Shown: positions 1-63,820 of the stretch, in pieces
Layout: each line of letters opens with the position of its first letter
Position numbering within the stretch: the first letter of the stretch is position 1
Origin: Clostridia bacterium
Lineage (GTDB): Bacteria > Bacillota > Clostridia > Oscillospirales > Acutalibacteraceae
Assembly: GCA_017546665.1 (NCBI GenBank)
Contig: JAFYSE010000037.1
Coordinates: 1 to 63,820, forward strand
Reading direction: 5' to 3'
DNA length: 63,820 bases
Translations under genes and position numbers: made by a program
Notes under the pieces: model-generated
The model's database searches: none
The model's input: the letters and a program-made list of their open reading frames with translations, nothing else
Told to the model about the DNA's origin: nothing

Positions 1-157
1 AACAATGGGTAAAATCTTCAAACAAGAGCGTGGCTGGGCATATTATATTATCAGCCCTGACGAAGATTTTGAAAAATGCTTCGGCAGAAAGGCAGATAAA
101 CGCAGAAAACTTTATAATGGTATGATTAAATGTCAGTTATATATGTATTATAAATAA
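1..157 (+). CDS. RlmL/YpsC-like rRNA methyltransferase, 3' end only
   Basis: Only the last ~51 codons lie in the window; the gene enters from the left edge and stops at TAA 155-157. The C-terminal peptide is nearly identical to the end of the complete minus-strand methyltransferase at 6762-7877 (both contain RGWAYYIISPDE and end in QLYMYYK). It is therefore the second copy of a THUMP-domain 23S rRNA guanine-N2 methyltransferase. It is followed 18 bp later by a lipid kinase in the same order as in the right arm, which makes it the outermost visible part of the inverted duplication. Whether the rest of the gene is intact cannot be seen. Confidence 0.85.
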   Translation, partial: TMGKIFKQERGWAYYIISPDEDFEKCFGRKADKRRKLYNGMIKCQLYMYYK

Positions 158-175
158 TTTCGTGGGTGTGAAATT

Positions 176-1084
176 ATGAAACATATTTTTGTTGTTAATC
201 CTGTTTCGGGAAAAGGCGTAATCGCAAAAGCGTATATTCCTACAATTGAAAATTATATAAAAGAGCATAATCTTGACGCTGAAATTTATGTAACCAAAGC
301 AAGTCGAGATGGTTTGCATTTTGTTGAAGAAAAAGCAAAATCGGGTGAAAAAATCCGTTTTTACTCTTGTGGTGGTGACTGTACGCTTTACGAAGTTGTA
401 AATGGTTGCTATAAATACCCAAATTGTCAGGTTGCTAATATTCCATTAGGCTCAGGTAATGATTTTTGCCGACTTTTTGGCAAACACACAAATATTAGTG
501 ACCATGTAAATGGCGTGCCGGTTAAACTTGACCTTATTGAAACTGATGGTGTGGTTGCAATCAATGAGTGCGCTATGGGGCTTGACTCTGAAATATGCAT
601 AAAGCAGGAATATTATAAAAAAATCCCTGGTGTTAATGGCGAATTGGCATATACTCTTGCGGGGCTTGGTTGTCTTGCGCAAGGCAAAACAAAAAATCAC
701 TTCAAAATCACTATTGACGATACTGAAGTTTTTGAAGATACATATTTATTCTGTTATATTGGTAATTCCCGTTGGTATGGCGGTGGTTACAAAGCAGCAC
801 CAGATGCTATGCCAAATGATGGGTTTATTGATTGTGTAATGGTCCGTTGTGACAGAAGTGCTTTGCGACTTGTACCACTTATAAGCGTTTATAAAAATGG
901 TGACCATGTAGATTTAGACATTACAACTGTTCGTCGTTGTAAAAAGGTGAAGGTTGAAAGTCAAAATCCTGCAGCAGTTAATATTGACGGTGAATGTGAA
1001 TATGTAACTCAGAAAGAATTCAGACTTTTAGAAAAGGCAATAACTTTTGTAGTGCCACAAAACTCTGATTTTTTGAATATGTAA
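176..1084 (+). CDS. YegS/DagK-family lipid kinase, altered catalytic motif
   Basis: A 302-residue protein of the diacylglycerol/lipid kinase family (YegS/BmrU/DgkB type), which phosphorylates a lipid hydroxyl with ATP at the membrane. Family marks are the N-terminal VNPVSGKG segment, the PLGSGNDF motif, and the late GGYKAAPDA and NIDGE blocks. The glycine-rich nucleotide signature normally reads GGDGT; here it reads GGDCT (about residue 66), while the copy at 5822-6748 keeps GGDGT. This replaces a near-invariant glycine, so the copy may be inactive or altered. Identity to the other copy is visibly lower than for the neighbouring methyltransferases. The next gene, rsmE, follows after a 59-bp gap holding a hairpin. 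Confidence 0.88.
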   Translation: MKHIFVVNPVSGKGVIAKAYIPTIENYIKEHNLDAEIYVTKASRDGLHFVEEKAKSGEKIRFYSCGGDCTLYEVVNGCYKYPNCQVANIPLGSGNDFCRLFGKHTNISDHVNGVPVKLDLIETDGVVAINECAMGLDSEICIKQEYYKKIPGVNGELAYTLAGLGCLAQGKTKNHFKITIDDTEVFEDTYLFCYIGNSRWYGGGYKAAPDAMPNDGFIDCVMVRCDRSALRLVPLISVYKNGDHVDLDITTVRRCKKVKVESQNPAAVNIDGECEYVTQKEFRLLEKAITFVVPQNSDFLNM

Positions 1085-1095
1085 AATTATTGTAG

Positions 1096-1117
1096 GGGAC
1101 GATGCCCACATCGTCCC
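1096..1117. repeat. REP-like hairpin between kinase and rsmE
   Basis: A perfect 9-bp stem (GGGACGATG / CATCGTCCC) with a 4-nt loop, preceded by TGTAG. It sits in the same intergenic position as the hairpin at 5787-5812 in the other arm, and resembles in style the GTAGGGG hairpin at 3593-3627. It has no T tract and is probably a dispersed palindromic repeat rather than a terminator. Confidence 0.6.
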
Positions 1118-1143
1118 TTAAACTAATTAAAGGAATAATATTT

Positions 1144-1890
1144 ATGCACAACTTTTTTGTTAATGAAAATCAAAAACAGAATAACCGCTATTTTATAAAT
1201 GGAACAGATTTTAACCACATTAAAAATGTTTTGAGAATGAATGTTGGTGACACTTTTCTTGTAAGTGAAAATGGAACAAGCAGTCTTTGTGAAATCGAAA
1301 GCTTTGAAAGTGATACTGTAATTGTAAAAATTCTTGAAGAAAATTACAACGACACAAGCCTACCTATTAAAATATATCTGTTTCAGGGACTTCCTAAAGG
1401 TGACAAAATGGAGCTTATTATTCAAAAGTGTGTTGAATTAGGCGTTTATGAAATTGTGCCCGTGCAGATGAGCAGATGTGTTGTTAAAATTGAAGATAAG
1501 AAAAAGAAAAGCAAAAAAGACCGTTGGCAAGCAATTTCCGAAAGTGCTGCAAAGCAGAGTAAGTGTAATGCTATTCCTGAAATTTCAGAAATCCTTACAT
1601 ATAAACAAGCGTTGCAAAAGGCAAAAGACCTTGATTTGCTTTTAGTCCCTTATGAAAGTAAAAATGGAATGGAAGATACAAAAACTGCCCTCAATGAAAT
1701 CAAAAGTGGTATGAGTGTAGGTATCTTAATTGGTCCCGAAGGTGGATTTGATGAAAAAGAAGTAACCGAAGCTTTCGAAATAGGCGGAAAAGTTATTTCT
1801 TTAGGCAAACGTATTCTTCGTACTGAAACTGCAGCAATAACAAGCGTATCAATGTGTATGTTACACGCTGAAATGAATTTGAGTGAATAA
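1144..1890 (+). CDS. rsmE: 16S rRNA m3U1498 methyltransferase RsmE
   Basis: A 248-residue SPOUT-class methyltransferase that methylates N3 of U1498 in 16S rRNA using S-adenosylmethionine. The C-terminal knot carries the typical ILIGPEGGFDEKE block followed by SLGKRILRTETA. The N-terminal PUA-like part has the NHIKNVLRM segment. I start at ATG 1144, preceded by AAAGGA, because this matches the other copy (5018-5764) residue for residue; a longer reading from 1102 would translate the repeat hairpin. The 3' end nearly abuts the RsmF-like gene, so the two are probably translationally coupled. Both copies look intact. Confidence 0.93.
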   Translation: MHNFFVNENQKQNNRYFINGTDFNHIKNVLRMNVGDTFLVSENGTSSLCEIESFESDTVIVKILEENYNDTSLPIKIYLFQGLPKGDKMELIIQKCVELGVYEIVPVQMSRCVVKIEDKKKKSKKDRWQAISESAAKQSKCNAIPEISEILTYKQALQKAKDLDLLLVPYESKNGMEDTKTALNEIKSGMSVGILIGPEGGFDEKEVTEAFEIGGKVISLGKRILRTETAAITSVSMCMLHAEMNLSE

Positions 1891-1891
1891 A

Positions 1892-3253
1892 ATGAAACAA
1901 CTTCCTATTGAATTTGAAAACAGAATGAAAACACTTTTAGGTGACGAGTTTGAGGACTTTATAAAAGCCTTTGACGAGCCACCTGTTCGTGCATTCCGTG
2001 TGAATACAGATAAGATTTCACTTGAAGATTTTGAAAAAATAAATCCATTTGGTGGCGAGAAAATTCCATATGTCCATAACGGATTTTATTTTGATTATGA
2101 TGGTATCGGTAATCACCCTTATCACCACGCGGGTATGATTTATATTCAGGAGCCTGCCGCAATGGTGCCTGTTGAGAGCGTTGAAATCCGTGATAATTGG
2201 AAAGTGCTTGATATGTGCGCTGCCCCCGGTGGCAAAAGTAGTCAAATTAAGAATAAATTAGGTGAAGATGGTATTCTCGTGTCAAATGAGATTGTTCCAT
2301 CACGCTGTAAAATTCTTACGGGCAATATGGAACGAATGGGCTTTCAAAATGTAGTTACTACTTGTATGCATCCACAAAAGCTTGTGAAAATGTTCCCACA
2401 AAATTATTTTAATATGATTGTGGTTGATGCTCCCTGCTCAGGTGAGGGTATGTTCCGCAAAGAAGATATCGCAATAGACGAATGGTCAACTGAAAATGTG
2501 AAAATGTGTGCCGAAAGACAAGCAGAAATTCTTGATTGTGCAGCACAGCTTGTAAAACTTGGTGGCTATATTGTGTATTCAACTTGCACATACTCATTAG
2601 AAGAAAATGAAATGACAGTTGACAGTTTTATTGAGCGTCATCCTGAATTTGTACTTGTACCAACAACTGAAAGTGTCCGTGAAAATACTGCTGACGGAAT
2701 ACAGTTTGACGATTGCAAATGTGAGAATATGCACTATGCAAGAAGATGCTACCCACACAAAACAAAGGGTGAAGGACAATTCGTAGCAGTGCTTCATTAT
2801 GCTGAATCAGATATTGATACTGAATATTTTTCTGTACCATTTGGCAAAGAAAAATCAGATAAAACACTTGTGGATTTTCTTGATGATACACTTGTAACAT
2901 ACAAAAAAGATAATGTGCAGATGTATAACGGAAACCCTGTGTATTTTACACCAACATTCCCCGTGCCAAGGGGCGTTGCCTTTGCTTGTGGTGTAACGAT
3001 AGGTGAAATCCGTAAAAATTATGTAGTGCCACATCATCAGTTTTTTATGGCGTTGGGTAAAGATTTTAAGAGAAAAATTAACCTTACTGCAAATGGTGAA
3101 GAAATCAAAAAATATCTTCACGGAGAAGAATTCAATACAGATTGCCCTAACGGTTGGGCAGTAGTAATGGTTGATGGTTGCACCGTTGGTGGCGTTAAAG
3201 TTTCTAACGGAAAAGCCAAAAATCATTACCCAAAAGGATTGAGAACTAAATAA
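1892..3253 (+). CDS. RsmF/NOL1-NOP2 family rRNA m5C methyltransferase
   Basis: A 453-residue RNA cytosine-C5 methyltransferase of the RsmB/RsmF family. The SAM motif CAAPGGKSSQ, motif IV DAPCSGEGMF with its cysteine, and motif VI YSTCTYSLEEN with the catalytic cysteine are all present. A C-terminal PUA-like/RsmF-type domain follows and ends in NHYPKGLR. The substrate is presumably an rRNA cytosine; the exact position cannot be read from sequence. ATG 1892, one base after the rsmE stop, is preferred over the in-frame GTG 1883 and gives the same N-terminus (MKQLP) as the paralogue at 3658-5016. No catalytic residue is lost in either copy. Confidence 0.9.
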   Translation: MKQLPIEFENRMKTLLGDEFEDFIKAFDEPPVRAFRVNTDKISLEDFEKINPFGGEKIPYVHNGFYFDYDGIGNHPYHHAGMIYIQEPAAMVPVESVEIRDNWKVLDMCAAPGGKSSQIKNKLGEDGILVSNEIVPSRCKILTGNMERMGFQNVVTTCMHPQKLVKMFPQNYFNMIVVDAPCSGEGMFRKEDIAIDEWSTENVKMCAERQAEILDCAAQLVKLGGYIVYSTCTYSLEENEMTVDSFIERHPEFVLVPTTESVRENTADGIQFDDCKCENMHYARRCYPHKTKGEGQFVAVLHYAESDIDTEYFSVPFGKEKSDKTLVDFLDDTLVTYKKDNVQMYNGNPVYFTPTFPVPRGVAFACGVTIGEIRKNYVVPHHQFFMALGKDFKRKINLTANGEEIKKYLHGEEFNTDCPNGWAVVMVDGCTVGGVKVSNGKAKNHYPKGLRTK

Positions 3254-3380
3254 GATTGGCTATTTTTCCGTTATAAGTCCTCGCTCTCAACTCGCAGTAT
3301 CAATATACAGCTTCGTTTCGGCGAGATTGTATAACGAAAAAATATCTCAATTTTTGAATTAGTAAAAAACAATGAAAGAT

Positions 3381-3417
3381 AATAAAGAAAAATCCGTTCC
3401 CATAAGAGAACGGATTT
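3381..3417 (-). terminator. Rho-independent terminator of tRNA-Thr
   Basis: A 10-bp stem (3390-3399 with 3408-3417, AAATCCGTTC / GAACGGATTT) which, read on the minus strand, is followed by TTTTCTTTATT. It lies just downstream of the tRNA-Thr 3' end. Confidence 0.85.
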
Positions 3418-3429
3418 CTGTGTTTTTGG

Positions 3430-3502
3430 AGCTGCTAACCGGATTCGAACCGGTGACCTCGTCCTTACCAAGGACGTGCTCTGCCTCCTGAGCCATAGCA
3501 GC
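3430..3502 (-). tRNA. tRNA-Thr (anticodon GGU)
   Basis: A 73-nt cloverleaf on the minus strand: acceptor GCTGCTA paired with TAGCAGC, D stem GCTC/GAGC, anticodon loop TTGGTAA (anticodon GGT), and T arm ACCGG-TTCGAAT-CCGGT. CCA is not encoded. It sits in the spacer between the two arms of the inverted duplication, with its own promoter and terminator. Confidence 0.96.
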
Positions 3503-3522
3503 ATATTAAATTTGCAAGGGTT

Positions 3523-3551
3523 ATTATACAAGTGTTTTAGGTTTTTGTCAA
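3523..3551 (-). promoter_or_regulatory. Sigma-A promoter of tRNA-Thr
   Basis: On the minus strand TTGACA (3551-3546), a 17-nt spacer, then TATAAT (3528-3523), both perfect consensus, about 20 nt upstream of the tRNA 5' end. Confidence 0.9.
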
Positions 3552-3592
3552 GAAAATTGTAATGTCAAATTAGGGTTGGTGGGATGTTGTGT

Positions 3593-3627
3593 GTAGGGGT
3601 TGGCGGGTCTCACCTGCCGACCCCTAC
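3593..3627. repeat. REP-like GTAGGGG hairpin in the central spacer
   Basis: GTAGGGGTTGGCGGGT and its near-complement ACCTGCCGACCCCTAC form a 16-bp stem with a 3-nt loop; the two mismatches become G-U pairs in RNA. It shares the GTAGGG opening with the hairpins at 1096-1117 and 5787-5812, suggesting one dispersed repeat family. The rest of the spacer 3254-3657, outside the tRNA and its signals, holds nothing I recognise. Confidence 0.6.
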
Positions 3628-3657
3628 GAATCATCTTTTCGATAGAATTATAATCTA

Positions 3658-5016
3658 TTATCTTCTTAATCCTTTGGGATAGTGGTTTTTTGCTCTGCCG
3701 TTGGAAACTTTAACTCCACCGACTGTGCAACCATCAACCATTACTACTGCCCAACCATTCTGACAGTTGGTGTCAAATTCTTCTCCGTGAAGATATTTTT
3801 TGATTTCATCACAATCGGCAGTAAGGTTGATTTTTCTTTTAAAATCCTTTCCCATCGCCATAAAAAACTGATGATGTGGCACTATATAATTCTTACGTAT
3901 TTCGCCGATTGTTACACCACAGGCAAAAGCCACTCCTCTTGGAACTGGAAAATCAGGAGTAAAATAAACAGGGTTACCATTATACATCTGCACATTATCT
4001 TTTTTATAGGTTACAAGTATATCATCAAGAAAATCCACAAGTGTTTTATCTAACTTTTCTTTGCCAAATGGGACAGAAAAATGTTCAGTATCAATATCTG
4101 AATCTGCATAATGCAATACTGCTACAAATTGTCCCTCACCCTTTGTTCTATGAGAATAGCATCGTCTTGTGTAATGAATGTTCTCACATTTGCAACCGTC
4201 AAACTTTATTCCATCGGCAGTATTTTCCCTTACTCTTTCAGTTACAGGAACAAGCTCAAAATCGGGATGATTCTGCAAAAAGGCATCAACCATCATTTCA
4301 TTTTCTTCTAACGAATAGGTACAAGTTGAATATACAATATAGCCACCAAGTTTTACAAGCTTCGCCGCACAATCGAGAATTTCCTTTTGACGCTCTGCAC
4401 ACATTTTCACATTTTCGAGTGACCACTCGTCAACGGCTACTTCTTCTTTGCGGAACATTCCTTCACCTGAGCAGGGAGCATCAACCACAATCATATTAAA
4501 ATAATTTTCTGGGAACATTTTCACAAGCTTTTGTGGATGCATACAGGTTGTAACCACATTTTTAAAGCCCATTCGTTCCATATTTCCCGTTAAAATCTTA
4601 CATCTTGACGGAACAATCTCGTTTGATACAAGCACACCGTTTTCGCCCAATTTATTCTTAATCTGACTACTCTTGCCACCAGGGGCAGCACACAAATCAA
4701 GGACTTTCCATTCAGGTTGAATCTCAATGCTTTCAACAGGCACCATCGCAGCAGGCTCCTGAATATAGAACATACCTGCGTGGTGATAAGGATGGTTACC
4801 GATGCCGTCATAGTCGAAATAGAAACCATTAGGAACATAAGGAATTTTCTCAGTTGAAAAAATATTCAGTTTTTCAAAATCCTCAAGAGAAATTTTATCC
4901 GTATTCACACGAAATGCTCTTACAGGTTTTTCGTCGTAAGATTTAATAAAATTCTCATACTCATCGCCCAAAAGAGTTTTCATTCTCTCTTGAAATTCAA
5001 GTGGTAGTTGTTTCAT
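3658..5016 (-). CDS. RsmF/NOL1-NOP2 family rRNA m5C methyltransferase (second copy)
   Basis: A 452-residue paralogue of the gene at 1892-3253, in inverted orientation. It carries the same motifs: CAAPGGKSSQ for SAM binding, DAPCSGEGMF with the motif IV cysteine and YSTCTYSLEEN with the catalytic cysteine, plus the same C-terminal domain ending in NHYPKGLRR. Most differences are conservative and spread over the length, as expected for two functional copies under selection. The start is ATG 5016, one base after the rsmE stop; the in-frame GTG at 5025 lies inside rsmE. The gene ends about 30 bp from the repeat hairpin of the central spacer. Confidence 0.9.
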   Translation of the reverse strand: MKQLPLEFQERMKTLLGDEYENFIKSYDEKPVRAFRVNTDKISLEDFEKLNIFSTEKIPYVPNGFYFDYDGIGNHPYHHAGMFYIQEPAAMVPVESIEIQPEWKVLDLCAAPGGKSSQIKNKLGENGVLVSNEIVPSRCKILTGNMERMGFKNVVTTCMHPQKLVKMFPENYFNMIVVDAPCSGEGMFRKEEVAVDEWSLENVKMCAERQKEILDCAAKLVKLGGYIVYSTCTYSLEENEMMVDAFLQNHPDFELVPVTERVRENTADGIKFDGCKCENIHYTRRCYSHRTKGEGQFVAVLHYADSDIDTEHFSVPFGKEKLDKTLVDFLDDILVTYKKDNVQMYNGNPVYFTPDFPVPRGVAFACGVTIGEIRKNYIVPHHQFFMAMGKDFKRKINLTADCDEIKKYLHGEEFDTNCQNGWAVVMVDGCTVGGVKVSNGRAKNHYPKGLRR

Positions 5017-5017
5017 A

Positions 5018-5764
5018 TTATTCACTCAATTCCATTTCTGCGTGGAGCATACACATACCCACAGATGTAATTGCTGCAGTTTCTGTACGGAGAATTCGTT
5101 TTCCAAGAGAAATTACCTTTCCCCCATTTTCTAATGCCAACTCAATCTCTTTTTCGTCAAATCCACCTTCGGGGCCGATTAAAATGCCAACATTCATTCC
5201 CTTTTTGATTAGTGAAAGAGCGTCCTTTGTTTCTGTCATTCCGTTCTTGCTTTCATAAGGCACTAAAAGCAAATCCAAGTCTTTTGCTTTTTCCAAAGCC
5301 TGTTTGTATGTAACCACATCGAAGATTTCAGGAATTCTATTACATTTACTCTGTTTTGCAGCACTCTCGGAAATACCCTGCCAACGAGAAACCTTACTTT
5401 TCTTTTTCTTATCATCAAGTTTCACGACGCAATTAGCCATTTCCACAGGAATTATACATTCCACACCCAACTCAACAGTCTTTTGAATAATTAATTCCAT
5501 TTTATCTCCTTTGGGAAGACCTTGAAAGAGAAAAATCTTTATGGGAAGGTTTGTGTCGTTATAATTTTCTTCAATTATTCTTGCGATTACAGAATCACCA
5601 TCAAAATCATCTATTTCACAAAGGTTACTGACACCATTATCACTCACAAGAAACGTATCTCCAACCTTCATTCGCAACACGTTCTTGATATGGTTAAAAT
5701 CTGCACCTGAAATAAAGTAGCAGTCACCTTGCTTTTGATTGTCTTTCACGAAAAAATTAAACAT
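5018..5764 (-). CDS. rsmE: 16S rRNA m3U1498 methyltransferase RsmE (second copy)
   Basis: A 248-residue SPOUT methyltransferase, the same length as the copy at 1144-1890, with ILIGPEGGFDEKE and SLGKRILRTETA intact. It sits directly upstream of the RsmF-like gene and 57 bp downstream of the lipid kinase. Since one RsmE is normally enough for a genome, two intact copies a few kilobases apart are unusual. The differences between copies lie mainly in the N-terminal PUA-like part and the linker. Confidence 0.92.
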   Translation of the reverse strand: MFNFFVKDNQKQGDCYFISGADFNHIKNVLRMKVGDTFLVSDNGVSNLCEIDDFDGDSVIARIIEENYNDTNLPIKIFLFQGLPKGDKMELIIQKTVELGVECIIPVEMANCVVKLDDKKKKSKVSRWQGISESAAKQSKCNRIPEIFDVVTYKQALEKAKDLDLLLVPYESKNGMTETKDALSLIKKGMNVGILIGPEGGFDEKEIELALENGGKVISLGKRILRTETAAITSVGMCMLHAEMELSE

Positions 5765-5786
5765 ACCTATCGTCCTTATATAAAAA

Positions 5787-5812
5787 CGGTGGATAAAAAT
5801 GCCTATCCACCG
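5787..5812. repeat. Hairpin between kinase and rsmE (right arm)
   Basis: A 9-bp perfect stem (CGGTGGATA / TATCCACCG) with an 8-nt loop, opening with GTAGGG when read on the minus strand. It is in the equivalent position to the different hairpin at 1096-1117. Confidence 0.55.
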
Positions 5813-5821
5813 CCCTACTTT

Positions 5822-6748
5822 TTATATTAAATCAAGGAATTTTGAGCCACGAGGAACAATAAATGTTATTGCACCCTCCAAGAGCTTGAATTCACGCTCT
5901 GTAACAAAAGCACACTCTCCGTCAACATTAACTGCCGCAGGGTTTGTGCTTTCAATCTTCACGTGCTTACAATGAACAAGCTTTGTGAATTCCCAACTAA
6001 GATGTTCACCCTTTTTGTATTTTAAGAGAAGTGGAACTAAACCAAATACACCTTTTTTAGCAATCTCAGGAGGATATTTAACCATTACGCAGTCAATAAG
6101 ACCGTCGTTTGGCATCGCTCCCGGAGCAGCCATATATCCGCCACCGTACCAACGTGAATTTCCGATATAACAGAAAAGGAAATCGTCTTCATAAACTTTG
6201 TCGTTATCAATAGTAATCTTGAAATGATTTTTTACCTTACCTTTAATAACACAATTAAGTGCTGAAAGAGTGTAAGCAATCTCTCCGTTCACCATAGGAA
6301 GCTTCTTAAAGTCAGCTTGACCTGCACAAACCTCGGAGTCAACGCCCATAGCACACTCGTTAATTGCAACTTGACCATTTGTTTCAATAAGGTCAAGCTT
6401 TACAGGTACACCGTTTATATGGTCATCAATGTTTGTGTTTCTTCCAAAAAGACGTGAAAAGTCGTTACCCGAGCCTAATGGAATATTTGCAACTTCACAA
6501 TTTGGATACTTGTAGCATCCGTTTACAATTTCGTAAAGTGTTCCGTCACCACCACATGAATAAAAACGAACAGGCTCACCATTTTTTGCTACATTTTCTA
6601 CATAACGCATACCATCACCCTGTGCAGTTGTTACATAGATATCAGCATTAATACCTTTTTCTTTAATGTACTTTTCGATTGTTGGAATGTAGTTTTTCGC
6701 GTTTTTGCCTTTACCTGAAACCGGGTTGACAACAAAAATATGTTTCAT
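5822..6748 (-). CDS. YegS/DagK-family lipid kinase
   Basis: A 308-residue lipid kinase with the family's VNPVSGKG start, intact GGDGT nucleotide motif, PLGSGNDF, and late GGYMAAPGA and NVDGE blocks. It would phosphorylate diacylglycerol or a related lipid at the inner face of the membrane. It is the intact counterpart of the altered copy at 176-1084 and is six residues longer, mostly through a loop containing KKGVFGLVPLLLKYK. It is 13 bp downstream of the rlmL-like gene, so it is probably cotranscribed with it and with rsmE and the rsmF-like gene. Confidence 0.92.
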   Translation of the reverse strand: MKHIFVVNPVSGKGKNAKNYIPTIEKYIKEKGINADIYVTTAQGDGMRYVENVAKNGEPVRFYSCGGDGTLYEIVNGCYKYPNCEVANIPLGSGNDFSRLFGRNTNIDDHINGVPVKLDLIETNGQVAINECAMGVDSEVCAGQADFKKLPMVNGEIAYTLSALNCVIKGKVKNHFKITIDNDKVYEDDFLFCYIGNSRWYGGGYMAAPGAMPNDGLIDCVMVKYPPEIAKKGVFGLVPLLLKYKKGEHLSWEFTKLVHCKHVKIESTNPAAVNVDGECAFVTEREFKLLEGAITFIVPRGSKFLDLI

Positions 6749-6761
6749 AACTTTCTCCTAA

Positions 6762-7877
6762 TTACTTGTAATACATATATAATTGGCACTTAATCATACC
6801 ATTATATAGTTTACGTCTTTTATCTGCTTTTCTGCCGAATACTTTTTCAAATTCTTCATCGGGGCTGATAATATAGTATGCCCAGCCACGGTCGGGAGTA
6901 AAGATTTTTCCCATTGTTTTATAAATATCTTCGGCTGCTTTTATATCTAACATTCGCTCTCCATAAGGTGGGTTGCAAATGATAGTACCTTTTTCACTCT
7001 TTCGTGCAAAGTCCTTCAAATCTCTCTTTGAAAAGTCAATCTTCATACCAATACCTGCACGTCTTGCATTTTCTCTTGCAACCTCAAGTGCATGGAAATC
7101 TATATCAGAACCGTAAGCCATAAAGTCCGCATCCTGAATAACTAAATCGGCAGCTCTCATTCTTTCCTGTTGCCAGAATTTTGAATCAATATTTTCAAAT
7201 CTTTCAGAAATAAACGAGCGTTTAAGTCCCGGTGCAATATTAAGAGCTTTCATAGCACCTTCAATAAGAATTGTACCTGAGCCACAACAAACATCATAAA
7301 GTGTGTGGTAATGACGAAGACGAGCAAGGTCAGCCATTGCCGCTGCAAGTGTTTCTTTAATTGGTGCAGAATTTGCAACAGGTCTATACCCTCTTTTATG
7401 AAGTCCCACACCCGATGTGTCAATAAACACTGTTACAATGTCCTTCATAATTGAAAACTGAATCTGATGTACAGGTCCTGTTTCTTCAAACCATGAAATT
7501 TTGTATTTTTCCTTAAGTCTTTCGACTACTGCTTTTTTAATTATCGCCTGACAGTCACTTACTGAAAATAATTTTGAGTTAAGTGAATATCCCTTTACAG
7601 GAAAGGCATCCGTCTTTGAAATCCACTCTTCCCAAGGAAGTTTTTTTACTCCTTGAAAAAGCTGTTCAAATGTTACAGCCTTAAACTCGCCCATACGGAT
7701 TAAAATTCTTTCGCTGTAACGTGAGCAAATATTGGCACGAGCAAGGATACTTTCATCGCCTTCAAAGTCAACTCTGCCATTATTAGCAACAACATTCAAA
7801 GCATCCATTTCTCGTAATTCTTGTGCAACTAATCCTTCTAAACCTAAAAGGCATGGTGCAGAAAACTTTATTAACAT
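6762..7877 (-). CDS. THUMP-domain 23S rRNA guanine-N2 methyltransferase (RlmL/YpsC-like)
   Basis: A 371-residue protein with an N-terminal THUMP RNA-binding domain (about residues 1-160) and a C-terminal Rossmann methyltransferase. The SAM-binding motif is YDVCCGSGTILIE and the catalytic motif is NPPYGERM. The length matches the short Bacillus YpsC type rather than the E. coli RlmL-RlmK fusion. It is the first gene of the right-arm cluster. The TTTAATCAAAGTAAG palindromic stretch just upstream may hold its promoter, but no clear -35/-10 pair was settled. Confidence 0.9.
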   Translation of the reverse strand: MLIKFSAPCLLGLEGLVAQELREMDALNVVANNGRVDFEGDESILARANICSRYSERILIRMGEFKAVTFEQLFQGVKKLPWEEWISKTDAFPVKGYSLNSKLFSVSDCQAIIKKAVVERLKEKYKISWFEETGPVHQIQFSIMKDIVTVFIDTSGVGLHKRGYRPVANSAPIKETLAAAMADLARLRHYHTLYDVCCGSGTILIEGAMKALNIAPGLKRSFISERFENIDSKFWQQERMRAADLVIQDADFMAYGSDIDFHALEVARENARRAGIGMKIDFSKRDLKDFARKSEKGTIICNPPYGERMLDIKAAEDIYKTMGKIFTPDRGWAYYIISPDEEFEKVFGRKADKRRKLYNGMIKCQLYMYYK

Positions 7878-7944
7878 TGAACTTCTCCATTTTTACTTTA
7901 ATCAAAGTAAGTATAAATGATTAATCAGTAAATGTCAACTTTAC

Positions 7945-7982
7945 ACACAAAAAAAATAAGGCAAGTTTTTCAACCTGCCTTA
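7945..7982 (-). terminator. Terminator of the LRR-dockerin gene
   Basis: Arms TAAGGC(A)AG and C(C)TGCCTTA at about 7957-7982; on the minus strand they are followed by ATTTTTTTTGTG. It lies 15 bp past the dockerin gene stop. Confidence 0.85.
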
Positions 7983-7997
7983 CTATATTTTATACGA

Positions 7998-9287
7998 TTA
8001 TTGCACGCCTGCTGCAACCTGAAGAATTTTACGAGCATCAAAGGCTGAAATCTTGCCATCGCCATTTACATCAGCTGTTTCAAACTGTTTTGCTGTAAAT
8101 GCTCTCATTCCTGCAACGTACTGTAATACCCATCTTGCATCAATAGCACTAACCTTACCGTCGCCAGTTACGTCACCAGGAATAGCATCCGGCAACATAT
8201 CATTTTCCTGTGCATACTCGTAAGCATAAGAGCCTACAGGAGCATCAATACAGAACTCCTCGTTACACATATTAAATGCGTTATCTGCAATTTCTGTTAC
8301 AGATGCAGGAATCGTAATTTTTTTAAGGTTTTCACATTTTTCAAAAGCTGCCTCACCAATTGTTGTAACACCTTCCGGAATCACAACTTCTTCAAATGTT
8401 GCACCTACAAATGCACCCTTACCGATTACTGTTACTGTTTCAGGGAAAGTAACATTTGAATAGTCAACAGATGCAGGTGCAAAAATGAGAGTTGTCTGTT
8501 CTTTATCATAAAGAATACCGTCTTTTGAGGAGAAGTTTTCGTTACCTTCTGCAACTTCAATCTTTGCTAAATCTACACTATTGCAGAACGCGTAGTCTTC
8601 GATTTTTTCCACACTTGCAGGAATTGTGATTTCTGTAAGACCACAGTTGTTGAATGCCATCAAGCCGATACTCTCAAGACCTTCCGGAAGTGCAACTGTT
8701 TTAAGTGCAAAGCAATTAACAAAAGCATATCCACTGATTGATTTAACTGTTGATGGAATTACAACTTCTGCAAGAGCTTCACAACCTCTGAAAGCAAGAA
8801 GACTAATATTAGTCATACCTTCAGGAATTACAACCTTTGTAAGTTCTTTACGGTCTCTGAAAGCTGCATCTGCCATAACGGTTGTGCCTTCTTTAATTGT
8901 GTATTCACCTGTAAGAGTTGTTTTTGCAACAATTACAAATTTACCAATATAAAGCACACCATCTTCCCAGTTTGCTTCATTTTTATAGAAAGCAGTTTTT
9001 GAAAAAACTAACTGACCGATTCTTTCAACAGTATCAGCAATCTGTACTGTTTCGATTTCAGGATTACTCCAGAAAGCACGGTTGTCAATAAAAACAACCT
9101 TATAACCATCAATTTCCTCAGGAATTACCAAGTCAACTGTGCCCTCTTTTGCCCCTGTAATCTTACAGGTCTTGTCCTCCTCTGAAATAACCTCATAAGT
9201 GAAGTCAGGAGTTTCTGCCATTGTCATTACTGCAAATACTGACAAAGCCATTACTAACGCCAAAATAATAGAGATTGTCTTTTTCAT
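7998..9287 (-). CDS. Secreted BspA-type leucine-rich repeat protein with C-terminal dockerin
   Basis: A 429-residue exported protein. A signal peptide (MKK, hydrophobic core ILALVMALSVFA, cleavage near MTMA-E) is followed by about ten BspA/LRR_5 repeats of the 'VVIPEGVTTIGEAAFEKC' type (about residues 50-360). The C-terminus is a type I dockerin with two calcium-binding repeats, GDVTGDGKVSAIDARWVLQ and ADVNGDGKISAFDARKILQ. Known dockerins bind cohesins on scaffoldin proteins, so it is probably displayed in a cellulosome-like or surface complex. What the LRR part binds is unknown. It is a single gene with its own promoter and terminator. Confidence 0.93.
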   Translation of the reverse strand: MKKTISIILALVMALSVFAVMTMAETPDFTYEVISEEDKTCKITGAKEGTVDLVIPEEIDGYKVVFIDNRAFWSNPEIETVQIADTVERIGQLVFSKTAFYKNEANWEDGVLYIGKFVIVAKTTLTGEYTIKEGTTVMADAAFRDRKELTKVVIPEGMTNISLLAFRGCEALAEVVIPSTVKSISGYAFVNCFALKTVALPEGLESIGLMAFNNCGLTEITIPASVEKIEDYAFCNSVDLAKIEVAEGNENFSSKDGILYDKEQTTLIFAPASVDYSNVTFPETVTVIGKGAFVGATFEEVVIPEGVTTIGEAAFEKCENLKKITIPASVTEIADNAFNMCNEEFCIDAPVGSYAYEYAQENDMLPDAIPGDVTGDGKVSAIDARWVLQYVAGMRAFTAKQFETADVNGDGKISAFDARKILQVAAGVQ

Positions 9288-9340
9288 AATAATTTCCCTT
9301 CCTAAATTTATATAAAAATTTTAGAAAATCCTACACCTAA

Positions 9341-9369
9341 ATTAAACCACAATAACCGACTTTTGTCAA
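9341..9369 (-). promoter_or_regulatory. Sigma-A promoter of the LRR-dockerin gene
   Basis: On the minus strand TTGACA (9369-9364), a 17-nt spacer, TTTAAT (9346-9341), about 50 nt upstream of the ATG. The -35 box directly follows the terminator of the M20 peptidase gene. Confidence 0.85.
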
Positions 9370-9376
9370 GAAAATA

Positions 9377-9397
9377 GGACGGGAGATTCTCCCGTCC
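9377..9397 (-). terminator. Terminator of the M20 peptidase gene
   Basis: A perfect 9-bp stem GGACGGGAG / CTCCCGTCC with a 3-nt loop, followed on the minus strand by TATTTTCTT. Confidence 0.85.
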
Positions 9398-9403
9398 TGT
9401 ATA

Positions 9404-10873
9404 TTAATCTTGTGTCATCTTTCTTATATATCGTTTAAAGAATGCTATTGCATCTTCGCAACATGCAATCGGAATTCTTTCGTTTGTACCATGAGTGCAG
9501 AGAAGAAGTTTTGTATCTGCTACAAACGGAGCAAAACGATAAATGTTTTCACAAACAGGCTCGTAGTTATAAGCATCTGTACCACCCATTACAAGGAATG
9601 GCGTTACAAGATTTTTACTGTTTTGTGCTTCTGCCAATTCTTTAATTGTCTGGAATGCTCTTGAATCTGTTGGTGAAACTTGTGATGATTCTTTACCCAC
9701 AAGGAATTCAACATCAATATCCTTATTTCTTACACTGTCGCGGATATGTTGTTCAACATCTTTAATTGAAACCCCCGGCATTGTACGGAAGTTAACAGTT
9801 ACACTTGCCTTTTGTGGAAGCACATTAAACTGTGGGCTACCCTCTGCCATTGTAACTGCTGTACAAGTACGGATAAGTGATGCCGCCGCAGGAATATTCT
9901 TGCAAATTGCAAGAATGAGTGGTTGTAAAATAGGAGCATTTACAAGCACCACTCTCAATGGATAACCCGCATTCATACCAACTCTCTTAATAAGTTGTTT
10001 GAGATAGTCAGGCATTGTTGCCTTGAATTGATGATTTTCAATATCCTTGATTACGTCTGCAAGTTTACCAACTGCAGTATGCTTTGGTGGTTGTGATGAA
10101 TGACCACCCTTTGCATTTACGCTAACCTTATAGTTTACACTACCTTTTTCAGCAATACCAACACCTGTAAGGTTAATGTCGAGAAGTTTACCAAGTTTTA
10201 CAGGAAGAATTGCTCCACCCTCGTCAAGGACTGCTTCAAGATGAACACCCTGCTCTTTAAGATATGCTGCTATCTGCTTTGCGCCATTGTCAGGGGCTGC
10301 AACAACCTCTTCATTATGACCTAAGCAGATATAAACTGTTCTTTTTGGACGGAAGCCCTCGTTAATAAGCTCTTCCATACATTCCATAACAGCAATAAGG
10401 TGGTTTTTCATATCCATAGCGCCTCTGCCCCAGATGAATTCACCGTCATTATAACCGCTGAATGGCTCGTGTTCCCAATCTTGTTCTGTTCCTGCTGTAA
10501 TTGGCACAACATCCTGATGAGCAAGCATTGCAATACCATCAAGACTTGGGTCAGTGCCTTCCCATTTATAAACAAGACTTGCATCTGCAACCTTTGTTTT
10601 TGTCATTGTTTTATGTACCAATGGGAATCTCTCTTCCAAAAATGCGTGGAAACGGTCAAACTCTGCCCAATCAACAAGTTCTCTGTCATAATTAGAGATT
10701 GTCTTGATTTTAATTGCATCACTTAAATCCTTGCAATATTTTTCCATGTTTATCATTTCAGGAAGCAACTTTTCTGTTTCTTGCTTTTTCTCTTTAAAGA
10801 AAATTGCACGTATAAGTGTTATTACAACGAATGCACCGAGTAATACTAAAATAATAATGCCTATTTCTTTCAT
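9404..10873 (-). CDS. Membrane-anchored M20 family metallopeptidase (carboxypeptidase S / PM20D1-like)
   Basis: A 489-residue di-zinc amidohydrolase of the M20 family. One N-terminal transmembrane helix (about residues 4-22) anchors it. Zinc and catalytic motifs are visible: MLAHQDVVP (H, D), WGRGAMDMKN (bridging D), GHNEEV (catalytic E), VLDEGG, and a late CTHGTNERI with the last zinc histidine. A bacterial dimerisation-type insert (VSVNAKGGHSSQPP) separates the two halves. Known relatives cleave or condense N-acyl amino acids or small peptides; the substrate here is unknown. I prefer ATG 10873 because the upstream GTG 10882 overlaps the GAGGTG ribosome site. It lies just downstream of hisE with no terminator seen between them. 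Confidence 0.88.
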   Translation of the reverse strand: MKEIGIIILVLLGAFVVITLIRAIFFKEKKQETEKLLPEMINMEKYCKDLSDAIKIKTISNYDRELVDWAEFDRFHAFLEERFPLVHKTMTKTKVADASLVYKWEGTDPSLDGIAMLAHQDVVPITAGTEQDWEHEPFSGYNDGEFIWGRGAMDMKNHLIAVMECMEELINEGFRPKRTVYICLGHNEEVVAAPDNGAKQIAAYLKEQGVHLEAVLDEGGAILPVKLGKLLDINLTGVGIAEKGSVNYKVSVNAKGGHSSQPPKHTAVGKLADVIKDIENHQFKATMPDYLKQLIKRVGMNAGYPLRVVLVNAPILQPLILAICKNIPAAASLIRTCTAVTMAEGSPQFNVLPQKASVTVNFRTMPGVSIKDVEQHIRDSVRNKDIDVEFLVGKESSQVSPTDSRAFQTIKELAEAQNSKNLVTPFLVMGGTDAYNYEPVCENIYRFAPFVADTKLLLCTHGTNERIPIACCEDAIAFFKRYIRKMTQD

Positions 10874-10921
10874 TTTACACACCTCATATATTTTTTTAAA
10901 AGCAGGAAAATAGGTCGTGTT

Positions 10922-11248
10922 TTATGTATTCTTATCTACCTGATGGAATACTTTTAAATTTCCTGTTTTATTGCTACGCTTATCAAGTTCTGCCATAACA
11001 TCTGAAACCTCAATACCCTCGTTTGCCATCATAACAAAAAGGTGGAAAAGAAGGTCGCTGATTTCACCAACAGTTTCTTCCTTGTTGCCATTCTTCGCAG
11101 CAATAATTGTTTCACTACATTCCTCGCCCACTTTTTTGAGAATTTTATCAAGTCCCTTTTCAAAAAGATAGCAAGTGTATGAGCCTTCCTGTTTATTTTC
11201 TTTTCTTTCGAGTATTGTTTCGTAAAGATTTACTAATGTATCGTTCAT
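10922..11248 (-). CDS. hisE: Phosphoribosyl-ATP pyrophosphatase HisE
   Basis: A 108-residue MazG-fold enzyme for step 2 of histidine synthesis (PR-ATP to PR-AMP). The helix with KVGEECSETIIAAKN and the downstream EISDLLFHLFVMM block carry the acidic metal ligands. The ATG at 11248 is taken as start because the GTG at 11257 lies in the AGGTG ribosome site. It is encoded separately from HisI and ends the operon. Confidence 0.93.
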   Translation of the reverse strand: MNDTLVNLYETILERKENKQEGSYTCYLFEKGLDKILKKVGEECSETIIAAKNGNKEETVGEISDLLFHLFVMMANEGIEVSDVMAELDKRSNKTGNLKVFHQVDKNT

Positions 11249-11257
11249 TTCTATCAC

Positions 11258-11572
11258 CTATTTGATTTTATTAAAGAAACAGGATTTACTACCTGTATGA
11301 CAAGCAGGACCTGTCTGTTCTACTTTTATTAAAAGTGTGTCGTCATCACAGTCACCGTGGATTGAAACTACCTTTTGAAGATGTCCTGATGTCGCACCTT
11401 TGTTCCAAAGCTCTTGACGGGAGCGACTCCAGAACCAAGTGTAACCTGTTTCAAGAGTTTTTGCCATTGATTCTTTATTCATATAAGCAAGCATTAAGAT
11501 TTCTCCCGTGCTCTCTTCCTGAATAATTGCAGGGATTAACTCTGCTTTTACAAAATATTTATCAAGGTTCAT
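11258..11572 (-). CDS. hisI: Phosphoribosyl-AMP cyclohydrolase HisI
   Basis: A 104-residue single-domain cyclohydrolase opening the purine ring of PR-AMP (step 3). The ILMLAYMN start, [18 protein letters not shown] and the zinc/metal region [22 protein letters not shown] are typical. Its ATG overlaps the hisA stop (TAATG). It ends with TAG, which shows that amber is used as an ordinary stop in this operon. Confidence 0.95.
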
Positions 11573-12285
11573 TATTTTGCCTCCTTGATTGCATCAACTA
11601 AATTCAATGTGCCACTGTAAATACTTCTGCCACAGATTGCACCATACATATTAGCATTTTTAAGGTCAATGATATTCTGAATATCCTTAATGCCACCACT
11701 TGCAGTAATATTGCAAGAAACTGCCTCGTTGAGTTTTACTAACTGTGTGAGATTAGGACCTGAAAGCATACCGTCACAATCAATATCTGTAAAGATAACA
11801 TACTTTACACCAAAATCTTCCATTCTCTTTGCAAGGTCGATATAGTGAGTATCGCTTTTTTCTGTCCAACCTTCAGTTGCAACCATTTCGTTTTTAGCGT
11901 CGATTCCAACTGCGATTCTGTCACCAAATTCTTTACAAGCCTCTTTTACAAGTTGTGGATTTTTAAGAGCAGCAGAGCCGATAATTACTCTTTCGATGCC
12001 ATTCTGAATATAGAAATCAACATCCTTCATTGTACGGATACCACCGCCGACTTCCACTTTAAGGCCACTATTTTTAGCAACATCAAGGAAAATGTCTGAA
12101 TTGATTCTTACACCGTCAAGTGCACCATTAAGGTCAACCATGTGAATCCATTCTGCACCTGCTTTTTTGAAATTGAGTGCAGTTTCCATATAGCTGTCTG
12201 CGACCTTACCCGCTGTTGCAAAGTCCCCTTTATAAAGACGGACACATTCTTTATCTTTTATGTCTATTGCCGGAAAAATAATCAT
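11572..12285 (-). CDS. hisA: ProFAR isomerase HisA
   Basis: A 237-residue (beta/alpha)8 barrel isomerising ProFAR to PRFAR. The N-terminal catalytic aspartate is in [17 protein letters not shown], the phosphate-binding VGGGIRT lies mid-protein, and the second half aspartate is in [14 protein letters not shown]. Normally hisH precedes and hisF follows hisA; neither is here, and hisA sits directly between hisB and hisI. Confidence 0.95.
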
Positions 12286-12288
12286 CTC

Positions 12289-12861
12289 TTAAAGAGTCCC
12301 CTTTGTTGAAAGTGTTTTATCTGTTTTTTCTGTTGCAATACTCATTGCGTGGCCAAATGCCTTGAAAATTGCTTCTGCAATATGGTGGGAATTATCCCCA
12401 TAAGGTGCACGGAGATGAACTGTGATTTTTGCATTATCAGCAACTGCACGGAAGAATTCAACACACATACAAGCATCGAAATCTCCGCACTTTTCCTGTG
12501 GGAAATTTGCTTCAAAAACAGTGTATGCACGATTACAAATGTCAACTGCACAAAAACCGAGTGCCTCATCCATTGGGACAAAGAAACTGCCATAACGAAC
12601 AAGATTGGATTTATCACCTAAACACTCAAAAAGTGCCTGACCGAGTACAATGCCGATATCCTCAACTGTGTGGTGACAGTCAACTTCTGTGTCACCCTTG
12701 CAAGTAACTGTTAGGCCGTAACCTGCGTGAGTTGCAAAGGCTGTGAGCATATGGTCAAAGAAGCCAACACCTGTATTAACTTTAACCTCACCACCATCAA
12801 GGCAGAGTGTTAAATTTATATCTGTTTCCTTTGTTTTTCTGTTTATTGTTGCAGTTCTCAT
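12289..12861 (-). CDS. hisB: Imidazoleglycerol-phosphate dehydratase HisB
   Basis: A 190-residue monofunctional IGP dehydratase (no phosphatase domain). The metal-binding motifs FFDHMLTAFATHAG and DCHHTVEDIGI and the late DNSHHIAEAIFKA histidines are intact. Its ATG shares a base with the TAA that ends the full hisC frame (TAATG), evidence that hisC originally extended that far and that the two were translationally coupled. Confidence 0.95.
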   Translation of the reverse strand: MRTATINRKTKETDINLTLCLDGGEVKVNTGVGFFDHMLTAFATHAGYGLTVTCKGDTEVDCHHTVEDIGIVLGQALFECLGDKSNLVRYGSFFVPMDEALGFCAVDICNRAYTVFEANFPQEKCGDFDACMCVEFFRAVADNAKITVHLRAPYGDNSHHIAEAIFKAFGHAMSIATEKTDKTLSTKGTL

Positions 12862-13925
12862 TATATTTCCTCCAACACTTTTTTGAAAGTGGCAAGCATT
12901 TTTTCGTTTTCATCCTTGCTACCTGCAGTAATTCTCAAATAGTCACCCATATTGCGAATAATAATGCTATTCTATTTCATTTTTTCAAAAATCTGCTTCG
13001 CATTTTTTGCTTTCATAAATACAAAGTTTGTATGGGTTTCGTAAATTTTTTCGATTTTTTCGCTTTCGATTTTAAGTAATTCTGCGTAAAGCTCTTTCTT
13101 TGAATTTACAACTGTTTCAATGCAGCTATCAATATAATCAGGATGTGAGAAAAGCACTTCGCCAAGAGCCTGTGAAACAGAGTTTACATTATATGGTGAT
13201 TTAACTGCACGAATTACATTAGTAAGAGTTTTGTTTGCAACTGCAAAACCCAGACGAAGTGCAGCACAACCGAGAGCCTTTGAACAAGTCTTTAAAATAA
13301 TGAGATTATCATAATTTTGGAATTCACCCATTAAGCTCTCACTCACTGCAAAGTCCATATATGCTTCATCAAGGACAACAAGTGCATTAGTATTATTGAT
13401 GAGTTTTCTTATTTCATCTGCTTTGATAATTCTTGATGTAGGGTTACAAGGATTTGATAAAATTACAATTCTCACATTTTCTTTGTTTGCCATATCAATT
13501 ACATCATCAATATTCACATCAAGATTTTCATTTTTCTGATACTTTACACTTTCACATTCTGCAATTTCTGCATAGAAACGATACATTGAGAAATCAGGCT
13601 CAAGAGTTAAAATCTTGTCACCTTTTTGCAAAAATGCATTCATTATGACTGAAATAATTTCGTCAGAGCCGTTACCTGCAGTAACACAATCAGGGTCAAC
13701 ATTGAAATAGTCTGCAAAACCTTTTAAAAGTTTTGTTGCCATTGGGTCAGGATAACGATTAAGAGCAGAATTTTTAAGTGCTTCAACCATTTCATTCTCG
13801 ATTTCTTCTGGAACAGTCAAAAAGGACTCGTTGGCATCAAGACGAATTTCATAAGTACCGCTGATTGGCTCATAAGGTGTTAAGTTTTTCACTTTATCAT
13901 TTAATCGAAACATATTAGTCCTCAA
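12861..13925 (-). pseudogene. hisC: Histidinol-phosphate aminotransferase HisC interrupted by in-frame amber codon
   Basis: A PLP-dependent class I/II aminotransferase converting imidazole-acetol phosphate to histidinol phosphate. Residues 1-317 look normal, with AGNGSDEII, NPCNPTSRI, DEAYMDF and the PLP lysine in KTCSKALG. Codon 318 is TAG (12974-12972). The same frame then continues for 36 codons to TAA at 12863-12861 and encodes a proper HisC tail (IIIRNMGDYLRITAGSKDEN), including the arginine expected to bind substrate phosphate. A single base change would restore an ordinary residue. The visible open frame (12972-13925) would lack the tail. It could be a recent nonsense mutation, suppressor-dependent readthrough, or a sequencing error. 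Confidence 0.85.
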
Positions 13926-15213
13926 ATCTAACTTTTATGGAATTTGCGTGAGCAGTTAAGCCCTCTGTATCTGCAAGTTTAACAACTTTATCCTTGCACT
14001 CACGGAGTGCATCTTCTGTATAGTAAATAAAGCTTGATTTCTTAATAAAACTGTCGACGGACAATGGCGAGAAAAATCTTGCAGTACCACTTGTTGGAAG
14101 AACATGGTTAGGACCTGCAAAATAGTCACCCAAAGGTTCAGGTGAATAATTACCAAGGAATACGCTACCTGCATTATCCATTCTGCCAATATATTCAAGC
14201 GGATTTTCTACACACATTTCAAGGTGTTCAGGTGCCAATTTGTTAGCAAAGTCAACTGCCTTGTCCATATTGTCACAGATAATAATTGCACTGTAATCTT
14301 TAAGTGATTTTTCTATAATCTCTTTTCTTGAAAGAGTAGCACATTGACGAGCAAGTTCAACTTTTGTTTCTTCTGCTATTCTTTCACTTGTTGTAATAAG
14401 AATTGCAGATGCTAAAACATCGTGTTCAGCCTGACTCATAAGGTCGGCAGCAAGGAATTTTGGATTTGCAGTTTCGTCTGCAACAATGAGAATTTCGCTT
14501 GGACCTGCAACCATATCAATATCCACTGTACCATAGAGAAGTTTCTTTGCAGTAGCAACAAAGATATTACCGGGGCCTACAATTTTATCAACCTTCGGCA
14601 CTGTTTCTGTACCATAAGCTAAAGCTGCAACTGCCTGTGCACCACCCATAAGGAATACTCTGTCAACTCCTGCAATCTTTGCCGCAGCAAGAATGTCTGG
14701 ATTTGGTGTACCATCCTTTGCAGGGGGAGTTACCATTACAATCTCTTTAACTCCTGCAATCTTTGCAGGAATTGCATTCATAAGTACGCTTGATGGATAT
14801 GCAGCAGTGCCACCCGGTACATAGATACCAACTCTCTCAAGACCACGTACACGTTGACCCATAATAACGCCGTTTTCCTTTGTTGTGAGCCAACTCTGTT
14901 GTTTCTGACGAGCGTGAAAATCACGAATGTTCTCGGCAGCATCTTCAAGTGATTTTACAAAGAATGGGTCGCATTTTTCAATCGCTTTATCAATTTCTTC
15001 CTTTGTAATCTCTGCTTTCTGGGGTGCCTTACCATCAAATTTTACTGTATATTCATATACGGCTTTATCACCGTTCATTTTTACATTTTCAAGAATGTCC
15101 GTAACGGCAAGAGTAACCTTTTTGTCAACCTCGCCACTTCTTTCTTTAAGTTGTGCGATAAGGGAAACATCTGCCTTACCGTCCGCAAAAACTGTATTTA
15201 TCATATCATTCAC
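13915..15213 (-). CDS. hisD: Histidinol dehydrogenase HisD
   Basis: A 432-residue zinc- and NAD-dependent enzyme doing the last two oxidations to histidine. Typical blocks are YVPGGTAAYPSSVLMN, the KIVGPGN signature, DMVAGPSEI and AEHDVLASAIL. The catalytic Glu-His pair is in the LAPEHLE segment and a zinc histidine is in TAHANSI. It overlaps hisC by 11 bp and hisG by 8 bp, consistent with one operon. The length is normal for the family. Confidence 0.96.
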   Translation of the reverse strand: MNDMINTVFADGKADVSLIAQLKERSGEVDKKVTLAVTDILENVKMNGDKAVYEYTVKFDGKAPQKAEITKEEIDKAIEKCDPFFVKSLEDAAENIRDFHARQKQQSWLTTKENGVIMGQRVRGLERVGIYVPGGTAAYPSSVLMNAIPAKIAGVKEIVMVTPPAKDGTPNPDILAAAKIAGVDRVFLMGGAQAVAALAYGTETVPKVDKIVGPGNIFVATAKKLLYGTVDIDMVAGPSEILIVADETANPKFLAADLMSQAEHDVLASAILITTSERIAEETKVELARQCATLSRKEIIEKSLKDYSAIIICDNMDKAVDFANKLAPEHLEMCVENPLEYIGRMDNAGSVFLGNYSPEPLGDYFAGPNHVLPTSGTARFFSPLSVDSFIKKSSFIYYTEDALRECKDKVVKLADTEGLTAHANSIKVRFED

Positions 15214-15838
15214 CCTTTGGGATTACTTTTTCTATTTCTTCAAGGAATTTGTCAATTTCCTCACGACGAAGTTTCATACTCGCCATATTAACGATTACTC
15301 GTGCAGAAACGGGCATAATTTTTTCTTTCACTTCAAGTCCGTTTTCTTTAAGTGTTGTACCTGTTTCAACAATATCCACAATACCATCGGCAAGATTTAA
15401 AAGTGGAGCTAATTCAACAGAGCCTTCGATTTTAATAATCTTAACATCCATACCCTTGCCTTCAAAATATGCCTTTGTAATATTTGGATATTTTGTTGCT
15501 ATTCTTTTTGTATTAAACCCGTCGTAAAAATCAACACCCTTTTGTGTTGCAAGGGCAAAATCACATTTACCAAGGTTTAAATCCATCATTTCATAGAAGC
15601 TTTTTCCGTTTTCTACGATTGTATCCTTGCCAACGATACCGATATCGCAAACACCATGTTCAACATAAGTGATAACATCCGCTGCCTTTGCAAGGACAAC
15701 TTCGTAATCTCCTGCGTTGAGAATCAAGCGTCTGCCTTTATTAATAAGCTCATCACAATCAATTCCCATTTTTTGAAAAAGCTCAACACTTTTCTTTTCA
15801 AGTCTGCCTTTTGTAAGGGCTATTCTCAATTTTTTCAT
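15206..15838 (-). CDS. hisG: ATP phosphoribosyltransferase catalytic subunit HisG (short form)
   Basis: A 210-residue short-form HisG, catalysing the committed step (ATP + PRPP). The start LRIALTKGRLEKKS and the PRPP-binding region DGIVDIVETGTTLKENGL are typical. It lacks the C-terminal regulatory ACT-like domain of long HisG, so it needs HisZ, which is encoded directly upstream with a 4-bp overlap. Feedback by histidine would then act on the HisG-HisZ complex. Confidence 0.95.
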   Translation of the reverse strand: MKKLRIALTKGRLEKKSVELFQKMGIDCDELINKGRRLILNAGDYEVVLAKAADVITYVEHGVCDIGIVGKDTIVENGKSFYEMMDLNLGKCDFALATQKGVDFYDGFNTKRIATKYPNITKAYFEGKGMDVKIIKIEGSVELAPLLNLADGIVDIVETGTTLKENGLEVKEKIMPVSARVIVNMASMKLRREEIDKFLEEIEKVIPKGE

Positions 15839-17031
15839 AAGATTTCCTCCCTTACTGTGTCACCAACTACGCAAACTTTTTTAATTCCTTTTGTAAGAGC
15901 GTATTCTTTTGTGTCTTCAAGTGTTTCGAATGTACTGTTTTCACAATAAACACCCTCTGCACGAAGATTTTTAGAATATTCCAAAGCCTTTACTATGTAA
16001 TTTTGTTCACCGAAAACTATGATTTCAGGGATTTTTTCTTTATCAAGTTCATTTCGTGAAAGCATAACATTCGCGAGGTCGCCTGTTTCAATACCAAAAC
16101 CTGTTGATGGCATATTACGACCAAATTCAGCACCAAGGCTATCGTAACGACCACCTGAAACAACGGAAACACCACTACCCTGCAAATAACCTTTAAAGAT
16201 AATGCCTGTATAGTAATTTGTTCTGTTAACAAGACTTAAATCAATAACTATTTTTTCGGAAAGTCCCGCATCACACAAAAGCATATATAACTCTTTTAAA
16301 TAGTCAAGGCTATTTTGTCCTTCGTCGCCTAAATCAATCTGTTTTGCTTGCTCAATAACCTCAAGTCCACCAAAGAATCTAGGAAGATTACGGATACAGT
16401 CAGTTACGTCCGATTTTCCGATTCTATCAAGAATATTATTAAGTGAAACAAAATTTCTGCTTTCAACGCAGTCGTAAATTTCACTTACAACATCATCAGT
16501 TACATTGAGTTTTTTGCAAAGTTCTTTAAAGAAACCTGCGTGACCAATTTCAAGTTTAAAATCTGCCGATGTGCAACTTTCAATAGCCTCAACAGCAGTT
16601 GTAATAACCTCTAAATCTGCACGAAGTCCATAAGCACCCATAAGCTCAATACCACTCTGTGTTGCCTCATCATTTCTACCTGTTAAATTCTTCTGTCTTA
16701 CAAAAACATTTTGATTATAATAAAGACGAAGTGGCAAACGAGCATTTTGAAAACGAGTTGAAACAAGTCTCGCAATAGGAAGTGTTGAATCGGGACGAAG
16801 CACTAAAAGTCTGCCATAAGAATCCGTCAAACTGTAAAGGTCCTCTGGGTTATAGCCTGAACTGTCCCTATTAAACACATCAAAAAATTCTATTGTGGGT
16901 GTCATTACCTTTTCATAACCCTTTGATTTAAAGACTGCTGAAAGTCTTTTTTCTGCACAACGGATTGCACGGCTTTCCTGTGCTAAATAGTCTTTTGTTC
17001 CTTCGGGCGTAATTTTGGAATAATTTTTCAT
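15835..17031 (-). CDS. hisZ: ATP phosphoribosyltransferase regulatory subunit HisZ
   Basis: A 398-residue paralogue of class II histidyl-tRNA synthetase acting as allosteric subunit of short HisG. Synthetase-like motif 2 is visible as LRPDSTLPIARL, and the glycine-rich VSGGRYDSLGAEFG and STGFGIETG follow. Synthetase-like histidine motifs are degenerate, as in HisZ. It is the first gene of the his operon, 95 bp downstream of polC with its own promoter in between. The last ~80 residues resemble a shortened anticodon-binding domain. Confidence 0.9.
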   Translation of the reverse strand: MKNYSKITPEGTKDYLAQESRAIRCAEKRLSAVFKSKGYEKVMTPTIEFFDVFNRDSSGYNPEDLYSLTDSYGRLLVLRPDSTLPIARLVSTRFQNARLPLRLYYNQNVFVRQKNLTGRNDEATQSGIELMGAYGLRADLEVITTAVEAIESCTSADFKLEIGHAGFFKELCKKLNVTDDVVSEIYDCVESRNFVSLNNILDRIGKSDVTDCIRNLPRFFGGLEVIEQAKQIDLGDEGQNSLDYLKELYMLLCDAGLSEKIVIDLSLVNRTNYYTGIIFKGYLQGSGVSVVSGGRYDSLGAEFGRNMPSTGFGIETGDLANVMLSRNELDKEKIPEIIVFGEQNYIVKALEYSKNLRAEGVYCENSTFETLEDTKEYALTKGIKKVCVVGDTVREEIL

Positions 17032-17075
17032 CTATAAAATGTCCTTTTTACTGTTTTTCGCTTTAGTGTGCTAAT

Positions 17076-17104
17076 ATGCTACCATAATAAAGTATAACCG
17101 TCAA
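17076..17104 (-). promoter_or_regulatory. Promoter of the his operon
   Basis: On the minus strand TTGACG (17104-17099), a 17-nt spacer and TAGCAT (17081-17076), 45 nt before hisZ. The gap is too short for a T-box leader and none is seen. Confidence 0.65.
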
Positions 17105-17125
17105 GTATAATATTACACAAATATA

Positions 17126-20100
17126 TTAAAATCCAAAAAACGAGATTTGTGCAGTTTCAGGTAAGTCGGCAAACGCACCGATTTCCTTTAATGCTGTAAC
17201 AACTGCACTTGATGCACCTGTTTTTGCTTGGAAATCGTCAATGGAAACGAAGTTTCCGTCACTATTATCCCTACCCTCTACAAGTGCCTTGGCAGCATTT
17301 TCACCAACACCTGAAAGAGCCGAGAATGGCATTCTGATTTTTCCGTCTTCTATGTAATAAACATTTGCACGGGATTTATAAATATCAACGGGAAGAAGTT
17401 CAACGCCTCTTGCCATCATTTCATTAACAACCTGCAAGGCAGTAAACTGGTCTTTTTCCTTGGTTGTCATTGGTTTTCTGTCCTTTGGCTCTGCATTAAG
17501 AGGACCATGGAGTTCAACCATCTTTCTTCTAACAGCATCTCTGCCTTGTGCAACCGTCAACGCATCAAGGTCTCCGCCACGGACAGTCAAGAATGCTGTG
17601 TAATATTCAGTAGGCTTATAAATCTTGTACCAACCAAGACGAAGTGCAGCAATAACATAAGCCGCAGCGTGAGCCTTAGGGAACATATACTTGATTTTTC
17701 TACAAGAATCCATATACCACTGTGGCACATTACAAGCCTTCATGGCATCTTCCGCACCTTCAGGGAAGCCTACCTTTGCAACAATACCTTTACGGGTTTT
17801 TTCCATAATATTGAATGCAAGACCTGAATCAAGTCCCTTATGCATAAGGTATGTCATAATACTGTCACGAGTACCAATAACATCGGAAATTGTACAAGTA
17901 CCATCTTTAATAAGTTCTTGTGCATTACCAAGCCAAACGTCAGTACCGTGGGAAAGCCCTGAAATCTGTAAAAGGTCGGAGAAACATTTGGGCTGTGCTT
18001 CCATAAGCATTCCACGAACAAAATCCGTACCCATTTCAGGAATTGAGAGTGTACCCGTCTGTACACCGATATCATCAGGTGTAAGCCCCAATGCTTCTGG
18101 GCTTGTACACAAACTAACAATTTTAGGGTCACACACATCAACATCCATAACAGGGATTCCCGTCATATCTTCAAGATGTTTATAAAGTGTGGGCACATCA
18201 TGGCCGAGAATATCAAGCTTCAAAATTGTATCGTGCAAGAAATGGAAGTCAAAGTGAGTTGTTTCCATGTCTGATGATGTATCGTTTGCAGGGAATTGAA
18301 CTGCAGTAAAGTCATAAACATCAAACTCATTTGGAACAACAACCATTCCTCCGGGGTGCTGGCCAGTTGTACGCTTAATGCCGGTACAACCCTTTGTGAG
18401 TCTGTCTTCCTCTGCTCGAGTTACAACTTTCCCACGTTCTTCAAGGTATTTTTTAACATAACCATAAGCAGTTTTGTCGGCAACCGTTGCAATTGTACCC
18501 GCTTTAAACACGTGGTCACGACCGAAAAGTTCTTCTGTATATCTATGGGCATTACCCTGATAATCGCCCGAGAAGTTAAGGTCTATATCGGGCGCCTTAT
18601 CGCCATGGAAACCAAGGAATGTTTCAAATGGAATTTCGTGTCCGTCACGAACCATTGGAATATCACAATGTGGGCAATTCTTTGGTGGCATATCAAAGCC
18701 TGAGCCATATTCACCATGTAAAAAGAATTCGCTATGACGACACCTTGGACAACGATAATGAGGTGCTAAAGGGTTAACCTCGGAAATACCTGCCATTGTG
18801 GCAACAAAGGATGAACCAACAGAACCTCGAGAACCAACGTGATAGCCATGTGCTTCGGAGTCCCAAACAAGCTTTTGTGCGATAATATAAAGCACAGCAA
18901 ATCCGTGTTTGATAATTGATTCAAGTTCTCGTGTAAGTCTATCTGCAACATACTCGGGAACAGGGTCGCCATACCAATCCTTTGCCTTGTCCCAGCAAAT
19001 CTGACGCAGTTCATCTTCTGCACCAGGAATTGAAGGCTGGAATGTTCCTTCGGGAATTGGTCTTACCTGCTCAATCATATCCGCAATTTTATTTGTGTTT
19101 GTAACAACAACTTCAAATGCTGTGTCTTCACCAAGATATGAAAATTCCTCAAGCATTTCGTCAGTTGTTTTGAAATAAAGTGGAGCTTGGTCATCAGCAT
19201 CGTCAAAGCCTTTACCCGCCATAAGAATTGCACGGAATTTTGCATCCTCAGGGTCCATAAAGTGAACGTCACCTGTTGCACAAACCAATTTGCCCAACTT
19301 GTCCCCAAGATGGATAATCTTTCGGTTAATGTCACGAATATCTTCAAGAGTTTTAATTCTGTTATATTCTTTGTTTCTGTCAGGATTTTTCGCATTGGGG
19401 TCAGAGTGGGAATCAATCATAAACCTATTGTTTCCGTCAGGCTGAATTTCAAGATAATCGTAATATTCAGCGATTTTAATAATTTCTTCTTCACTCTTTT
19501 CAAGGAGAATTGCCCTAATTAATTCACCTGCTTCACAAGCAGAGCCGAGGATAATACCCTCACGCAATTCATTGAGCTTTGAGCGTGGAATACAAGGTCT
19601 TGTGTGATAATATTTTGTGTGTGCAAGAGACACAAGTTTGTACAAGTTTTTAAGCCCAACTTTATTCTGCACAAGCAAAATAATATGGTATCTTGGCAAC
19701 CTTTCCCAAGAAGTTTCAGGGTCACCAATATCGTCTATCAGGTAACCTTCAACACCATAAATAAGTTTAATATCATCCTTGCCCTTACCCTTCATTGCAT
19801 CAGGATAGCCTTGAACATTACCGTGGTCAGTAATTGCAATAGCAGGATGTCCCCATTGAATTGCTCGTTTAACAAGCTTGTCGGCACCTGTCATACCATC
19901 CATATCGGACATATTTGTATGAAGATGTAATTCAACTCTCTTTTTCTCTGCTTTATCCTGCTTCTTAATCTGCGAAACTGTATTAACTGCAGTTGCAGAG
20001 ATTATATTCTCACCTGAATACTTGTCGAAAGTCACTCTACCGTAAACGATAACTGTTGCACCTTCGCTCAATGCACCCAAAAATGACTTTGCATTTGCAC

Positions 20101-20920
20101 AGGATTCAAAAATCTTTACTGTATATGAATATGTTTTGTCAGTAATGTTGAAATTGATAATATTATTCTTTCCGTCACGTGTTGTACGCACATCAAGGCT
20201 GAAAACTTCGCCCCATACCGCAACCGCACCACTTTCAATGGAAACATCACATAAATTTTGCAAATTTGCAGTACGGATAATATTGCCATAAATTGCTTTT
20301 TGTGTTTCAAGGTAAAGTGGAAAACCATCTTTAACCACATGAGGCTTTGATTCGCTTGAACTTGCAGGTGTAGTTGGCTCAGGAATATTCTTTTCTCTGC
20401 GAATTTCTTCGTCTGCCTTTTTCTGCATACTGTCAAGGGCAAGTTTTGTGTTAAAATCCTCTTCCTGAATAAGCGTTACGGAATATTCAACACCAAAAAC
20501 ACCTTTGATAATTCTCTCGATTTCCTTGTCGCAGTTTGCAGAAAGAAGAATGTCCTTTCCACCTTTTTTAAGAGTTATTTTTAACTCTTTACCAACAATT
20601 TCATAATCTGCATTATTGAAATATCCGTTTGCAACAATAATCTTATCTCTCAAAATCTCAATAATAAGTCCCATAAATTCAGTACGGAAACCAAGTCTTG
20701 ACTCATCGCAAACAATAGTTATATTAACATTGACAGCCCTTGAAAGTTGACTTTCAAGAGCTTCAATTCTATTTTCTTCAATTTTTCTGTAAGGCTTAAT
20801 GGTAAGTTTTGCACTCATTTTCTCCTGTGATACTGAAAACCCCACAATATCTGCAAAGGCAATATCGGGATTTTGCCCACAATCGAAATACTCACCAAAA
20901 AGTGATTTTACTACTGCCAT
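17126..20920 (-). CDS. polC: DNA polymerase III alpha subunit, PolC type, lacking the exonuclease insert
   Basis: A 1264-residue replicative polymerase. In order it has an N-terminal domain (1-190), an OB fold (about 205-320), a PHP domain opening with VELHLHTNMSDMDG (329 on), the polymerase block with GSRGSVGSSFVA (696-707), a zinc ribbon with two Cys-pair clusters (724-752), and the catalytic PDIDLNFSGD (777-786). Family members are usually ~1430 residues, because a DnaQ-like 3'-5' exonuclease is inserted in the PHP domain after a GVEGYL segment. Here GVEGYLIDD runs straight into PHP sequence (DPETSWERLPRYHI) and no DxE exonuclease motif is found. The ~170-residue shortfall matches that domain. 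It closes the pyrH-ispG block. Confidence 0.95.
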   Translation of the reverse strand: MAVVKSLFGEYFDCGQNPDIAFADIVGFSVSQEKMSAKLTIKPYRKIEENRIEALESQLSRAVNVNITIVCDESRLGFRTEFMGLIIEILRDKIIVANGYFNNADYEIVGKELKITLKKGGKDILLSANCDKEIERIIKGVFGVEYSVTLIQEEDFNTKLALDSMQKKADEEIRREKNIPEPTTPASSSESKPHVVKDGFPLYLETQKAIYGNIIRTANLQNLCDVSIESGAVAVWGEVFSLDVRTTRDGKNNIINFNITDKTYSYTVKIFESCANAKSFLGALSEGATVIVYGRVTFDKYSGENIISATAVNTVSQIKKQDKAEKKRVELHLHTNMSDMDGMTGADKLVKRAIQWGHPAIAITDHGNVQGYPDAMKGKGKDDIKLIYGVEGYLIDDIGDPETSWERLPRYHIILLVQNKVGLKNLYKLVSLAHTKYYHTRPCIPRSKLNELREGIILGSACEAGELIRAILLEKSEEEIIKIAEYYDYLEIQPDGNNRFMIDSHSDPNAKNPDRNKEYNRIKTLEDIRDINRKIIHLGDKLGKLVCATGDVHFMDPEDAKFRAILMAGKGFDDADDQAPLYFKTTDEMLEEFSYLGEDTAFEVVVTNTNKIADMIEQVRPIPEGTFQPSIPGAEDELRQICWDKAKDWYGDPVPEYVADRLTRELESIIKHGFAVLYIIAQKLVWDSEAHGYHVGSRGSVGSSFVATMAGISEVNPLAPHYRCPRCRHSEFFLHGEYGSGFDMPPKNCPHCDIPMVRDGHEIPFETFLGFHGDKAPDIDLNFSGDYQGNAHRYTEELFGRDHVFKAGTIATVADKTAYGYVKKYLEERGKVVTRAEEDRLTKGCTGIKRTTGQHPGGMVVVPNEFDVYDFTAVQFPANDTSSDMETTHFDFHFLHDTILKLDILGHDVPTLYKHLEDMTGIPVMDVDVCDPKIVSLCTSPEALGLTPDDIGVQTGTLSIPEMGTDFVRGMLMEAQPKCFSDLLQISGLSHGTDVWLGNAQELIKDGTCTISDVIGTRDSIMTYLMHKGLDSGLAFNIMEKTRKGIVAKVGFPEGAEDAMKACNVPQWYMDSCRKIKYMFPKAHAAAYVIAALRLGWYKIYKPTEYYTAFLTVRGGDLDALTVAQGRDAVRRKMVELHGPLNAEPKDRKPMTTKEKDQFTALQVVNEMMARGVELLPVDIYKSRANVYYIEDGKIRMPFSALSGVGENAAKALVEGRDNSDGNFVSIDDFQAKTGASSAVVTALKEIGAFADLPETAQISFFGF

Positions 20921-20933
20921 ATGTAATTCACCG

Positions 20934-21986
20934 TTATATCTTCTCTATTTCCTTTAAAAGTTCTTCTACAATTTCGCTTTCAGGCACTTTTTTAAGCACC
21001 TCACCGTGTTTGAAAATCACACCACAACCGTCGCCACCTGCAACACCGATATCTGCTTCCTTTGCTTCACCGGGGCCATTAACAACGCAACCCATTACAG
21101 CAACCTTAATTGGCTTATCATAATTCACAAGTGCCTTTTCAACTTTATCAGCAAGACCGATTAAGTCGATTTTTGTTCGTCCACAGGTTGGACAAGAAAC
21201 TATTTGTGCACAGTCAGTTTTAATTCCTGCTGCCTTTAAAATATCAAAACCAGCCTTAACCTCTGTTACAGGGTCGGCAGTCATTGAAACTCGGATTGTG
21301 TCACCAATGCCATCAAGTAAAAGTGAACCGATACCGATACTTGATTTTACAAGCGCCATATTGTGTGTACCCGCTTCAGTAACGCCCAAATGCAAAGGAT
21401 AATCGCACATATCGGCAACTAATCTATATGCCTTTACCATCTTCTGCACATCAGAAGATTTTATTGAAACGACTATATCGTTAAAATCAAATTTCTCAAG
21501 AAGTGAAATATGATACATAGCACTTTCAGCCATAGCTTCAGGTGTTGGTGAGCCATATTTAGCCAACAAATGCTTTTCAAGTGAGCCTGAATTTACACCG
21601 ATACGGATTGGTACATTATGAAGACGACAAGCATTTGCAACTGCACGAACTTTTTCATCGTCACCGATATTACCGGGATTAATTCTGATTTTATCCACGC
21701 CCGCCGCTACACTTTCCAAAGCACAACGATAATCAAAATGAATATCTGCAACAACTGGGATTTTAACCGCATTTTTAACTGCGTACAATGTATTAACTGC
21801 CTCTTTATTAGGCACAGTAAGACGGATAATCTGGCATCCTGCTTGTTCTAATTCAACTGCCTGACGAACATTTCCTTCTGCATCCTCTGCAATAACATTG
21901 AGCATTGACTGCACAGAAATAGGATTATTTCCACCAATTTTAACATTACCTGCCGTTACAACTCGGCTTTTTCTACGTTCTATCAT
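20934..21986 (-). CDS. ispG: 4-hydroxy-3-methylbut-2-enyl diphosphate synthase IspG
   Basis: A 350-residue 4Fe-4S enzyme of the MEP isoprenoid pathway, converting MEcPP to HMBPP. The TIM-barrel part starts RRKSRVVTAGNVKIGG with NNPISVQSM. The cluster cysteines are in SCPTCGRTK and in VMGCVVNGPGEA. It is the short bacterial form without the plant-type insert. It lies 14 bp from polC and 14 bp from rseP in one operon with the pathway enzyme Dxr. Confidence 0.96.
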   Translation of the reverse strand: MIERRKSRVVTAGNVKIGGNNPISVQSMLNVIAEDAEGNVRQAVELEQAGCQIIRLTVPNKEAVNTLYAVKNAVKIPVVADIHFDYRCALESVAAGVDKIRINPGNIGDDEKVRAVANACRLHNVPIRIGVNSGSLEKHLLAKYGSPTPEAMAESAMYHISLLEKFDFNDIVVSIKSSDVQKMVKAYRLVADMCDYPLHLGVTEAGTHNMALVKSSIGIGSLLLDGIGDTIRVSMTADPVTEVKAGFDILKAAGIKTDCAQIVSCPTCGRTKIDLIGLADKVEKALVNYDKPIKVAVMGCVVNGPGEAKEADIGVAGGDGCGVIFKHGEVLKKVPESEIVEELLKEIEKI

Positions 21987-22000
21987 AAATCACACCATCT

Positions 22001-23059
22001 TTAATTTTTGATTAAATTTACAATATCATTAAAAGTTACTAACACCATCAAAACGAGTAACAATACAAGCCCTGCGCCGTGAATAAATCCCTCATATTTT
22101 GGTTTTATGGGCTTTCTGCGAATTCCTTCAATCACAAGGAAGAAAAGTCTTCCACCATCAAGTGCTGGTAATGGCATAAGGTTAAAAATACCAATATTGA
22201 TTGTAATAAATGCCATAATATTTAGAGTTGCAATAAGACCTTCTTTGCTCTGTGTAGCACTTGATGCCATATCTGCAATTATATTCACAGTCCCTACGGG
22301 TCCTGACAAATCAGTTAAACCATATCTGCCCGTTACAAGGTCGAAAAGACTCAACCAAACAAGTCTTGCAATAGATGCTGTCTGCTTAAAGGAATTTGTT
22401 ATGACATTTAGAATTGTCGGTTCTTCACCAAGAATAATAAAATCATATTCAATATAAGTATATTTTCCTTCTTTAATTGTTTTGAATGTAACATCTTTAA
22501 GCTCTACTTTTTCACCGTCACGACGTACAGTCATATCAAAAATACCGTCGTCACTTCTTGTCATCAAGAAGGAAACGTCCGTTCCTGATAAAACCATTTT
22601 TCCGTCAATGGAAAGAATTTCATCCCCTGCTTTAAGACCTGTCTGCTCACTGATTGCATTCTCATAGAAACTATGAATTTTATTTGTTGCAATCAAGTCA
22701 TCCATTGAAAGAATTGTTGCTACAATTACAACTCCTAAAATAAGGTTCATAATTGCACCCGCAGCAACAATTATGATTTTTTGCCACACCTTTTTTCGAT
22801 TAAAAGCATTTTCATCTTCGCTTTCTTCGTCTTCGCCCTCCATACTCACGTAACCTCCAATGGGTAAAAGACGGAGAGCATAGGTTGTATCCCCTTTTTT
22901 CTTTTTGAAAATTGCAGGACCCATTCCAAGTGCGAATTCATTAACCTTAACCTTGAAAAACTTTGCAAAGGTAAAATGACCCAATTCATGTATTGATATT
23001 AAAAGTCCAAAGAACAATATTGCCACTAAAAAAGGCCAAACCTTTGACCAGATTTCCAA
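22001..23059 (-). CDS. rseP: Site-2 intramembrane zinc protease RseP
   Basis: A 352-residue M50-family protease with several membrane segments. The first helix carries the zinc motif HELGH, a PDZ-like domain occupies about residues 110-200 (GLKAGDEILSIDGK), and the late motif LPALDGGR supplies the third metal ligand. It cleaves membrane-embedded substrates such as anti-sigma factors or signal peptide remnants. No ATG is available near the start; TTG 23059 is used, 21 bp after dxr. It is of normal length for the Gram-positive form. Confidence 0.93.
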   Translation of the reverse strand: MEIWSKVWPFLVAILFFGLLISIHELGHFTFAKFFKVKVNEFALGMGPAIFKKKKGDTTYALRLLPIGGYVSMEGEDEESEDENAFNRKKVWQKIIIVAAGAIMNLILGVVIVATILSMDDLIATNKIHSFYENAISEQTGLKAGDEILSIDGKMVLSGTDVSFLMTRSDDGIFDMTVRRDGEKVELKDVTFKTIKEGKYTYIEYDFIILGEEPTILNVITNSFKQTASIARLVWLSLFDLVTGRYGLTDLSGPVGTVNIIADMASSATQSKEGLIATLNIMAFITINIGIFNLMPLPALDGGRLFFLVIEGIRRKPIKPKYEGFIHGAGLVLLLVLMVLVTFNDIVNLIKN

Positions 23060-23080
23060 AAAATCACTGCTTTCTAAAAA

Positions 23081-24232
23081 TTACTGTTTTGCGTATTTAA
23101 TTACAAGCTCTCTCGCAAGAATATCTGCATTGTAAACATCATCCACCGTATAGTTTTCAACCTTTGGTGCATCGTTCATCACTTTTTCTACCAACTCTGC
23201 AATCTGCAAGAAACCGATTTCACCTTTTCTGAACATAAGGTTTGCCTGTTCATTAGCAGAGTTTGCAAATGCAGGATAAAGGCCTCCACGAGTAATTGCC
23301 TCACGACAGATATCCATACAACGGAAAGTTTCATAATCGGGTTTATAGAATGTAAGTGTACCTAATTTTGTCAAATCCAATTCACCTGTAAGAGATTCAA
23401 TTCTTTCAGGATAAGTAAGTGCATACTGAATCGGAATTTTCATATCGGGAAGTCCCATTTGTGCAATTACTGCATTATCATCATACTCAACAGCAGAGTG
23501 AATTATACTCTCTCTGTGAACAACGATTTCAATCTTTGATGGATGAACCGAGAAAAGCCACACTGCCTCAATAAGTTCAAGTCCCTTATTCATCATTGTA
23601 GCAGAGTCAATGGTTATTTTTTGTCCCATACTCCAATTTGGATGTTTAAGAGCATCTGCAACTGTTACTTTTTCTAATTCTTCACGAGTTTTCCCGAAGA
23701 ATGGACCACCACTTGCTGTGAGAATAATTCTCTTTAACGCCTTGTTTGTAGGTTGCCCTTGTAAGCATTGGAAAATTGCTGAATGTTCAGAGTCAACAGG
23801 AAGAATATCGACACCCTTTTCCTTTGCTTTTGTTGTAACAAGCAACCCACCTGCCACAAGAGTTTCTTTATTGGCAAGAGCAATCTTTTTATTTGCTTCA
23901 ATGGCAGAAAGTGTAGGTTTAAGACCTGCCATACCCACAACGGAGTTGATTACAGTATCTGCACTCTCCACCCTCGCACATTCACAAACACCGTCGATAC
24001 CTGAAAGGACCTTAACATCAATATCGGACACACGATTTTTAAGCTCTTTTGCTGCATTTTCATCAACCAAAGCAGCCACCTGTGGCTTAAATTCACGGAT
24101 TTGCTCCTCAATTAAATCTACGTTAGAATATGCCGAAAGCGCGGAGACAGAGTAACCGCACTTTCTTGCTGTTTCAAGGCTCTGTGTACCGATTGAACCG
24201 GTTGAGCCTAAAATACTTAAATTTTTAGTCAT
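23081..24232 (-). CDS. dxr: 1-deoxy-D-xylulose 5-phosphate reductoisomerase
   Basis: A 383-residue NADPH- and metal-dependent enzyme making MEP. The Rossmann motif LGSTGSIGTQSLE is N-terminal. The metal-binding acid is in LPVDSEHSAIFQCL, and the flexible-loop and substrate segments ASGGPF and HPNWSMGQKITIDSATMMNKGLE are intact. The ATG overlaps the cdsA stop (TAATG). It would feed IspG, encoded two genes downstream. Confidence 0.96.
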   Translation of the reverse strand: MTKNLSILGSTGSIGTQSLETARKCGYSVSALSAYSNVDLIEEQIREFKPQVAALVDENAAKELKNRVSDIDVKVLSGIDGVCECARVESADTVINSVVGMAGLKPTLSAIEANKKIALANKETLVAGGLLVTTKAKEKGVDILPVDSEHSAIFQCLQGQPTNKALKRIILTASGGPFFGKTREELEKVTVADALKHPNWSMGQKITIDSATMMNKGLELIEAVWLFSVHPSKIEIVVHRESIIHSAVEYDDNAVIAQMGLPDMKIPIQYALTYPERIESLTGELDLTKLGTLTFYKPDYETFRCMDICREAITRGGLYPAFANSANEQANLMFRKGEIGFLQIAELVEKVMNDAPKVENYTVDDVYNADILARELVIKYAKQ

Positions 24233-25101
24233 TAAATTGACACCTCGAAGATGTTAAATACTGCATAGAATGCAGCAGAAACAAACATAATGCTATCAAA
24301 ACGGTCCATAATTCCACCGTGTCCGGGGATTAAGTTACCGAAATCTTTTATACCATAATTACGCTTAATAAGTGATGCTGTAAGGTCACCACACATACCA
24401 ACAACCGATAATATTGCTGATACAATAATAATTGCCACATAATTATTTGACGGATTTTCAAAGAAGAAATTATTATACACTGCATAGAGAATTACATTTG
24501 CAAGGATACATCCGAGAACACCACCGATGGCACCCTCAACTGTCTTTTTAGGACTGATTTTCGGACAAAGCTTGTGCTTTCCTAAAAAACTTCCTGCAAA
24601 ATATGCAAAAGTATCCGTAAAACAAGCAGAGAAGAGAATAAATAAAATCAAGAAAATTCCGTGGGCATTTGTATATCCTTTGTAGGGGAAATATATTGCC
24701 ACATCTCTGAAATACATAAGTCTTGTAAATGCAAATGGCACAAAGAGTGACGACATTACAACAAATGATACATCAGAAAATTTTGTGTTTTCGTGATTAT
24801 GAAGCATTAAGAAACACAAAATCAAAACATAGGTAGTAATCAAATATTCAGTTTTTAAATTAAGCGTATCAATCTGCTCTAACAAAAAACCATACTCGTA
24901 AAAAATCGGGAATGATGTTGATACAATAAGGCTTAAAATCATTATGGGTTTGTTTTTAAGTCCGATTGAACGATTAAGCTCGTATGTTGCCATAAAGCAA
25001 AGGAACATCGCAAAAACAAGGAACACCCAAGTATGCATAAATACTAACGCAGATATTCCGATTGCCGTCCACAAAAGACCGAACACTATTCTTTTTGCCA
25101 T
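24232..25101 (-). CDS. cdsA: Phosphatidate cytidylyltransferase CdsA
   Basis: A 289-residue polytopic membrane enzyme making CDP-diacylglycerol for phospholipid synthesis. The signature near the C-terminus (SLIKRNYGIKDFGNLIPGHGGIMDRFDS) is complete, preceded by KLCPKISPKKTVEGAIGG. Seven to eight hydrophobic segments are visible. It lies between uppS and dxr in the standard Firmicutes order. Confidence 0.95.
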   Translation of the reverse strand: MAKRIVFGLLWTAIGISALVFMHTWVFLVFAMFLCFMATYELNRSIGLKNKPIMILSLIVSTSFPIFYEYGFLLEQIDTLNLKTEYLITTYVLILCFLMLHNHENTKFSDVSFVVMSSLFVPFAFTRLMYFRDVAIYFPYKGYTNAHGIFLILFILFSACFTDTFAYFAGSFLGKHKLCPKISPKKTVEGAIGGVLGCILANVILYAVYNNFFFENPSNNYVAIIIVSAILSVVGMCGDLTASLIKRNYGIKDFGNLIPGHGGIMDRFDSIMFVSAAFYAVFNIFEVSI

Positions 25102-25136
25102 AAAATATCCTCTTTCAAATTATTTTGATACTATCC

Positions 25137-25871
25137 TCAAACACCGCCAAAGCGTCTGTTACGCTTTTCAAATTCCCTTAATGCCTCACAGAGATTTTCT
25201 TCTGTGAAATCCGGCCACAAAACATTTGAAAACCAGAATTCCGAATAAGCTGACTGCCATGTCAAGAAGTTTGATAATCTGTATTCACCACTTGGTCTGA
25301 TAATCAAATCCGGGTCAGGAAGATTTTTTGTGTAAAGGTTCTGGGAAATCATTTCTTCTGTTATTTCATCAGGAGAAATCTCACCTTTTGCAACCTTTTC
25401 TGCAATTGCCTTTACACCCTGAGTAATCTCGTGGCGGCCACCGTAATTAACAGCAAGGTTCAAAACAACCTTGGTTTCATATTTACTTACATTTTCAATA
25501 TGCTCCATTAATGCCTGAATATCCTCAGGAATTCCGGTACGGTCACCAACAAATCGTAAGGTTATACCTTTTTCTTTGTTTTCTTCTGTTCTTTCGTCTG
25601 CTTCAATAAGATATTCACGGAAAAGTTGCATAATCGCATCAACTTCTTCCTGAGGGCGTTTCCAGTTTTCAGTTGAAAAAGCATAGAAAGTCAAGCACTT
25701 AACACCTACGTCGGCTGCGAATTCGCCGATTTTCCGAAATGTTTTTGCCCCCTCAATATGCCCCTTATATCTTGGCAAACCTCTCTCCTTTGCCCATCTG
25801 CCATTACCATCCATAATAATGCCAATATGCTTAGGCAAAACAGAGAATTGCGGAATATTTTTCTTATCCAT
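25137..25871 (-). CDS. uppS: Undecaprenyl diphosphate synthase (cis-prenyltransferase)
   Basis: A 244-residue enzyme building the C55 lipid carrier of cell-wall synthesis from FPP and IPP. The catalytic aspartate is in HIGIIMDGNGRWAKERG, and the later blocks FYAFSTENWKRP, LNLAVNYGGR and DLIIRPSGEYRLSNFL are intact, including the C-terminal glutamate region FTEENL. ATG 25871 is chosen over the TTG at 25889, since it aligns with usual N-termini. It sits downstream of frr. Confidence 0.95.
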   Translation of the reverse strand: MDKKNIPQFSVLPKHIGIIMDGNGRWAKERGLPRYKGHIEGAKTFRKIGEFAADVGVKCLTFYAFSTENWKRPQEEVDAIMQLFREYLIEADERTEENKEKGITLRFVGDRTGIPEDIQALMEHIENVSKYETKVVLNLAVNYGGRHEITQGVKAIAEKVAKGEISPDEITEEMISQNLYTKNLPDPDLIIRPSGEYRLSNFLTWQSAYSEFWFSNVLWPDFTEENLCEALREFEKRNRRFGGV

Positions 25872-25921
25872 AACTTCAAAAATAAGCAAATCAAGGCGGT
25901 ATTACCCGCCCTTAGATTTGT

Positions 25922-26476
25922 TTATATCTCCATAATTTCTTTTTCTTTCTTATCGGCAATAGTGTCGATTTCTTTTATGAATTCATCAGTGATTTTCTGA
26001 ATTTTTGTTTCTGCATTCTTCTGGTCGTCTTCAGTAATTTCACTGTTCTTCTTCATAGTCTTGATTTTATCAATACCATCACGACGGATTGAACGGATTG
26101 CAACCTTTGATTCTTCAGCAGTCTTACTTACATCCTTGCAAAGCATCTTTCTACGTTCCTCTGTGAGAGGTGGAAATGTAAGACGGATAACCTTGCCATC
26201 GTTCATTGGTGTAATTCCAATGTCAGATGCCTGAATTGCCTTTGAAATAGGATTAATTGTACTTACATCCCAAGGCTGAATAACAAGAACTCTACCTTCG
26301 CTTACTGAAACAGCAGCCATCTGCTGAATTGGTGTTGGAACACCGTAATAGTCAACAGAAATCTTATCAAGAACTGCAGGAGTTGCTCTACCAGCTCTCA
26401 TTCCTGCAAACTCCTTTTCAAGAGCCATAATGGTCTTGTTCATTTTTTCTTTCATTGTATCAAAAACTGTATTCAT
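25922..26476 (-). CDS. frr: Ribosome recycling factor
   Basis: A 184-residue factor splitting post-termination ribosomes together with EF-G. It is recognised from the AGRATPAVLDKISVDYYG opening, LVIQPWD, and the helical C-terminal part RRDGIDKIKTMKKN. The family length is 185. It lies between pyrH and uppS with an 18-bp gap to pyrH. Confidence 0.96.
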   Translation of the reverse strand: MNTVFDTMKEKMNKTIMALEKEFAGMRAGRATPAVLDKISVDYYGVPTPIQQMAAVSVSEGRVLVIQPWDVSTINPISKAIQASDIGITPMNDGKVIRLTFPPLTEERRKMLCKDVSKTAEESKVAIRSIRRDGIDKIKTMKKNSEITEDDQKNAETKIQKITDEFIKEIDTIADKKEKEIMEI

Positions 26477-26494
26477 AATGTTTCTCCTTTATGT

Positions 26495-27208
26495 TTATTT
26501 CTCGTCAACAACGAGTGTACCAACTGTTTCACCTTTAATAGCCTTAACCATATTTTCAGGCTGTTGAAGATTGAAAACAAGAAGTGGAATTTTATTGTCA
26601 CGGCAAAGAGAAGCAGCAGTACTATCCATAACTGCAAGTCCCTTGCTTAAAATATCATGATGAGTAATAACATCATACTTAATTGCATCATCAAAACGAT
26701 TTGGGTCCTTGTCATAAACACCGTCAACGTTTGTTGCCTTAAAGATAATATCAGCATCAATTTCAGCTGCACGGAGAGCTGCTGCAGTATCAGTTGAGAA
26801 GAATGGGTTACCGGTACCACAACCGAAAATAACAACTCTGCCCTTTTCAAGGTGACGCTTTGCACGATGGCTGATGTAAGGCTCGGCAATTTTATTCATT
26901 TCAATAGCAGTCTGAACTCTAACAATAACACCCATCTGTTCAAGTGAATCAGCAAGTGCCAATGAGTTCATAACAGTTGCAAGCATACCGATATGGTCTG
27001 CTCTTGTTCTGTCCATATCGCCACTGCTACGACCTCTCCAGAAATTACCACCACCAACAACGATTGCGATTTCAGCGCCCATATCTGCCATTTCCTTTAC
27101 TGCAGAACAAACGCTGTTTACTGTGTCAAAATCAAAGCCGTGTTTCTTATCCCCTGCAAGAACTTCGCCACTGACTTTTAATAGTACTCTTTTATACTTT
27201 GGTTCCAT
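26495..27208 (-). CDS. pyrH: UMP kinase
   Basis: A 237-residue amino-acid-kinase-fold enzyme phosphorylating UMP. It has [12 protein letters not shown], the [11 protein letters not shown] glycine loop, [11 protein letters not shown] and the nucleotide-binding [11 protein letters not shown]. The ATG at 27208 follows a strong GGAGGTG ribosome site; the frame is open upstream to 27250 without a site. It is the first gene of the pyrH-frr-uppS-cdsA-dxr-rseP-ispG-polC operon. Confidence 0.96.
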
Positions 27209-27259
27209 AATAAAACACCTCCACGGTAAACACAATTTTCCGTTTACCATATTTAGTAT

Positions 27260-27288
27260 ATTTTACATTAAAATAGCCTTTATGTAAA
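27260..27288 (-). promoter_or_regulatory. Promoter of the pyrH-polC operon
   Basis: On the minus strand TTTACA (27288-27283), a 17-nt spacer and TAAAAT (27265-27260), ~50 nt upstream of the pyrH ATG. Confidence 0.8.
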
Positions 27289-27336
27289 GAGTATTTTTCA
27301 ATAAAATACGACCTTCTTCTTGCTACAAAGTGCATA

Positions 27337-27365
27337 TTGACTTAAATCGACAAAAGTTATATAAT
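27337..27365 (+). promoter_or_regulatory. Promoter of the phosphotransferase gene
   Basis: TTGACT (27337-27342), a 17-nt spacer and TATAAT (27360-27365). It is divergent from the pyrH promoter. Confidence 0.85.
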
Positions 27366-27433
27366 CAATATGGTTATTTTCTCTATGTTGGCGTAAGGTC
27401 AACATTATTTTTTGTTATATTGAGGTGTTTTCC

Positions 27434-28546
27434 TTGTCAAACTTTCCTTTTGACTTAAAAAAAATATGTAATATGTTTTCTCTTAACGGAACATTTACAG
27501 AATATGATAAAATCAATAATGGTCACGTTAACAGTACGTTCACCTTGACTTTTGAAGAAGATGGTGAAATTGTAAAATATGTTCTTCAGATGATAAATAC
27601 TGAAGCATTCAAAAATCCCGAAGGACTTATGAATAATATTGTGGCCGTTACAAACCATATCCGTAAAAAGAACGAGGAGTTAAACATTCCATGGGCAGAC
27701 CGTGGAACGCTCACTTTCCTTCCTTGTAAAGACGGTAAATATTTCTATATTGACGAGAAGAACAACTGTTGGAGAGTTTATAGATTCATAGATGATGTTT
27801 TCACCTACAATGTTATTGACGATGAACAGGTTTTCTTGAATGCCGGTATAGCTTTCGGTGATTTTCAGAATCTTCTTTCCGACTTTGATGGCTCTACTCT
27901 CTATGAAACCATCGAAAAATTCCACAATACTGCATCACGTGTGGAAAATCTTAAAAATGCAATCCTCGAAAACCGTGCAGGAAGACTTGATAGTGTAAAA
28001 GATGAAATCGAGTTTGCATTAAGTCACGAAGAAGAAGCGCACGTTCTTGTTGACTTGATTGACGAGGGTAAACTTCCATTGAGAGTTACTCACAACGACA
28101 CAAAGCTCAACAACATTCTTTTTGACAAAGATTCAAACAAGGGAATTTGCATTATTGACCTTGATACCGTTATGCCAGGTCTTTCACTTTATGACTTCGG
28201 CGACAGTATCCGTTTCGGTGCAAACACGGCATCAGAAGATGAAAAAGACCTTTCGAAGGTAAGCTTAAGTCTTTCACTTTATGAAGCTTATGTTAAGGGC
28301 TATCTCAGCAGTGCAAAAGATGCTTTGACAGACCTTGAAAAAGAACTTCTTCCCATGGGTGCAAAAATGATGACCTATGAATGTGGAATTCGATTCCTTA
28401 CTGATTATCTCAACGGCGACATTTATTTCCACACCGATTATCCTGAACACAACCTTGACCGTTGTCATACACAATTTGAACTTGTTAAAGACATAGAACG
28501 CAAGTGGACAGAAATGCAGGAAATCACTAAAAAATACAGTTTATAA
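27434..28546 (+). CDS. APH-fold sugar kinase (N-acetylhexosamine kinase-like)
   Basis: A 370-residue phosphotransferase of the aminoglycoside phosphotransferase/choline kinase fold. The Brenner-type catalytic loop is THNDTKLNNILFD and the metal motif is IIDLDTVMPG followed by YDFGDSIRFG. This combination, and the NGHVNSTFTL N-terminal ATP loop, resemble NahK/LnpB kinases that phosphorylate GlcNAc or GalNAc at the anomeric carbon; that substrate is inferred. TTG 27434 is preferred as start because GAGGTG (27422-27427) is ideally spaced from it, whereas the GTG 27425 overlaps that site. It is monocistronic with its own promoter and terminator. Confidence 0.82.
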   Translation: MSNFPFDLKKICNMFSLNGTFTEYDKINNGHVNSTFTLTFEEDGEIVKYVLQMINTEAFKNPEGLMNNIVAVTNHIRKKNEELNIPWADRGTLTFLPCKDGKYFYIDEKNNCWRVYRFIDDVFTYNVIDDEQVFLNAGIAFGDFQNLLSDFDGSTLYETIEKFHNTASRVENLKNAILENRAGRLDSVKDEIEFALSHEEEAHVLVDLIDEGKLPLRVTHNDTKLNNILFDKDSNKGICIIDLDTVMPGLSLYDFGDSIRFGANTASEDEKDLSKVSLSLSLYEAYVKGYLSSAKDALTDLEKELLPMGAKMMTYECGIRFLTDYLNGDIYFHTDYPEHNLDRCHTQFELVKDIERKWTEMQEITKKYSL

Positions 28547-28555
28547 AATTAGGCT

Positions 28556-28590
28556 AAAACTCCTATTCCACATAGGAGTTTTATTTTTCT
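28556..28590 (+). terminator. Terminator of the sugar kinase gene
   Basis: AAAACTCCTA / TAGGAGTTTT with a 6-nt loop (28557-28582), followed by ATTTTTCT. Confidence 0.9.
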
Positions 28591-28595
28591 ATCCC

Positions 28596-28624
28596 TTGAA
28601 AATATGGTACCGTAATGATATAAT
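28596..28624 (+). promoter_or_regulatory. Promoter of the yhcH-serine dehydratase operon
   Basis: TTGAAA (28596-28601), a 17-nt spacer, TATAAT (28619-28624); a ribosome site AAGGTGAT precedes ATG 28663. Confidence 0.88.
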
Positions 28625-28662
28625 GAGAACAATAAATCAACTTTTGGAAAAGGTGATGTTTT

Positions 28663-29106
28663 ATGATTTTTGACACATTGGAAAACATAAAGAATTATGA
28701 GGGTCTTGGCAGAGTCTATATTGCTCTTGATTTCCTTTCTAAAACCGATTTTTCTCAAATGGATTTGGGAAGATATGAGCTTGATGGGGATAATATTTTC
28801 TATATGGTACAGACTTATGAAACCGACCCCGACAAAACCATTTCCGAGGCACATAAAAAGTATATTGACATTCAATTTATGGTTAATGGTGAAGAAATCA
28901 TAGGTGTTGCGCCTATTTCCTGCGAAAAGATTGAAACTGAAGCAAAACCCGAAAACGATGTATGGTTTTATGAATGCAAAACAGAGCCATTAACACTTTT
29001 TAGTGGTAGTTTTATGGTGCTTTATCCCAACGATTTACACTGTCCCGGCGTGGCAGTTAATGAGCCAAAAACCTGCCATAAAGTAGTAGTGAAGGTGAAA
29101 GTATGA
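28663..29106 (+). CDS. YhcH/YjgK/YiaL family cupin-like protein (NanQ-type)
   Basis: A 147-residue beta-barrel protein of the DUF386 family. The hallmark HKKYIDIQFMVNGEE is present, with a late FMVLYPNDLHCPG metal-site region and HKVVVKVKV at the end. Known members act on sugars, e.g. as a sialic acid anomerase (NanQ) or EbgC; the substrate here is unknown. Its stop overlaps the start of the serine dehydratase gene (ATGA), so the two are coupled. Confidence 0.88.
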   Translation: MIFDTLENIKNYEGLGRVYIALDFLSKTDFSQMDLGRYELDGDNIFYMVQTYETDPDKTISEAHKKYIDIQFMVNGEEIIGVAPISCEKIETEAKPENDVWFYECKTEPLTLFSGSFMVLYPNDLHCPGVAVNEPKTCHKVVVKVKV

Positions 29107-30536
29107 TTAACAATATTTATTCAAAAAAGATAACTGAACTCCGTGAAAAAAGTGGAATGTCACAGTCAGGACTTGCGGACAGAGTAAATACTGATACAGA
29201 AGCTGTCATCTCGTGGGAAAATGGCGAAGTTGTGCCTTCTGCCGAAGAATTTTACAAAATGGCAAAGCTTTTTGAGGTTTCAATGGACGTTTTCTTTGAG
29301 GCTGAACAACCCAAATCGGAAAGAGAATCACTCAAGGGAATGGAATCTCTTAACCAACTTTACAGAATTGGCAGAGGTCCATCAAGCTCCCACACAATGG
29401 GTCCTGAAAAGGCTTGTGTTCTCTTTAAAAATAACAATCCTGACGCAGACGATTTCAAGGCTATTCTCTATGGCTCACTTGCAAAAACAGGTAAGGGACA
29501 CTGTACTGACACGGTTATCGAGAGCACTCTTTCCCCTATTCCTTGCAAGGTTGAATTTGACTATCTCAAAACAGATATTGAACATCCTAACACAATGGAT
29601 TTGTATGCTTATAAAAATGGTGAACAGACTGATTTCATCCGTGTTTTCAGTGTTGGTGGCGGACGAATTGAGTTTGAGGGAAGTTCTTCTGCAAAAGAAC
29701 CCATCGTTTATGAATTAAGCACATTCAAAGACATTAAGGCTTATTGTAAAGAGAAAAAATACAGACTTTGGCAATATGTCCAAGAGGTTGAGGGTGAATA
29801 CATCTGGGATTACCTTGCAGAAGTTTGGAAGACAATGAAGGATGCTGTTGAACGAGGTATTGAAGACGAAGGTATCCTTCCGGGTGGTCTTGATGTGCAG
29901 AAAAAGGCAAAATATCTTTACAATATGGAACATATTGGCGAAAGTGCAGAAACAAGGGAAAATCGTGAGGTTTGTTCCTATGCTTTTGCAGTAAGTGAGC
30001 AAAATGCATCAGGTGGAAAAATCGTTACCGCTCCAACTTGTGGTGCGTCAGGTGTTGTACCTGCTGTGCTTTACTATATGCAATTAAAACACGGCTTTAC
30101 TGACCGTCAGATATTACAAGCCCTTGCAACAGGTGGACTTATTGGTAATCTTATTAAGACAAATGCATCCATTTCAGGTGCAGAATGTGGCTGTCAGGCA
30201 GAAATCGGTACAGCTTGTGCTATGGCCGCCGCTGCATTGGGTGAACTTTTCGGACTCAAACGTGGTAAAATTGAATATTCTGCCGAAATTGCTATTGAGC
30301 ATCACTTGGGACTTACTTGCGACCCAATTTGCGGTCTTGTGCAAATTCCTTGCATTGAGAGAAATGCAGTTGCTGCTATGAGGGCAATAAACGCAGTTAA
30401 TCTTGCGAGTTTTTTGAGTGAAACAAGAAAAATTTCACTTGATAATGTTATTACAACTATGAAGAAAACTGGTATGGATATCCACGCAGCATATCGTGAA
30501 ACAAGCGAAGGTGGACTTGCAACCTTGGACATATAG
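29103..30536 (+). CDS. HTH-fused iron-sulfur L-serine dehydratase (single chain)
   Basis: A 477-residue protein. Residues ~7-65 form an XRE-type helix-turn-helix (ITELREKSGMSQSGLADRV, then ISWENGEVVPSAEEFYKMAKLF). From ~residue 80 a complete single-chain L-serine ammonia-lyase follows: the beta domain with GPSSSHTMGP, and the alpha domain with TAPTCGASGVVPAVLYY, AECGCQAEIG and TCDPICGLVQIPC, the cysteines expected to hold the 4Fe-4S cluster. It deaminates serine to pyruvate and ammonia. The DNA-binding module is not part of the normal family, so autoregulation or serine-responsive control is possible but unproven. It ends in TAG. The GH43-like gene follows 9 bp later. Confidence 0.92.
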   Translation: MINNIYSKKITELREKSGMSQSGLADRVNTDTEAVISWENGEVVPSAEEFYKMAKLFEVSMDVFFEAEQPKSERESLKGMESLNQLYRIGRGPSSSHTMGPEKACVLFKNNNPDADDFKAILYGSLAKTGKGHCTDTVIESTLSPIPCKVEFDYLKTDIEHPNTMDLYAYKNGEQTDFIRVFSVGGGRIEFEGSSSAKEPIVYELSTFKDIKAYCKEKKYRLWQYVQEVEGEYIWDYLAEVWKTMKDAVERGIEDEGILPGGLDVQKKAKYLYNMEHIGESAETRENREVCSYAFAVSEQNASGGKIVTAPTCGASGVVPAVLYYMQLKHGFTDRQILQALATGGLIGNLIKTNASISGAECGCQAEIGTACAMAAAALGELFGLKRGKIEYSAEIAIEHHLGLTCDPICGLVQIPCIERNAVAAMRAINAVNLASFLSETRKISLDNVITTMKKTGMDIHAAYRETSEGGLATLDI

Positions 30537-30545
30537 GAGAATATT

Positions 30546-31469
30546 ATGCCATACTTATTTACACACTTTAAAGAAAAATACACTCCTGATGGTGAACAGG
30601 TTTATTTTGGAATTAGTCGTGACGGACTTAACTGGGAACAAGTTAATAACGGAAACCCTATTCTTACAGCTGAATTAGGTGAAAAAGGTTGTCGTGATAT
30701 TGAGATTATCCGTCTTAAAACAGGTGGTTTTGTAATTCTCACAACGGATTTGTGTGTCGCCTATCGTTACGACGAAAATCTTCAACTTGATTGGTCAAAC
30801 ATCAACAGAACAGGTAGCAAATGTTTGAGAATGTGGAAAACAGATGACCTAATAAATTTCAGCGAAGAAAGACTTGTGTATTTCGGTCGTGACGACTTCG
30901 GTTGTATGTGGGCACCTGAAATTTTTTACGATGAATTCAATGACGAATATCTTGTTCATTGGGGTTCGACTGTTGCAGAAGATGATTATAAGCACATGTC
31001 AATTTATTGCTCTGTGACAAAGGATTTTGAAACATTCTCAATGCCAAAGTTATTCTTCACAAAGGACAACGAAATTCTTGATACACATATTCAAAAGGTT
31101 GGTGATACATATCACCTTTTCTATAAAAATGCACATAATCCGTCAATGAATATGCATGCACTATCCAACAATCTTTACGGACCTTTTAAGCATGATGAAA
31201 AGTTGGAAGAATATATGCATAATCTTGACAAGCCAGGTTCATACGAAGCACCGACAGTTTACACTCTCCCTGACGGAAGATGGTGCTTGATGCTCGATTT
31301 CTTTGGTTGTGAAAAAGAAAAAATGGGCTATGTGCCATTTATCTCCTCAAAGCCGGGTGACACGGATTTTACTCGTTGTCCTGAATTAGTTTCTTTCCCA
31401 TACGGATTTAAGCACGGTGGTGTAATTGAAATTACTGATGAGGAATATGAAAGACTTAAAAACATGTAA
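30546..31469 (+). CDS. GH43-like five-bladed beta-propeller glycosidase
   Basis: A 307-residue protein without signal peptide, related to family 43 glycoside hydrolases/arabinanases. Supporting segments are YFGISRDGLNWEQV, CRDIEIIRL, MWAPEIFYDEFNDEYLVHW and SYEAPTVYTLPDGRW, in the spacing of propeller blades. Candidate acidic catalytic residues are the D in CRDIEI and the E in both WAPEI and YEAPT, but assignment is uncertain. A cytoplasmic location implies action on imported oligosaccharides. It is the last gene of the 28663-31469 operon. Confidence 0.8.
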   Translation: MPYLFTHFKEKYTPDGEQVYFGISRDGLNWEQVNNGNPILTAELGEKGCRDIEIIRLKTGGFVILTTDLCVAYRYDENLQLDWSNINRTGSKCLRMWKTDDLINFSEERLVYFGRDDFGCMWAPEIFYDEFNDEYLVHWGSTVAEDDYKHMSIYCSVTKDFETFSMPKLFFTKDNEILDTHIQKVGDTYHLFYKNAHNPSMNMHALSNNLYGPFKHDEKLEEYMHNLDKPGSYEAPTVYTLPDGRWCLMLDFFGCEKEKMGYVPFISSKPGDTDFTRCPELVSFPYGFKHGGVIEITDEEYERLKNM

Positions 31470-31472
31470 AAA

Positions 31473-31500
31473 TAAACCGTAGGAGTCCTACGGTTTTCTT
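31473..31500. terminator. Terminator after the GH43-like gene
   Basis: AACCGTAGG / CCTACGGTT with a 3-nt loop followed by TTCTTTTATT on the + strand. It sits between convergent genes and may serve both. Confidence 0.85.
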
Positions 31501-32514
31501 TTATTCTTCTGTATTTTCCATGGGTTGTATTTCGTCAATGGATTCAACGACTAATGGCTTTTGAACTTCTTCCTGCTGTTTTTGTGTTCTTTCGTCAAGC
31601 CATTCTATAATGTCGGCATAGACCTCATCACGATTTATTTCGTTGAGAATTTCATGACGTGCACCCTCATAGATTTTCATCGAAACATTTCGATGCCCCG
31701 TCTTTTTGAGCATTCTGTAAACTTCTTTTACACCTTTGGAATAATCGCCTACAGGGTCCATTGAACCTGAAATCAGAAAAATAGGCATACTCAAAGGAAT
31801 GGTGTTATACCAGCGTCGTGTTGAAACCTGTTTAAGGGTGGTGAAAAGCACTTTCATACCACTAACGGTATATTTATACCCACACAGCTCGTCGGCAATA
31901 ATTTTATCAACCTCTGCTTCATCCCTTGTGGACCAATCTCGTTCCGTTCTTTTCTTTGTTTTACGATTATATGCACCAAAAGCAATAGTATCCAACACAT
32001 CCGAGCGATGCATAGGGCCGTTTTGTTTAATCATAGCATTTGCAATTAAAAGTCCCACACCTAAGGCAGGGTTTTCACCACTTGTACCGCTATAAATTAC
32101 ACCATCCAGAAGGTACCCGTATTTCGCAGTATATTTTCTTGCAATAAGGCTACCCATTCCATGTCCAAGCATAAAAAACGGCAAATTGGGATACTCTGAC
32201 TTTGCCATATCAGATACTGCTTTAAGGTCATCAATAAAGGTTTCTTCCCCATTCTCCTCACCAAAAAAGCCCAGCATATCCCTGTCCTTAACAGATGCAC
32301 CATGTCCCACATGGTCACTAATAAACACAGCATAACCCGCCTTGCAGAGTTCAAGAGCAAATCGGGAATAACGATTTGAATATTCTGCCATACCATGAGA
32401 AATCTGCACAACACCCTTTATTGAGCCATAGTCAATGGGTGCTGCACTCTGTGCATATATGTCGGAAAGTCCTGAAACTGAGGGGAATGTATATTCTTTA
32501 GTTAAGAATTCCAC
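31501..32514 (-). CDS. Alpha/beta hydrolase, monoacylglycerol lipase-like
   Basis: A 337-residue serine hydrolase of the Hydrolase_4/monoglyceride lipase group. The oxyanion region is QISHGMAEYSNRYSRFA, the nucleophile elbow GHGMGSL, the acid is in SGSMDPVGDYSKGV and the histidine in YEGARHEILNEIN. No signal peptide or lipobox is seen, so it is presumably cytosolic. The C-terminal ~35 residues are charged and probably disordered. The substrate (monoglyceride or lysophospholipid) is inferred from family. Confidence 0.88.
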   Translation of the reverse strand: MEFLTKEYTFPSVSGLSDIYAQSAAPIDYGSIKGVVQISHGMAEYSNRYSRFALELCKAGYAVFISDHVGHGASVKDRDMLGFFGEENGEETFIDDLKAVSDMAKSEYPNLPFFMLGHGMGSLIARKYTAKYGYLLDGVIYSGTSGENPALGVGLLIANAMIKQNGPMHRSDVLDTIAFGAYNRKTKKRTERDWSTRDEAEVDKIIADELCGYKYTVSGMKVLFTTLKQVSTRRWYNTIPLSMPIFLISGSMDPVGDYSKGVKEVYRMLKKTGHRNVSMKIYEGARHEILNEINRDEVYADIIEWLDERTQKQQEEVQKPLVVESIDEIQPMENTEE

Positions 32515-32651
32515 AAAATCACCTTTAAAACATCAATTTACTTTTATATTATATCACAGCAAAACGCATTTTTCTATAATTTAGCAACATTTTAGGCATA
32601 TATGACAAGTAGCACCATGAATAATTATAGAAAAAGCCCAAAGCAGAAAAG

Positions 32652-32680
32652 TTGAAAATATCAAATGATTATGGTAAAAT
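32652..32680 (+). promoter_or_regulatory. Promoter of tRNA-Ala
   Basis: TTGAAA (32652-32657), a 17-nt spacer, TAAAAT (32675-32680). The rest of 32515-32650 shows nothing I recognise. Confidence 0.75.
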
Positions 32681-32726
32681 AATCTCCACTTCTTAACTAT
32701 TCACTATTATTTCTTACTTAGAATTT

Positions 32727-32802
32727 GGGGCATTAGCGCAGTTGGGAGCGCATCACACTGGCAGTGTGGGGGTCAGGGGTTCAAGTCCCCTATGCTCCAC
32801 CA
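32727..32802 (+). tRNA. tRNA-Ala (anticodon GGC)
   Basis: A 76-nt cloverleaf including encoded CCA. Acceptor GGGGCAT pairs with ATGCTCC giving the G3-U70 alanine identity pair; the anticodon loop is CTGGCAG; the T arm is AGGGG-TTCAAGT-CCCCT. Confidence 0.96.
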
Positions 32803-32805
32803 AGA

Positions 32806-32832
32806 AAGCCCATCCGTTTGGATGGGTTTTCT
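32806..32832 (+). terminator. Terminator of tRNA-Ala
   Basis: CCCATCC / GGATGGG with GTTT loop, followed by TTTTCTTTT. Confidence 0.88.
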
Positions 32833-32871
32833 TTTGTGCTTACAACTTACTTTTGTCAAAAGACAAATTAT

Positions 32872-33603
32872 CTAACAAAGTTCCTTTTCTATTTCATAAT
32901 AATACTTATCGTATTCTTCTTCAAACCACCAATCATTTTTGAAAATACGATTTTCGATAGTTTCAAGTTTTTTCGGCATTTTCCCTTTGAAGTATTTTGT
33001 TTTTATCAATTCCAGAAGTTCGGCAGTTAACGGCTTTTCTTTATTCTTTGCCGCCGCAAGAGTTTCTTCAAGTCTGTGACCGTAAGATGTAAGATAAGCG
33101 TGCAGACCGTCCGATGCCATTTCTTCAAGGAATAATTCAAGCAGTTCATCTTCTGTCATAGGCTCATCTTCGTCAGCATCTGTATTTAATGTAAGAGAAG
33201 GTTTTATTTCATCGACAACATAAGGTTTTAACTTTTGCCAATTAGCAGAGAGCCCCCTGAATCCAAGAGCCTCCTCATAATTTTCAACTTCATTACAAAG
33301 ATTAATCAGATATTCTTTTCCCTTTTCGATTTCGCCTTTGTTTATATAATATTCCCCTAATCTGAACCACAGTGTAACCTCATCACTAATATATTTAAGA
33401 TATTTATTTTCATCTATTTCAAGATATATCAAACAAGCAATATCGTATTTATTTTTAGTTATCAGTTCTTCTGCATAGTTTATCATAATCATACCCAGAT
33501 AATCGGCTGATTTATATTTTTTGATAAACTTCGCAACATCCTTTTGAGTCACAAAACCATCCATTTGCGCCAGCAGGTCTTCAATCATAATTATTTTAGC
33601 CAT
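32872..33603 (-). CDS. Uncharacterised helical (TPR-like) acidic protein
   Basis: A 243-residue protein I do not recognise. The first ~130 residues read as paired helices of TPR/SEL1 flavour (YAEELITKNKYDIACLIYLE, then FRLGEYYINKGEIEKGKEYL). A very acidic linker follows (DADEDEPMTEDELLELFLEE), then a basic C-terminal part rich in Tyr and Trp. No signal or membrane segment is seen. The start is ATG 33603 with AGGA upstream; ATG 33612 is possible. It lies alone between tRNA-Ala and the hairpin array, perhaps the last chromosomal gene before the mobile element. Confidence 0.6.
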   Translation of the reverse strand: MAKIIMIEDLLAQMDGFVTQKDVAKFIKKYKSADYLGMIMINYAEELITKNKYDIACLIYLEIDENKYLKYISDEVTLWFRLGEYYINKGEIEKGKEYLINLCNEVENYEEALGFRGLSANWQKLKPYVVDEIKPSLTLNTDADEDEPMTEDELLELFLEEMASDGLHAYLTSYGHRLEETLAAAKNKEKPLTAELLELIKTKYFKGKMPKKLETIENRIFKNDWWFEEEYDKYYYEIEKELC

Positions 33604-33752
33604 AACAAACATCCTAATAAAATATTATTTGTTGAGATAATCATATCACACCTGACAGGAAATTACAACCAAGCGAAGTCATTCCGTTAGCACGAAGGGC
33701 GACAATCAAGGCGGAGCCTTGGATATCATCAATTCATAATAAATAATTTAAA

Positions 33753-33921
33753 GTGAAATATGGCTTACGCCATATGAAATAATCCTGACGGATTATGAAA
33801 TATTTTGACTTGAGTCAAAATGTGAAATGAAATTCGCCATAACATTTGTGACGCAAATATTTCATACGCCTCAGCGTATTTCACAGCGAAGCTATTTCAC
33901 TCGCCGAAAGGCGAATTTCAC
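33753..33921. repeat. Array of seven mini-hairpins with GTGAAAT / ATTTCAC linkers
   Basis: Seven perfect short hairpins in a row: 33758-33775, 33781-33794, 33802-33821, 33844-33858, 33866-33877, 33885-33893 and 33901-33914. Linkers in the left half read GTGAAAT or ATGAAAT; in the right half they read ATTTCAT or ATTTCAC, the exact complements. The whole unit could therefore close into a multi-branched structure. No open frame fits it. The flanking 33604-33750 contains nothing else recognisable. Confidence 0.7.
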
Positions 33922-33930
33922 TGAAAAAGA

Positions 33931-33956
33931 AAAGACAAGTCTTTCGACTTGTCTTT
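33931..33956. terminator. Bidirectional-looking terminator beside hairpin array
   Basis: AAAGACAAGTC / GACTTGTCTTT, 11-bp stem with TTTC loop. It is followed by CTTTTTC on + and TTCTTTTTCAG on -. Confidence 0.75.
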
Positions 33957-33963
33957 CTTTTTC

Positions 33964-34140
33964 TGGAGGCGACAATCGGATTTGACAACCTTCTTCGGCT
34001 ACGCCTTGAATGTTGATGGCTCGGTGACCCAATTTCTTCGAAATTCGGTACCCGCCTCACCACTTCTCGCTAAAAACAGTTCACCGAACTGTTTTCTTAA
34101 CGCTCGAACCCAAGGGTTCAAATCCTCTTTTATTCACAAA
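33964..34140. other. tRNA-like debris / possible integration scar
   Basis: Directly after the terminator comes TGGAGGCGACAATCGGATTTGA, which read on the minus strand is a tRNA 3' end (CGCCTCCA preceded by a T-loop-like TCAAATCCGAT). The homology breaks off in the T loop. A second tRNA T-arm-like stretch, GAACCCAAGGGTTCAAATCC, lies at about 34105-34124 on the + strand. No complete cloverleaf can be folded from either. It could be the remains of tRNA genes used as integration sites. Confidence 0.4.
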
Positions 34141-34142
34141 CT

Positions 34143-34182
34143 AAAAATAGAAACCAGACCGATTGGTCTGGTTTCTATTTTT
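34143..34182. terminator. 18-bp perfect hairpin terminator
   Basis: AAAAATAGAAACCAGACC paired with GGTCTGGTTTCTATTTTT around a GATT loop; A and T tracts make it work on both strands. It is followed by TGGAGGTACGTCTCAC, again in the position where a tRNA 3' end would lie. From 34200 to 34419 nothing else is recognised. Confidence 0.8.
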
Positions 34183-34419
34183 GGAGGTACGTCTCACTTT
34201 TGAACCGGGCATCTAAATTTTGAAAATTACCGATTCAGGACCGTCCTCCTTTCATCCTCTAAATTATAGCACAAAAAGCCTTATTTTTCAATACTTTTTA
34301 CACAATTCCTTAAAATTTTTGAATATATTTTTTTGCCTGATTTTTTCTAAGAAGATATCTATAAAAGAATAGGAGCACAAAGTTTATTACTAACTTTGCG
34401 CTCCACTTAAGAAAGGAGT

Positions 34420-36042
34420 TTATGTCATATCTTCAAGTGATTCTGTCATTTCAAAACCACCCTTAAATATTATAATAATTGTTTTGTTACTCATTACTCT
34501 TATACACTCAATAGTTCTCCTGACAATTAAATCATCATACTCTTCAATAGCAAAGTTTGAGGTTTTTAAAATATCAGTTAATCTGTTTATTTCAGAACCA
34601 CTTTCATTTGTGCTTGCCGATGTTGCTTCCAATACTTCAAGCTGTTCTCTCAACACCTTTACTTTTGCGAATATTTTTTCTACTTCTTCAAGATACTTAC
34701 TTTTATCACCCTCAGTTGTTGCAGCCTTCATCATATAATCTTCTGCTTCATCCTGAAGTTGTTTGATATTTAATTTTATGTTGTAAATATTTAAGCTTGT
34801 ATCATCTTCCGTTATTCCATATTCGAGTGATGCTTTCATTGCATTATAAATATCTTCCTTTGATGGAGATATTTTAGATAATGCCCTGCATATTGCAGCG
34901 TGTAGCTTTTCTTCTCGAACACCTGAAGATTTATTACAAAACTTTGTTCCATTTTCTATTCTGTTTATACATCTCCAATATACCTTTTTTCTTCCATTGT
35001 CATATTTAACATTTCGCCTGTAACTGCTACCACACTCACCACAAATCAACACATCTGACAGAGCATATTTTGAATTATACTTTCCTAATTCTGTAGTACC
35101 CTGATTTGATTTTTTCCTTTTTGAGTTTCGTTTAGCAGTTTCAGCCTGAACAAGCTTAAATACTTCTCTGCTTACAATAGGTGTATGATTATTGCTGATT
35201 AGATATTTCGGAAGCTCGCCATTATTCTTTTTGGTTTTCTTGCTTATGCAATCTACCGAATATGTTTTTTGCATCAACATATCACCTATGTATTTTTCAT
35301 TAGATAACGTTCTTTGTACCCCTCTTTCATTCCATTCATTACCTCTTCTTGTAATCGCTCCCTGCTCATTTAAGTAATCGGCTATCTTCCTTGTACTATA
35401 TCCGTCAAGATAAAGGTCGAACATCTTTTTTACATATTCAGCTTCTTCAGGAACAACTTCCGGTTCACCGTTTTCACCTTTTCTATATCCATAGGTATTA
35501 AAATGAAATCCGAAGGTGCCGTTTTTCATTCTTTGACGAACACCCCATTTAACATTGGCACTTATATTTTCACTTTCAGATTGAGCCATAACGCTATACA
35601 ATCCGATAAACATTTCACTATCGGTGGTCAAAGTATCAATATTCTGTTCTTCAAAATAAACACCTATGTTCATAGCCTTAAGTTTTCTTACATATTTCAG
35701 ACTATCAACTGTATTTCGTGCAAAACGGGATACTGATTTTGTGAGAATGAGGTCAATCTTACCTTTTTCACAATCTCTTATCATATCCTTAAATCGTTCT
35801 CGCTTTGAAACAACTGTTCCTGTGATACCTTCATCAGCATAAATACCAACAAAGTGCCATTTAGGATTTTTGCAAATATGGTCTGTATAGTATTCTACCT
35901 GTGCTTCGTAACTCTGAAGCTGGTCATCAGAATCAGTTGAAACACGACAATAAGCAGCAACGTTAATCTGCTTGTATTCATTTTTATTGGTTGTCAAAAG
36001 CGGATTTGCTTCAATTTTCGTCACAGTTCTAACAGGCTGCAT
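34420..36042 (-). CDS. Large serine recombinase (site-specific integrase), 540 aa
   Basis: A complete large serine recombinase: catalytic resolvase domain (about 28-175) with the nucleophile serine in AAYCRVSTDSDDQ and the YADEGITGT and SVSRFARN blocks, a Recombinase domain (PF07508-type, FGFHFNTYGYRKGENG onward), a zinc ribbon (CGECGSSYRRN ... CINRIENG), and a long coiled coil (about 410-480). It cuts and rejoins att sites with a 2-bp stagger. It is the third of three overlapping genes (14-bp overlap with the one upstream), so all three are made together. Confidence 0.93.
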   Translation of the reverse strand: MQPVRTVTKIEANPLLTTNKNEYKQINVAAYCRVSTDSDDQLQSYEAQVEYYTDHICKNPKWHFVGIYADEGITGTVVSKRERFKDMIRDCEKGKIDLILTKSVSRFARNTVDSLKYVRKLKAMNIGVYFEEQNIDTLTTDSEMFIGLYSVMAQSESENISANVKWGVRQRMKNGTFGFHFNTYGYRKGENGEPEVVPEEAEYVKKMFDLYLDGYSTRKIADYLNEQGAITRRGNEWNERGVQRTLSNEKYIGDMLMQKTYSVDCISKKTKKNNGELPKYLISNNHTPIVSREVFKLVQAETAKRNSKRKKSNQGTTELGKYNSKYALSDVLICGECGSSYRRNVKYDNGRKKVYWRCINRIENGTKFCNKSSGVREEKLHAAICRALSKISPSKEDIYNAMKASLEYGITEDDTSLNIYNIKLNIKQLQDEAEDYMMKAATTEGDKSKYLEEVEKIFAKVKVLREQLEVLEATSASTNESGSEINRLTDILKTSNFAIEEYDDLIVRRTIECIRVMSNKTIIIIFKGGFEMTESLEDMT

Positions 36043-36916
36043 TTACAAACTCTCCTTCCTCATAGCACAAAACAGTGTTATTAACAAAATGTATTGAAAT
36101 ATCACCATTGGCATTTATCATAACCTTATCTATCACATCAAACATCAGTTTATAGTCAAGATTATCTATGTAGCTTTGTGTTTCAAGGTATTCCTTGAAA
36201 GCTTTCGTATATTCTTCATCCTTAAATTCTGTACAACAATCAAACTTTGCGGACACAAGGGAAAGTACATCATTAGCAAGTATTTTAAAGTTCTTTGTTT
36301 GCTGTTCCATCATATAGCCTAATTCATTTTCTCTTTTCATTATTCCTAAATCCGGCGTATATGATTTTGTTTCAGTAGTCTTTCCCTCAACAAGACAGGG
36401 ATTATCTATAACTGAATTTAATATACAAAGAATAGTATTAAACATAACCTCATCATCAATATACTTTTTCGTTTTACAAAGATTTTCGCAAAACCACTTT
36501 TCTCTATTTGAACGGGTTATAAATTTCCTTATGTATCTTTCCCCGCAGGTGGAACAAAAGGTATGAGTTTTTAGGAATTTCACTTCCCTTGTATCCTTTT
36601 CTCTTGTTCCACCTTTGCTTTTCTTTATGCCAAACGCTATTGAATATGTATCTTCCTCAACAATTTTAGGGTACTGCTCATCACCGACATAGTGTGCATT
36701 TTCGATTATTCTTGCAACCATATTCTTATTCCAGATATTCTTTTCCTTATAATATGTAACTTTTCGCTCGGTCAATTCATCAGCAATAGTTTTTAGAGTT
36801 GAGCCTGACAAGTACTTTTCAAATACTTCGGATACAATCGTGGCTTCAGCTTCGTTCACAATAAAATTATTATTCTCAACAGAATATCCGTACAAACAAA
36901 CTCTTTTACCCATCAA
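36029..36916 (-). CDS. Serine-recombinase-like protein without catalytic domain
   Basis: A 295-residue protein that starts directly in the Recombinase domain (VCLYGYSVENNNFIVNEAEA, then the TLKTIADELTERKV and ENAHYVGDEQ blocks). It continues into a zinc ribbon (FCSTCGERYIRK ... CENLCKTKK) and a C-terminal helical part. The resolvase catalytic domain with its serine is absent, and no upstream frame supplies it, since its start overlaps the preceding recombinase stop by 4 bp (ATGA). It may bind att-like DNA or pair with either active recombinase as a directionality or specificity partner. Confidence 0.85.
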   Translation of the reverse strand: MMGKRVCLYGYSVENNNFIVNEAEATIVSEVFEKYLSGSTLKTIADELTERKVTYYKEKNIWNKNMVARIIENAHYVGDEQYPKIVEEDTYSIAFGIKKSKGGTREKDTREVKFLKTHTFCSTCGERYIRKFITRSNREKWFCENLCKTKKYIDDEVMFNTILCILNSVIDNPCLVEGKTTETKSYTPDLGIMKRENELGYMMEQQTKNFKILANDVLSLVSAKFDCCTEFKDEEYTKAFKEYLETQSYIDNLDYKLMFDVIDKVMINANGDISIHFVNNTVLCYEEGEFVNAAC

Positions 36917-38448
36917 AAATCAACTCCTAATCTTATTCCTGCAAACAATTCAAAAACAACTTTATTGCCCGGAAATATATATACCTTTTCAACAATCATT
37001 TCAAAACACTTATCATCAAACTCAAACAATGATGCAGGAGATTTTTCAAGAACAGATTTGAGTTTTCTTATCTTCTCAATAATCATCTCATCCTCATCAT
37101 CAGCAATAAGTTTTAATCTTTTATCTCGAAGTGCATTTAACCTATTCATTATTGCTGTTGTTTTCTCATAATAAGAAACATCATCAATGATATTTTTTGT
37201 TTTAAGCTCGTTATACATACTGTTTTGCTCTGATAAAATAGCAATTTCTCTATTTATACTTGAGATTTCTTCGTTCATACTTGTAATACTTGTTCTAATT
37301 GCTATTAATTGAGATAAAGTCTTATCAACAATTTCACTTTCATATAAACGAAGCTTGTTATATGCTCTAACAAAACATTTTTCTAATATTTCGTGCTTAA
37401 TATTAGGTCCTTCACACTTACCCGAAGATAACTCATCGTGAATACATCCCCAATACAGTTCTCCGGAAGATTTTATCTTTCCGTAGCTCCATCCACAATC
37501 ACCACAGTAAATCTTTTTATCAAATGGTGTATGTGAAATTCGTTTCGCACTCTTATTCGGTTCATTTGCAACAGCAATTTTTTCTTGAACCAATTTAAAA
37601 TCTTCTTTTGAAACAATGCCCTGATGGGTATTGGTAACATAGAATTTTTCAACTTGACCTCTGTTTCTATGTTTTTTGAATGGCAATATATGTGGAGTAT
37701 AGCTTTTCTGCCACAAACTATCACCTATGTATTTTTCATTTTTCAGTACATATTGAACTGCTGTTTTATCCCATACTCTATCGGTCTGCTCTTCTTCGTT
37801 AATTATCTCTGCAACCTTTGTCATACCGTTGCCTGATAAATATTCCTTAAATATACGTTGAACTATTGGTAATTGTTCTTCGTTCGGAACCAAATTCCCG
37901 TCAATTAAATCGTATCCGTAAGGAGCCGTTGTAGTCTTAAATTCACCACGCTCCATTCTCATACGAACAGCTGTAGATACTCTTTTAGAACCTGCCATTG
38001 CTTCACTTTGAGCAAATGCACTTTTCACATACAATATCATTTCGGAGTTCATTGTTTCCGTGTCGATATTATCGTTTTCAAATAAAACCGTTGTTCCATA
38101 GGATTTGAGCAATCTTATATTTTCTATACACTCAAGAGCATTTCTTGCAAATCTTGATACGCTCTTTACGATAATGCGGTCAATCTTGCCTTTCTTCGCA
38201 TCAGCAACCATTCGTAAGAACTCGTCTCTTTTTTCTGCACAGGTGCCTGTGATACCTTCATCAGCATAAATATCAACAAGCACCATATTCTTGTTTCTGC
38301 TTATGAAGTCATTATAATATTTGACCTGAGCAATAAAAGAGTTCATCTGGTCATCTGAATCCGTTGATACTCGGCAATATGCCGCAACTCTTAATATATC
38401 ATCAGTTTTTTTATTCAATTTCGGATTGATAACTTGTACTTCTTTCAT
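36913..38448 (-). CDS. Large serine recombinase, 511 aa
   Basis: A complete serine recombinase: catalytic domain with RVAAYCRVSTDSDDQMNS, YADEGITGTCAEKR and KSVSRFARNALE, a Recombinase domain (FKTTTAPYGYDLIDGN), a zinc ribbon (YCGDCGWSYGKIKS ... GCIHDELSSGKC), then a coiled coil (about 375-450). It is the first gene of a three-gene recombinase operon and is clearly diverged from the third. It is preceded by a small SHOCT-like gene. Two active recombinases plus one inactive partner is an unusual integrase set. Confidence 0.93.
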   Translation of the reverse strand: MKEVQVINPKLNKKTDDILRVAAYCRVSTDSDDQMNSFIAQVKYYNDFISRNKNMVLVDIYADEGITGTCAEKRDEFLRMVADAKKGKIDRIIVKSVSRFARNALECIENIRLLKSYGTTVLFENDNIDTETMNSEMILYVKSAFAQSEAMAGSKRVSTAVRMRMERGEFKTTTAPYGYDLIDGNLVPNEEQLPIVQRIFKEYLSGNGMTKVAEIINEEEQTDRVWDKTAVQYVLKNEKYIGDSLWQKSYTPHILPFKKHRNRGQVEKFYVTNTHQGIVSKEDFKLVQEKIAVANEPNKSAKRISHTPFDKKIYCGDCGWSYGKIKSSGELYWGCIHDELSSGKCEGPNIKHEILEKCFVRAYNKLRLYESEIVDKTLSQLIAIRTSITSMNEEISSINREIAILSEQNSMYNELKTKNIIDDVSYYEKTTAIMNRLNALRDKRLKLIADDEDEMIIEKIRKLKSVLEKSPASLFEFDDKCFEMIVEKVYIFPGNKVVFELFAGIRLGVDF

Positions 38449-38513
38449 CGCTCAGGCCTCCTTTCGTCACATATTCTATTTAATATATCAAATAAAATCC
38501 AATGTGCGATTTG

Positions 38514-38666
38514 TTAAATTACTGCAATTTTGCACCCTTGACTTTCTGCGTTTTTTATGTTCAATCTATCGAATGTATCCTTATCTATATCGCCATTCTC
38601 AAGGAGCTTTTTCAAAGAATAGAAAATCATTAGATAGGTTAATTCATTTCTGAGTTTTATATCCAT
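38514..38666 (-). CDS. Small SHOCT-like protein
   Basis: A 50-residue protein (MDIKLRNELTYLMIFYSLKK start) followed by LLENGDIDKDTFDRLN, the pattern of the short C-terminal (SHOCT) helix pair found in small proteins next to serine recombinases of clostridial elements. Function is unknown. It lies 11 bp after the second ParB-like gene and 65 bp before the first recombinase, consistent with cotranscription. Confidence 0.65.
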   Translation of the reverse strand: MDIKLRNELTYLMIFYSLKKLLENGDIDKDTFDRLNIKNAESQGCKIAVI

Positions 38667-38677
38667 ACTTAACCTCA

Positions 38678-39472
38678 TTAAAATTTCTTTTCGATAACCG
38701 CTTTGCCACCACCGTTGTAGATTTTGTAAATCTGATTAAGGTGCTTCTTGTATCCGGGGAGCTCAAAATCACTGTTTATTGCTTGACGAAGAAGTTTAGG
38801 ACTTACAGCCTTTAACTTCCAAATCAGTCTTTCACGATCATAAACATTGTGATATAGCCTGATAAATCTGCAAATAGCATTTAAAATTTCAACTTTCAGC
38901 GATTCAGCATCACCATTCCATGCTTCAACAATAATATTCAAAGCATCAACATAAAGCTTTTCCCCAATTTTTCTATATAAATCAAAGGCTGCATTTACAC
39001 AAACCAAATGATATTTGCAATGAGATTTACCAAGTTCCAAGGTAACACCTGTACTTTCTGTCGCATCACGAAATGCAATTGCATCTTCATCACCGCCATA
39101 AATCCACGCTCTCATTCTCTCGCCTGAAGTCGGTTTTGACTCTTCACCATTCTGTGTAGCAAATAACAATGCTTCGTCCTGTTCAGTAAGGCCGTGATAA
39201 ACCTTGCAAAGAATGGGAAGATGCTTATTTCCATTTAATACTATTCTTGCCGCAACGGTATGCTGTCCGTCAAAAATGAAATACCTTCCATTACGGAAAC
39301 TAACTTTAGGTTCATTTGCTACTAGTTCATTGAATGATGAAACTATTTTTGCAACTCTATTCTCATTAAGTTCTCTCTGATAGTCCTCACCAAGAACCTT
39401 AAGATTCTCAGAGTTGATCATCTGAAGAGTATAAAGGGTTTCCTTGTTATTTTTCTGAATAGTGTTTGACAT
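38678..39472 (-). CDS. ParB-like nuclease-fold protein 2
   Basis: A 264-residue protein with a ParB/sulfiredoxin-type core: the N-terminal LGEDYQRELNENRVAKIVSSF segment places a peptide before the IFDGQHTVAA motif, and QNGEESKPTSGERM follows. The C-terminal half is helical and unlike classical ParB DNA-binding domains. Its start overlaps the stop of the first ParB-like gene (TAATG). It is probably involved in DNA-related functions of the element; whether it binds CTP or cleaves DNA cannot be said. Confidence 0.75.
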   Translation of the reverse strand: MSNTIQKNNKETLYTLQMINSENLKVLGEDYQRELNENRVAKIVSSFNELVANEPKVSFRNGRYFIFDGQHTVAARIVLNGNKHLPILCKVYHGLTEQDEALLFATQNGEESKPTSGERMRAWIYGGDEDAIAFRDATESTGVTLELGKSHCKYHLVCVNAAFDLYRKIGEKLYVDALNIIVEAWNGDAESLKVEILNAICRFIRLYHNVYDRERLIWKLKAVSPKLLRQAINSDFELPGYKKHLNQIYKIYNGGGKAVIEKKF

Positions 39473-40371
39473 TATCTTTTATCTCCTTTGATTTCATTTA
39501 TATATTTATTTGCTTTTTCCAAGATTTTCAGGACTTTTTGAAAGTTATCACTATTCTCTAAAAAATTCGGATAACTATTAAAAGTGCTTTCACAATTATT
39601 TATGAACATATCAACTGTTCCATTTAATGTTTCAAGTACGCTTTCATCGGATACCGGTGTATCAACATTTCTCATACCTGCTCTCGTTGATTTTATATTT
39701 TGTTTGACATCCGAGGGTTGGTTCGTTTTTTCTTTTTTGATAAGTAGGTTTTCTGTCAATACTTTGCGTTGTTCAACAGGAGCTTTTGCTATTTCAGCTA
39801 TCTCTTTTGCAGGCTTCTTAATTTTTCCAGTTAGTATTTCTTTTTTTATACCCGGAACTGCTTCTTCAGCCGCATCTACACCTTTTGCAAATTCATCAGC
39901 ACGAAGAACATAATTCTTTGAAGTTCCCGTTTCCTCTGCAATTCTCTCACATGTTTTCATCCCTGTTCCCAAGTTCCCATTTTGGGAACTTGGGCAAGAT
40001 TTGTTTTTCTTTACAGTAATTCTTTCAACAGAGCCATAAGACAATTTTTCAGCATCATACCTCTTACCAATAAGATATTTTTTATTTTCAGGTGTAAGAT
40101 TTCTTCTACCAAGCTGATTGTTACATATCCACGACATAGCTTCATATTTGTTATCGAATTTCTTTTCAACAATTCTGAATTTAATATCTCTGTTTTCAGA
40201 AAGAATTTTGAATCGATGATGACCATCAATTATAAATTCATTCCAAACAAAAATCGGTGTATATATTTCTTGTTCGGATAGAATATTACTTTTTAACAAT
40301 TCAAATTCATCGTCAACAAGTGGTGGTATCAAATGCTCAAATTCAGGGTTAATTTTTATATTTTCAAGCAT
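39472..40371 (-). CDS. ParB-like nuclease-fold protein 1
   Basis: A 299-residue protein with an N-terminal ParB-like domain (about 10-100): PIFVWNEFIIDGHHRFKIL carries the GHHR motif, followed by the helical NQLGRRNLTPENKKYLIGKRY typical of plasmid and ICE ParB-like proteins. A helix-turn-helix-like region (CERIAEETGTSKNYVLRADEF) lies mid-protein. The C-terminal 100 residues are low-complexity/helical. ATG 40371 with GAGGA upstream is preferred over TTG 40392, which lies inside mazF. Confidence 0.8.
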   Translation of the reverse strand: MLENIKINPEFEHLIPPLVDDEFELLKSNILSEQEIYTPIFVWNEFIIDGHHRFKILSENRDIKFRIVEKKFDNKYEAMSWICNNQLGRRNLTPENKKYLIGKRYDAEKLSYGSVERITVKKNKSCPSSQNGNLGTGMKTCERIAEETGTSKNYVLRADEFAKGVDAAEEAVPGIKKEILTGKIKKPAKEIAEIAKAPVEQRKVLTENLLIKKEKTNQPSDVKQNIKSTRAGMRNVDTPVSDESVLETLNGTVDMFINNCESTFNSYPNFLENSDNFQKVLKILEKANKYINEIKGDKR

Positions 40372-40381
40372 TTTCTTTTCC

Positions 40382-40720
40382 TCAAATATCAAGACTTACA
40401 TACAAAGCCTTTTCTATTTCTCGCATTTCCCGTTTTGAGACTCGTCCGATATATTCTTTAAGTCTCTTTTTATCAATCGTTCTCACTTGTTCAAGCAATG
40501 CTATTGATTTTTTCGGAAGACACTCACTTTTTAAGGCTACATGAACAGGTAAATCTCTTTTATACACTCTGCTTGAAACCGGGATAACTATGCTTGTCGG
40601 ACTGTATCGATTACCGACATCATTCTGAACTACGATTACAGGTCTTTCACCTCCTTGCTCCGAACCCACTATCGGATTAAGGTCGGCTAAGTAAATATTT
40701 CCTCTTTTGACTTCCATCAT
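40382..40720 (-). CDS. MazF/PemK family endoribonuclease toxin
   Basis: A 112-residue toxin with the family start EVKRGNIYLADLNPIVGSEQGGERPVIV, the IVIPVSSR strand carrying the catalytic region, and LLEQVRTIDKKRL. Known members cut mRNA at short motifs. No MazE-like antitoxin is adjacent. The upstream neighbour, overlapping by 4 bp, is an unknown 154-residue protein that could play that role. Confidence 0.92.
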   Translation of the reverse strand: MMEVKRGNIYLADLNPIVGSEQGGERPVIVVQNDVGNRYSPTSIVIPVSSRVYKRDLPVHVALKSECLPKKSIALLEQVRTIDKKRLKEYIGRVSKREMREIEKALYVSLDI

Positions 40721-41181
40721 CTAACCACCTCCGGATTTATATAAAATGTGTAACAATCTGCTGCATCATCGTAATATCTCAAATACTCAGGTTCTATCAT
40801 TTGCCCCTCATTCACAAAGTATTTGTGATAATACGTAAGGAACGGTATCTTACCGAGCTTTAAGTCTTCAAGTTCAAGGAATTGTTCAACAGATATTTTG
40901 TAGAACCATTCTGGATTGTCATTAAAATCATTAGCTTCAAATATTTCGAGTACATAATGATGACCTTCAACCAAATCAACTGAGGAATAATCGATAAGGC
41001 TTTTGTTTTCTGAGAAAGAGTTGATAAAAAGTCTATTGAGCAAAAGGTCAATTTCAGTTTCTCCAACCAATTCAATCAGCTCTACAACTGTCATGTGTAA
41101 CAGTTCAGACTCACTAAATATCCCCGCCTTCTCAAGCAGTTCGTTTTGTCTTTTGATGATTACATTGTTAATTCTTTTCAT
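40717..41181 (-). CDS. Unknown protein upstream of mazF
   Basis: A 154-residue protein I cannot assign. It has an N-terminal helix (MKRINNVIIKRQNELLEKAG), an acidic middle, and several aromatic-rich stretches (WFYKISVEQFLELEDLKLG; YLRYYDDAADCYTFYINPE). It is translationally coupled to mazF (ATGA overlap), so it could be an atypical antitoxin or simply an element gene. It is the first gene after a structured non-coding stretch (41310-41530). Confidence 0.6.
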   Translation of the reverse strand: MKRINNVIIKRQNELLEKAGIFSESELLHMTVVELIELVGETEIDLLLNRLFINSFSENKSLIDYSSVDLVEGHHYVLEIFEANDFNDNPEWFYKISVEQFLELEDLKLGKIPFLTYYHKYFVNEGQMIEPEYLRYYDDAADCYTFYINPEVVR

Positions 41182-41248
41182 TTTTAGTTATCCTTTCTTA
41201 TGTATTTACCGAGCACACATTTTTTCCCGATAAAGATGTATGTAATAA

Positions 41249-41278
41249 AGCGGACAAGTCATAAAAAACTTGTCCGCT
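41249..41278 (-). terminator. Hairpin between structured RNA and the mazF operon
   Basis: A perfect 11-bp stem AGCGGACAAGT / ACTTGTCCGCT with an 8-nt loop. Only a short T-rich tail (TTATT) follows on the minus strand, so it may be a weak terminator or attenuator. Confidence 0.55.
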
Positions 41279-41309
41279 GTTTTTATGTTTACATTCACCT
41301 TTATTTGTC

Positions 41310-41530
41310 CTCGACACCCCAAGGCTAATGGGAAGTTATCACACGGTTGATAGCTCATCAACTCCACAGGAATCTCACCTCCGGTCTTTACGTGCCGGCC
41401 ACGACAGGTGTATCATTATCGCTTTTGCTCGTCATCGCCCATACCGGGAGCTACCCGTTACTTGTAGCACTGCTATATCGCTCTCTTGATAAGTCAATGT
41501 CACGGCGTACACGCTACTCGGCTCGTAAGC
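41310..41530 (-). ncRNA. Putative structured non-coding RNA of the element
   Basis: A 457-bp gap (41182-41638) between the sigma-like gene and the mazF operon is locally much richer in G+C than its surroundings. It contains compact stems: 41346-41362 (GTTGAT/ATCAAC), 41445-41457 (CGGG/CCCG) and 41505-41514 (GCGTACACGC), plus a CCGG...CCGG pair. On the minus strand TTGACA occurs just upstream (near 41570). The 63-codon frame on the + strand has no ribosome site and is judged spurious. I suspect a conserved RNA (leader or trans-acting); strand and ends are inferred. Confidence 0.45.
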
Positions 41531-41638
41531 AAAAGTAATGTATGTGATAAATGTGTATTCGGTTGTCAAGGTTCATGAGGAATTTTTCACTCCTCACTTC
41601 TATACCGCAACAAAAATCAAGTTTTGATAACCAAAAAA

Positions 41639-42196
41639 TTAAAAATTTTTTCTAATTTTTTCTATAATCATCTTTTTTTGTTTGTTTATTGCAGGTTGGG
41701 ATACTCCTAATCGTTCAGCATACTCTCTTTCATTTAAAGGATTATCTGTTAAGAATAAAGCCGTTATAAGTTCCATTTCCTCTGTTTCAAGATGTTTTAA
41801 AGCTGCTTTGAGGCGACTTAACTCACAACGTTTTATTGCCTCTTGTTCTACATCAACAGAATCATCCGCTAATACATCGTGAAGTGTAAAATCCTCAACA
41901 TTTTGCCCACAGATTTCCTCATCCATTGATATTTCTTTATAACCAGCTTCCATTCTTTCTGTTCTTTTTCTCTTTCTTATAACATCTTCACAATGCCATC
42001 GATTATATGTATCTTGTGTAACCTCCATTACAATCGTTGCAGACTCCTGATACTCATCGATATACTCAGCAAATTTTCTGTGTTTATTTTTAGGATTCCT
42101 TTTAAAATTGAGGAATTCTTTCCCTGTCATTTCTACCCACTCCGGGTTAATACCATTGCAGTTTTCATCTTTCCATCTAAAAAATAATTTTTTCAT
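41639..42196 (-). CDS. Sigma-70-like regulator of mobile-element type
   Basis: A 185-residue protein whose C-terminal part (about 125-185) is a sigma region 4 type helix-turn-helix (LKHLETEEMELITALFLTDN, then EYAERLGVSQPAINKQKKMI). The N-terminal part (KRNPKNKHRKFAEYIDEYQE) is like proteins annotated as sigma factors in clostridial conjugative elements. It probably controls element genes. It follows a ~300-bp structured leader. Confidence 0.78.
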   Translation of the reverse strand: MKKLFFRWKDENCNGINPEWVEMTGKEFLNFKRNPKNKHRKFAEYIDEYQESATIVMEVTQDTYNRWHCEDVIRKRKRTERMEAGYKEISMDEEICGQNVEDFTLHDVLADDSVDVEQEAIKRCELSRLKAALKHLETEEMELITALFLTDNPLNEREYAERLGVSQPAINKQKKMIIEKIRKNF

Positions 42197-42498
42197 TATA
42201 TGTAATCTCCGTTTCTGAATTTTTGAATTTATGTAAGTTTCAAAAACTCGGAGATTACGGATATTCAGCTATGTAGCAAAGCCACCTATAAAACATAAAA
42301 GTCCTTTCTCAAGCAAAGCCTGAAAAAGGACTCAAACACTGTATGAAGCAAATCGGCAAAACAAAAAAGCACCGTAGAAATCGGATGAACAATAAAGGAT
42401 ATACTAATCCTATCATTCAATCCGGCTTCATACGGCGCTCGGAAGATTTTCAGCCCTTATCGGGTCCTGCTCTGCTTGCACGATTTAAAGTCGTAATT
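42197..42498 (-). promoter_or_regulatory. Structured leader region before the sigma-like gene
   Basis: A 302-bp gap with no gene. It contains a terminator-like hairpin at 42300-42332 (AGTCCTTT/AAAGGACT, followed on the minus strand by TTTATGTTTT) and, upstream, a long-range 9-bp pair GTATGAAGC (42341-42349) with GCTTCATAC (42425-42433) enclosing a smaller structured loop. The arrangement of a closing stem followed by a terminator suggests transcription attenuation controlling the sigma-like gene. No known riboswitch was recognised. Confidence 0.45.
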
Positions 42499-42762
42499 TT
42501 AATATTTAATTTTATATCTTTTACTCCGCCTGAAATAAGCGGTATTTAACGGTTGTTCAAATTTGCATTTTTGACACTTCACCTGAACTATTGGTCTTTC
42601 GCTCGAATAAAGTTCAAGTAATCTTATTCCACAAACAGGACAATGTATTACTTTTCTTTCTCTTTGTTGTGAATCTTGTCTTGACCTCAATATTTTATCT
42701 TTAACATCTTGAGTTACATTAGGATACCTAACTTCATCATAAATAAATACTTGACCACTCAT
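42499..42762 (-). CDS. Small zinc-ribbon protein
   Basis: An 87-residue protein with one four-cysteine zinc ribbon (CPVCGIRLLELYSSERP, then KCQKCKFEQP) in the C-terminal half, resembling Com-like small zinc proteins of phages and integrative elements. The N-terminal half is charged. ATG 42762 overlaps the ImmA-type gene stop (ATGA), so it is chosen over TTG 42768. Function is unknown. Confidence 0.7.
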   Translation of the reverse strand: MSGQVFIYDEVRYPNVTQDVKDKILRSRQDSQQRERKVIHCPVCGIRLLELYSSERPIVQVKCQKCKFEQPLNTAYFRRSKRYKIKY

Positions 42763-43472
42763 ATACAATCACCGACTTTCAAATATTTATCTATGTATTC
42801 TGCGGTTTCGTGATAATCAAAACAACATAAATTTTTTAACCTTATAATTAACGCTGAATAAGATACACCTATATCATCGGCCATCTTTCTGAGTTTAACT
42901 TTGTCCTCAGGAGCGAATATATTACTTCCATACACTGGAATTTGTTTATTTTTATAATACTTATTCATAGCCATTTCAATTATAAATCTAGGCATTAACA
43001 AACAAGCTGCCATTTTATCAGCAAAAAACTCACCGAGAGAAAACATTTCAGATATTTCCTCTTTTGTATAATCTCTTTCGGTATCAAATGTTCTGCGATA
43101 ACTTGGTACGGTTTGTTCCGGATTATGTTTACTTAACAGAAAATGTCCAGCTTCGTGTGCTAAAGTAAATCGTCTTCTGCCACTTTCATCTTCTCTTAAA
43201 AGATATTGGTCAATAACAACAGTATATTTAGGAAAAACAACATATTCTTTCTTTTTATTCCTATATACCCATAACCCTTGTTTGCCATCAGATAAGAATC
43301 CAAATTTACTTGTATCTGTTTCAGCAAAAGGTATATAAACAATATTTAATTTAAGATATTCGGTAATAAAGCCTTCAATATCAACACAAATATGTTTTGT
43401 TGATTTCATGAAATCTAATATTAGTGCTTCGCACAACTCATTTACCTCGTTTACGGAAACGAAACTTTTCAT
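42759..43472 (-). CDS. ImmA/IrrE family metallopeptidase
   Basis: A 237-residue zinc peptidase with the HEAGHFLLSKH motif (about residue 130) and a downstream FFADKMAACLLMP helix supplying the third ligand. Known relatives cleave phage or ICE repressors (ImmA) or DdrO (IrrE) after DNA damage. Its position two genes downstream of an SOS-type polymerase suits a damage response on the element; the substrate might be the LexA-like protein or an unseen repressor. Confidence 0.88.
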   Translation of the reverse strand: MKSFVSVNEVNELCEALILDFMKSTKHICVDIEGFITEYLKLNIVYIPFAETDTSKFGFLSDGKQGLWVYRNKKKEYVVFPKYTVVIDQYLLREDESGRRRFTLAHEAGHFLLSKHNPEQTVPSYRRTFDTERDYTKEEISEMFSLGEFFADKMAACLLMPRFIIEMAMNKYYKNKQIPVYGSNIFAPEDKVKLRKMADDIGVSYSALIIRLKNLCCFDYHETAEYIDKYLKVGDCI

Positions 43473-43486
43473 TTATGCACCTCCAT

Positions 43487-43717
43487 TCAGGCATCAGCCA
43501 TTACGTACCATTGGTCATTATATCTATACAAATATTTCTCAGTATCTCCAATCAAAACTGTATATCTGACTCCTTTAAATTCATCATCTACAGGATAAGC
43601 TGAGTGGAGCAATCTTTTAATTTCCCAAACTCGTCCATCATGCCAATGAATTTTAAGTGGTTTAATTTCTCCACTTTTAAATTGTCGGCAATCAACGGTT
43701 ACATATACTCTTCTCAA
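43487..43717 (-). CDS. Small protein of the UmuC/YolD cassette
   Basis: A 76-residue protein starting at TTG 43717. It has a beta-rich pattern with PLKIHWHDGRVWEIKRLLHS and a late YRYNDQWYVMADA. I do not know a functional name; its place between YolD and ImmA-type genes suggests membership of the mutagenesis cassette. Confidence 0.6.
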   Translation of the reverse strand: MRRVYVTVDCRQFKSGEIKPLKIHWHDGRVWEIKRLLHSAYPVDDEFKGVRYTVLIGDTEKYLYRYNDQWYVMADA

Positions 43718-43737
43718 ATGCTTACACCTTCTTTGAC

Positions 43738-44070
43738 TTATTCAAATTCAATATCTATCACATCGTCAAAATGAATTCTCGTATCGACAATGCGTAAAAT
43801 ACGATAATTATTATCTATCATAGCAACTAATCCTGTCATCTTCACATATTCCCCCTGAAGATAGTAAGTTACAGTTACCATTTTTCCTCTTTCAAGCAAA
43901 AGAAACTTTCTATTAAGTTCTTCTGCCATACATTCAGATAATTCTATTCTATGCACATTAATTCTTTCCTTTTTCGCCAAAGCTTCAGGCAGTCCTTTAA
44001 GAGCAGCAAATGGCATAAACTGCTTCGCTCTGTCCTGCCGAGACATTCTACATGGCGGTTTATGTCCCAC
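43738..44070 (-). CDS. YolD-like protein
   Basis: A 110-residue protein with the YolD signature MSRQDRAKQFMPFAALKGL near the N-terminus and a C-terminal small beta-barrel part (GKMVTVTYYLQGEYVKMTG). Such proteins are encoded with Y-family polymerases in Firmicutes plasmids and phages. The start is GTG 44070, supported by AGGAGG 8 nt upstream; the gene overlaps the polymerase by 11 bp. Confidence 0.85.
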   Translation of the reverse strand: MGHKPPCRMSRQDRAKQFMPFAALKGLPEALAKKERINVHRIELSECMAEELNRKFLLLERGKMVTVTYYLQGEYVKMTGLVAMIDNNYRILRIVDTRIHFDDVIDIEFE

Positions 44071-45325
44071 TCTTATGACCTCCTATTTGATGATTTCGCT
44101 CAATCGTAGTTGCAGCATCACTAAAGTTCATCCCTTTAAGAACTGCATCTTTTCCATATTTCTTTTTCAGTTCAACAACTACAGACTGTATTTTTCTCTC
44201 TTTTTCCAACGCTTCCACATCGTCAAAGAAAGAGAATTGAACATACTCTTCCTTTGCAACATTGTTACAAGAAATATTTACTCGTCTTATAGGTGAACGT
44301 CTATCCACTATTCTGTCATATAACTTAACCAATTCATCACGAAGAACTTTATCTGAGTTCACGGCAGTTTCAAGAGATACAGAGCCTTTAGCTGGTGGTA
44401 TCTCATTACTCCTTGAATATCCAATATACAATGAAACAGATTTTGTTACTAAATTTTGAGATACTAGATCAAGAGAAAGCAAGTCAATCATTTCCTTTAC
44501 AATTAGCTTACCTTCCTCAAAGTTATAATCTCGCATGAGAACTTGACCACTATTTAAGCTCTTTGCACTTGACCTGTACGCTTTAATATCAGCCATTGTA
44601 CAGGTTTCTCGTCCCCAAGCATGGTCTATTAAAAGTTCTGCATCTATACCAAAAATACGATACAATAAGGTTTCATCCGCTTGTGCAATATCTCTCATTG
44701 TATAAATGTAGTATTTTTCAAGTCTTGCTTGAGTACCTGGTCCTATACGCCAAAAATCAGTTAATGGTTTATGGTCCCATAATTGTTTGACAAAAAGCTC
44801 TTCATCAAGGTAACCTATGAAATCCGGAGAATGTTTAGCAGTTATGTCTAAAGCAATTTTTGTCAAATAAAGATTCGTCCCTATTCCACAAGTAGCTCTG
44901 ACACCTGTTTTATCATAGACATCCTGCATTATCTTCTGACCTAATTCCTTTGCGGTTAGATTATATAACGACAAATAGTTTGTTACATCTAAAAATGCTT
45001 CGTCTATAGAATAAACATGAATATCATCTTTAGATATATATTTAAGATAGATACCGTAAATCTCTGCGGCATAATCTATATAAAACTGCATACGGGGCGG
45101 AGCAGTAATATATTCAACATTGTCGGGAATTTCTTTTACTCGGCATCTATTCTTTATACCAAGCTTTTTCATAGCAGGAGTAATGGCAAGACAAATAGTA
45201 TTTTTACTTCTATCAGGGTCAGCTACAACAAGATTAGTAGTCATAGGGTCTAATCCTCTTTCAACACACTCAACAGAAGCATAGAATGATTTTAGGTCAA
45301 TGCATAAAAACATCGGTTGATTCAT
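44060..45325 (-). CDS. Y-family DNA polymerase (UmuC/ImpB type)
   Basis: A 421-residue translesion polymerase. The catalytic acids are D9 (CIDLKSFYASVE, which also includes the steric gate aromatic) and the pair in VYSIDEAFLDVT. The HhH region (DFWRIGPGTQARLEKY) and little-finger domain follow. A clamp-binding peptide QFSFFDD lies near residue 375. It bypasses damaged bases at the cost of mutation. It is directly downstream of the LexA/UmuD-like gene, so it is likely damage-induced. Confidence 0.92.
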   Translation of the reverse strand: MNQPMFLCIDLKSFYASVECVERGLDPMTTNLVVADPDRSKNTICLAITPAMKKLGIKNRCRVKEIPDNVEYITAPPRMQFYIDYAAEIYGIYLKYISKDDIHVYSIDEAFLDVTNYLSLYNLTAKELGQKIMQDVYDKTGVRATCGIGTNLYLTKIALDITAKHSPDFIGYLDEELFVKQLWDHKPLTDFWRIGPGTQARLEKYYIYTMRDIAQADETLLYRIFGIDAELLIDHAWGRETCTMADIKAYRSSAKSLNSGQVLMRDYNFEEGKLIVKEMIDLLSLDLVSQNLVTKSVSLYIGYSRSNEIPPAKGSVSLETAVNSDKVLRDELVKLYDRIVDRRSPIRRVNISCNNVAKEEYVQFSFFDDVEALEKERKIQSVVVELKKKYGKDAVLKGMNFSDAATTIERNHQIGGHKSGT

Positions 45326-45360
45326 TTGCCATTCCTCCTTTCAACAAAATTATTTGTTAC

Positions 45361-45975
45361 TTATAACTTCTTAATAACATTTACTGCAACACCCTGAACA
45401 ACGAGTTTTTTTACTTTTATAACCTTATCAGGATAAACTTCTTTATTTTCATATCTAAGTATTGCATGCTGAGAATCTTCATCTATCCCTGCATAGGTTT
45501 TTAAAGTATTTTCATTGTTTTCATCCAATGCAACTACAATATCACCTACAGATGCTGAAGACTGTTTTTTTATAAGGACAAGGTCATTTTCATGTATACC
45601 TGCATCAATCATTGAGTCACCGATAGCACGAAGAATATAAAATTCACCTGTACCAAAAATTGAAGTTGGAAGACTTACATATTCTTCTACACTTTCTTCT
45701 TCAGTTTCAGGGTCACCACAACGAACTGAACCAACAATTGGTGCAGAAAAATATCCTGTAACACATTTATCAGTATTTGATGTTTCTATAGTTTTTCCGT
45801 CATAAGAAAGAATACCTTTATCGTTCATTTCTACAAGGTATCTGTATGCAGTTGTTTTTGAAACATTAACTGCTTTAGCAATAATATTAATAGATGGTGA
45901 TTTATGATTAACCCTATAATAATCATTTACATAATCACATATCTTATCCATAAGTGCCTGGCTTTTACTTCTCAT
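45361..45975 (-). CDS. LexA/UmuD-like SOS repressor (S24 peptidase fold)
   Basis: A 204-residue protein. Residues 1-65 form a winged helix-turn-helix (SINIIAKAVNVSKTTAYRYLVEM). The C-terminal half is an S24 self-cleaving peptidase with serine in AIGDSMIDAGI and lysine in NENTLKTYAG. The expected cleavage site is Cys-Gly in GSVRCGDPE, as in UmuD, instead of the LexA Ala-Gly. ATG 45975 with GAGGTG upstream is chosen; GTG 45984 lies in that site. It probably represses itself and the polymerase operon through the palindrome at 46003-46015. Confidence 0.88.
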   Translation of the reverse strand: MRSKSQALMDKICDYVNDYYRVNHKSPSINIIAKAVNVSKTTAYRYLVEMNDKGILSYDGKTIETSNTDKCVTGYFSAPIVGSVRCGDPETEEESVEEYVSLPTSIFGTGEFYILRAIGDSMIDAGIHENDLVLIKKQSSASVGDIVVALDENNENTLKTYAGIDEDSQHAILRYENKEVYPDKVIKVKKLVVQGVAVNVIKKL

Positions 45976-46002
45976 GCAATTCACCTCAATAATTTATATG
46001 TG

Positions 46003-46015
46003 GAACGGTGCGTTC
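46003..46015 (-). promoter_or_regulatory. Palindromic operator upstream of the SOS repressor
   Basis: GAACGGTGCGTTC: arms GAACG/CGTTC, close to the Gram-positive SOS box (GAAC-4-GTTC) but with one extra central base. It lies between the -10 box and the start codon, where a bound repressor would block transcription. The site is inferred to be that of the adjacent LexA-like protein. Confidence 0.6.
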
Positions 46016-46026
46016 TCGATAGATTT

Positions 46027-46054
46027 ATTATACTCTTCTCACCAAAAAAGTCAA
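46027..46054 (-). promoter_or_regulatory. Promoter of the SOS repressor/polymerase operon
   Basis: On the minus strand TTGACT (46054-46049), a 16-nt spacer, TATAAT (46032-46027). Confidence 0.8.
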
Positions 46055-46074
46055 TAGCATTTCAAACAAAAAAA

Positions 46075-46105
46075 TTATGGTGTCGGTTTTCACCGACACC
46101 ATATT
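46075..46105 (-). terminator. Terminator after the WYL regulator
   Basis: ATGGTGTCGG / CCGACACCAT hairpin (46077-46102), followed on the minus strand by AATTTTTTTG. It closes the restriction/defence operon. Confidence 0.88.
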
Positions 46106-46124
46106 GTTATATACATTATAAAAT

Positions 46125-47096
46125 CTACAAAAAACTCTTCTCGCAGGTATCTCTGTATGCAGCTTTAACATCATCAGGAGCGACTATTTTTATTCCGCCA
46201 CCAAATCCTAATACCCAACCAAAGAATGTAGAACTGACATCGACCGTTACAGATACGGTAAATGTACTTTCATCATTAGATATAACATTAACCTTTTCTC
46301 CGAAGCGGTCAATGATATTCTTCATAAGCTCATTTTCACATTTGAGTTCAACGGTTCTCTCTTCACCGTCATACATCTGAAAGACTTGATTTGTGTATAT
46401 AGCCAAATCAAAATCACTTGGTTTAGCAGAAGTTTCATCCAACAAAATAGTAGGCTTTTTTTGAATTCGGTCAACCCTAAAAACAAGAGTTTTTTCTCTT
46501 TCATCAGAGTATCCGATAAGATAATAATAATCACCATTCCAAGCAAGTGAATATGGACTGATTATATAAGGCTTTCCGTCATTCTTTATATGCTTTTTCT
46601 TGTTTGGCAAATAATCGAAATAATTAAAAGATACTTTTCGCTTTTGGTTGATAGCATCATTTAAAGCATCTACTATGTAATATATTTTTTCATTAGTAGG
46701 CTTAATTCTTTTGTCTATAATGATATTTCGATTAAGGGATTGCGCCTGATATTTACTTGTCATACCAGTTAGCTTTTGCACAAGAACTTTACTCTTCTTT
46801 GCTGTTATAAACTTTGAAGATTGTACAGCATCAATAAGCAGCTTTATTTCCGGCAATTCCAAGTTTCTCGAACCAATATAATACTTATTCTGAGAGGATT
46901 TAACCGTAATTATATCAATTCCATAATCACAAAGTATTTTTATATCTGTTGGAATTGTTGTTCTATGAGTAGTAAGACTATACTTTTCTTCTAAAATCTT
47001 TACTATTTCAGCAGTAGTAAGTTGATGATTTTCATCCGTATATTCTTCTAATACCTGCAACAAGTACAAAGGTCTAAATTTATTGGCATTTTCCAT
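46125..47096 (-). CDS. WYL-domain transcriptional regulator
   Basis: A 323-residue regulator: an N-terminal winged helix (TTAEIVKILEEKYSLTTHRTT), then a WYL domain (PYSLAWNGDYYYLIGYSDE, RVDRI) and a C-terminal WCX extension. WYL proteins often regulate phage-defence operons (BrxR/CapW group), binding nucleic acid or nucleotide ligands. It is the last gene of the minus-strand defence block. ATG 47096 is preferred because the GGAGGT site overlaps the upstream ATG 47108. Confidence 0.87.
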   Translation of the reverse strand: MENANKFRPLYLLQVLEEYTDENHQLTTAEIVKILEEKYSLTTHRTTIPTDIKILCDYGIDIITVKSSQNKYYIGSRNLELPEIKLLIDAVQSSKFITAKKSKVLVQKLTGMTSKYQAQSLNRNIIIDKRIKPTNEKIYYIVDALNDAINQKRKVSFNYFDYLPNKKKHIKNDGKPYIISPYSLAWNGDYYYLIGYSDEREKTLVFRVDRIQKKPTILLDETSAKPSDFDLAIYTNQVFQMYDGEERTVELKCENELMKNIIDRFGEKVNVISNDESTFTVSVTVDVSSTFFGWVLGFGGGIKIVAPDDVKAAYRDTCEKSFL

Positions 47097-47146
47097 AAGA
47101 ACCTCCATTAACTGACTATATAATCAAGAAGTGGTCAACTCCTTTC

Positions 47147-48706
47147 TTATAGAACATAGCCAATCTTATTTATTCCTATAACTCCACGTTTTAACATTGT
47201 CATATTAATAGTTTCATATTGTTGTTCGCACGTATCTGCAAACACATTAGTTCTATTAACCTCTGTTTGTGCAATTTCAGTTTTGTTCAATCTTATTGTA
47301 TCAACACCTAACTGATGCAAAACACTTTCAGGCAACTCATAATTTTGCTCAACCAATCCAAAACAAGTAAATCCTGTATCAACACAAAAAGATATAAGTT
47401 TCTTTTTACCCACATTATATACAACTGCTATTGCACAACCTAACAAACTACCTATTGCATATGCAACTCCAGGTATTTGCGGGAAGAAGGTTTGAGCTAT
47501 AATTCCACCAACTTTTGCACCAACAGCATATCCGACTGAAACAACCATTGTGTCAACAAATCGCATTCCCATTTCTGCAGGTGACATTTTTCCTGCCGCA
47601 ACTAGAATACTATTCTTAACTGTTCCAAGAATTATAGTTACAACAGTACCGACAACAGTTGGCGGCACATGTTTTAAGCCCTCACCGAAAAGACCATTTT
47701 GAATCATAAGTTCAACGCCATATGCAATTGAACCTCTTAAAAACGATTCGCCACTCGCTGTGATAATTCTTTTTCCTGATTGTTTTAATTGAACAATATC
47801 TATCTGACCATTCTTTATTAAATAATCAATAGCCTTATATAATTCAGGAACAATCTGAGTAGCCGCAGTAATCGCTGCAGCCGTTAAACCTGCTTCTAAT
47901 GCTTTTTGCAAATAATCAACTGTAACAGGATCTTGAAAAGGCAAATAATCTTTTTGTTCACCTTTTTCAATTCCGTGAGATTCAGGATTAAATTCTCCTT
48001 TTTTCGCTTCTGCAGCAATTTGCTTTGATTCGTTAATTGACAAAGGTTTAGACTTATTTCCTTCATCATCCGCAACAACACCTACAAGATTATCACGAGT
48101 ATCTCTGTGAGCCTCTGCGACATCTGCTCTTATAGGATCATTTCGTAATGCACGTCTATTTGCCCAAAACTTTGCCTCTTCAACCTGTTCATGTGCTACT
48201 AATCTTTTCTGTCCGTGATATTTTGGTGAACTACCATCCTTTGAAAGAACAGCTTGAGCACTTTCTGCTTTATCTGCATAATTGTAGTATTTCAAACTAT
48301 ATTCATCGCCAAAGTTTGTACCAATATCAACAGAACCTTCAGCATTGCTCTGTAATGTAAATGCTCGATGCTCTGAGCCGTGCCTTATTGCATCAATATT
48401 AAAAGTAGCTGCATGTATTTCCTCCGCAACATAGCCTTTCAATTGTTCAATATCAAGCCCTACATGAGGATGCTCATTTACAGAACGACTTAATTCATCT
48501 ATTACTCTATTAATGCTTTCAATCCTCGCATTTAAAACATCAATTTGAGCATTTTGATTCGCAATATTTGCATTAGCTATATTGACTTGCTCATTAGCAT
48601 TTACAACAAAAGAAAAATCTTGATATGCACTATTAGCACCTATGTCAGCACCAAGGATTCGAGACATATACTCCCAACCTTGTCTTACATCTTCCAATGT
48701 AGCCAT
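47147..48706 (-). CDS. Unknown protein with glycine-rich hydrophobic C-terminal half
   Basis: A 519-residue protein I do not recognise. The N-terminus has a heptad-like coiled stretch (VNIANANIANQNAQIDVLNARI), and the middle is polar. From ~residue 270 there are several glycine/alanine-rich hydrophobic segments (GLTAAAITAATQIVP; VVGTVVTIILGTV; VGYAVGAKVGGIIAQTF; AIGSLLGCAIAVVYNVG) that could insert in a membrane. The ATG lies 8 bp after the upstream gene's stop, with AAGGTGAT as ribosome site. With the 220-residue neighbour it may form a sensor/membrane-effector pair; this is inference. Confidence 0.7.
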   Translation of the reverse strand: MATLEDVRQGWEYMSRILGADIGANSAYQDFSFVVNANEQVNIANANIANQNAQIDVLNARIESINRVIDELSRSVNEHPHVGLDIEQLKGYVAEEIHAATFNIDAIRHGSEHRAFTLQSNAEGSVDIGTNFGDEYSLKYYNYADKAESAQAVLSKDGSSPKYHGQKRLVAHEQVEEAKFWANRRALRNDPIRADVAEAHRDTRDNLVGVVADDEGNKSKPLSINESKQIAAEAKKGEFNPESHGIEKGEQKDYLPFQDPVTVDYLQKALEAGLTAAAITAATQIVPELYKAIDYLIKNGQIDIVQLKQSGKRIITASGESFLRGSIAYGVELMIQNGLFGEGLKHVPPTVVGTVVTIILGTVKNSILVAAGKMSPAEMGMRFVDTMVVSVGYAVGAKVGGIIAQTFFPQIPGVAYAIGSLLGCAIAVVYNVGKKKLISFCVDTGFTCFGLVEQNYELPESVLHQLGVDTIRLNKTEIAQTEVNRTNVFADTCEQQYETINMTMLKRGVIGINKIGYVL

Positions 48707-48716
48707 AGCAATCACC

Positions 48717-49379
48717 TTATAAATTCATAAATGTTTCCAAATCGTTTTGGTAAAGATTAAATATGCCATAAAATAGCATTTGTTTTTTTACGGTCGGCTT
48801 ATCTTTAAATGTACTATGTGCAGACTTGGCAACTACATTACTTGCCTTTTCTACTCTTTCTACACTTGAAACTAAAAATTTCTTTAACTTTTCTGACATT
48901 TTATCATTCTTGATATCTTTAGCTTTATCGAAAGCCGCATCCATTTTTTCCGTATTAAGGGGTTCGATACCGGTCTTTATAGCCTCGGGCATAGGTAATT
49001 TGTTTATTTCTTCAAGGAACTCCTCATATTTGTCATAATCTGACAATTGTGAAGGCTCAATATAAATCACAGCCTGTTTTCCTGCCCAACCATATTTGAC
49101 ACCAAAATTATCAAACATAACATCTACAACCGGAATCAACTTGTCTACACCTTTTACATCACCTATAAAAAGAACTTTAGAGTCAATATTTCCAGCTTTT
49201 TTGTTTGCCAACCAAGTTTTCTCATTCCAAGCAACAACTTTAACCGAATCATCTTTTGTACCAACAGATTGTCCGTTCTCATCGTCATCCTTAGTTTCTA
49301 TAAGCTTTTTTATTTGATTAGCATATAACTCATCTTTATAAACAACTATTAGAGTTTTTGAAATAGGCGCACCAAACAT
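48717..49379 (-). CDS. Unknown alpha/beta protein of the defence block
   Basis: A 220-residue protein I cannot assign. Alternating strands and helices (TLIVVYKDEL, VKVVAWNEKTW, KVLFIGDVKGV, KQAVIYIEPS) suggest a Rossmann-like fold of ~120 residues, followed by a helical basic C-terminus (FLVSSVERVEKASNVVAKSA). No catalytic motif is evident. It lies between the DUF262 gene (15-bp gap) and the hydrophobic protein, so all three are probably cotranscribed. Confidence 0.68.
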   Translation of the reverse strand: MFGAPISKTLIVVYKDELYANQIKKLIETKDDDENGQSVGTKDDSVKVVAWNEKTWLANKKAGNIDSKVLFIGDVKGVDKLIPVVDVMFDNFGVKYGWAGKQAVIYIEPSQLSDYDKYEEFLEEINKLPMPEAIKTGIEPLNTEKMDAAFDKAKDIKNDKMSEKLKKFLVSSVERVEKASNVVAKSAHSTFKDKPTVKKQMLFYGIFNLYQNDLETFMNL

Positions 49380-49394
49380 TTTACTACCTCCTAT

Positions 49395-51935
49395 TTAATT
49401 GTATTTTTCGTCAGCTTCTTCAAGAGCTTTTTGAAGTTTATCAAAGTATTCTATCATCCAGGAGTATAATTCATCTCTTTTTGATGTATCAGAGAAATCA
49501 ACTTCTTTTTTATAAATTATTCTTTTATGAGTGCTTTTTTCTCTGCTTGAGTACCAATCAAGTTCTGCACCGAAAACTTTTTCGATAATTGATTTTTTTG
49601 ATTCTATACGTGCGAATGCTTCCGGGTTATACACATAAATAACTAAACTTAAATACTTTCCGTAAGTCATTGTATAACAGATTATAAAATCAGGAGCACC
49701 AACAGGTACTTCATACCAATTCTGAGGGAAAGGTTTTCTTGATGAAAGATCCATTCTTCCTTGTTGATTGCAATATTCGGCAAAGCCACTCCAATAGTTT
49801 ACCTGCTGTTCACCTAATTTATCACAATCTTTTGAATTGTTATCAAAGCTGAATTCATCCTCATCAAGTTCAGGCGGAATCATTCTACCATCTTTTACAA
49901 ACTCAACTCCGATAAGTTTTTTGCATTCATCATCAGTAATGTTGATATTCCAACGATTCTTCATAAATTGAATTAATTGAACGCTTCTTTTGTATATATT
50001 GACAGCTGTCCAATCATTATTCTGAGACACTTCAATTTCAGAATGTGAACCGTTTTCATAACCACGTCTACCATTTGTCTTAGAATGTTTTTTATCTACA
50101 AAACTGTCATTTTGCAATGCAGAATTTACACTCTGAGAAAGAGGTAATAGATTACCTAAAGCACCTGACAACTTCTTAATTTCATCCGAACTAAACTGCC
50201 TATAAAGATTTTTCCAATAGTATTTAGTTGGAGTTTGAGGCAAGATATGTTCTACCGTCACCATATCTTTTTCGGTTTTAGTAAACAAATCCCAATTAAT
50301 TTTATCAATGCCATATTTTACAGCTAAATTGTATTCGTACTCATACAAGAAATACTTCAAAGATTTCCAAGCATAGTATCCTTCGCCCTTATTAAATCTC
50401 TGTTCATTTTTATTTATAAAGTTATTAAGAGCATACGAACTATCTTCATCAATCTTCTCATTTGTATAATCTATTATTTCTTGAAGGGTTTCTTCTCCGA
50501 TATAAACATCACGAGCCGATTTGTAATAAACACTGTTAAGATATGATGCATTAAATCCACCTAATCTAAATGCAACAAAAATAAAGTTTTCTATTGCTTT
50601 GAAGGTTTCAACACGTTCATCAGCACTACTATCTGTTGCCTTTGCAAGAATTGTTGTAATCAAGGGTCTGAAATAACCAATACCAATTCTGTTCAATCTG
50701 TCAATCCAGAGTTTTTCTTCTTCTGTTAAGAACTCACTTTCATAAGGAAAGAATGTTGCATACCAATACTTAGCAATATCCTTCATACTATTTACATAAT
50801 CTCTTATTTCATGTGGTTCTAATTTTAATATTTCTTTTGTTTCAACATCTGTTTCATCATCAAAATCATCATCAAAATCATCATCTGTTGAATTTGTTGA
50901 TTGTGTTTCTTCTAACACAATGGTTTTCTTTTCAAAAATATTCTTTGCAGAAAATCTTCTTAAAAGGAATCTTATATAGTCATCGCCTTTGTAGCGTGAA
51001 TATGTAAAATATATAATCCAATGTGCTCGTAAGAATTCATCATCTGAAAGAGGAACCATTTCATTTCTGCCGAGCTGATAATAAACCTCTTTCCATGCAT
51101 CATTAATTTGTCTTCTTAACTCGTCTTTATCTTTTTCATCCAACTTCTTATCTGAGTATAAGGTAGTAAGATAAATAAGACGATTTTTTAATAACTCAAG
51201 ATTAGTAAGTTTCTTACCTCTGTTATTCATTGTTTCAAAAGCAACGAAAACATCATAATCATCTTCAATCTCATGAATATTAAACATTAACTTTTGTGTT
51301 AATTTACGGTATAAAAAGTTTAACCCTTCAATACCTTCTTCATCATAAAACTTGGCAACATTATTAGCAAAAAACTGCTTAGCATTTTTCAAGTTTTTAG
51401 TATAATATGTTTCTCTTACGGTACCGGAATAAGGTTCGCAAAAAATTTTATACCTCAAGTATTCAGCACTTGGATTATCAATTTCATATCCAAAAAGATA
51501 TGTTGTGATAAGTTCTTGCGGTGGTCTCTTTTTTGCGATATATTTTTCCTTTATATCTCTAATAGTTTCATAACCCAACACAACTTCCTTATCATTCTTA
51601 TCAATATTTTCAGGAAGTTTGCTTACAAAGGTTACAATTTCATTTACCAAAATAATGAATGTTGTCAGGCGCTGCTGTCCATCAACAATATGACAAGGCT
51701 TGAAACCATTATCTACAAGCCATAAATCATTTCCCCAACTTGTTACATCTTTTAGTTTCAAGTTTTTAAGAGATAATAACCCTGTATAATGATAGCGATC
51801 AGGTTGTAAATTAATTAAATCATCCCAAAAATCAACAAGCTGTTCCTGTTGCCAAGCATATCCTCTTTGATAATCAGGTATTCTAAAAAGTCTGTTTTGA
51901 AACAGTTGTGATAATGGTTGTAATTCATTAGCCAT
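49395..51935 (-). CDS. DUF262 / HNH (DUF1524) / DUF4268 protein, GmrSD-like
   Basis: An 846-residue protein. The N-terminal DUF262 ParB-like NTPase/nuclease domain has the IPDYQRGYAW and VDGQQRLTTF motifs. A helical middle contains a strongly acidic stretch (about residues 350-370). The DUF1524 HNH-type domain has VEHILPQ, GNLLPLS and a following Asn/His region (about 565-640). The C-terminal ~150 residues resemble DUF4268 (FWSG/YWSGFAEYCNQQG). Relatives include type IV restriction enzymes that attack modified phage DNA (GmrSD, BrxU). It is encoded directly downstream of hsdR in the same operon, probably giving a second layer of restriction. Confidence 0.85.
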   Translation of the reverse strand: MANELQPLSQLFQNRLFRIPDYQRGYAWQQEQLVDFWDDLINLQPDRYHYTGLLSLKNLKLKDVTSWGNDLWLVDNGFKPCHIVDGQQRLTTFIILVNEIVTFVSKLPENIDKNDKEVVLGYETIRDIKEKYIAKKRPPQELITTYLFGYEIDNPSAEYLRYKIFCEPYSGTVRETYYTKNLKNAKQFFANNVAKFYDEEGIEGLNFLYRKLTQKLMFNIHEIEDDYDVFVAFETMNNRGKKLTNLELLKNRLIYLTTLYSDKKLDEKDKDELRRQINDAWKEVYYQLGRNEMVPLSDDEFLRAHWIIYFTYSRYKGDDYIRFLLRRFSAKNIFEKKTIVLEETQSTNSTDDDFDDDFDDETDVETKEILKLEPHEIRDYVNSMKDIAKYWYATFFPYESEFLTEEEKLWIDRLNRIGIGYFRPLITTILAKATDSSADERVETFKAIENFIFVAFRLGGFNASYLNSVYYKSARDVYIGEETLQEIIDYTNEKIDEDSSYALNNFINKNEQRFNKGEGYYAWKSLKYFLYEYEYNLAVKYGIDKINWDLFTKTEKDMVTVEHILPQTPTKYYWKNLYRQFSSDEIKKLSGALGNLLPLSQSVNSALQNDSFVDKKHSKTNGRRGYENGSHSEIEVSQNNDWTAVNIYKRSVQLIQFMKNRWNINITDDECKKLIGVEFVKDGRMIPPELDEDEFSFDNNSKDCDKLGEQQVNYWSGFAEYCNQQGRMDLSSRKPFPQNWYEVPVGAPDFIICYTMTYGKYLSLVIYVYNPEAFARIESKKSIIEKVFGAELDWYSSREKSTHKRIIYKKEVDFSDTSKRDELYSWMIEYFDKLQKALEEADEKYN

Positions 51936-51990
51936 TACTTTACATCTCCTAATCCTTATTTCCTTTTCAACATTCTATGCTGATATATTA

Positions 51991-54900
51991 TTACGCAGCT
52001 GCTCCAATCCAACCGTAACCCTGAACAGCCATATCAACAAAGTGATTTATAAGCAAATTAACTTTTGCATTAAAAGACACCTTATCATAGCTATCAGGCA
52101 AGTCTGCATCGAGAGAATTTGTAACTGCAGTAATAACCTTTCCTTTTGGTTGCTCATCTTTGTACCAATCTATAACGAACAACGATTGTTTATTTTCAGT
52201 GAGCTTCTTATACAGATTCTTTGCAGAAAGCTTAACTTTTTGCTCTTCAGCTTTTGTAAGTTTCTTACCGGCTACAAGCAAATCATATATTTCAAGTTCT
52301 TCTTCAGTTAAACCTTCTGTGTTAGCTCTGTTGTCTTCTTGCTGAAGTTCCTCAAGCAGTTTGACAAGTTGCTCATAATAATCTTCATTTTCTGAACTTC
52401 CTGCATTATAAGAATCTATGATTCCCTTATACCTCTGAGAAAAAGCGAGACGGGTACAATTCTTATTGAGCATTTGTTCAAGAGCCTTTTCAATAAATGC
52501 TTTAAGGTCATCGATCTCGATAGCCTTGTACTGAGCTTCTTTTATTTCTTTTCTTAACTCTTCAGCATCTATTTTTGAAAGGTCAATTACTTTAGATTTA
52601 TAAATAACAATTTCTTGTCCGTCATCACTGCTATTTTCGGCAGAAACACTTGAATCAAGAAGCTGATTCATTTTAGCTCTTGCACGATTAACCTTTTCGT
52701 CATCAATAGTGCGATAGAACAAACCATGAAGATAAACAAGCGGTGAGAACTTTGCATTATACCACTTCTTTTCAAACACTTCAGGCTTGGATGCTTCATA
52801 GAGATTCACTAAAGTATTAAGAATAACTTTGAATTTCTCTTTACCTTCATCCTTTGCAAGAATGGTATCGTAAGCATTTCTCAATTCATCCAAACGGTCA
52901 AGAGTATTAGACTCTGCAATAATATTCTCAAGATTGATATTCAATGACATTAAGAACTCATCAGCTTCAACTATTGTGCTATCAATATATTCAATAAGTT
53001 TATCAATATCTTTAGCCGGGAAATCGTCACCATTGTTGCCGGTTGCGTACTGTGACAAGGCTTTTTTCATGTACTTGAACACATTTACATAGTCAACAAC
53101 CAAGCCGCTTGACTTATTAGGATATACTCGGTTTGCTCGAGCTATAGCCTGCATAAGTGTGTGTCCCTTCATGGGCTTATCAAGATAAAGAGTAGAAAGA
53201 TTCGGCACATCAAAACCTGTAAGCCACATAGCACACACAAATACCAACTGCAGGTTATCGTTTACATCTTTGAATCTGTCCTCAATATCCTTACCATCAG
53301 CATTTATTGCATTCATCTTTGCACGATGAGTTGATATATCAAGCCCATACTTTGCAAACTTATCCGTTTCATCTGCATCTTCGGAAATGATAACTGCCAT
53401 TTCAACTCTATTCATATAGTCGAGAATATCTTTTAATCTATCTCTTTCTTCTTTTGTGGTGGCTGCATTTCTTTCCTTGATTATGTTCTGTTTTTCGATT
53501 GCCCAATAATGCTGAACCTTATCATACATCTTAACTGCGGTGAACTTATCAACGGATACAACCATACCTTTACCAAGAAAACCTCGTCTTGGGAAATGAT
53601 ATGCAATATCCTGAGCCACCTTATCAAGTCTGTCTTCTCTCTTAATAACCTCAAGTATACGGGAAGCAGAGTTTTCAAGAAGCCTTGTTTCATCTTCGTT
53701 AAGATTTTCTTCCTCAATAATATCAAGAACGTCATCATCAAGGAAATCATTCTGAAGCCAAACAGACGGAACTCGTCTTGAATAGAACAGAGGAACTGTA
53801 GAACCGTCTTCAACGGACTGAGCAAAGTTATATTCGGAAACATAGTCACCGAACCACTGGTTAGTAAGTCTTTTTGCACCAAGCAAAGGAGTACCTGTAA
53901 ATGCAATATAGTTAGCATTAGGCAGAGCTGTTCTCATGTTCTCTGCAAGATCCTTATACTGAGTTCTGTGTGCTTCATCAACGAGAACAATTATATCGTC
54001 ACGGGTTGAAAGAACAGGGTATTTCTTTCCTTTGTCGTAACGGAATTTATGTATAAGAGTAAAGATAAAGGATTTATTTGTTTGCAGGAACTCACGAAGT
54101 TGTTTACCATTTTTAGGCTGACATTCTTCATTTGCACCAATAACCTCTGTGCGAACAAAGTTCTTATGAATCTGTGTGTCAAGGTCATCTCTATCAGTTA
54201 TGACAAGGAATGTAAAGTTACCTTGTAATTTTCTTTTAACTTTACGGGCAAACATAACCATTGAATAAGATTTACCCGAACCCTGAGTATGCCAAAATAC
54301 ACCCAATTTACCTTTGAGCTCTTTTCGGTTCTCCATTGATTCCATAAGATTATTGACACCCAAATACTGATGATTCTTAGCAATAATCTTGATAGATTCG
54401 TTTTGGAAGAGTATGAAGTTTTCTATATAGTCTATGAGCTTTGCTTTATCAAGTAAGCCATCAATAAAGAATCGGATAGAACTGTTGTTAGCATCCGTTG
54501 AATTTCTAATTGATTCTCTGTCAAGACCTTCTTTTTCTGAATGAACCTTTAACCATTCAAAGAAATATTCATAGGTAGCATTAAACGCACCAAGTCTTGT
54601 TTCTAATCCGTTCGATAATACACATATCTGATTAAAAGCAAATAGATTGGGAATATCCTTTTTGTAATCCTGAAGATTTTTATTATATGCTTCTTCAACC
54701 TTAACAATACTGTTTTTAAGTTCAATAAACACAAGCGGAAGACCATTAACAAAAACAATTACATCTGGTCTTCTGTAATATGATTTACCTTGTATCCACA
54801 TTTGTGAAACAGCAGTAAAGGTATTATTAGTCGGCTCATTGAAATCAATGAGCTTGACAAAATCAAAGTCTTCCCTACCATTTCTACGAACAGTAATCTT

Positions 54901-55215
54901 AATACCATTTCTGATTTGATTATATAACTTGTAATTAGTCGCAACTATATCTGTACCGGTAAAATCTCGGCGTAAATCTTTAACGATATTCTTTATATAC
55001 TGTTCATCTATGTCAGGATTGATTTTTTTGAGAGAGTCTTCAAGAATGGTCGGCAAAACACACTCCTTTTTAGAAGAGCGTCCCGTTCCGTCGTTTAAAT
55101 CGTCTCGCTTGTTTGGGTCGGCATCGCAGGTTATGATGTCGTACTCAAAAGGAGCAGTATTTAATTTTGAGAGTATGGCACGTTCAATATCGTCTTCTGA
55201 TATGAAGTTTCTCAT
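51991..55215 (-). CDS. hsdR: Type I restriction enzyme, R subunit
   Basis: A 1074-residue translocase/nuclease. The N-terminal PD-(D/E)xK nuclease has D151 (RRPDVIVF), E165 and K167 (FIELKNS). The SF2 helicase follows with Walker A HTQGSGKS (309-316), ITDRDDLDTQ, DEAH (413-416), TGTPL and QAIARANR. A C-terminal helical domain binds the methyltransferase. Together with HsdM and HsdS it cleaves unmodified DNA far from its recognition site after translocation. It is 19 bp downstream of hsdS and appears full length. Confidence 0.95.
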   Translation of the reverse strand: MRNFISEDDIERAILSKLNTAPFEYDIITCDADPNKRDDLNDGTGRSSKKECVLPTILEDSLKKINPDIDEQYIKNIVKDLRRDFTGTDIVATNYKLYNQIRNGIKITVRRNGREDFDFVKLIDFNEPTNNTFTAVSQMWIQGKSYYRRPDVIVFVNGLPLVFIELKNSIVKVEEAYNKNLQDYKKDIPNLFAFNQICVLSNGLETRLGAFNATYEYFFEWLKVHSEKEGLDRESIRNSTDANNSSIRFFIDGLLDKAKLIDYIENFILFQNESIKIIAKNHQYLGVNNLMESMENRKELKGKLGVFWHTQGSGKSYSMVMFARKVKRKLQGNFTFLVITDRDDLDTQIHKNFVRTEVIGANEECQPKNGKQLREFLQTNKSFIFTLIHKFRYDKGKKYPVLSTRDDIIVLVDEAHRTQYKDLAENMRTALPNANYIAFTGTPLLGAKRLTNQWFGDYVSEYNFAQSVEDGSTVPLFYSRRVPSVWLQNDFLDDDVLDIIEEENLNEDETRLLENSASRILEVIKREDRLDKVAQDIAYHFPRRGFLGKGMVVSVDKFTAVKMYDKVQHYWAIEKQNIIKERNAATTKEERDRLKDILDYMNRVEMAVIISEDADETDKFAKYGLDISTHRAKMNAINADGKDIEDRFKDVNDNLQLVFVCAMWLTGFDVPNLSTLYLDKPMKGHTLMQAIARANRVYPNKSSGLVVDYVNVFKYMKKALSQYATGNNGDDFPAKDIDKLIEYIDSTIVEADEFLMSLNINLENIIAESNTLDRLDELRNAYDTILAKDEGKEKFKVILNTLVNLYEASKPEVFEKKWYNAKFSPLVYLHGLFYRTIDDEKVNRARAKMNQLLDSSVSAENSSDDGQEIVIYKSKVIDLSKIDAEELRKEIKEAQYKAIEIDDLKAFIEKALEQMLNKNCTRLAFSQRYKGIIDSYNAGSSENEDYYEQLVKLLEELQQEDNRANTEGLTEEELEIYDLLVAGKKLTKAEEQKVKLSAKNLYKKLTENKQSLFVIDWYKDEQPKGKVITAVTNSLDADLPDSYDKVSFNAKVNLLINHFVDMAVQGYGWIGAAA

Positions 55216-55233
55216 AATCTCCCTCCTTTAATG

Positions 55234-56436
55234 TTAGACTTCAAGTTTACCACTCATCAGGCGGGGTAATAATAAGTCTCGCTGTTCGATAAGGTTTTTG
55301 TTCTTTAGCATGATTGTATAAATCTGTTTATAGATGCTTTCAACTCTTTTATCATACTCTAAAACAAGTTCTTTTGTAGGAACCAAGAATTTGATTTTAT
55401 TAATTATAACTTGGCTGATGTTTTGTTGTGCAGCACCGAAACTAATGTTTTCCAAGTACTTTTTATTTAGTTTCAAAAAATGGAACATAAAGATGTTACT
55501 AACATACGATTTCGGCATAAAAACACAGGTGGCTTGACTACAGGATATTTCTTTTGTGGTAATACCTAATTTACCTACGCCTGCATACATAGAACAAAGC
55601 AAAGCACCGACGGGTATTAGTTTAGCAGCACTATTTTGTAAACCTGCCGACGTAATATGCTCTTCTGTATCTATTATTAAAGAATCTAATAGTTCACCTG
55701 TTTTTATCCATCCAATAGTGCCACCATCATAGTATTCTGGATTGCTTCTACTTGGAGTTCCACCTGATGAGGTGTCAAACATTTCGTTTATCTTTTTATA
55801 TTCCCAGCCAACCGGAATGCCATTCTCAAATTCAGCAGTTTCATAACCAGGGAAACGGAAACGAACAAACCACTCTTTATAGAGATTTTCTGCCATCTGT
55901 TCTAATATAGCAATTCGCTTGTTGTTGTTCTCAATCAAGTTATCATAATTAGAAAGAACGGATGCAATCTTTTTTTGTGTTTCTATATCGGGCAAATCAA
56001 CCTTAAACTTTAACAAATCCTCGTTTCTCAAACTTGCTCGTGTTATCAAAGAAGCAACCTTTAAGAAATTTGCTCTGAATTGAGCAGTTCTAAAGTAGTA
56101 TCCCATATACAAGGGGTACGTATTTTCTGTGATGGGTCTTAATCTCTTACAAAAACCGTTATAAGTTGCTTTGGGGTAATCCTTCAATGCAACACAACTC
56201 ATTCCAAGTTCATTTGCAGTTTCACTTGTTCTTGTAATAAAAACGTCCCCGGCTTTGATAGAATAAGAACGTTGTTCTTTATCAGAGGACTGAACTAAAT
56301 CTTTTATCTCGTCAGGTATAAAATAATTATTAAACACAGTTGAAAAACTTAAAAAAGGAAATCCTGTTCCGAAACAATCACCCGATTTAGACAACCCATT
56401 ACTTACTTCATATAAATCGCCTAATCTGTATTCCAT
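55234..56436 (-). CDS. hsdS: Type I restriction enzyme, specificity subunit
   Basis: A 400-residue subunit with two target-recognition domains (about 5-150 and 205-360). Each is followed by a conserved helix: DIETQKKIASVLSNYDNLIENN ends the first and the C-terminal LVLEYDKRVESIYKQIYTIM region the second. The second recognition domain starts IPVGWEYKKINEMF. DNA specificity cannot be predicted by eye. ATG 56436, one base after the hsdM stop, is preferred over upstream TTG/GTG inside hsdM. No inverted-repeat invertase partner gene is seen. Confidence 0.93.
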   Translation of the reverse strand: MEYRLGDLYEVSNGLSKSGDCFGTGFPFLSFSTVFNNYFIPDEIKDLVQSSDKEQRSYSIKAGDVFITRTSETANELGMSCVALKDYPKATYNGFCKRLRPITENTYPLYMGYYFRTAQFRANFLKVASLITRASLRNEDLLKFKVDLPDIETQKKIASVLSNYDNLIENNNKRIAILEQMAENLYKEWFVRFRFPGYETAEFENGIPVGWEYKKINEMFDTSSGGTPSRSNPEYYDGGTIGWIKTGELLDSLIIDTEEHITSAGLQNSAAKLIPVGALLCSMYAGVGKLGITTKEISCSQATCVFMPKSYVSNIFMFHFLKLNKKYLENISFGAAQQNISQVIINKIKFLVPTKELVLEYDKRVESIYKQIYTIMLKNKNLIEQRDLLLPRLMSGKLEV

Positions 56437-56437
56437 A

Positions 56438-58177
56438 TTATTCACCAAACAATCTTTCAATGTTTACAGATATATTGTTTTCTATTTCTTTGGCTTCTTC
56501 ATTAAGCATAGTAAGTTCACTATTTAAAGACAGCATTTTTGATTTAAATTCTTCTTCCGTCAGACCATCATCTTCAATAACAACACCTACATAGCGTCCT
56601 GCATTAAGTGAATAATCTTGTTCCTCTATACCATCTTCACCCTTTAATGATGCAGCTTTACAAAGACCAATAACATCACGGTATTCACCATCAGGAAATC
56701 TTTCAATAAGCCAATTAATTTGTGCTTGCCAATAATCTTTAGTTTTTATTTCTTTATTGTCTGCACTTTCAGGAGCGTTGTCGAGTTCTGTTTTATACTC
56801 GTCTATAAGGTCAGCAAATGCCTGAGTATCACCATTATAAAGCTTTGTAATAATAGCTAAATTCTTAATCTGCTCATCGGAGAATTTTCTGTGAGCTTTA
56901 TCAATTTGTGTAAAGATATTACGAGCATCTACAAAAAGTATTTTGTCTTTCTTATCTGTTTGAGCTTTTTTCTTATCAAAAAACCAAAGAGTTGCAGGAA
57001 GAGTAACGGATGTGAACATATTAGAAGGCAAAGTCACCATCTGCGAGATAATACCATCTTCAATCATTTTCTTTCTGATTTCATATTCGGAACCCGAAGC
57101 ATCGGAGGCGGAGTTTGCCATAACAAGTGCTGCTCGACCATTATCGTTCAGAGCAGTAGCAAAGTATCCAATCCAAAGGTAGTTTGCATTGGGTACGGTT
57201 TCTTTTTTATCAGATGCTTTCTTTGCGGTTTTAGACTTGTTTCTGGGCACACCGTAGGTATTAAAACGAGCATCGTCAATAACCTTTTCCACAACAACTT
57301 CATCTACATTGAAGGGAGGATTCGCCATAACGTAGTCGAACTGACCGAAGGCATCATAGGGGTCAGAGTAGAAAGAGTTTGCTTCGGTGATTTCGCCACG
57401 AACATTGTTAAGCAAAAGGTTCATTTTAGCAAGCTTAACTGTATCGGGTTCTTTTTCAACACCATAACAACGAAACTTCATCTGTTCATCTTCATTGGCG
57501 TTATGCTCATGCATATATCTTGCAGCCTGAACGAACATACCACCTGAACCGCAAGCCGGATCAAGGAATTTCTTATCTCCACATTCAGGATTAAGAACAT
57601 TAACCATATAACGAACAACAGTTGCAGGCGTATAGAATGCGCCACCGTCTTTACCTTCTGAAAGAGCAAAGTTACCAAGGAAGTATTCGTAAATTTCACC
57701 GAAAATATCAATAGTACAGTTTTCAGGAATATCCTTAAAAATACGAACAATATTTGAAAGAAGCTCAGGTTCTTCTTCGGGAACTAACTGTGCATAAACC
57801 TCTTTCGGAAGAACACCATACATTTTGGGATTTTCATCCTCAATAGCTTCCATTGCTTTCTTTACAAGCACAGCTTTATTAGCATCATCAGGAGCATCAT
57901 TGATAGCATCATAATATGCACATTCAGGCAGATAAAAACCACACTTCTCCATAGCAATATCTTTGATTGACTTTTCAGCTCTGCCACCCTTAGTACGGTT
58001 ATATTCTGCTTCAATTTCATCTTTATGCTGTTTAAATAAAATATCAGCATACCTCAAAAAGATAAGTCCGAGTATAGGCTGACCGTATTTGTTTGCGGCA
58101 AGATGAGCACCTGCACGAAGAACATCTGCAGCATGCCACAGGTTTTCTTTTAAGGTTTTGAGTTCTTTATCTGTCAT
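56438..58177 (-). CDS. hsdM: Type I restriction enzyme, methyltransferase subunit
   Basis: A 579-residue N6-adenine methyltransferase: N-terminal HsdM_N helical domain, GGAFYTPATVVRYMV, SAM motif LDPACGSGGMFVQ (205-217), catalytic NPPF (286-289) and a C-terminal coiled region that contacts HsdS. It is the first gene of the hsdM-hsdS-hsdR-DUF262-unknown-unknown-WYL block. The AT-rich upstream gap contains TATAAT on the minus strand (58232-58227) with a poor -35, a plausible promoter. Confidence 0.95.
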   Translation of the reverse strand: MTDKELKTLKENLWHAADVLRAGAHLAANKYGQPILGLIFLRYADILFKQHKDEIEAEYNRTKGGRAEKSIKDIAMEKCGFYLPECAYYDAINDAPDDANKAVLVKKAMEAIEDENPKMYGVLPKEVYAQLVPEEEPELLSNIVRIFKDIPENCTIDIFGEIYEYFLGNFALSEGKDGGAFYTPATVVRYMVNVLNPECGDKKFLDPACGSGGMFVQAARYMHEHNANEDEQMKFRCYGVEKEPDTVKLAKMNLLLNNVRGEITEANSFYSDPYDAFGQFDYVMANPPFNVDEVVVEKVIDDARFNTYGVPRNKSKTAKKASDKKETVPNANYLWIGYFATALNDNGRAALVMANSASDASGSEYEIRKKMIEDGIISQMVTLPSNMFTSVTLPATLWFFDKKKAQTDKKDKILFVDARNIFTQIDKAHRKFSDEQIKNLAIITKLYNGDTQAFADLIDEYKTELDNAPESADNKEIKTKDYWQAQINWLIERFPDGEYRDVIGLCKAASLKGEDGIEEQDYSLNAGRYVGVVIEDDGLTEEEFKSKMLSLNSELTMLNEEAKEIENNISVNIERLFGE

Positions 58178-58313
58178 TTTCTCTACTCCTTAATTGATAG
58201 CAATAATAAGATATAATTATACAAATATTATAATATCATAAAATGCACATCAATTGCAATACGATTACTTATTTTTCATATTGTGGTGTCGGTTTTTGGC
58301 TCACCAAAAAAGA

Positions 58314-58336
58314 AAAGCCACCCGAAGGTGGCTAAA
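58314..58336 (-). terminator. Terminator of the AAA-protease/zinc-ribbon operon
   Basis: TTTAGCCACC / GGTGGCTTTT-type hairpin (arms 58315-58323 and 58328-58335); on the minus strand it is followed by TTTTCTTTTTTGG. It lies ~30 bp past the DUF4236 gene stop. Confidence 0.85.
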
Positions 58337-58366
58337 GTAATACACATAATGCGTTTACTCATATTG

Positions 58367-59431
58367 TTAGCATAAAGTTTTAACAATATCTGATGGGTCC
58401 TTCCCCTGCAAATTTTGTTCAATAAACCATTCTCTACAAAAAACTTTCGATAACAAACAATTATTTTTATACATCACTTTTACATTAACATTTTCTACAG
58501 GTAAAAGTGCAAAGGTATCCCTTGCTACACGAACAGCAATAGCACAGTAATAATCTTCAAAAGCACTTTTATTTAACCTATCAAGCTTTATATCAATAAT
58601 AGAAAACTCTACATCTATCATTGAACAATCATCAGTTGAAAATTCAAAATCTTCCGCATAATCGAGCAAATCATCATAAGGATTTACCGTACTGATTATC
58701 TCCAATAAAGCATCTATATTGCCGTCAAAAACATCAACCGCTTTTTTATGTAGGTAATCCCATGTTTCCGGAACAACATCATCCGATGTTGGCGCTCTAT
58801 GAGAAATAACGTCAATCCAATCAATTGCAACATCGCAATTTTCAAAAATAAATTTTATCGTATCGTAGGTGATTTCATCCGATTTCTTTTTCTCAGCTAA
58901 ATTTGTTACTGATACTATCTCATCTGTTGAAGCAATTACTGATTCATCAACTTCAGATACAGTATTGGTATGACAATTCTCAGAAACATCAACAACAGTA
59001 TCTATAGGTTTATTCTTCTCAGTTAATGTTCCATCCTTTGAAGGAACGTTCGTCGGTTGATCTTTAGTATCTTCGCATACTGAATACAGCGGAGATACAG
59101 GCTTAGTAGTGATTTTTTGAGAAATGGTATTATCACCATATAAATTTGAATTGTTTGATGAAGACGGCAAATCACTTTGTTTTTCGCCAAAGAGTTCTCC
59201 AAATAAACCTCCACTTTTTTTCTCAACTTTTTTCTTTGATGGACTAGAAGTATCAGTATAATAAATACCGGTTCCTGGAATACCTATACTTGTAGTTGTC
59301 TTTCCTGTATTGAAATTATAAGTTTTTCTGAATCCAGGAACACCTGCACTAATACTCACGCCCTTTTTCCCTAAATTCAATCTAACGCCCTTACATATTG
59401 AAACACTTTTTCTAAATCTTAATGAACCCAT
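58367..59431 (-). CDS. DUF4236 protein with unknown acidic C-terminal region
   Basis: A 354-residue protein. Residues 1-60 are a DUF4236 module (SLRFRKSVSICKGVRLNLGKKG, then VSISAGVPG and the GIPGTGIYYTDT end). A long polar, Ser/Thr/Asp-rich linker (about 65-190) is probably disordered. The last ~160 residues form an acidic alpha/beta part (FENCDVAIDWIDVISHRAP ... ENVNVKVMYKNNCLLSKVF) I cannot name. It is the last gene of the operon, 13 bp after the pseudo-RuvB gene. It lacks the zinc-ribbon module of the other three, so it may be an output or scaffold component. Confidence 0.75.
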   Translation of the reverse strand: MGSLRFRKSVSICKGVRLNLGKKGVSISAGVPGFRKTYNFNTGKTTTSIGIPGTGIYYTDTSSPSKKKVEKKSGGLFGELFGEKQSDLPSSSNNSNLYGDNTISQKITTKPVSPLYSVCEDTKDQPTNVPSKDGTLTEKNKPIDTVVDVSENCHTNTVSEVDESVIASTDEIVSVTNLAEKKKSDEITYDTIKFIFENCDVAIDWIDVISHRAPTSDDVVPETWDYLHKKAVDVFDGNIDALLEIISTVNPYDDLLDYAEDFEFSTDDCSMIDVEFSIIDIKLDRLNKSAFEDYYCAIAVRVARDTFALLPVENVNVKVMYKNNCLLSKVFCREWFIEQNLQGKDPSDIVKTLC

Positions 59432-59444
59432 TTAGACACCTCCT

Positions 59445-60386
59445 TTAGTGAAATGAATCAAGAATATTTCTTATAGAAGTATCACCCAAAGGTTGCTTAA
59501 TCTCCGCATGAAGATAAAGATAGTCAGAGATATACTTCAAAATACTCTTAATATTTTTAAAAGAATTTTGTGAGTTTGCTTCCTTTATGACTTTAATTGC
59601 CGTCTTAGTTAACTGAATATCATACAGAGAAGCAATTTCACGGATTTGCAGTTCTTCCAATTCATCTTTGCTTGGGGTAAATTCAATCACAAAATCTAAG
59701 ATGTTTAAAATTTCAGTTGGAATATCACTAATTGTTTCCGCAACAAAAACTGTCGTAAAAGGAGCTAAGTCCAGACGAATGCTCCGTGCCCCTTGTCCTT
59801 TTCCTATCGTAATTTCAATAAAAAAATCACTTAAAGCAGTGGAAAACAATTTCACGACATCCTTGTTAATCTCTGAACATACTTCATAAAGCAGAACTTC
59901 TCCAGGTTGCAAACTGGTAATAGTAGCCGCTAAATCGCTTGCTCTTTCTGCAGCTCTTGAATTAGTTCTCTTAAAATTGGTGACAGTAAAGTACGCATCA
60001 TCAACGACCTCAAGGAAATGCTTTCTAATCATATCACTTGCTGATACGATAGCAATATGTCCTAGCATTGCATCTGCCAAGTATTCGTAATAATCAGCCT
60101 CTTGTTGGTTCTTAAACAAATCAATATCCGTTCTTCTTTTGATGGCTACAGGTATTGAAAAATCGAAAAGATGTTTTGCTTGAGGATTCTGTTTAAAAAA
60201 TTCCATCCAATCTATCGGGGGAAGTATATTTGTTTTGTGGTAATCATTTCTGTACGGAATAACTGTATCGTTAAACCACTTTTCAGCTTCCTCTCGGTTT
60301 ATGAAATCTTTCACAACCTCAGCAAACCCGCACTTCGTACAAACATTATTTTGTCCACATTCAGTTTTACATACAGGACATTTCAT
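59445..60386 (-). CDS. Zinc-ribbon protein with a RuvB-like ATPase body lacking Walker motifs
   Basis: A 313-residue protein. Residues 1-48 are the shared module MKCPVCKTEC ... CTKCGF ... INREEAEKW ... PYR. From ~residue 108 the sequence follows the Holliday-junction ATPase RuvB: LGHIAIVSASDM at the Walker A position (RuvB has a GPPGLGKT loop there), ERASDLAATITSLQPGEVLLYE leading to the Walker B position (EVCSE instead of DEIH), then IGKGQGARSIRLDLAPFT, a near-exact match to a RuvB signature. The lid region ends with NIKSILKYISDY. Both ATP-binding motifs are lost, so it should be a pseudo-ATPase. Confidence 0.78.
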   Translation of the reverse strand: MKCPVCKTECGQNNVCTKCGFAEVVKDFINREEAEKWFNDTVIPYRNDYHKTNILPPIDWMEFFKQNPQAKHLFDFSIPVAIKRRTDIDLFKNQQEADYYEYLADAMLGHIAIVSASDMIRKHFLEVVDDAYFTVTNFKRTNSRAAERASDLAATITSLQPGEVLLYEVCSEINKDVVKLFSTALSDFFIEITIGKGQGARSIRLDLAPFTTVFVAETISDIPTEILNILDFVIEFTPSKDELEELQIREIASLYDIQLTKTAIKVIKEANSQNSFKNIKSILKYISDYLYLHAEIKQPLGDTSIRNILDSFH

Positions 60387-60410
60387 TTTTGTTCCTCCCG
60401 ATTTTGAATT

Positions 60411-61340
60411 TTAATTTAGTTCTTCCACATCTGAAAAGTTTGCATAATACCCATCGCCATACAATGCGATACCTTTGGCTGCTCTTTCCTTGTCAGAAGA
60501 AACCAACGCAAGAGGAGCATATAAACATTTTGCATTAAATCTTTTGCAAGAAGCAAGATAGAACTCCCTGTCTCTTTCAGAAAGAACGGGTTTGTTAGTT
60601 ACGCCAACGGCTACTTTCATCAAGTACAAAACATTATTTTTCTGCAAAGCGTAATTCGGAAATCCGTGTGCCCCCTTATGAGTTTCTAACACCGTGAATC
60701 CGTTTTTAGCAATATAGTGCTGCCCGACAATTTCCATTCCGAAGTCTAAAAGTTCTTCTTCTGTCATTAAGTCTTTTTCGGTGTATTGCGGAATACCATC
60801 GCCCCAATCTTTCACCTGCAGGCGAGGGTCTTTTCTTACAGTTAAGTTGCTAATATCCTTTCGGTTCAACAAGAATGGATCTTTGTTTGGGTCAATGACG
60901 ATACCGAGCAGGTGGGGATTGTCGTAAAGGATGTCGATGAATTTGTTTATATCCATAGTTATTACATCCTTAGAATCTCCTGCTACACGACCATTCATGT
61001 CGGAGTAAATAGCTATGTAATGACCGCCTCTAAATGGTGAAATGAGCAACTGTTTATCATTAACAGGGGCACTAACCCAAGAACCGTTTTCCACCAATCC
61101 CGCAAAAATCTTATAGAACCTATCGAAAGCCTCATCAGTTTTCAGTTCATACAGTTTTCTCTTAGCTTCACCAAAATTCTTAGGAGTGAAGAAGTGGGTG
61201 TTACGATAAGGGACAACAACTTGTTGTTCCCAAAACATCGCTTCTTCCTTGCTGATGAAAGTTTTATTCAGTTGGTCAAATCCACATTGAGGACATCTAT
61301 CATATCCCGAACACTCTGTTTTACATACTGGACATTTCAT
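60411..61340 (-). CDS. Zinc-ribbon protein with SseB-like domain
   Basis: A 309-residue protein starting with the shared module MKCPVCKTEC ... CPQCGF ... FISKEEAMFWE ... VPYR (1-47). Residues ~80-170 resemble an SseB N-terminal-type domain (LVENGSWVSAPVNDKQLLI, then HYIAIYSDMNGRV and LLGIVIDPNKDPFLL). The last ~100 residues (VLETHKGAHGFPNYALQKNN onward) have a strand pattern loosely like a PD-(D/E)xK nuclease, with the expected acidic residues replaced; this is speculative. It is 14 bp downstream of the LRR gene. Confidence 0.7.
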   Translation of the reverse strand: MKCPVCKTECSGYDRCPQCGFDQLNKTFISKEEAMFWEQQVVVPYRNTHFFTPKNFGEAKRKLYELKTDEAFDRFYKIFAGLVENGSWVSAPVNDKQLLISPFRGGHYIAIYSDMNGRVAGDSKDVITMDINKFIDILYDNPHLLGIVIDPNKDPFLLNRKDISNLTVRKDPRLQVKDWGDGIPQYTEKDLMTEEELLDFGMEIVGQHYIAKNGFTVLETHKGAHGFPNYALQKNNVLYLMKVAVGVTNKPVLSERDREFYLASCKRFNAKCLYAPLALVSSDKERAAKGIALYGDGYYANFSDVEELN

Positions 61341-61354
61341 TTTCTATTCTCCGT

Positions 61355-62272
61355 TTAACCAAGTGAATAAGGCTCATTGTTAATGAGTATCCACTCGTTT
61401 TTCCAATTCAAATTTGCTAAACCACAGCAGGCGTCAAGCCATTGCTTATCCAACTCAACATCTTCTTCATAGAAATCGCAATAGATGTTGCTCAACTTAT
61501 AGCATTGCTCTACTACATAGCGTTCGATACTTTTTATACTGCTTGGAAAAACAATGTTTTTTAGATTTTTGCATCTAAAAAATGCTCCACGCATAATAGT
61601 CTCAACGCCGTTTGGAATTATTAAACTTTCCAACTGTGAACAATGAGAAAACGAATACACACCTATTGAATTAACTTCGTCTGGAATCACTATGCGTGTT
61701 GCGGTTTTGTCCGAAACAAATAACAGTTTTCCAGTAGCTTTTTCAATCAAGCACTTGTTTTTGATGTAGTAGTTTTCATTACCTTTAGCAAGTGTAATAT
61801 GTTCTGCGCTAAAACAATGATCTCCTAAAAAGCGAATAGAAGATGGCAAGACAACCGATTTTATTGGACAACCATTAAAGGCATATTCTCCAATTTCCTC
61901 TACACCTTCTGGAATGTTAATTCTTTCGATATTTTTGTGTGCAAATGTTCTCGGTTCAATTTGTTTGATTGTATTAGGCAGAACAATTTCAGTTGCCTTT
62001 GAATCACAAGAACCGTCATGTTCAATTTTCTTCACACCATAAGGAACAACAATTTTCTTTTTACCTTTAATATTACATCTTTTAATAGTGAAATCTTCTA
62101 TCGTCCAATCTTGTAGGTTTTCCAGATAATTTTTACGATAAGGCTCAACAACATCAAGCAACCAGTTATTAGCATCATCTTGATTTATAAAAGTCGTAAG
62201 GAGTTCAGAGAAGCCGCATTGATGACACTCCTGTTTTTCCGAGCATTCCGTTTTACATACTGGACACTTCAT
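61355..62272 (-). CDS. Zinc-ribbon protein with BspA-type leucine-rich repeats
   Basis: A 305-residue protein. The shared N-terminal module MKCPVCKTEC ... CHQCGF ... FINQDDANNW ... EPYR (1-47) has cysteines at 3, 6, 10, 16 and 19. It is followed by five to six LRR_5 repeats (about 65-250: TIKQIEPRTFAHKNIERI, NIPEGVEEIGEYAFNGC, VIPDEVNSIGVYSFSHC, IIPNGVETIMRGAFFRC). No signal peptide is present, so unlike the dockerin LRR protein at 7998-9287 it should be cytoplasmic. Its ATG overlaps the protease gene stop (ATGA), giving tight coupling. Confidence 0.85.
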   Translation of the reverse strand: MKCPVCKTECSEKQECHQCGFSELLTTFINQDDANNWLLDVVEPYRKNYLENLQDWTIEDFTIKRCNIKGKKKIVVPYGVKKIEHDGSCDSKATEIVLPNTIKQIEPRTFAHKNIERINIPEGVEEIGEYAFNGCPIKSVVLPSSIRFLGDHCFSAEHITLAKGNENYYIKNKCLIEKATGKLLFVSDKTATRIVIPDEVNSIGVYSFSHCSQLESLIIPNGVETIMRGAFFRCKNLKNIVFPSSIKSIERYVVEQCYKLSNIYCDFYEEDVELDKQWLDACCGLANLNWKNEWILINNEPYSLG

Positions 62273-63820
62273 TTGATTTCCTCCGCAAAGGCTTCCCAGA
62301 TATATTTAATAGGACGGATATAATTGATTTCTTCAACTAATCTTGAATCGCCCTCTGTCTGAGAACCACACAAAATACCTACAACCAATCCGGTCTCACG
62401 GTCAATAACCGGACCACCGGAGTTTCCACGTTTCGCTTGCATATCAACAAACTGTTTTTCATAGCCACGCTGAATTTGAGTGGAAGCAATCTTTCCCTCA
62501 AAAACGCTGTGGTTCAATTTGTCTTCGCTGTCGCTCAACTTTGCACCAAACGGATAGCCAGCGAGAACTATATCATCACCAATACGAGACATTTCATTGC
62601 GAGCAAGCACAGGCATTTGTGGGAAATTAGAACCCTCTAATTTCAGCAAAGCAATATCAAGCTCTTTGTCCGCTTTAACAACGATTGCTTTATGCCATGT
62701 ATCATCGCCGCCAATTCTACCGGGGATGCGTACTCTTACAGCAAGCTCGCTCGCATTGTCAATAACGTGATTACAAGTTACTGCATATCCATCAGAGGTA
62801 AGAATAAATCCACTACCATAACCAACACCATCCCCCATTTTTGCCTTAATGAACAGGAGAGCGTTTAATGTGCGATTAAAGTTGGTTTCATAATCAAACG
62901 GCGTAGGATATTCTGTAGCAATATTCTTTTCGGCAATAGGAACAAACTGAACTGTGTCTGTTTTCTTTGTCAGCAGAGAACGATACACCTCCGGTATATC
63001 ATCACCGGTGAAAGTCGTTTTTTCTTCTTCGGGAATATTAAAGTCGGGGTATTTCTTTTCGAGGCGGAGATAGAGAGCACTCTTGCAAGCCTCAAAATAT
63101 TTCCTAACATCACGACCATTACCAAAGTCAGCGTTTTTGTGGGCTTCCCAAAACTCAAAGACTTTTTTAGTGTTTTCGATATAGTCATCCTGCAGAGTAT
63201 AGCTCTTACCGGCAAACATCTTTAAAATGTCAATCATTTCATTTGCCGAGTAATCCTCAAACAGAATGGTCTCGGTAAAGCGGCTTTTCAAGCCAGGGTT
63301 ACTTGATACGAACTGCTGCATAGGATGAGTGTAACCGGCACAGATTACGCACAATCTGTCTCTGTGGTTTTCCATCAACGCCACGAGGGTATCAATAGCT
63401 TCTCGACCAAAGTTTTGTCCTCGGTCGGTGTTTTCGTATAAACGGTACGCCTCGTCAATAAACAGAATACCATCTAATGCTTTTTCAACGACTTCTTTCG
63501 TTTTGATGGCGGTCTGACCGACATAGGACGATACCAAGTCTTCACGGCTTACTTCGATAACATGACCTCTGCGAAGAACACCTACATCGCAGAAAATATC
63601 ACCAAGCAAGCGGGCAACTGTAGTTTTACCTGTACCGGGATTACCTGCAAATACATAATGACCGGGAGCAGACTTTTCGCCGCCAATCAAGATGATTCTG
63701 CGGAGTTCTTTTACTCTCTGCTTCACACGTTCAAGACCAACAAGACTATCCAAACGCATAATTGCATCTTTCTTTGCTTCGGAAATTGCCTTGGCATGAA
63801 CGCTCAAACTTGCAGGAATA
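62269..63820 (-). CDS. AAA+ ATPase fused to trypsin-like serine protease, 5' end outside window
   Basis: The reading frame is open to the window edge, so the N-terminus is probably missing; TTG 63807 is only the first possible start (numbering from it). A CbbX/SpoVK-type AAA+ module covers ~15-270: Walker A GNPGTGKTT (55-63), Walker B ILFIDEA (114-120), and the lid motif FGNGRDVRKYFE. A chymotrypsin-fold protease follows (~320-510), with H347 in CNHVID, D384 in ELDIALLKL and S463 in KRGNSGGPV, so the triad is complete. No signal peptide or PDZ is seen in the window. It heads the operon with the three zinc-ribbon genes. It may couple ATP-driven sensing or remodelling to proteolysis. Confidence 0.9.
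   Translation of the reverse strand, partial: IPASLSVHAKAISEAKKDAIMRLDSLVGLERVKQRVKELRRIILIGGEKSAPGHYVFAGNPGTGKTTVARLLGDIFCDVGVLRRGHVIEVSREDLVSSYVGQTAIKTKEVVEKALDGILFIDEAYRLYENTDRGQNFGREAIDTLVALMENHRDRLCVICAGYTHPMQQFVSSNPGLKSRFTETILFEDYSANEMIDILKMFAGKSYTLQDDYIENTKKVFEFWEAHKNADFGNGRDVRKYFEACKSALYLRLEKKYPDFNIPEEEKTTFTGDDIPEVYRSLLTKKTDTVQFVPIAEKNIATEYPTPFDYETNFNRTLNALLFIKAKMGDGVGYGSGFILTSDGYAVTCNHVIDNASELAVRVRIPGRIGGDDTWHKAIVVKADKELDIALLKLEGSNFPQMPVLARNEMSRIGDDIVLAGYPFGAKLSDSEDKLNHSVFEGKIASTQIQRGYEKQFVDMQAKRGNSGGPVIDRETGLVVGILCGSQTEGDSRLVEEINYIRPIKYIWEAFAEEIK

What the first reader, a model, noticed from the sequence alone, without database searches (positions are those of the whole stretch)
58367..63820. 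Candidate new system: AAA+/trypsin protease with three zinc-ribbon partners and a DUF4236 protein
Five minus-strand genes with gaps of 14-25 bp or a 4-bp overlap and one shared terminator form one operon. The head gene joins a CbbX/SpoVK-type AAA+ ATPase to a complete trypsin-like protease. The next three proteins start with the same ~47-residue zinc ribbon and then differ completely (LRR, SseB-like, dead RuvB). This looks like one ATP-dependent protease read out by interchangeable adaptors. Its place beside a restriction block on a mobile element suggests defence or conflict. I know of no named system with this composition.
Basis: partly seen in the sequence, partly recalled or inferred. Interest (0 to 1): 0.85.

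Follow-up and report, generated by a model that had tools for sequence, protein, structure and literature searches.

The report
Motor-protease operon with zinc-ribbon proteins
The end of a bacterial gene cluster was found in which a motor protein fused to a protein-cutting enzyme sits beside several proteins that share one short tag and otherwise differ, and relatives suggest it belongs to a larger multi-gene machine that may protect bacteria from invading DNA.

Summary
[quoted passage not shown] But the "head gene" is cut by the contig end. A 63%-identical relative (G254, goat-rectum Clostridia MAG) has the whole operon: XRE, Hsp70, coiled coil, NrdG-like radical SAM, coiled coil, a 157-aa protein, ribbon-LRR, N-domain/AAA/AAA/trypsin, ribbon-dead RuvB, DUF4236. 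Anaeromassilibacillus An172 has a version with four AAA domains and a ribbon-RCC1 protein. A Calothrix plasmid has Hsp70, TPR, radical SAM, coil, N-domain/AAA/AAA without trypsin, then a (weakly similar) ribbon gene. A ribbon gene directly follows the AAA gene in 4 of 4 such loci, and in 0 of 55 control loci chosen by AAA similarity. So AAA plus ribbon looks like the conserved unit and trypsin a Clostridial addition. The RuvB body diverges fast, lost its ATPase motifs and C-terminal head, yet kept the hairpin by which RuvB binds RuvA. Best reading: a remodeller-protease steered by ribbon-tagged adaptors or baits, on a mobile defence island. Defence is inferred. "SseB-like" was not supported.

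The parts
62269..63820 (-). C-terminal part (516 codons visible) of a tandem CbbX/SpoVK-type AAA+ ATPase fused to a trypsin-like serine protease; 5' end cut by the contig
   Evidence: Pfam AAA 2.3e-17, AAA_lid_6 1.2e-7, Trypsin_2 6.8e-25; NCBIfam spore_V_K 2.7e-65, degP_htrA 3e-21, both below cut-off; 63% identical to residues 584-1096 of the 1110-aa G254 protein
62132..62272 (-). zinc-ribbon module 1 (47 codons; CxxC...CxxCGF...W...PYR)
   Evidence: alignments A1 and A5; z about 23 against shuffles
61355..62272 (-). ribbon + BspA-type leucine-rich repeat protein, 305 aa; start overlaps the protease stop by 4 bp
   Evidence: LRR_5 4.6e-38
61200..61340 (-). zinc-ribbon module 2
   Evidence: no Pfam hit to the body at E<=5; in 200 family genomes it matches only itself and its two paralogues' ribbons
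60246..60386 (-). zinc-ribbon module 3
59445..60386 (-). ribbon + ATPase-dead RuvB-like domain without the C-terminal head domain, 313 aa
   Evidence: RuvB_N 7.5e-15; Walker A 0/9, Walker B 2/10, sensor-1 1/9, Arg finger 0/7 of the columns invariant in three live RuvBs
59757..59816 (-). retained presensor-1 beta-hairpin segment of the RuvB-like body (about residues 191-210)
   Evidence: best-kept 20-residue stretch: 15/20 identical to the RuvB of the window's own genome
58367..59431 (-). DUF4236 protein with a conserved C-terminal domain, 354 aa
   Evidence: DUF4236 5.1e-19; N part 78%, linker 31%, C part 60% identical to the G254 copy
58306..58333 (-). terminator-like hairpin and T run after the last gene
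   Evidence: 7-bp stem, 4-base loop, T run

Best explanation
These genes are the 3' end of a roughly ten-gene operon. Its core is an Hsp70-like chaperone, coiled-coil proteins, an NrdG-like radical SAM enzyme and a tandem AAA+ protein of the SpoVK/CbbX class, followed by ribbon-tagged proteins. In Clostridia the AAA+ protein carries a trypsin-like protease at its C-terminus. Proposed mechanism: the AAA+ ring unfolds or threads a target, as CbbX does with its substrate (recalled), and hands it to the covalently attached protease. The shared zinc ribbon docks each tagged protein on the machine, and the variable body (LRR, RCC1 propeller, dead RuvB, an unassigned fold) decides what is bound, either as adaptor or as bait. 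The dead RuvB body lacks the ATPase motifs and the C-terminal head but keeps the hairpin that RuvA binds, so it probably docks on RuvA or mimics RuvB for an invader's protein. The system lies on mobile defence islands and most likely acts against phage or plasmid. Shown by sequence: composition, order, recurring linkage, loss and retention of motifs, fast divergence of the RuvB body. Inferred: that the window's missing 5' part resembles G254, docking, substrate threading, RuvA binding, defence.
For: Operon recurrence: G254, G106 and Calothrix pCAL6303.02 share radical SAM (38-42% identity), coil (25-27%) and N-domain/AAA (35-39% over the AAA part) proteins, and Hsp70-like proteins (27% Calothrix to G254; only 25%, E 5.5e-6, G106 to G254). 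A ribbon gene directly follows the AAA gene in 4 of 4 loci including the window; 0 of 55 control loci chosen by AAA similarity (median 3.7 kb) and none of 14 longer AAA-selected regions (L035-L045, L114-L116) has a ribbon-start ORF. Divergence window versus G254: AAA 67%, trypsin 60%, DUF4236 C part 60%, ribbons 60% and 52%, but RuvB body 23%. Of six ribbon bodies, five have a Pfam match and none is to an intact enzyme (LRR_5, LRR_4, RuvB_N twice, and RCC1_2 just below its cut-off); the sixth is unassigned. Dead RuvB: with RuvA domain III binding the presensor-1 hairpin from passages of PMC9477746 and PMC10272136. Context: serine recombinase and GmrSD in the window beside genes read by eye as type I RM; AbiEii, a Dam-type methylase and recombinases around G254. 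No match at E<=1e-40 in the 7 same-genus genomes listed.
Against: No experiment. Only three loci with the protease and one without. The Calothrix ribbon is only weakly similar to the window's (z 4 to 9), as is that of G106 (z 6 to 9). The upstream genes are not seen in the window's own 75%-complete assembly: only a DnaK start for Hsp70, no first AAA domain, no coil, and two partial radical SAM matches at 5e-13 and 3e-5 in other contigs. The DUF4236 linker (31%) also diverges, so fast change is not confined to ribbon bodies. Island context is shared by many unrelated genes. A relative of the AAA protein (28% over 996 aa) sits in a genome region with TerD, and another with kinase, PP2C and VWA genes, which may point to stress response. 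Hairpin retention: 4/8 versus 14/155 invariant columns kept in both dead copies, Fisher p 0.006, with the hairpin chosen after seeing the alignment. The ribbon pattern was also written after seeing the positives.
Confidence: 0.45

Rival explanations
1. A cytoplasmic protein quality control or stress-response machine, a relative of the Ter/TerY-P-linked multi-AAA proteins, that merely travels on mobile elements. Ribbon proteins would be substrate receptors for damaged host proteins.
For: Hsp70, AAA+ unfoldase and HtrA-like protease are usual parts of proteostasis (recalled); the AAA protein is homologous over 996 aa to one near TerD in G036, whose counterpart in G158 neighbours kinase, PP2C and VWA genes.
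Against: Patchy presence: 2 of 200 and 2 of 394 genomes, each count including the window's own; island neighbours in the window and G254 include restriction, AbiEii and recombinase genes; a RuvB decoy is not expected in quality control.
Confidence: 0.25
2. The ribbon proteins are clients rather than guides: precursors that the radical SAM enzyme modifies and the AAA-trypsin cleaves, so that the released bodies are the effectors.
For: Operons carry a radical SAM gene; in An172 genes read by eye as PqqD-like and a second radical SAM follow the ribbon gene; ribbon and RuvB body differ sharply in conservation.
Against: The radical SAM is nearest to the NrdG activase model, below its cut-off, rather than to peptide maturases; the Calothrix operon has the ribbon gene but no protease. 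Cleavage motifs were not searched for.
Confidence: 0.12
3. An abortive-infection system: ribbon bodies are baits, and engagement releases the trypsin domain to cut many host proteins and kill the cell.
For: Trypsin-like peptidases and inactive-enzyme modules are described in the NTP-dependent conflict systems of PMC7159879 (passages); the triad motifs are intact.
Against: Protease covalently fused to an unfoldase suggests fed, selective cutting; Calothrix lacks the protease; no toxicity data.
Confidence: 0.13
4. No system: neighbouring passenger genes on a mobile element.
For: Only one window copy; small number of loci.
Against: Same order recurs in different Clostridial families and in a cyanobacterium; 0 of 55 controls.
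Confidence: 0.05

Closest known systems
NTP-dependent conflict systems with MoxR-vWA, GTPase/Hsp70 or peptidase cores (Kaur et al. 2020, PMC7159879; start of abstract and passages seen)
   Same: ATP- or GTP-driven core, trypsin-like peptidases, Hsp70 in some, variable modules that are often inactive copies of host enzymes
   Different: Core ATPase is SpoVK/CbbX-class, not MoxR; no vWA Pfam domain in the nine G254 proteins scanned (VMAP and iSTAND not tested); the main text has no occurrence of CbbX, SpoVK or RuvB
SpoVK-type tandem AAA+ cassettes in extended type III-A CoCoNuTs (PMC11090510; section 10 and passages read)
   Same: Tandem SpoVK-family AAA+ in a defence operon, with LRR fused to the ATPase, Hsp70 and zinc ribbons elsewhere in the system
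   Different: No McrC, HEPN, CARF or VWA families listed for the operon proteins scanned; ribbons are on separate variable proteins; trypsin fused
CbbX / SpoVK / EccA AAA+ ATPases
   Same: Best sequence matches of the AAA domain
   Different: Below these equivalog cut-offs; tandem in relatives, with an N-domain without Pfam match and a C-terminal protease
HtrA/DegP trypsin-fold proteases
   Same: Closest solved relatives of the protease
   Different: Match limited to the protease domain, no PDZ family listed, and the fusion is to an ATPase; HtrA is ATP-independent (recalled)
Multi-AAA proteins near TerD or kinase/PP2C/VWA genes (L115, L116)
   Same: L115 protein homologous over 996 aa; a neighbouring coil is homologous to the operon's coil
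   Different: No ribbon-start ORF in the regions read; no trypsin seen
RuvB
   Same: Presensor-1 hairpin segment
   Different: ATPase motifs and C-terminal head lost, ribbon added

Membership tests
MoxR-vWA ternary conflict systems | MoxR-type AAA+ ATPase | tested here: not met
   Best matches are spore_V_K, EccA, CbbX; no MoxR in the 25 of 30 rows shown
MoxR-vWA ternary conflict systems | vWA partner gene | tested here: not met
   No VWA listed for nine of the ten G254 proteins (XRE not scanned; 25 of 26 rows shown for the AAA protein) or the five window proteins; the window's upstream genes are missing
MoxR-vWA ternary conflict systems | VMAP or iSTAND third component | not tested
   No search made for these
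Type III-A CoCoNuT with SpoVK extension | McrB GTPase and McrC homologue | tested here: not met
   None listed among operon proteins scanned
Type III-A CoCoNuT with SpoVK extension | Tandem SpoVK-family AAA+ | tested here: met
   G254 and Calothrix proteins have two AAA domains each; the window shows one, cut by the contig end
CbbX/SpoVK/EccA AAA+ class | Walker A, Walker B, pore-loop aromatic, AAA_lid_6 | tested here: met
   GNPGTGKTT, LFIDEAY, YVGQTA, AAA_lid_6
Trypsin-like serine protease, active | His-Asp-Ser triad with GNSGG | tested here: met
   By motif: TCNHV, the Asp, GNSGGP in window and G254; TCSHV and GCSGGP in G106; activity not testable
RuvB, active | Walker A and B, sensor 1, arginine finger | tested here: not met
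   0/9, 2/10, 1/9, 0/7 in the window copy
RuvB-like RuvA binder | Presensor-1 hairpin | tested here: met
   Segment retained by sequence; binding itself not testable here
SseB family | Match to the SseB Pfam domain | tested here: not met
   No Pfam family at E<=5 for the body or its halves
Known anti-phage system in PADLOC | PADLOC model covering the protein | tested here: not met
   Only partial protease or AAA matches, best RT-Protease_XI 2.6e-19 over 303-494; none for the other four proteins
Anti-phage defence system | Protection in a phage challenge | not testable with these tools
   Needs bench work

The most novel reading that the evidence does not exclude
A previously undescribed class of bacterial immune machine, present in Cyanobacteria and Clostridia: an Hsp70/radical SAM/tandem-AAA engine that accepts a common zinc-ribbon plug, so that dead host enzymes and repeat scaffolds can be added as interchangeable guides. 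In Clostridia it has become a covalent AAA+-trypsin protease. One guide is a RuvB mimic that places the protease on RuvA-bound Holliday junctions of invading DNA.
Probability: 0.25. Interest if true: 0.9.

Novelty: new variant of a known kind. Interest (0 to 1): 0.68.

Why it matters
AAA+ proteases known to me (FtsH, Lon, ClpXP, HslUV, proteasome; recalled) do not use a trypsin-fold protease fused to a CbbX-type ring, so this would be another way to couple unfolding to proteolysis. A shared docking tag on otherwise unrelated recognition modules would be a bacterial parallel to adaptor-swapped immunity. A RuvB-derived module that keeps the RuvA-docking hairpin but not the ATPase motifs makes a concrete, quickly testable prediction.

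Tried and rejected
Rejected: (a) that the five genes are a complete operon (frame open at the contig end; G254 has seven more upstream genes); (b) that the missing upstream genes are elsewhere in the assembly: the G254 Hsp70 found only the start of a canonical DnaK, the N-domain/first AAA part found only the window's own AAA, the coil found nothing (no positive control in that call) and the radical SAM found two partial matches, E 5e-13 and 3e-5, not opened; (c) SseB-like fold; (d) that the AAA-trypsin is common on plasmids or phages: no record covers 80% of it in either collection, no viral-contig relative, and DUF4236 and RuvB-body scans of viral contigs gave none (these pattern scans may miss distant relatives); (e) that ribbons are exclusive to the system: weaker ones occur in G559 and G528.

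Led nowhere: the genome-contig scan returned only the two loci already known; the class-wide protease profile found only the window at E<=1e-30 in 391 genomes. Literature searches for the composition showed no paper describing it: 1 paper; none; 655 papers, 15 listed, titles and abstract starts seen; 5; none; 4; the library lacks most subscription journals. A search for DUF4236 gave one paper, seen in the listing only. Plasmid searches with the Calothrix coil and ribbon found only Calothrix; four other plasmid AAA hits opened showed no such operon in their annotation. Of the radical SAM relatives on plasmids, seven were opened and none showed the operon (the Kovacikia record has no annotation and was read as ORFs).
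Full report
WHAT IS IN THE WINDOW. The five ORFs are real and ordered as described, with spacers of 13, 24 and 14 bp and a 4-bp stop/start overlap between the protease gene and the first ribbon gene. A terminator-like hairpin follows the last gene at 58333-58316. Pfam gives AAA, AAA_lid_6 and Trypsin_2 for the first protein, LRR_5, RuvB_N and DUF4236 for three others, and nothing significant for the remaining one. The AAA domain is nearest to SpoVK, EccA and CbbX models but below their cut-offs, and the protease is nearest to HtrA/DegP. Walker A, Walker B, the pore-loop YVGQTA and the His, Asp and Ser motifs are intact. The three ribbons are true paralogues: 25-27 of 47 residues identical pairwise, z about 23 against shuffled sequences. 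In the whole window a strict ribbon-start pattern matches only these three ORFs (the pattern was written after seeing them).

THE HEAD GENE IS CUT. The window is contig C50 of a 1.69-Mb assembly scored 75% complete, and the protease frame runs open to its end. In genome G254 the homologous protein has 1110 residues, and the window's 516 match its residues 584-1096 at 63%. The missing part there holds an N-domain and a first AAA domain. The missing part and upstream genes were not found elsewhere in the assembly; the radical SAM query gave two partial matches in other contigs, not opened.

THE WHOLE OPERON. G106 (identified likewise with Anaeromassilibacillus sp. An172) has two Hsp70-like genes (a weak match, 25%, E 5.5e-6, to the G254 Hsp70, and its paralogue), two unassigned genes, coil, radical SAM, coil, a 1693-aa N-domain/four-AAA/trypsin protein and a ribbon-RCC1 protein (RCC1_2 just below cut-off), then genes read by eye as PqqD-like and radical SAM. 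The second coil (27%), radical SAM (42%) and AAA (39%) proteins of the two operons are homologous.

A CYANOBACTERIAL VERSION. Searching plasmids with the G254 coil gave one record, Calothrix sp. PCC 6303 pCAL6303.02. Around the match lie, in order, Hsp70 (27% to the G254 Hsp70, 5e-31), a TPR protein, radical SAM (38%, 2e-42), the coil (25%, 1e-16), an 848-aa N-domain/AAA/AAA protein (35% over 888 aa, 3e-141) and, 3 bp later, a protein starting MNNCPVCNSEYTQGEVICPICSWDL with a coiled-coil body. There is no trypsin. The ribbon there is only weakly similar to the window's (z 4 to 9), so common descent of the ribbons is likely but not shown. The recurring unit is thus AAA followed by a ribbon gene, 4 of 4 loci; the protease is seen in the three Clostridial loci.

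CONTROL AND FREQUENCY. Of 55 loci whose listed match to the window protein lies in the AAA part (median 3.7 kb), 0 contain a ribbon-start ORF, nor do 14 longer AAA-selected regions (L035-L045, L114-L116; many are the same places as among the 55). AAA-trypsin matches spanning both domains were seen in 2 of 200 family genomes and 2 of 394 order genomes (only three candidates per genome were scored), each count including the window's own genome. A protease profile found 1 of 391 class genomes at E<=1e-30. In 398 family genomes it found 24 at E<=1e-18, of which two (own, G106) are below 1e-100 and the other 22 lie between 2.7e-22 and 8.2e-19; I did not open those 22. These genome sets overlap. The seven same-genus genomes listed have no match at E<=1e-40.

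RIBBONS ELSEWHERE. In 394 order genomes the ribbon profile matched 19 genomes at E<=1e-3. The five strong matches (E<3e-28) are in the window's genome and G254, both part of the profile, so that is circular. Five matches at 6e-12 to 3e-7 in G559 and one at 8e-9 in G528 are weaker. Six regions were opened (five ribbon contigs of these two genomes and one of G124; 4 to 14 kb each); three of the proteins look by eye like LRR or membrane proteins, and no AAA Walker A or protease serine motif occurs in any frame of the six. The other weak matches were not opened, save one: a G559 ribbon on contig C101 (E 5e-5) lies in a cluster with a related Hsp70 (34%), coils, AAA and a kinase, and An172 has a second cluster of this kind on C5 with two ribbon proteins, one of them RCC1. 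So the ribbon is a wider module that also accompanies other Hsp70/coil/AAA clusters.

THE RuvB MIMIC. Between window and G254 the AAA is 67% identical, protease 60%, DUF4236 N and C parts 78% and 60% but its linker 31%, the ribbons 60% and 52%, and the RuvB body 23% (the two LRR bodies are of different LRR types and align over too few residues to count). Aligned to live RuvBs of the three genomes, the window body keeps 0 of 9 invariant Walker A residues, 2 of 10 Walker B, 1 of 9 sensor 1 and 0 of 7 arginine-finger residues (G254: 1, 1, 1, 1), and both dead copies end before the C-terminal head. The best-kept 20-residue stretch in both is the presensor-1 hairpin segment: window copy 15/20 identical to the RuvB of its own genome; G254 copy 12/20 to that RuvB and 10/20 to the RuvB of its own genome. 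Of eight hairpin columns invariant in the live proteins the copies keep 7 and 4. Passages of PMC9477746 and PMC10272136 state that RuvA domain III binds this hairpin. A Fisher test of hairpin against the rest gives p 0.006, but the hairpin was chosen after seeing the alignment.

MECHANISM. I propose that the ring threads a target and feeds the attached protease, that the ribbon docks tagged proteins, and that bodies choose targets. Composition, order and motif states are shown; docking, threading and targets are inferred. Threading by CbbX-type rings is recalled knowledge. The role of the radical SAM and Hsp70 genes is open.

CONTEXT. Upstream in the window lie a serine recombinase (36913-38448), an IrrE-like peptidase, a Y-family polymerase, a WYL regulator and a GmrSD restriction protein, then three genes I read by eye as HsdR, HsdS and HsdM (51991-58177, not profiled). 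GC falls from about 0.38 to 0.33-0.36 from 33 kb to 60 kb and is 0.38 at the protease end. Around G254 are AbiEii, a Dam-type methylase and recombinases. This is a defence-island setting, suggestive only.

LITERATURE. Closest are the conflict systems of PMC7159879 (start of abstract and passages seen) and the SpoVK cassettes of CoCoNuTs in PMC11090510 (passages and section 10 read). PMC8195603 passages were also seen. Neither core matches. Searches for this composition found nothing, within the limits of that library and of a capped list.

VERDICT. I file it as a new variant of AAA+-centred conflict systems, with the defensive role unproven.

Noticed in passing
L126:3974-15655 (G106:C5) and L125:739-14153 (G559:C101): A sister cluster type: Hsp70-like, N-domain-like protein, coils, small ribbon protein, AAA and, in G559, a kinase; in An172 with a ribbon-RCC1 gene in front.
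   Followed up: partly
L116:4593-13453 and L115:7697-17550: A 1220-1250-aa multi-AAA relative of the operon's ATPase sits next to PP2C, VWA and kinase genes in one genome and within about 6 kb of a TerD gene in another.
   Followed up: partly
L159, L160, L162 (Moellerella, Polaromonas, Leisingera plasmids): A repeated five-gene cassette: AAA-domain protein, PIN protein, hypothetical, AAA family ATPase, 4Fe-4S single-cluster protein related to the operon's radical SAM.
   Followed up: no
L161:7715-10582 (Paenibacillus polymyxa plasmid): Radical SAM relative next to an AAA ATPase, DUF1257 and DUF2997 genes.
   Followed up: no
L152:9542-10645 (Niallia sp. XMNu-256 plasmid): A DUF4236 protein sharing the window protein's C-terminal domain (30%, 3e-12) about 7 kb from a type I restriction-modification locus, without AAA or ribbon genes annotated in the stretch shown.
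   Followed up: no
window 33000-60000: GC drop to 0.33-0.36, serine recombinase, IrrE-like peptidase, Y-family polymerase, WYL regulator, GmrSD and a type I restriction block read by eye: a likely mobile defence island.
   Followed up: partly
L034:2679-4074: In An172 genes read by eye as PqqD-like and a radical SAM (seen as two ORFs) follow the ribbon-RCC1 gene; possible peptide-modification partners.
   Followed up: no
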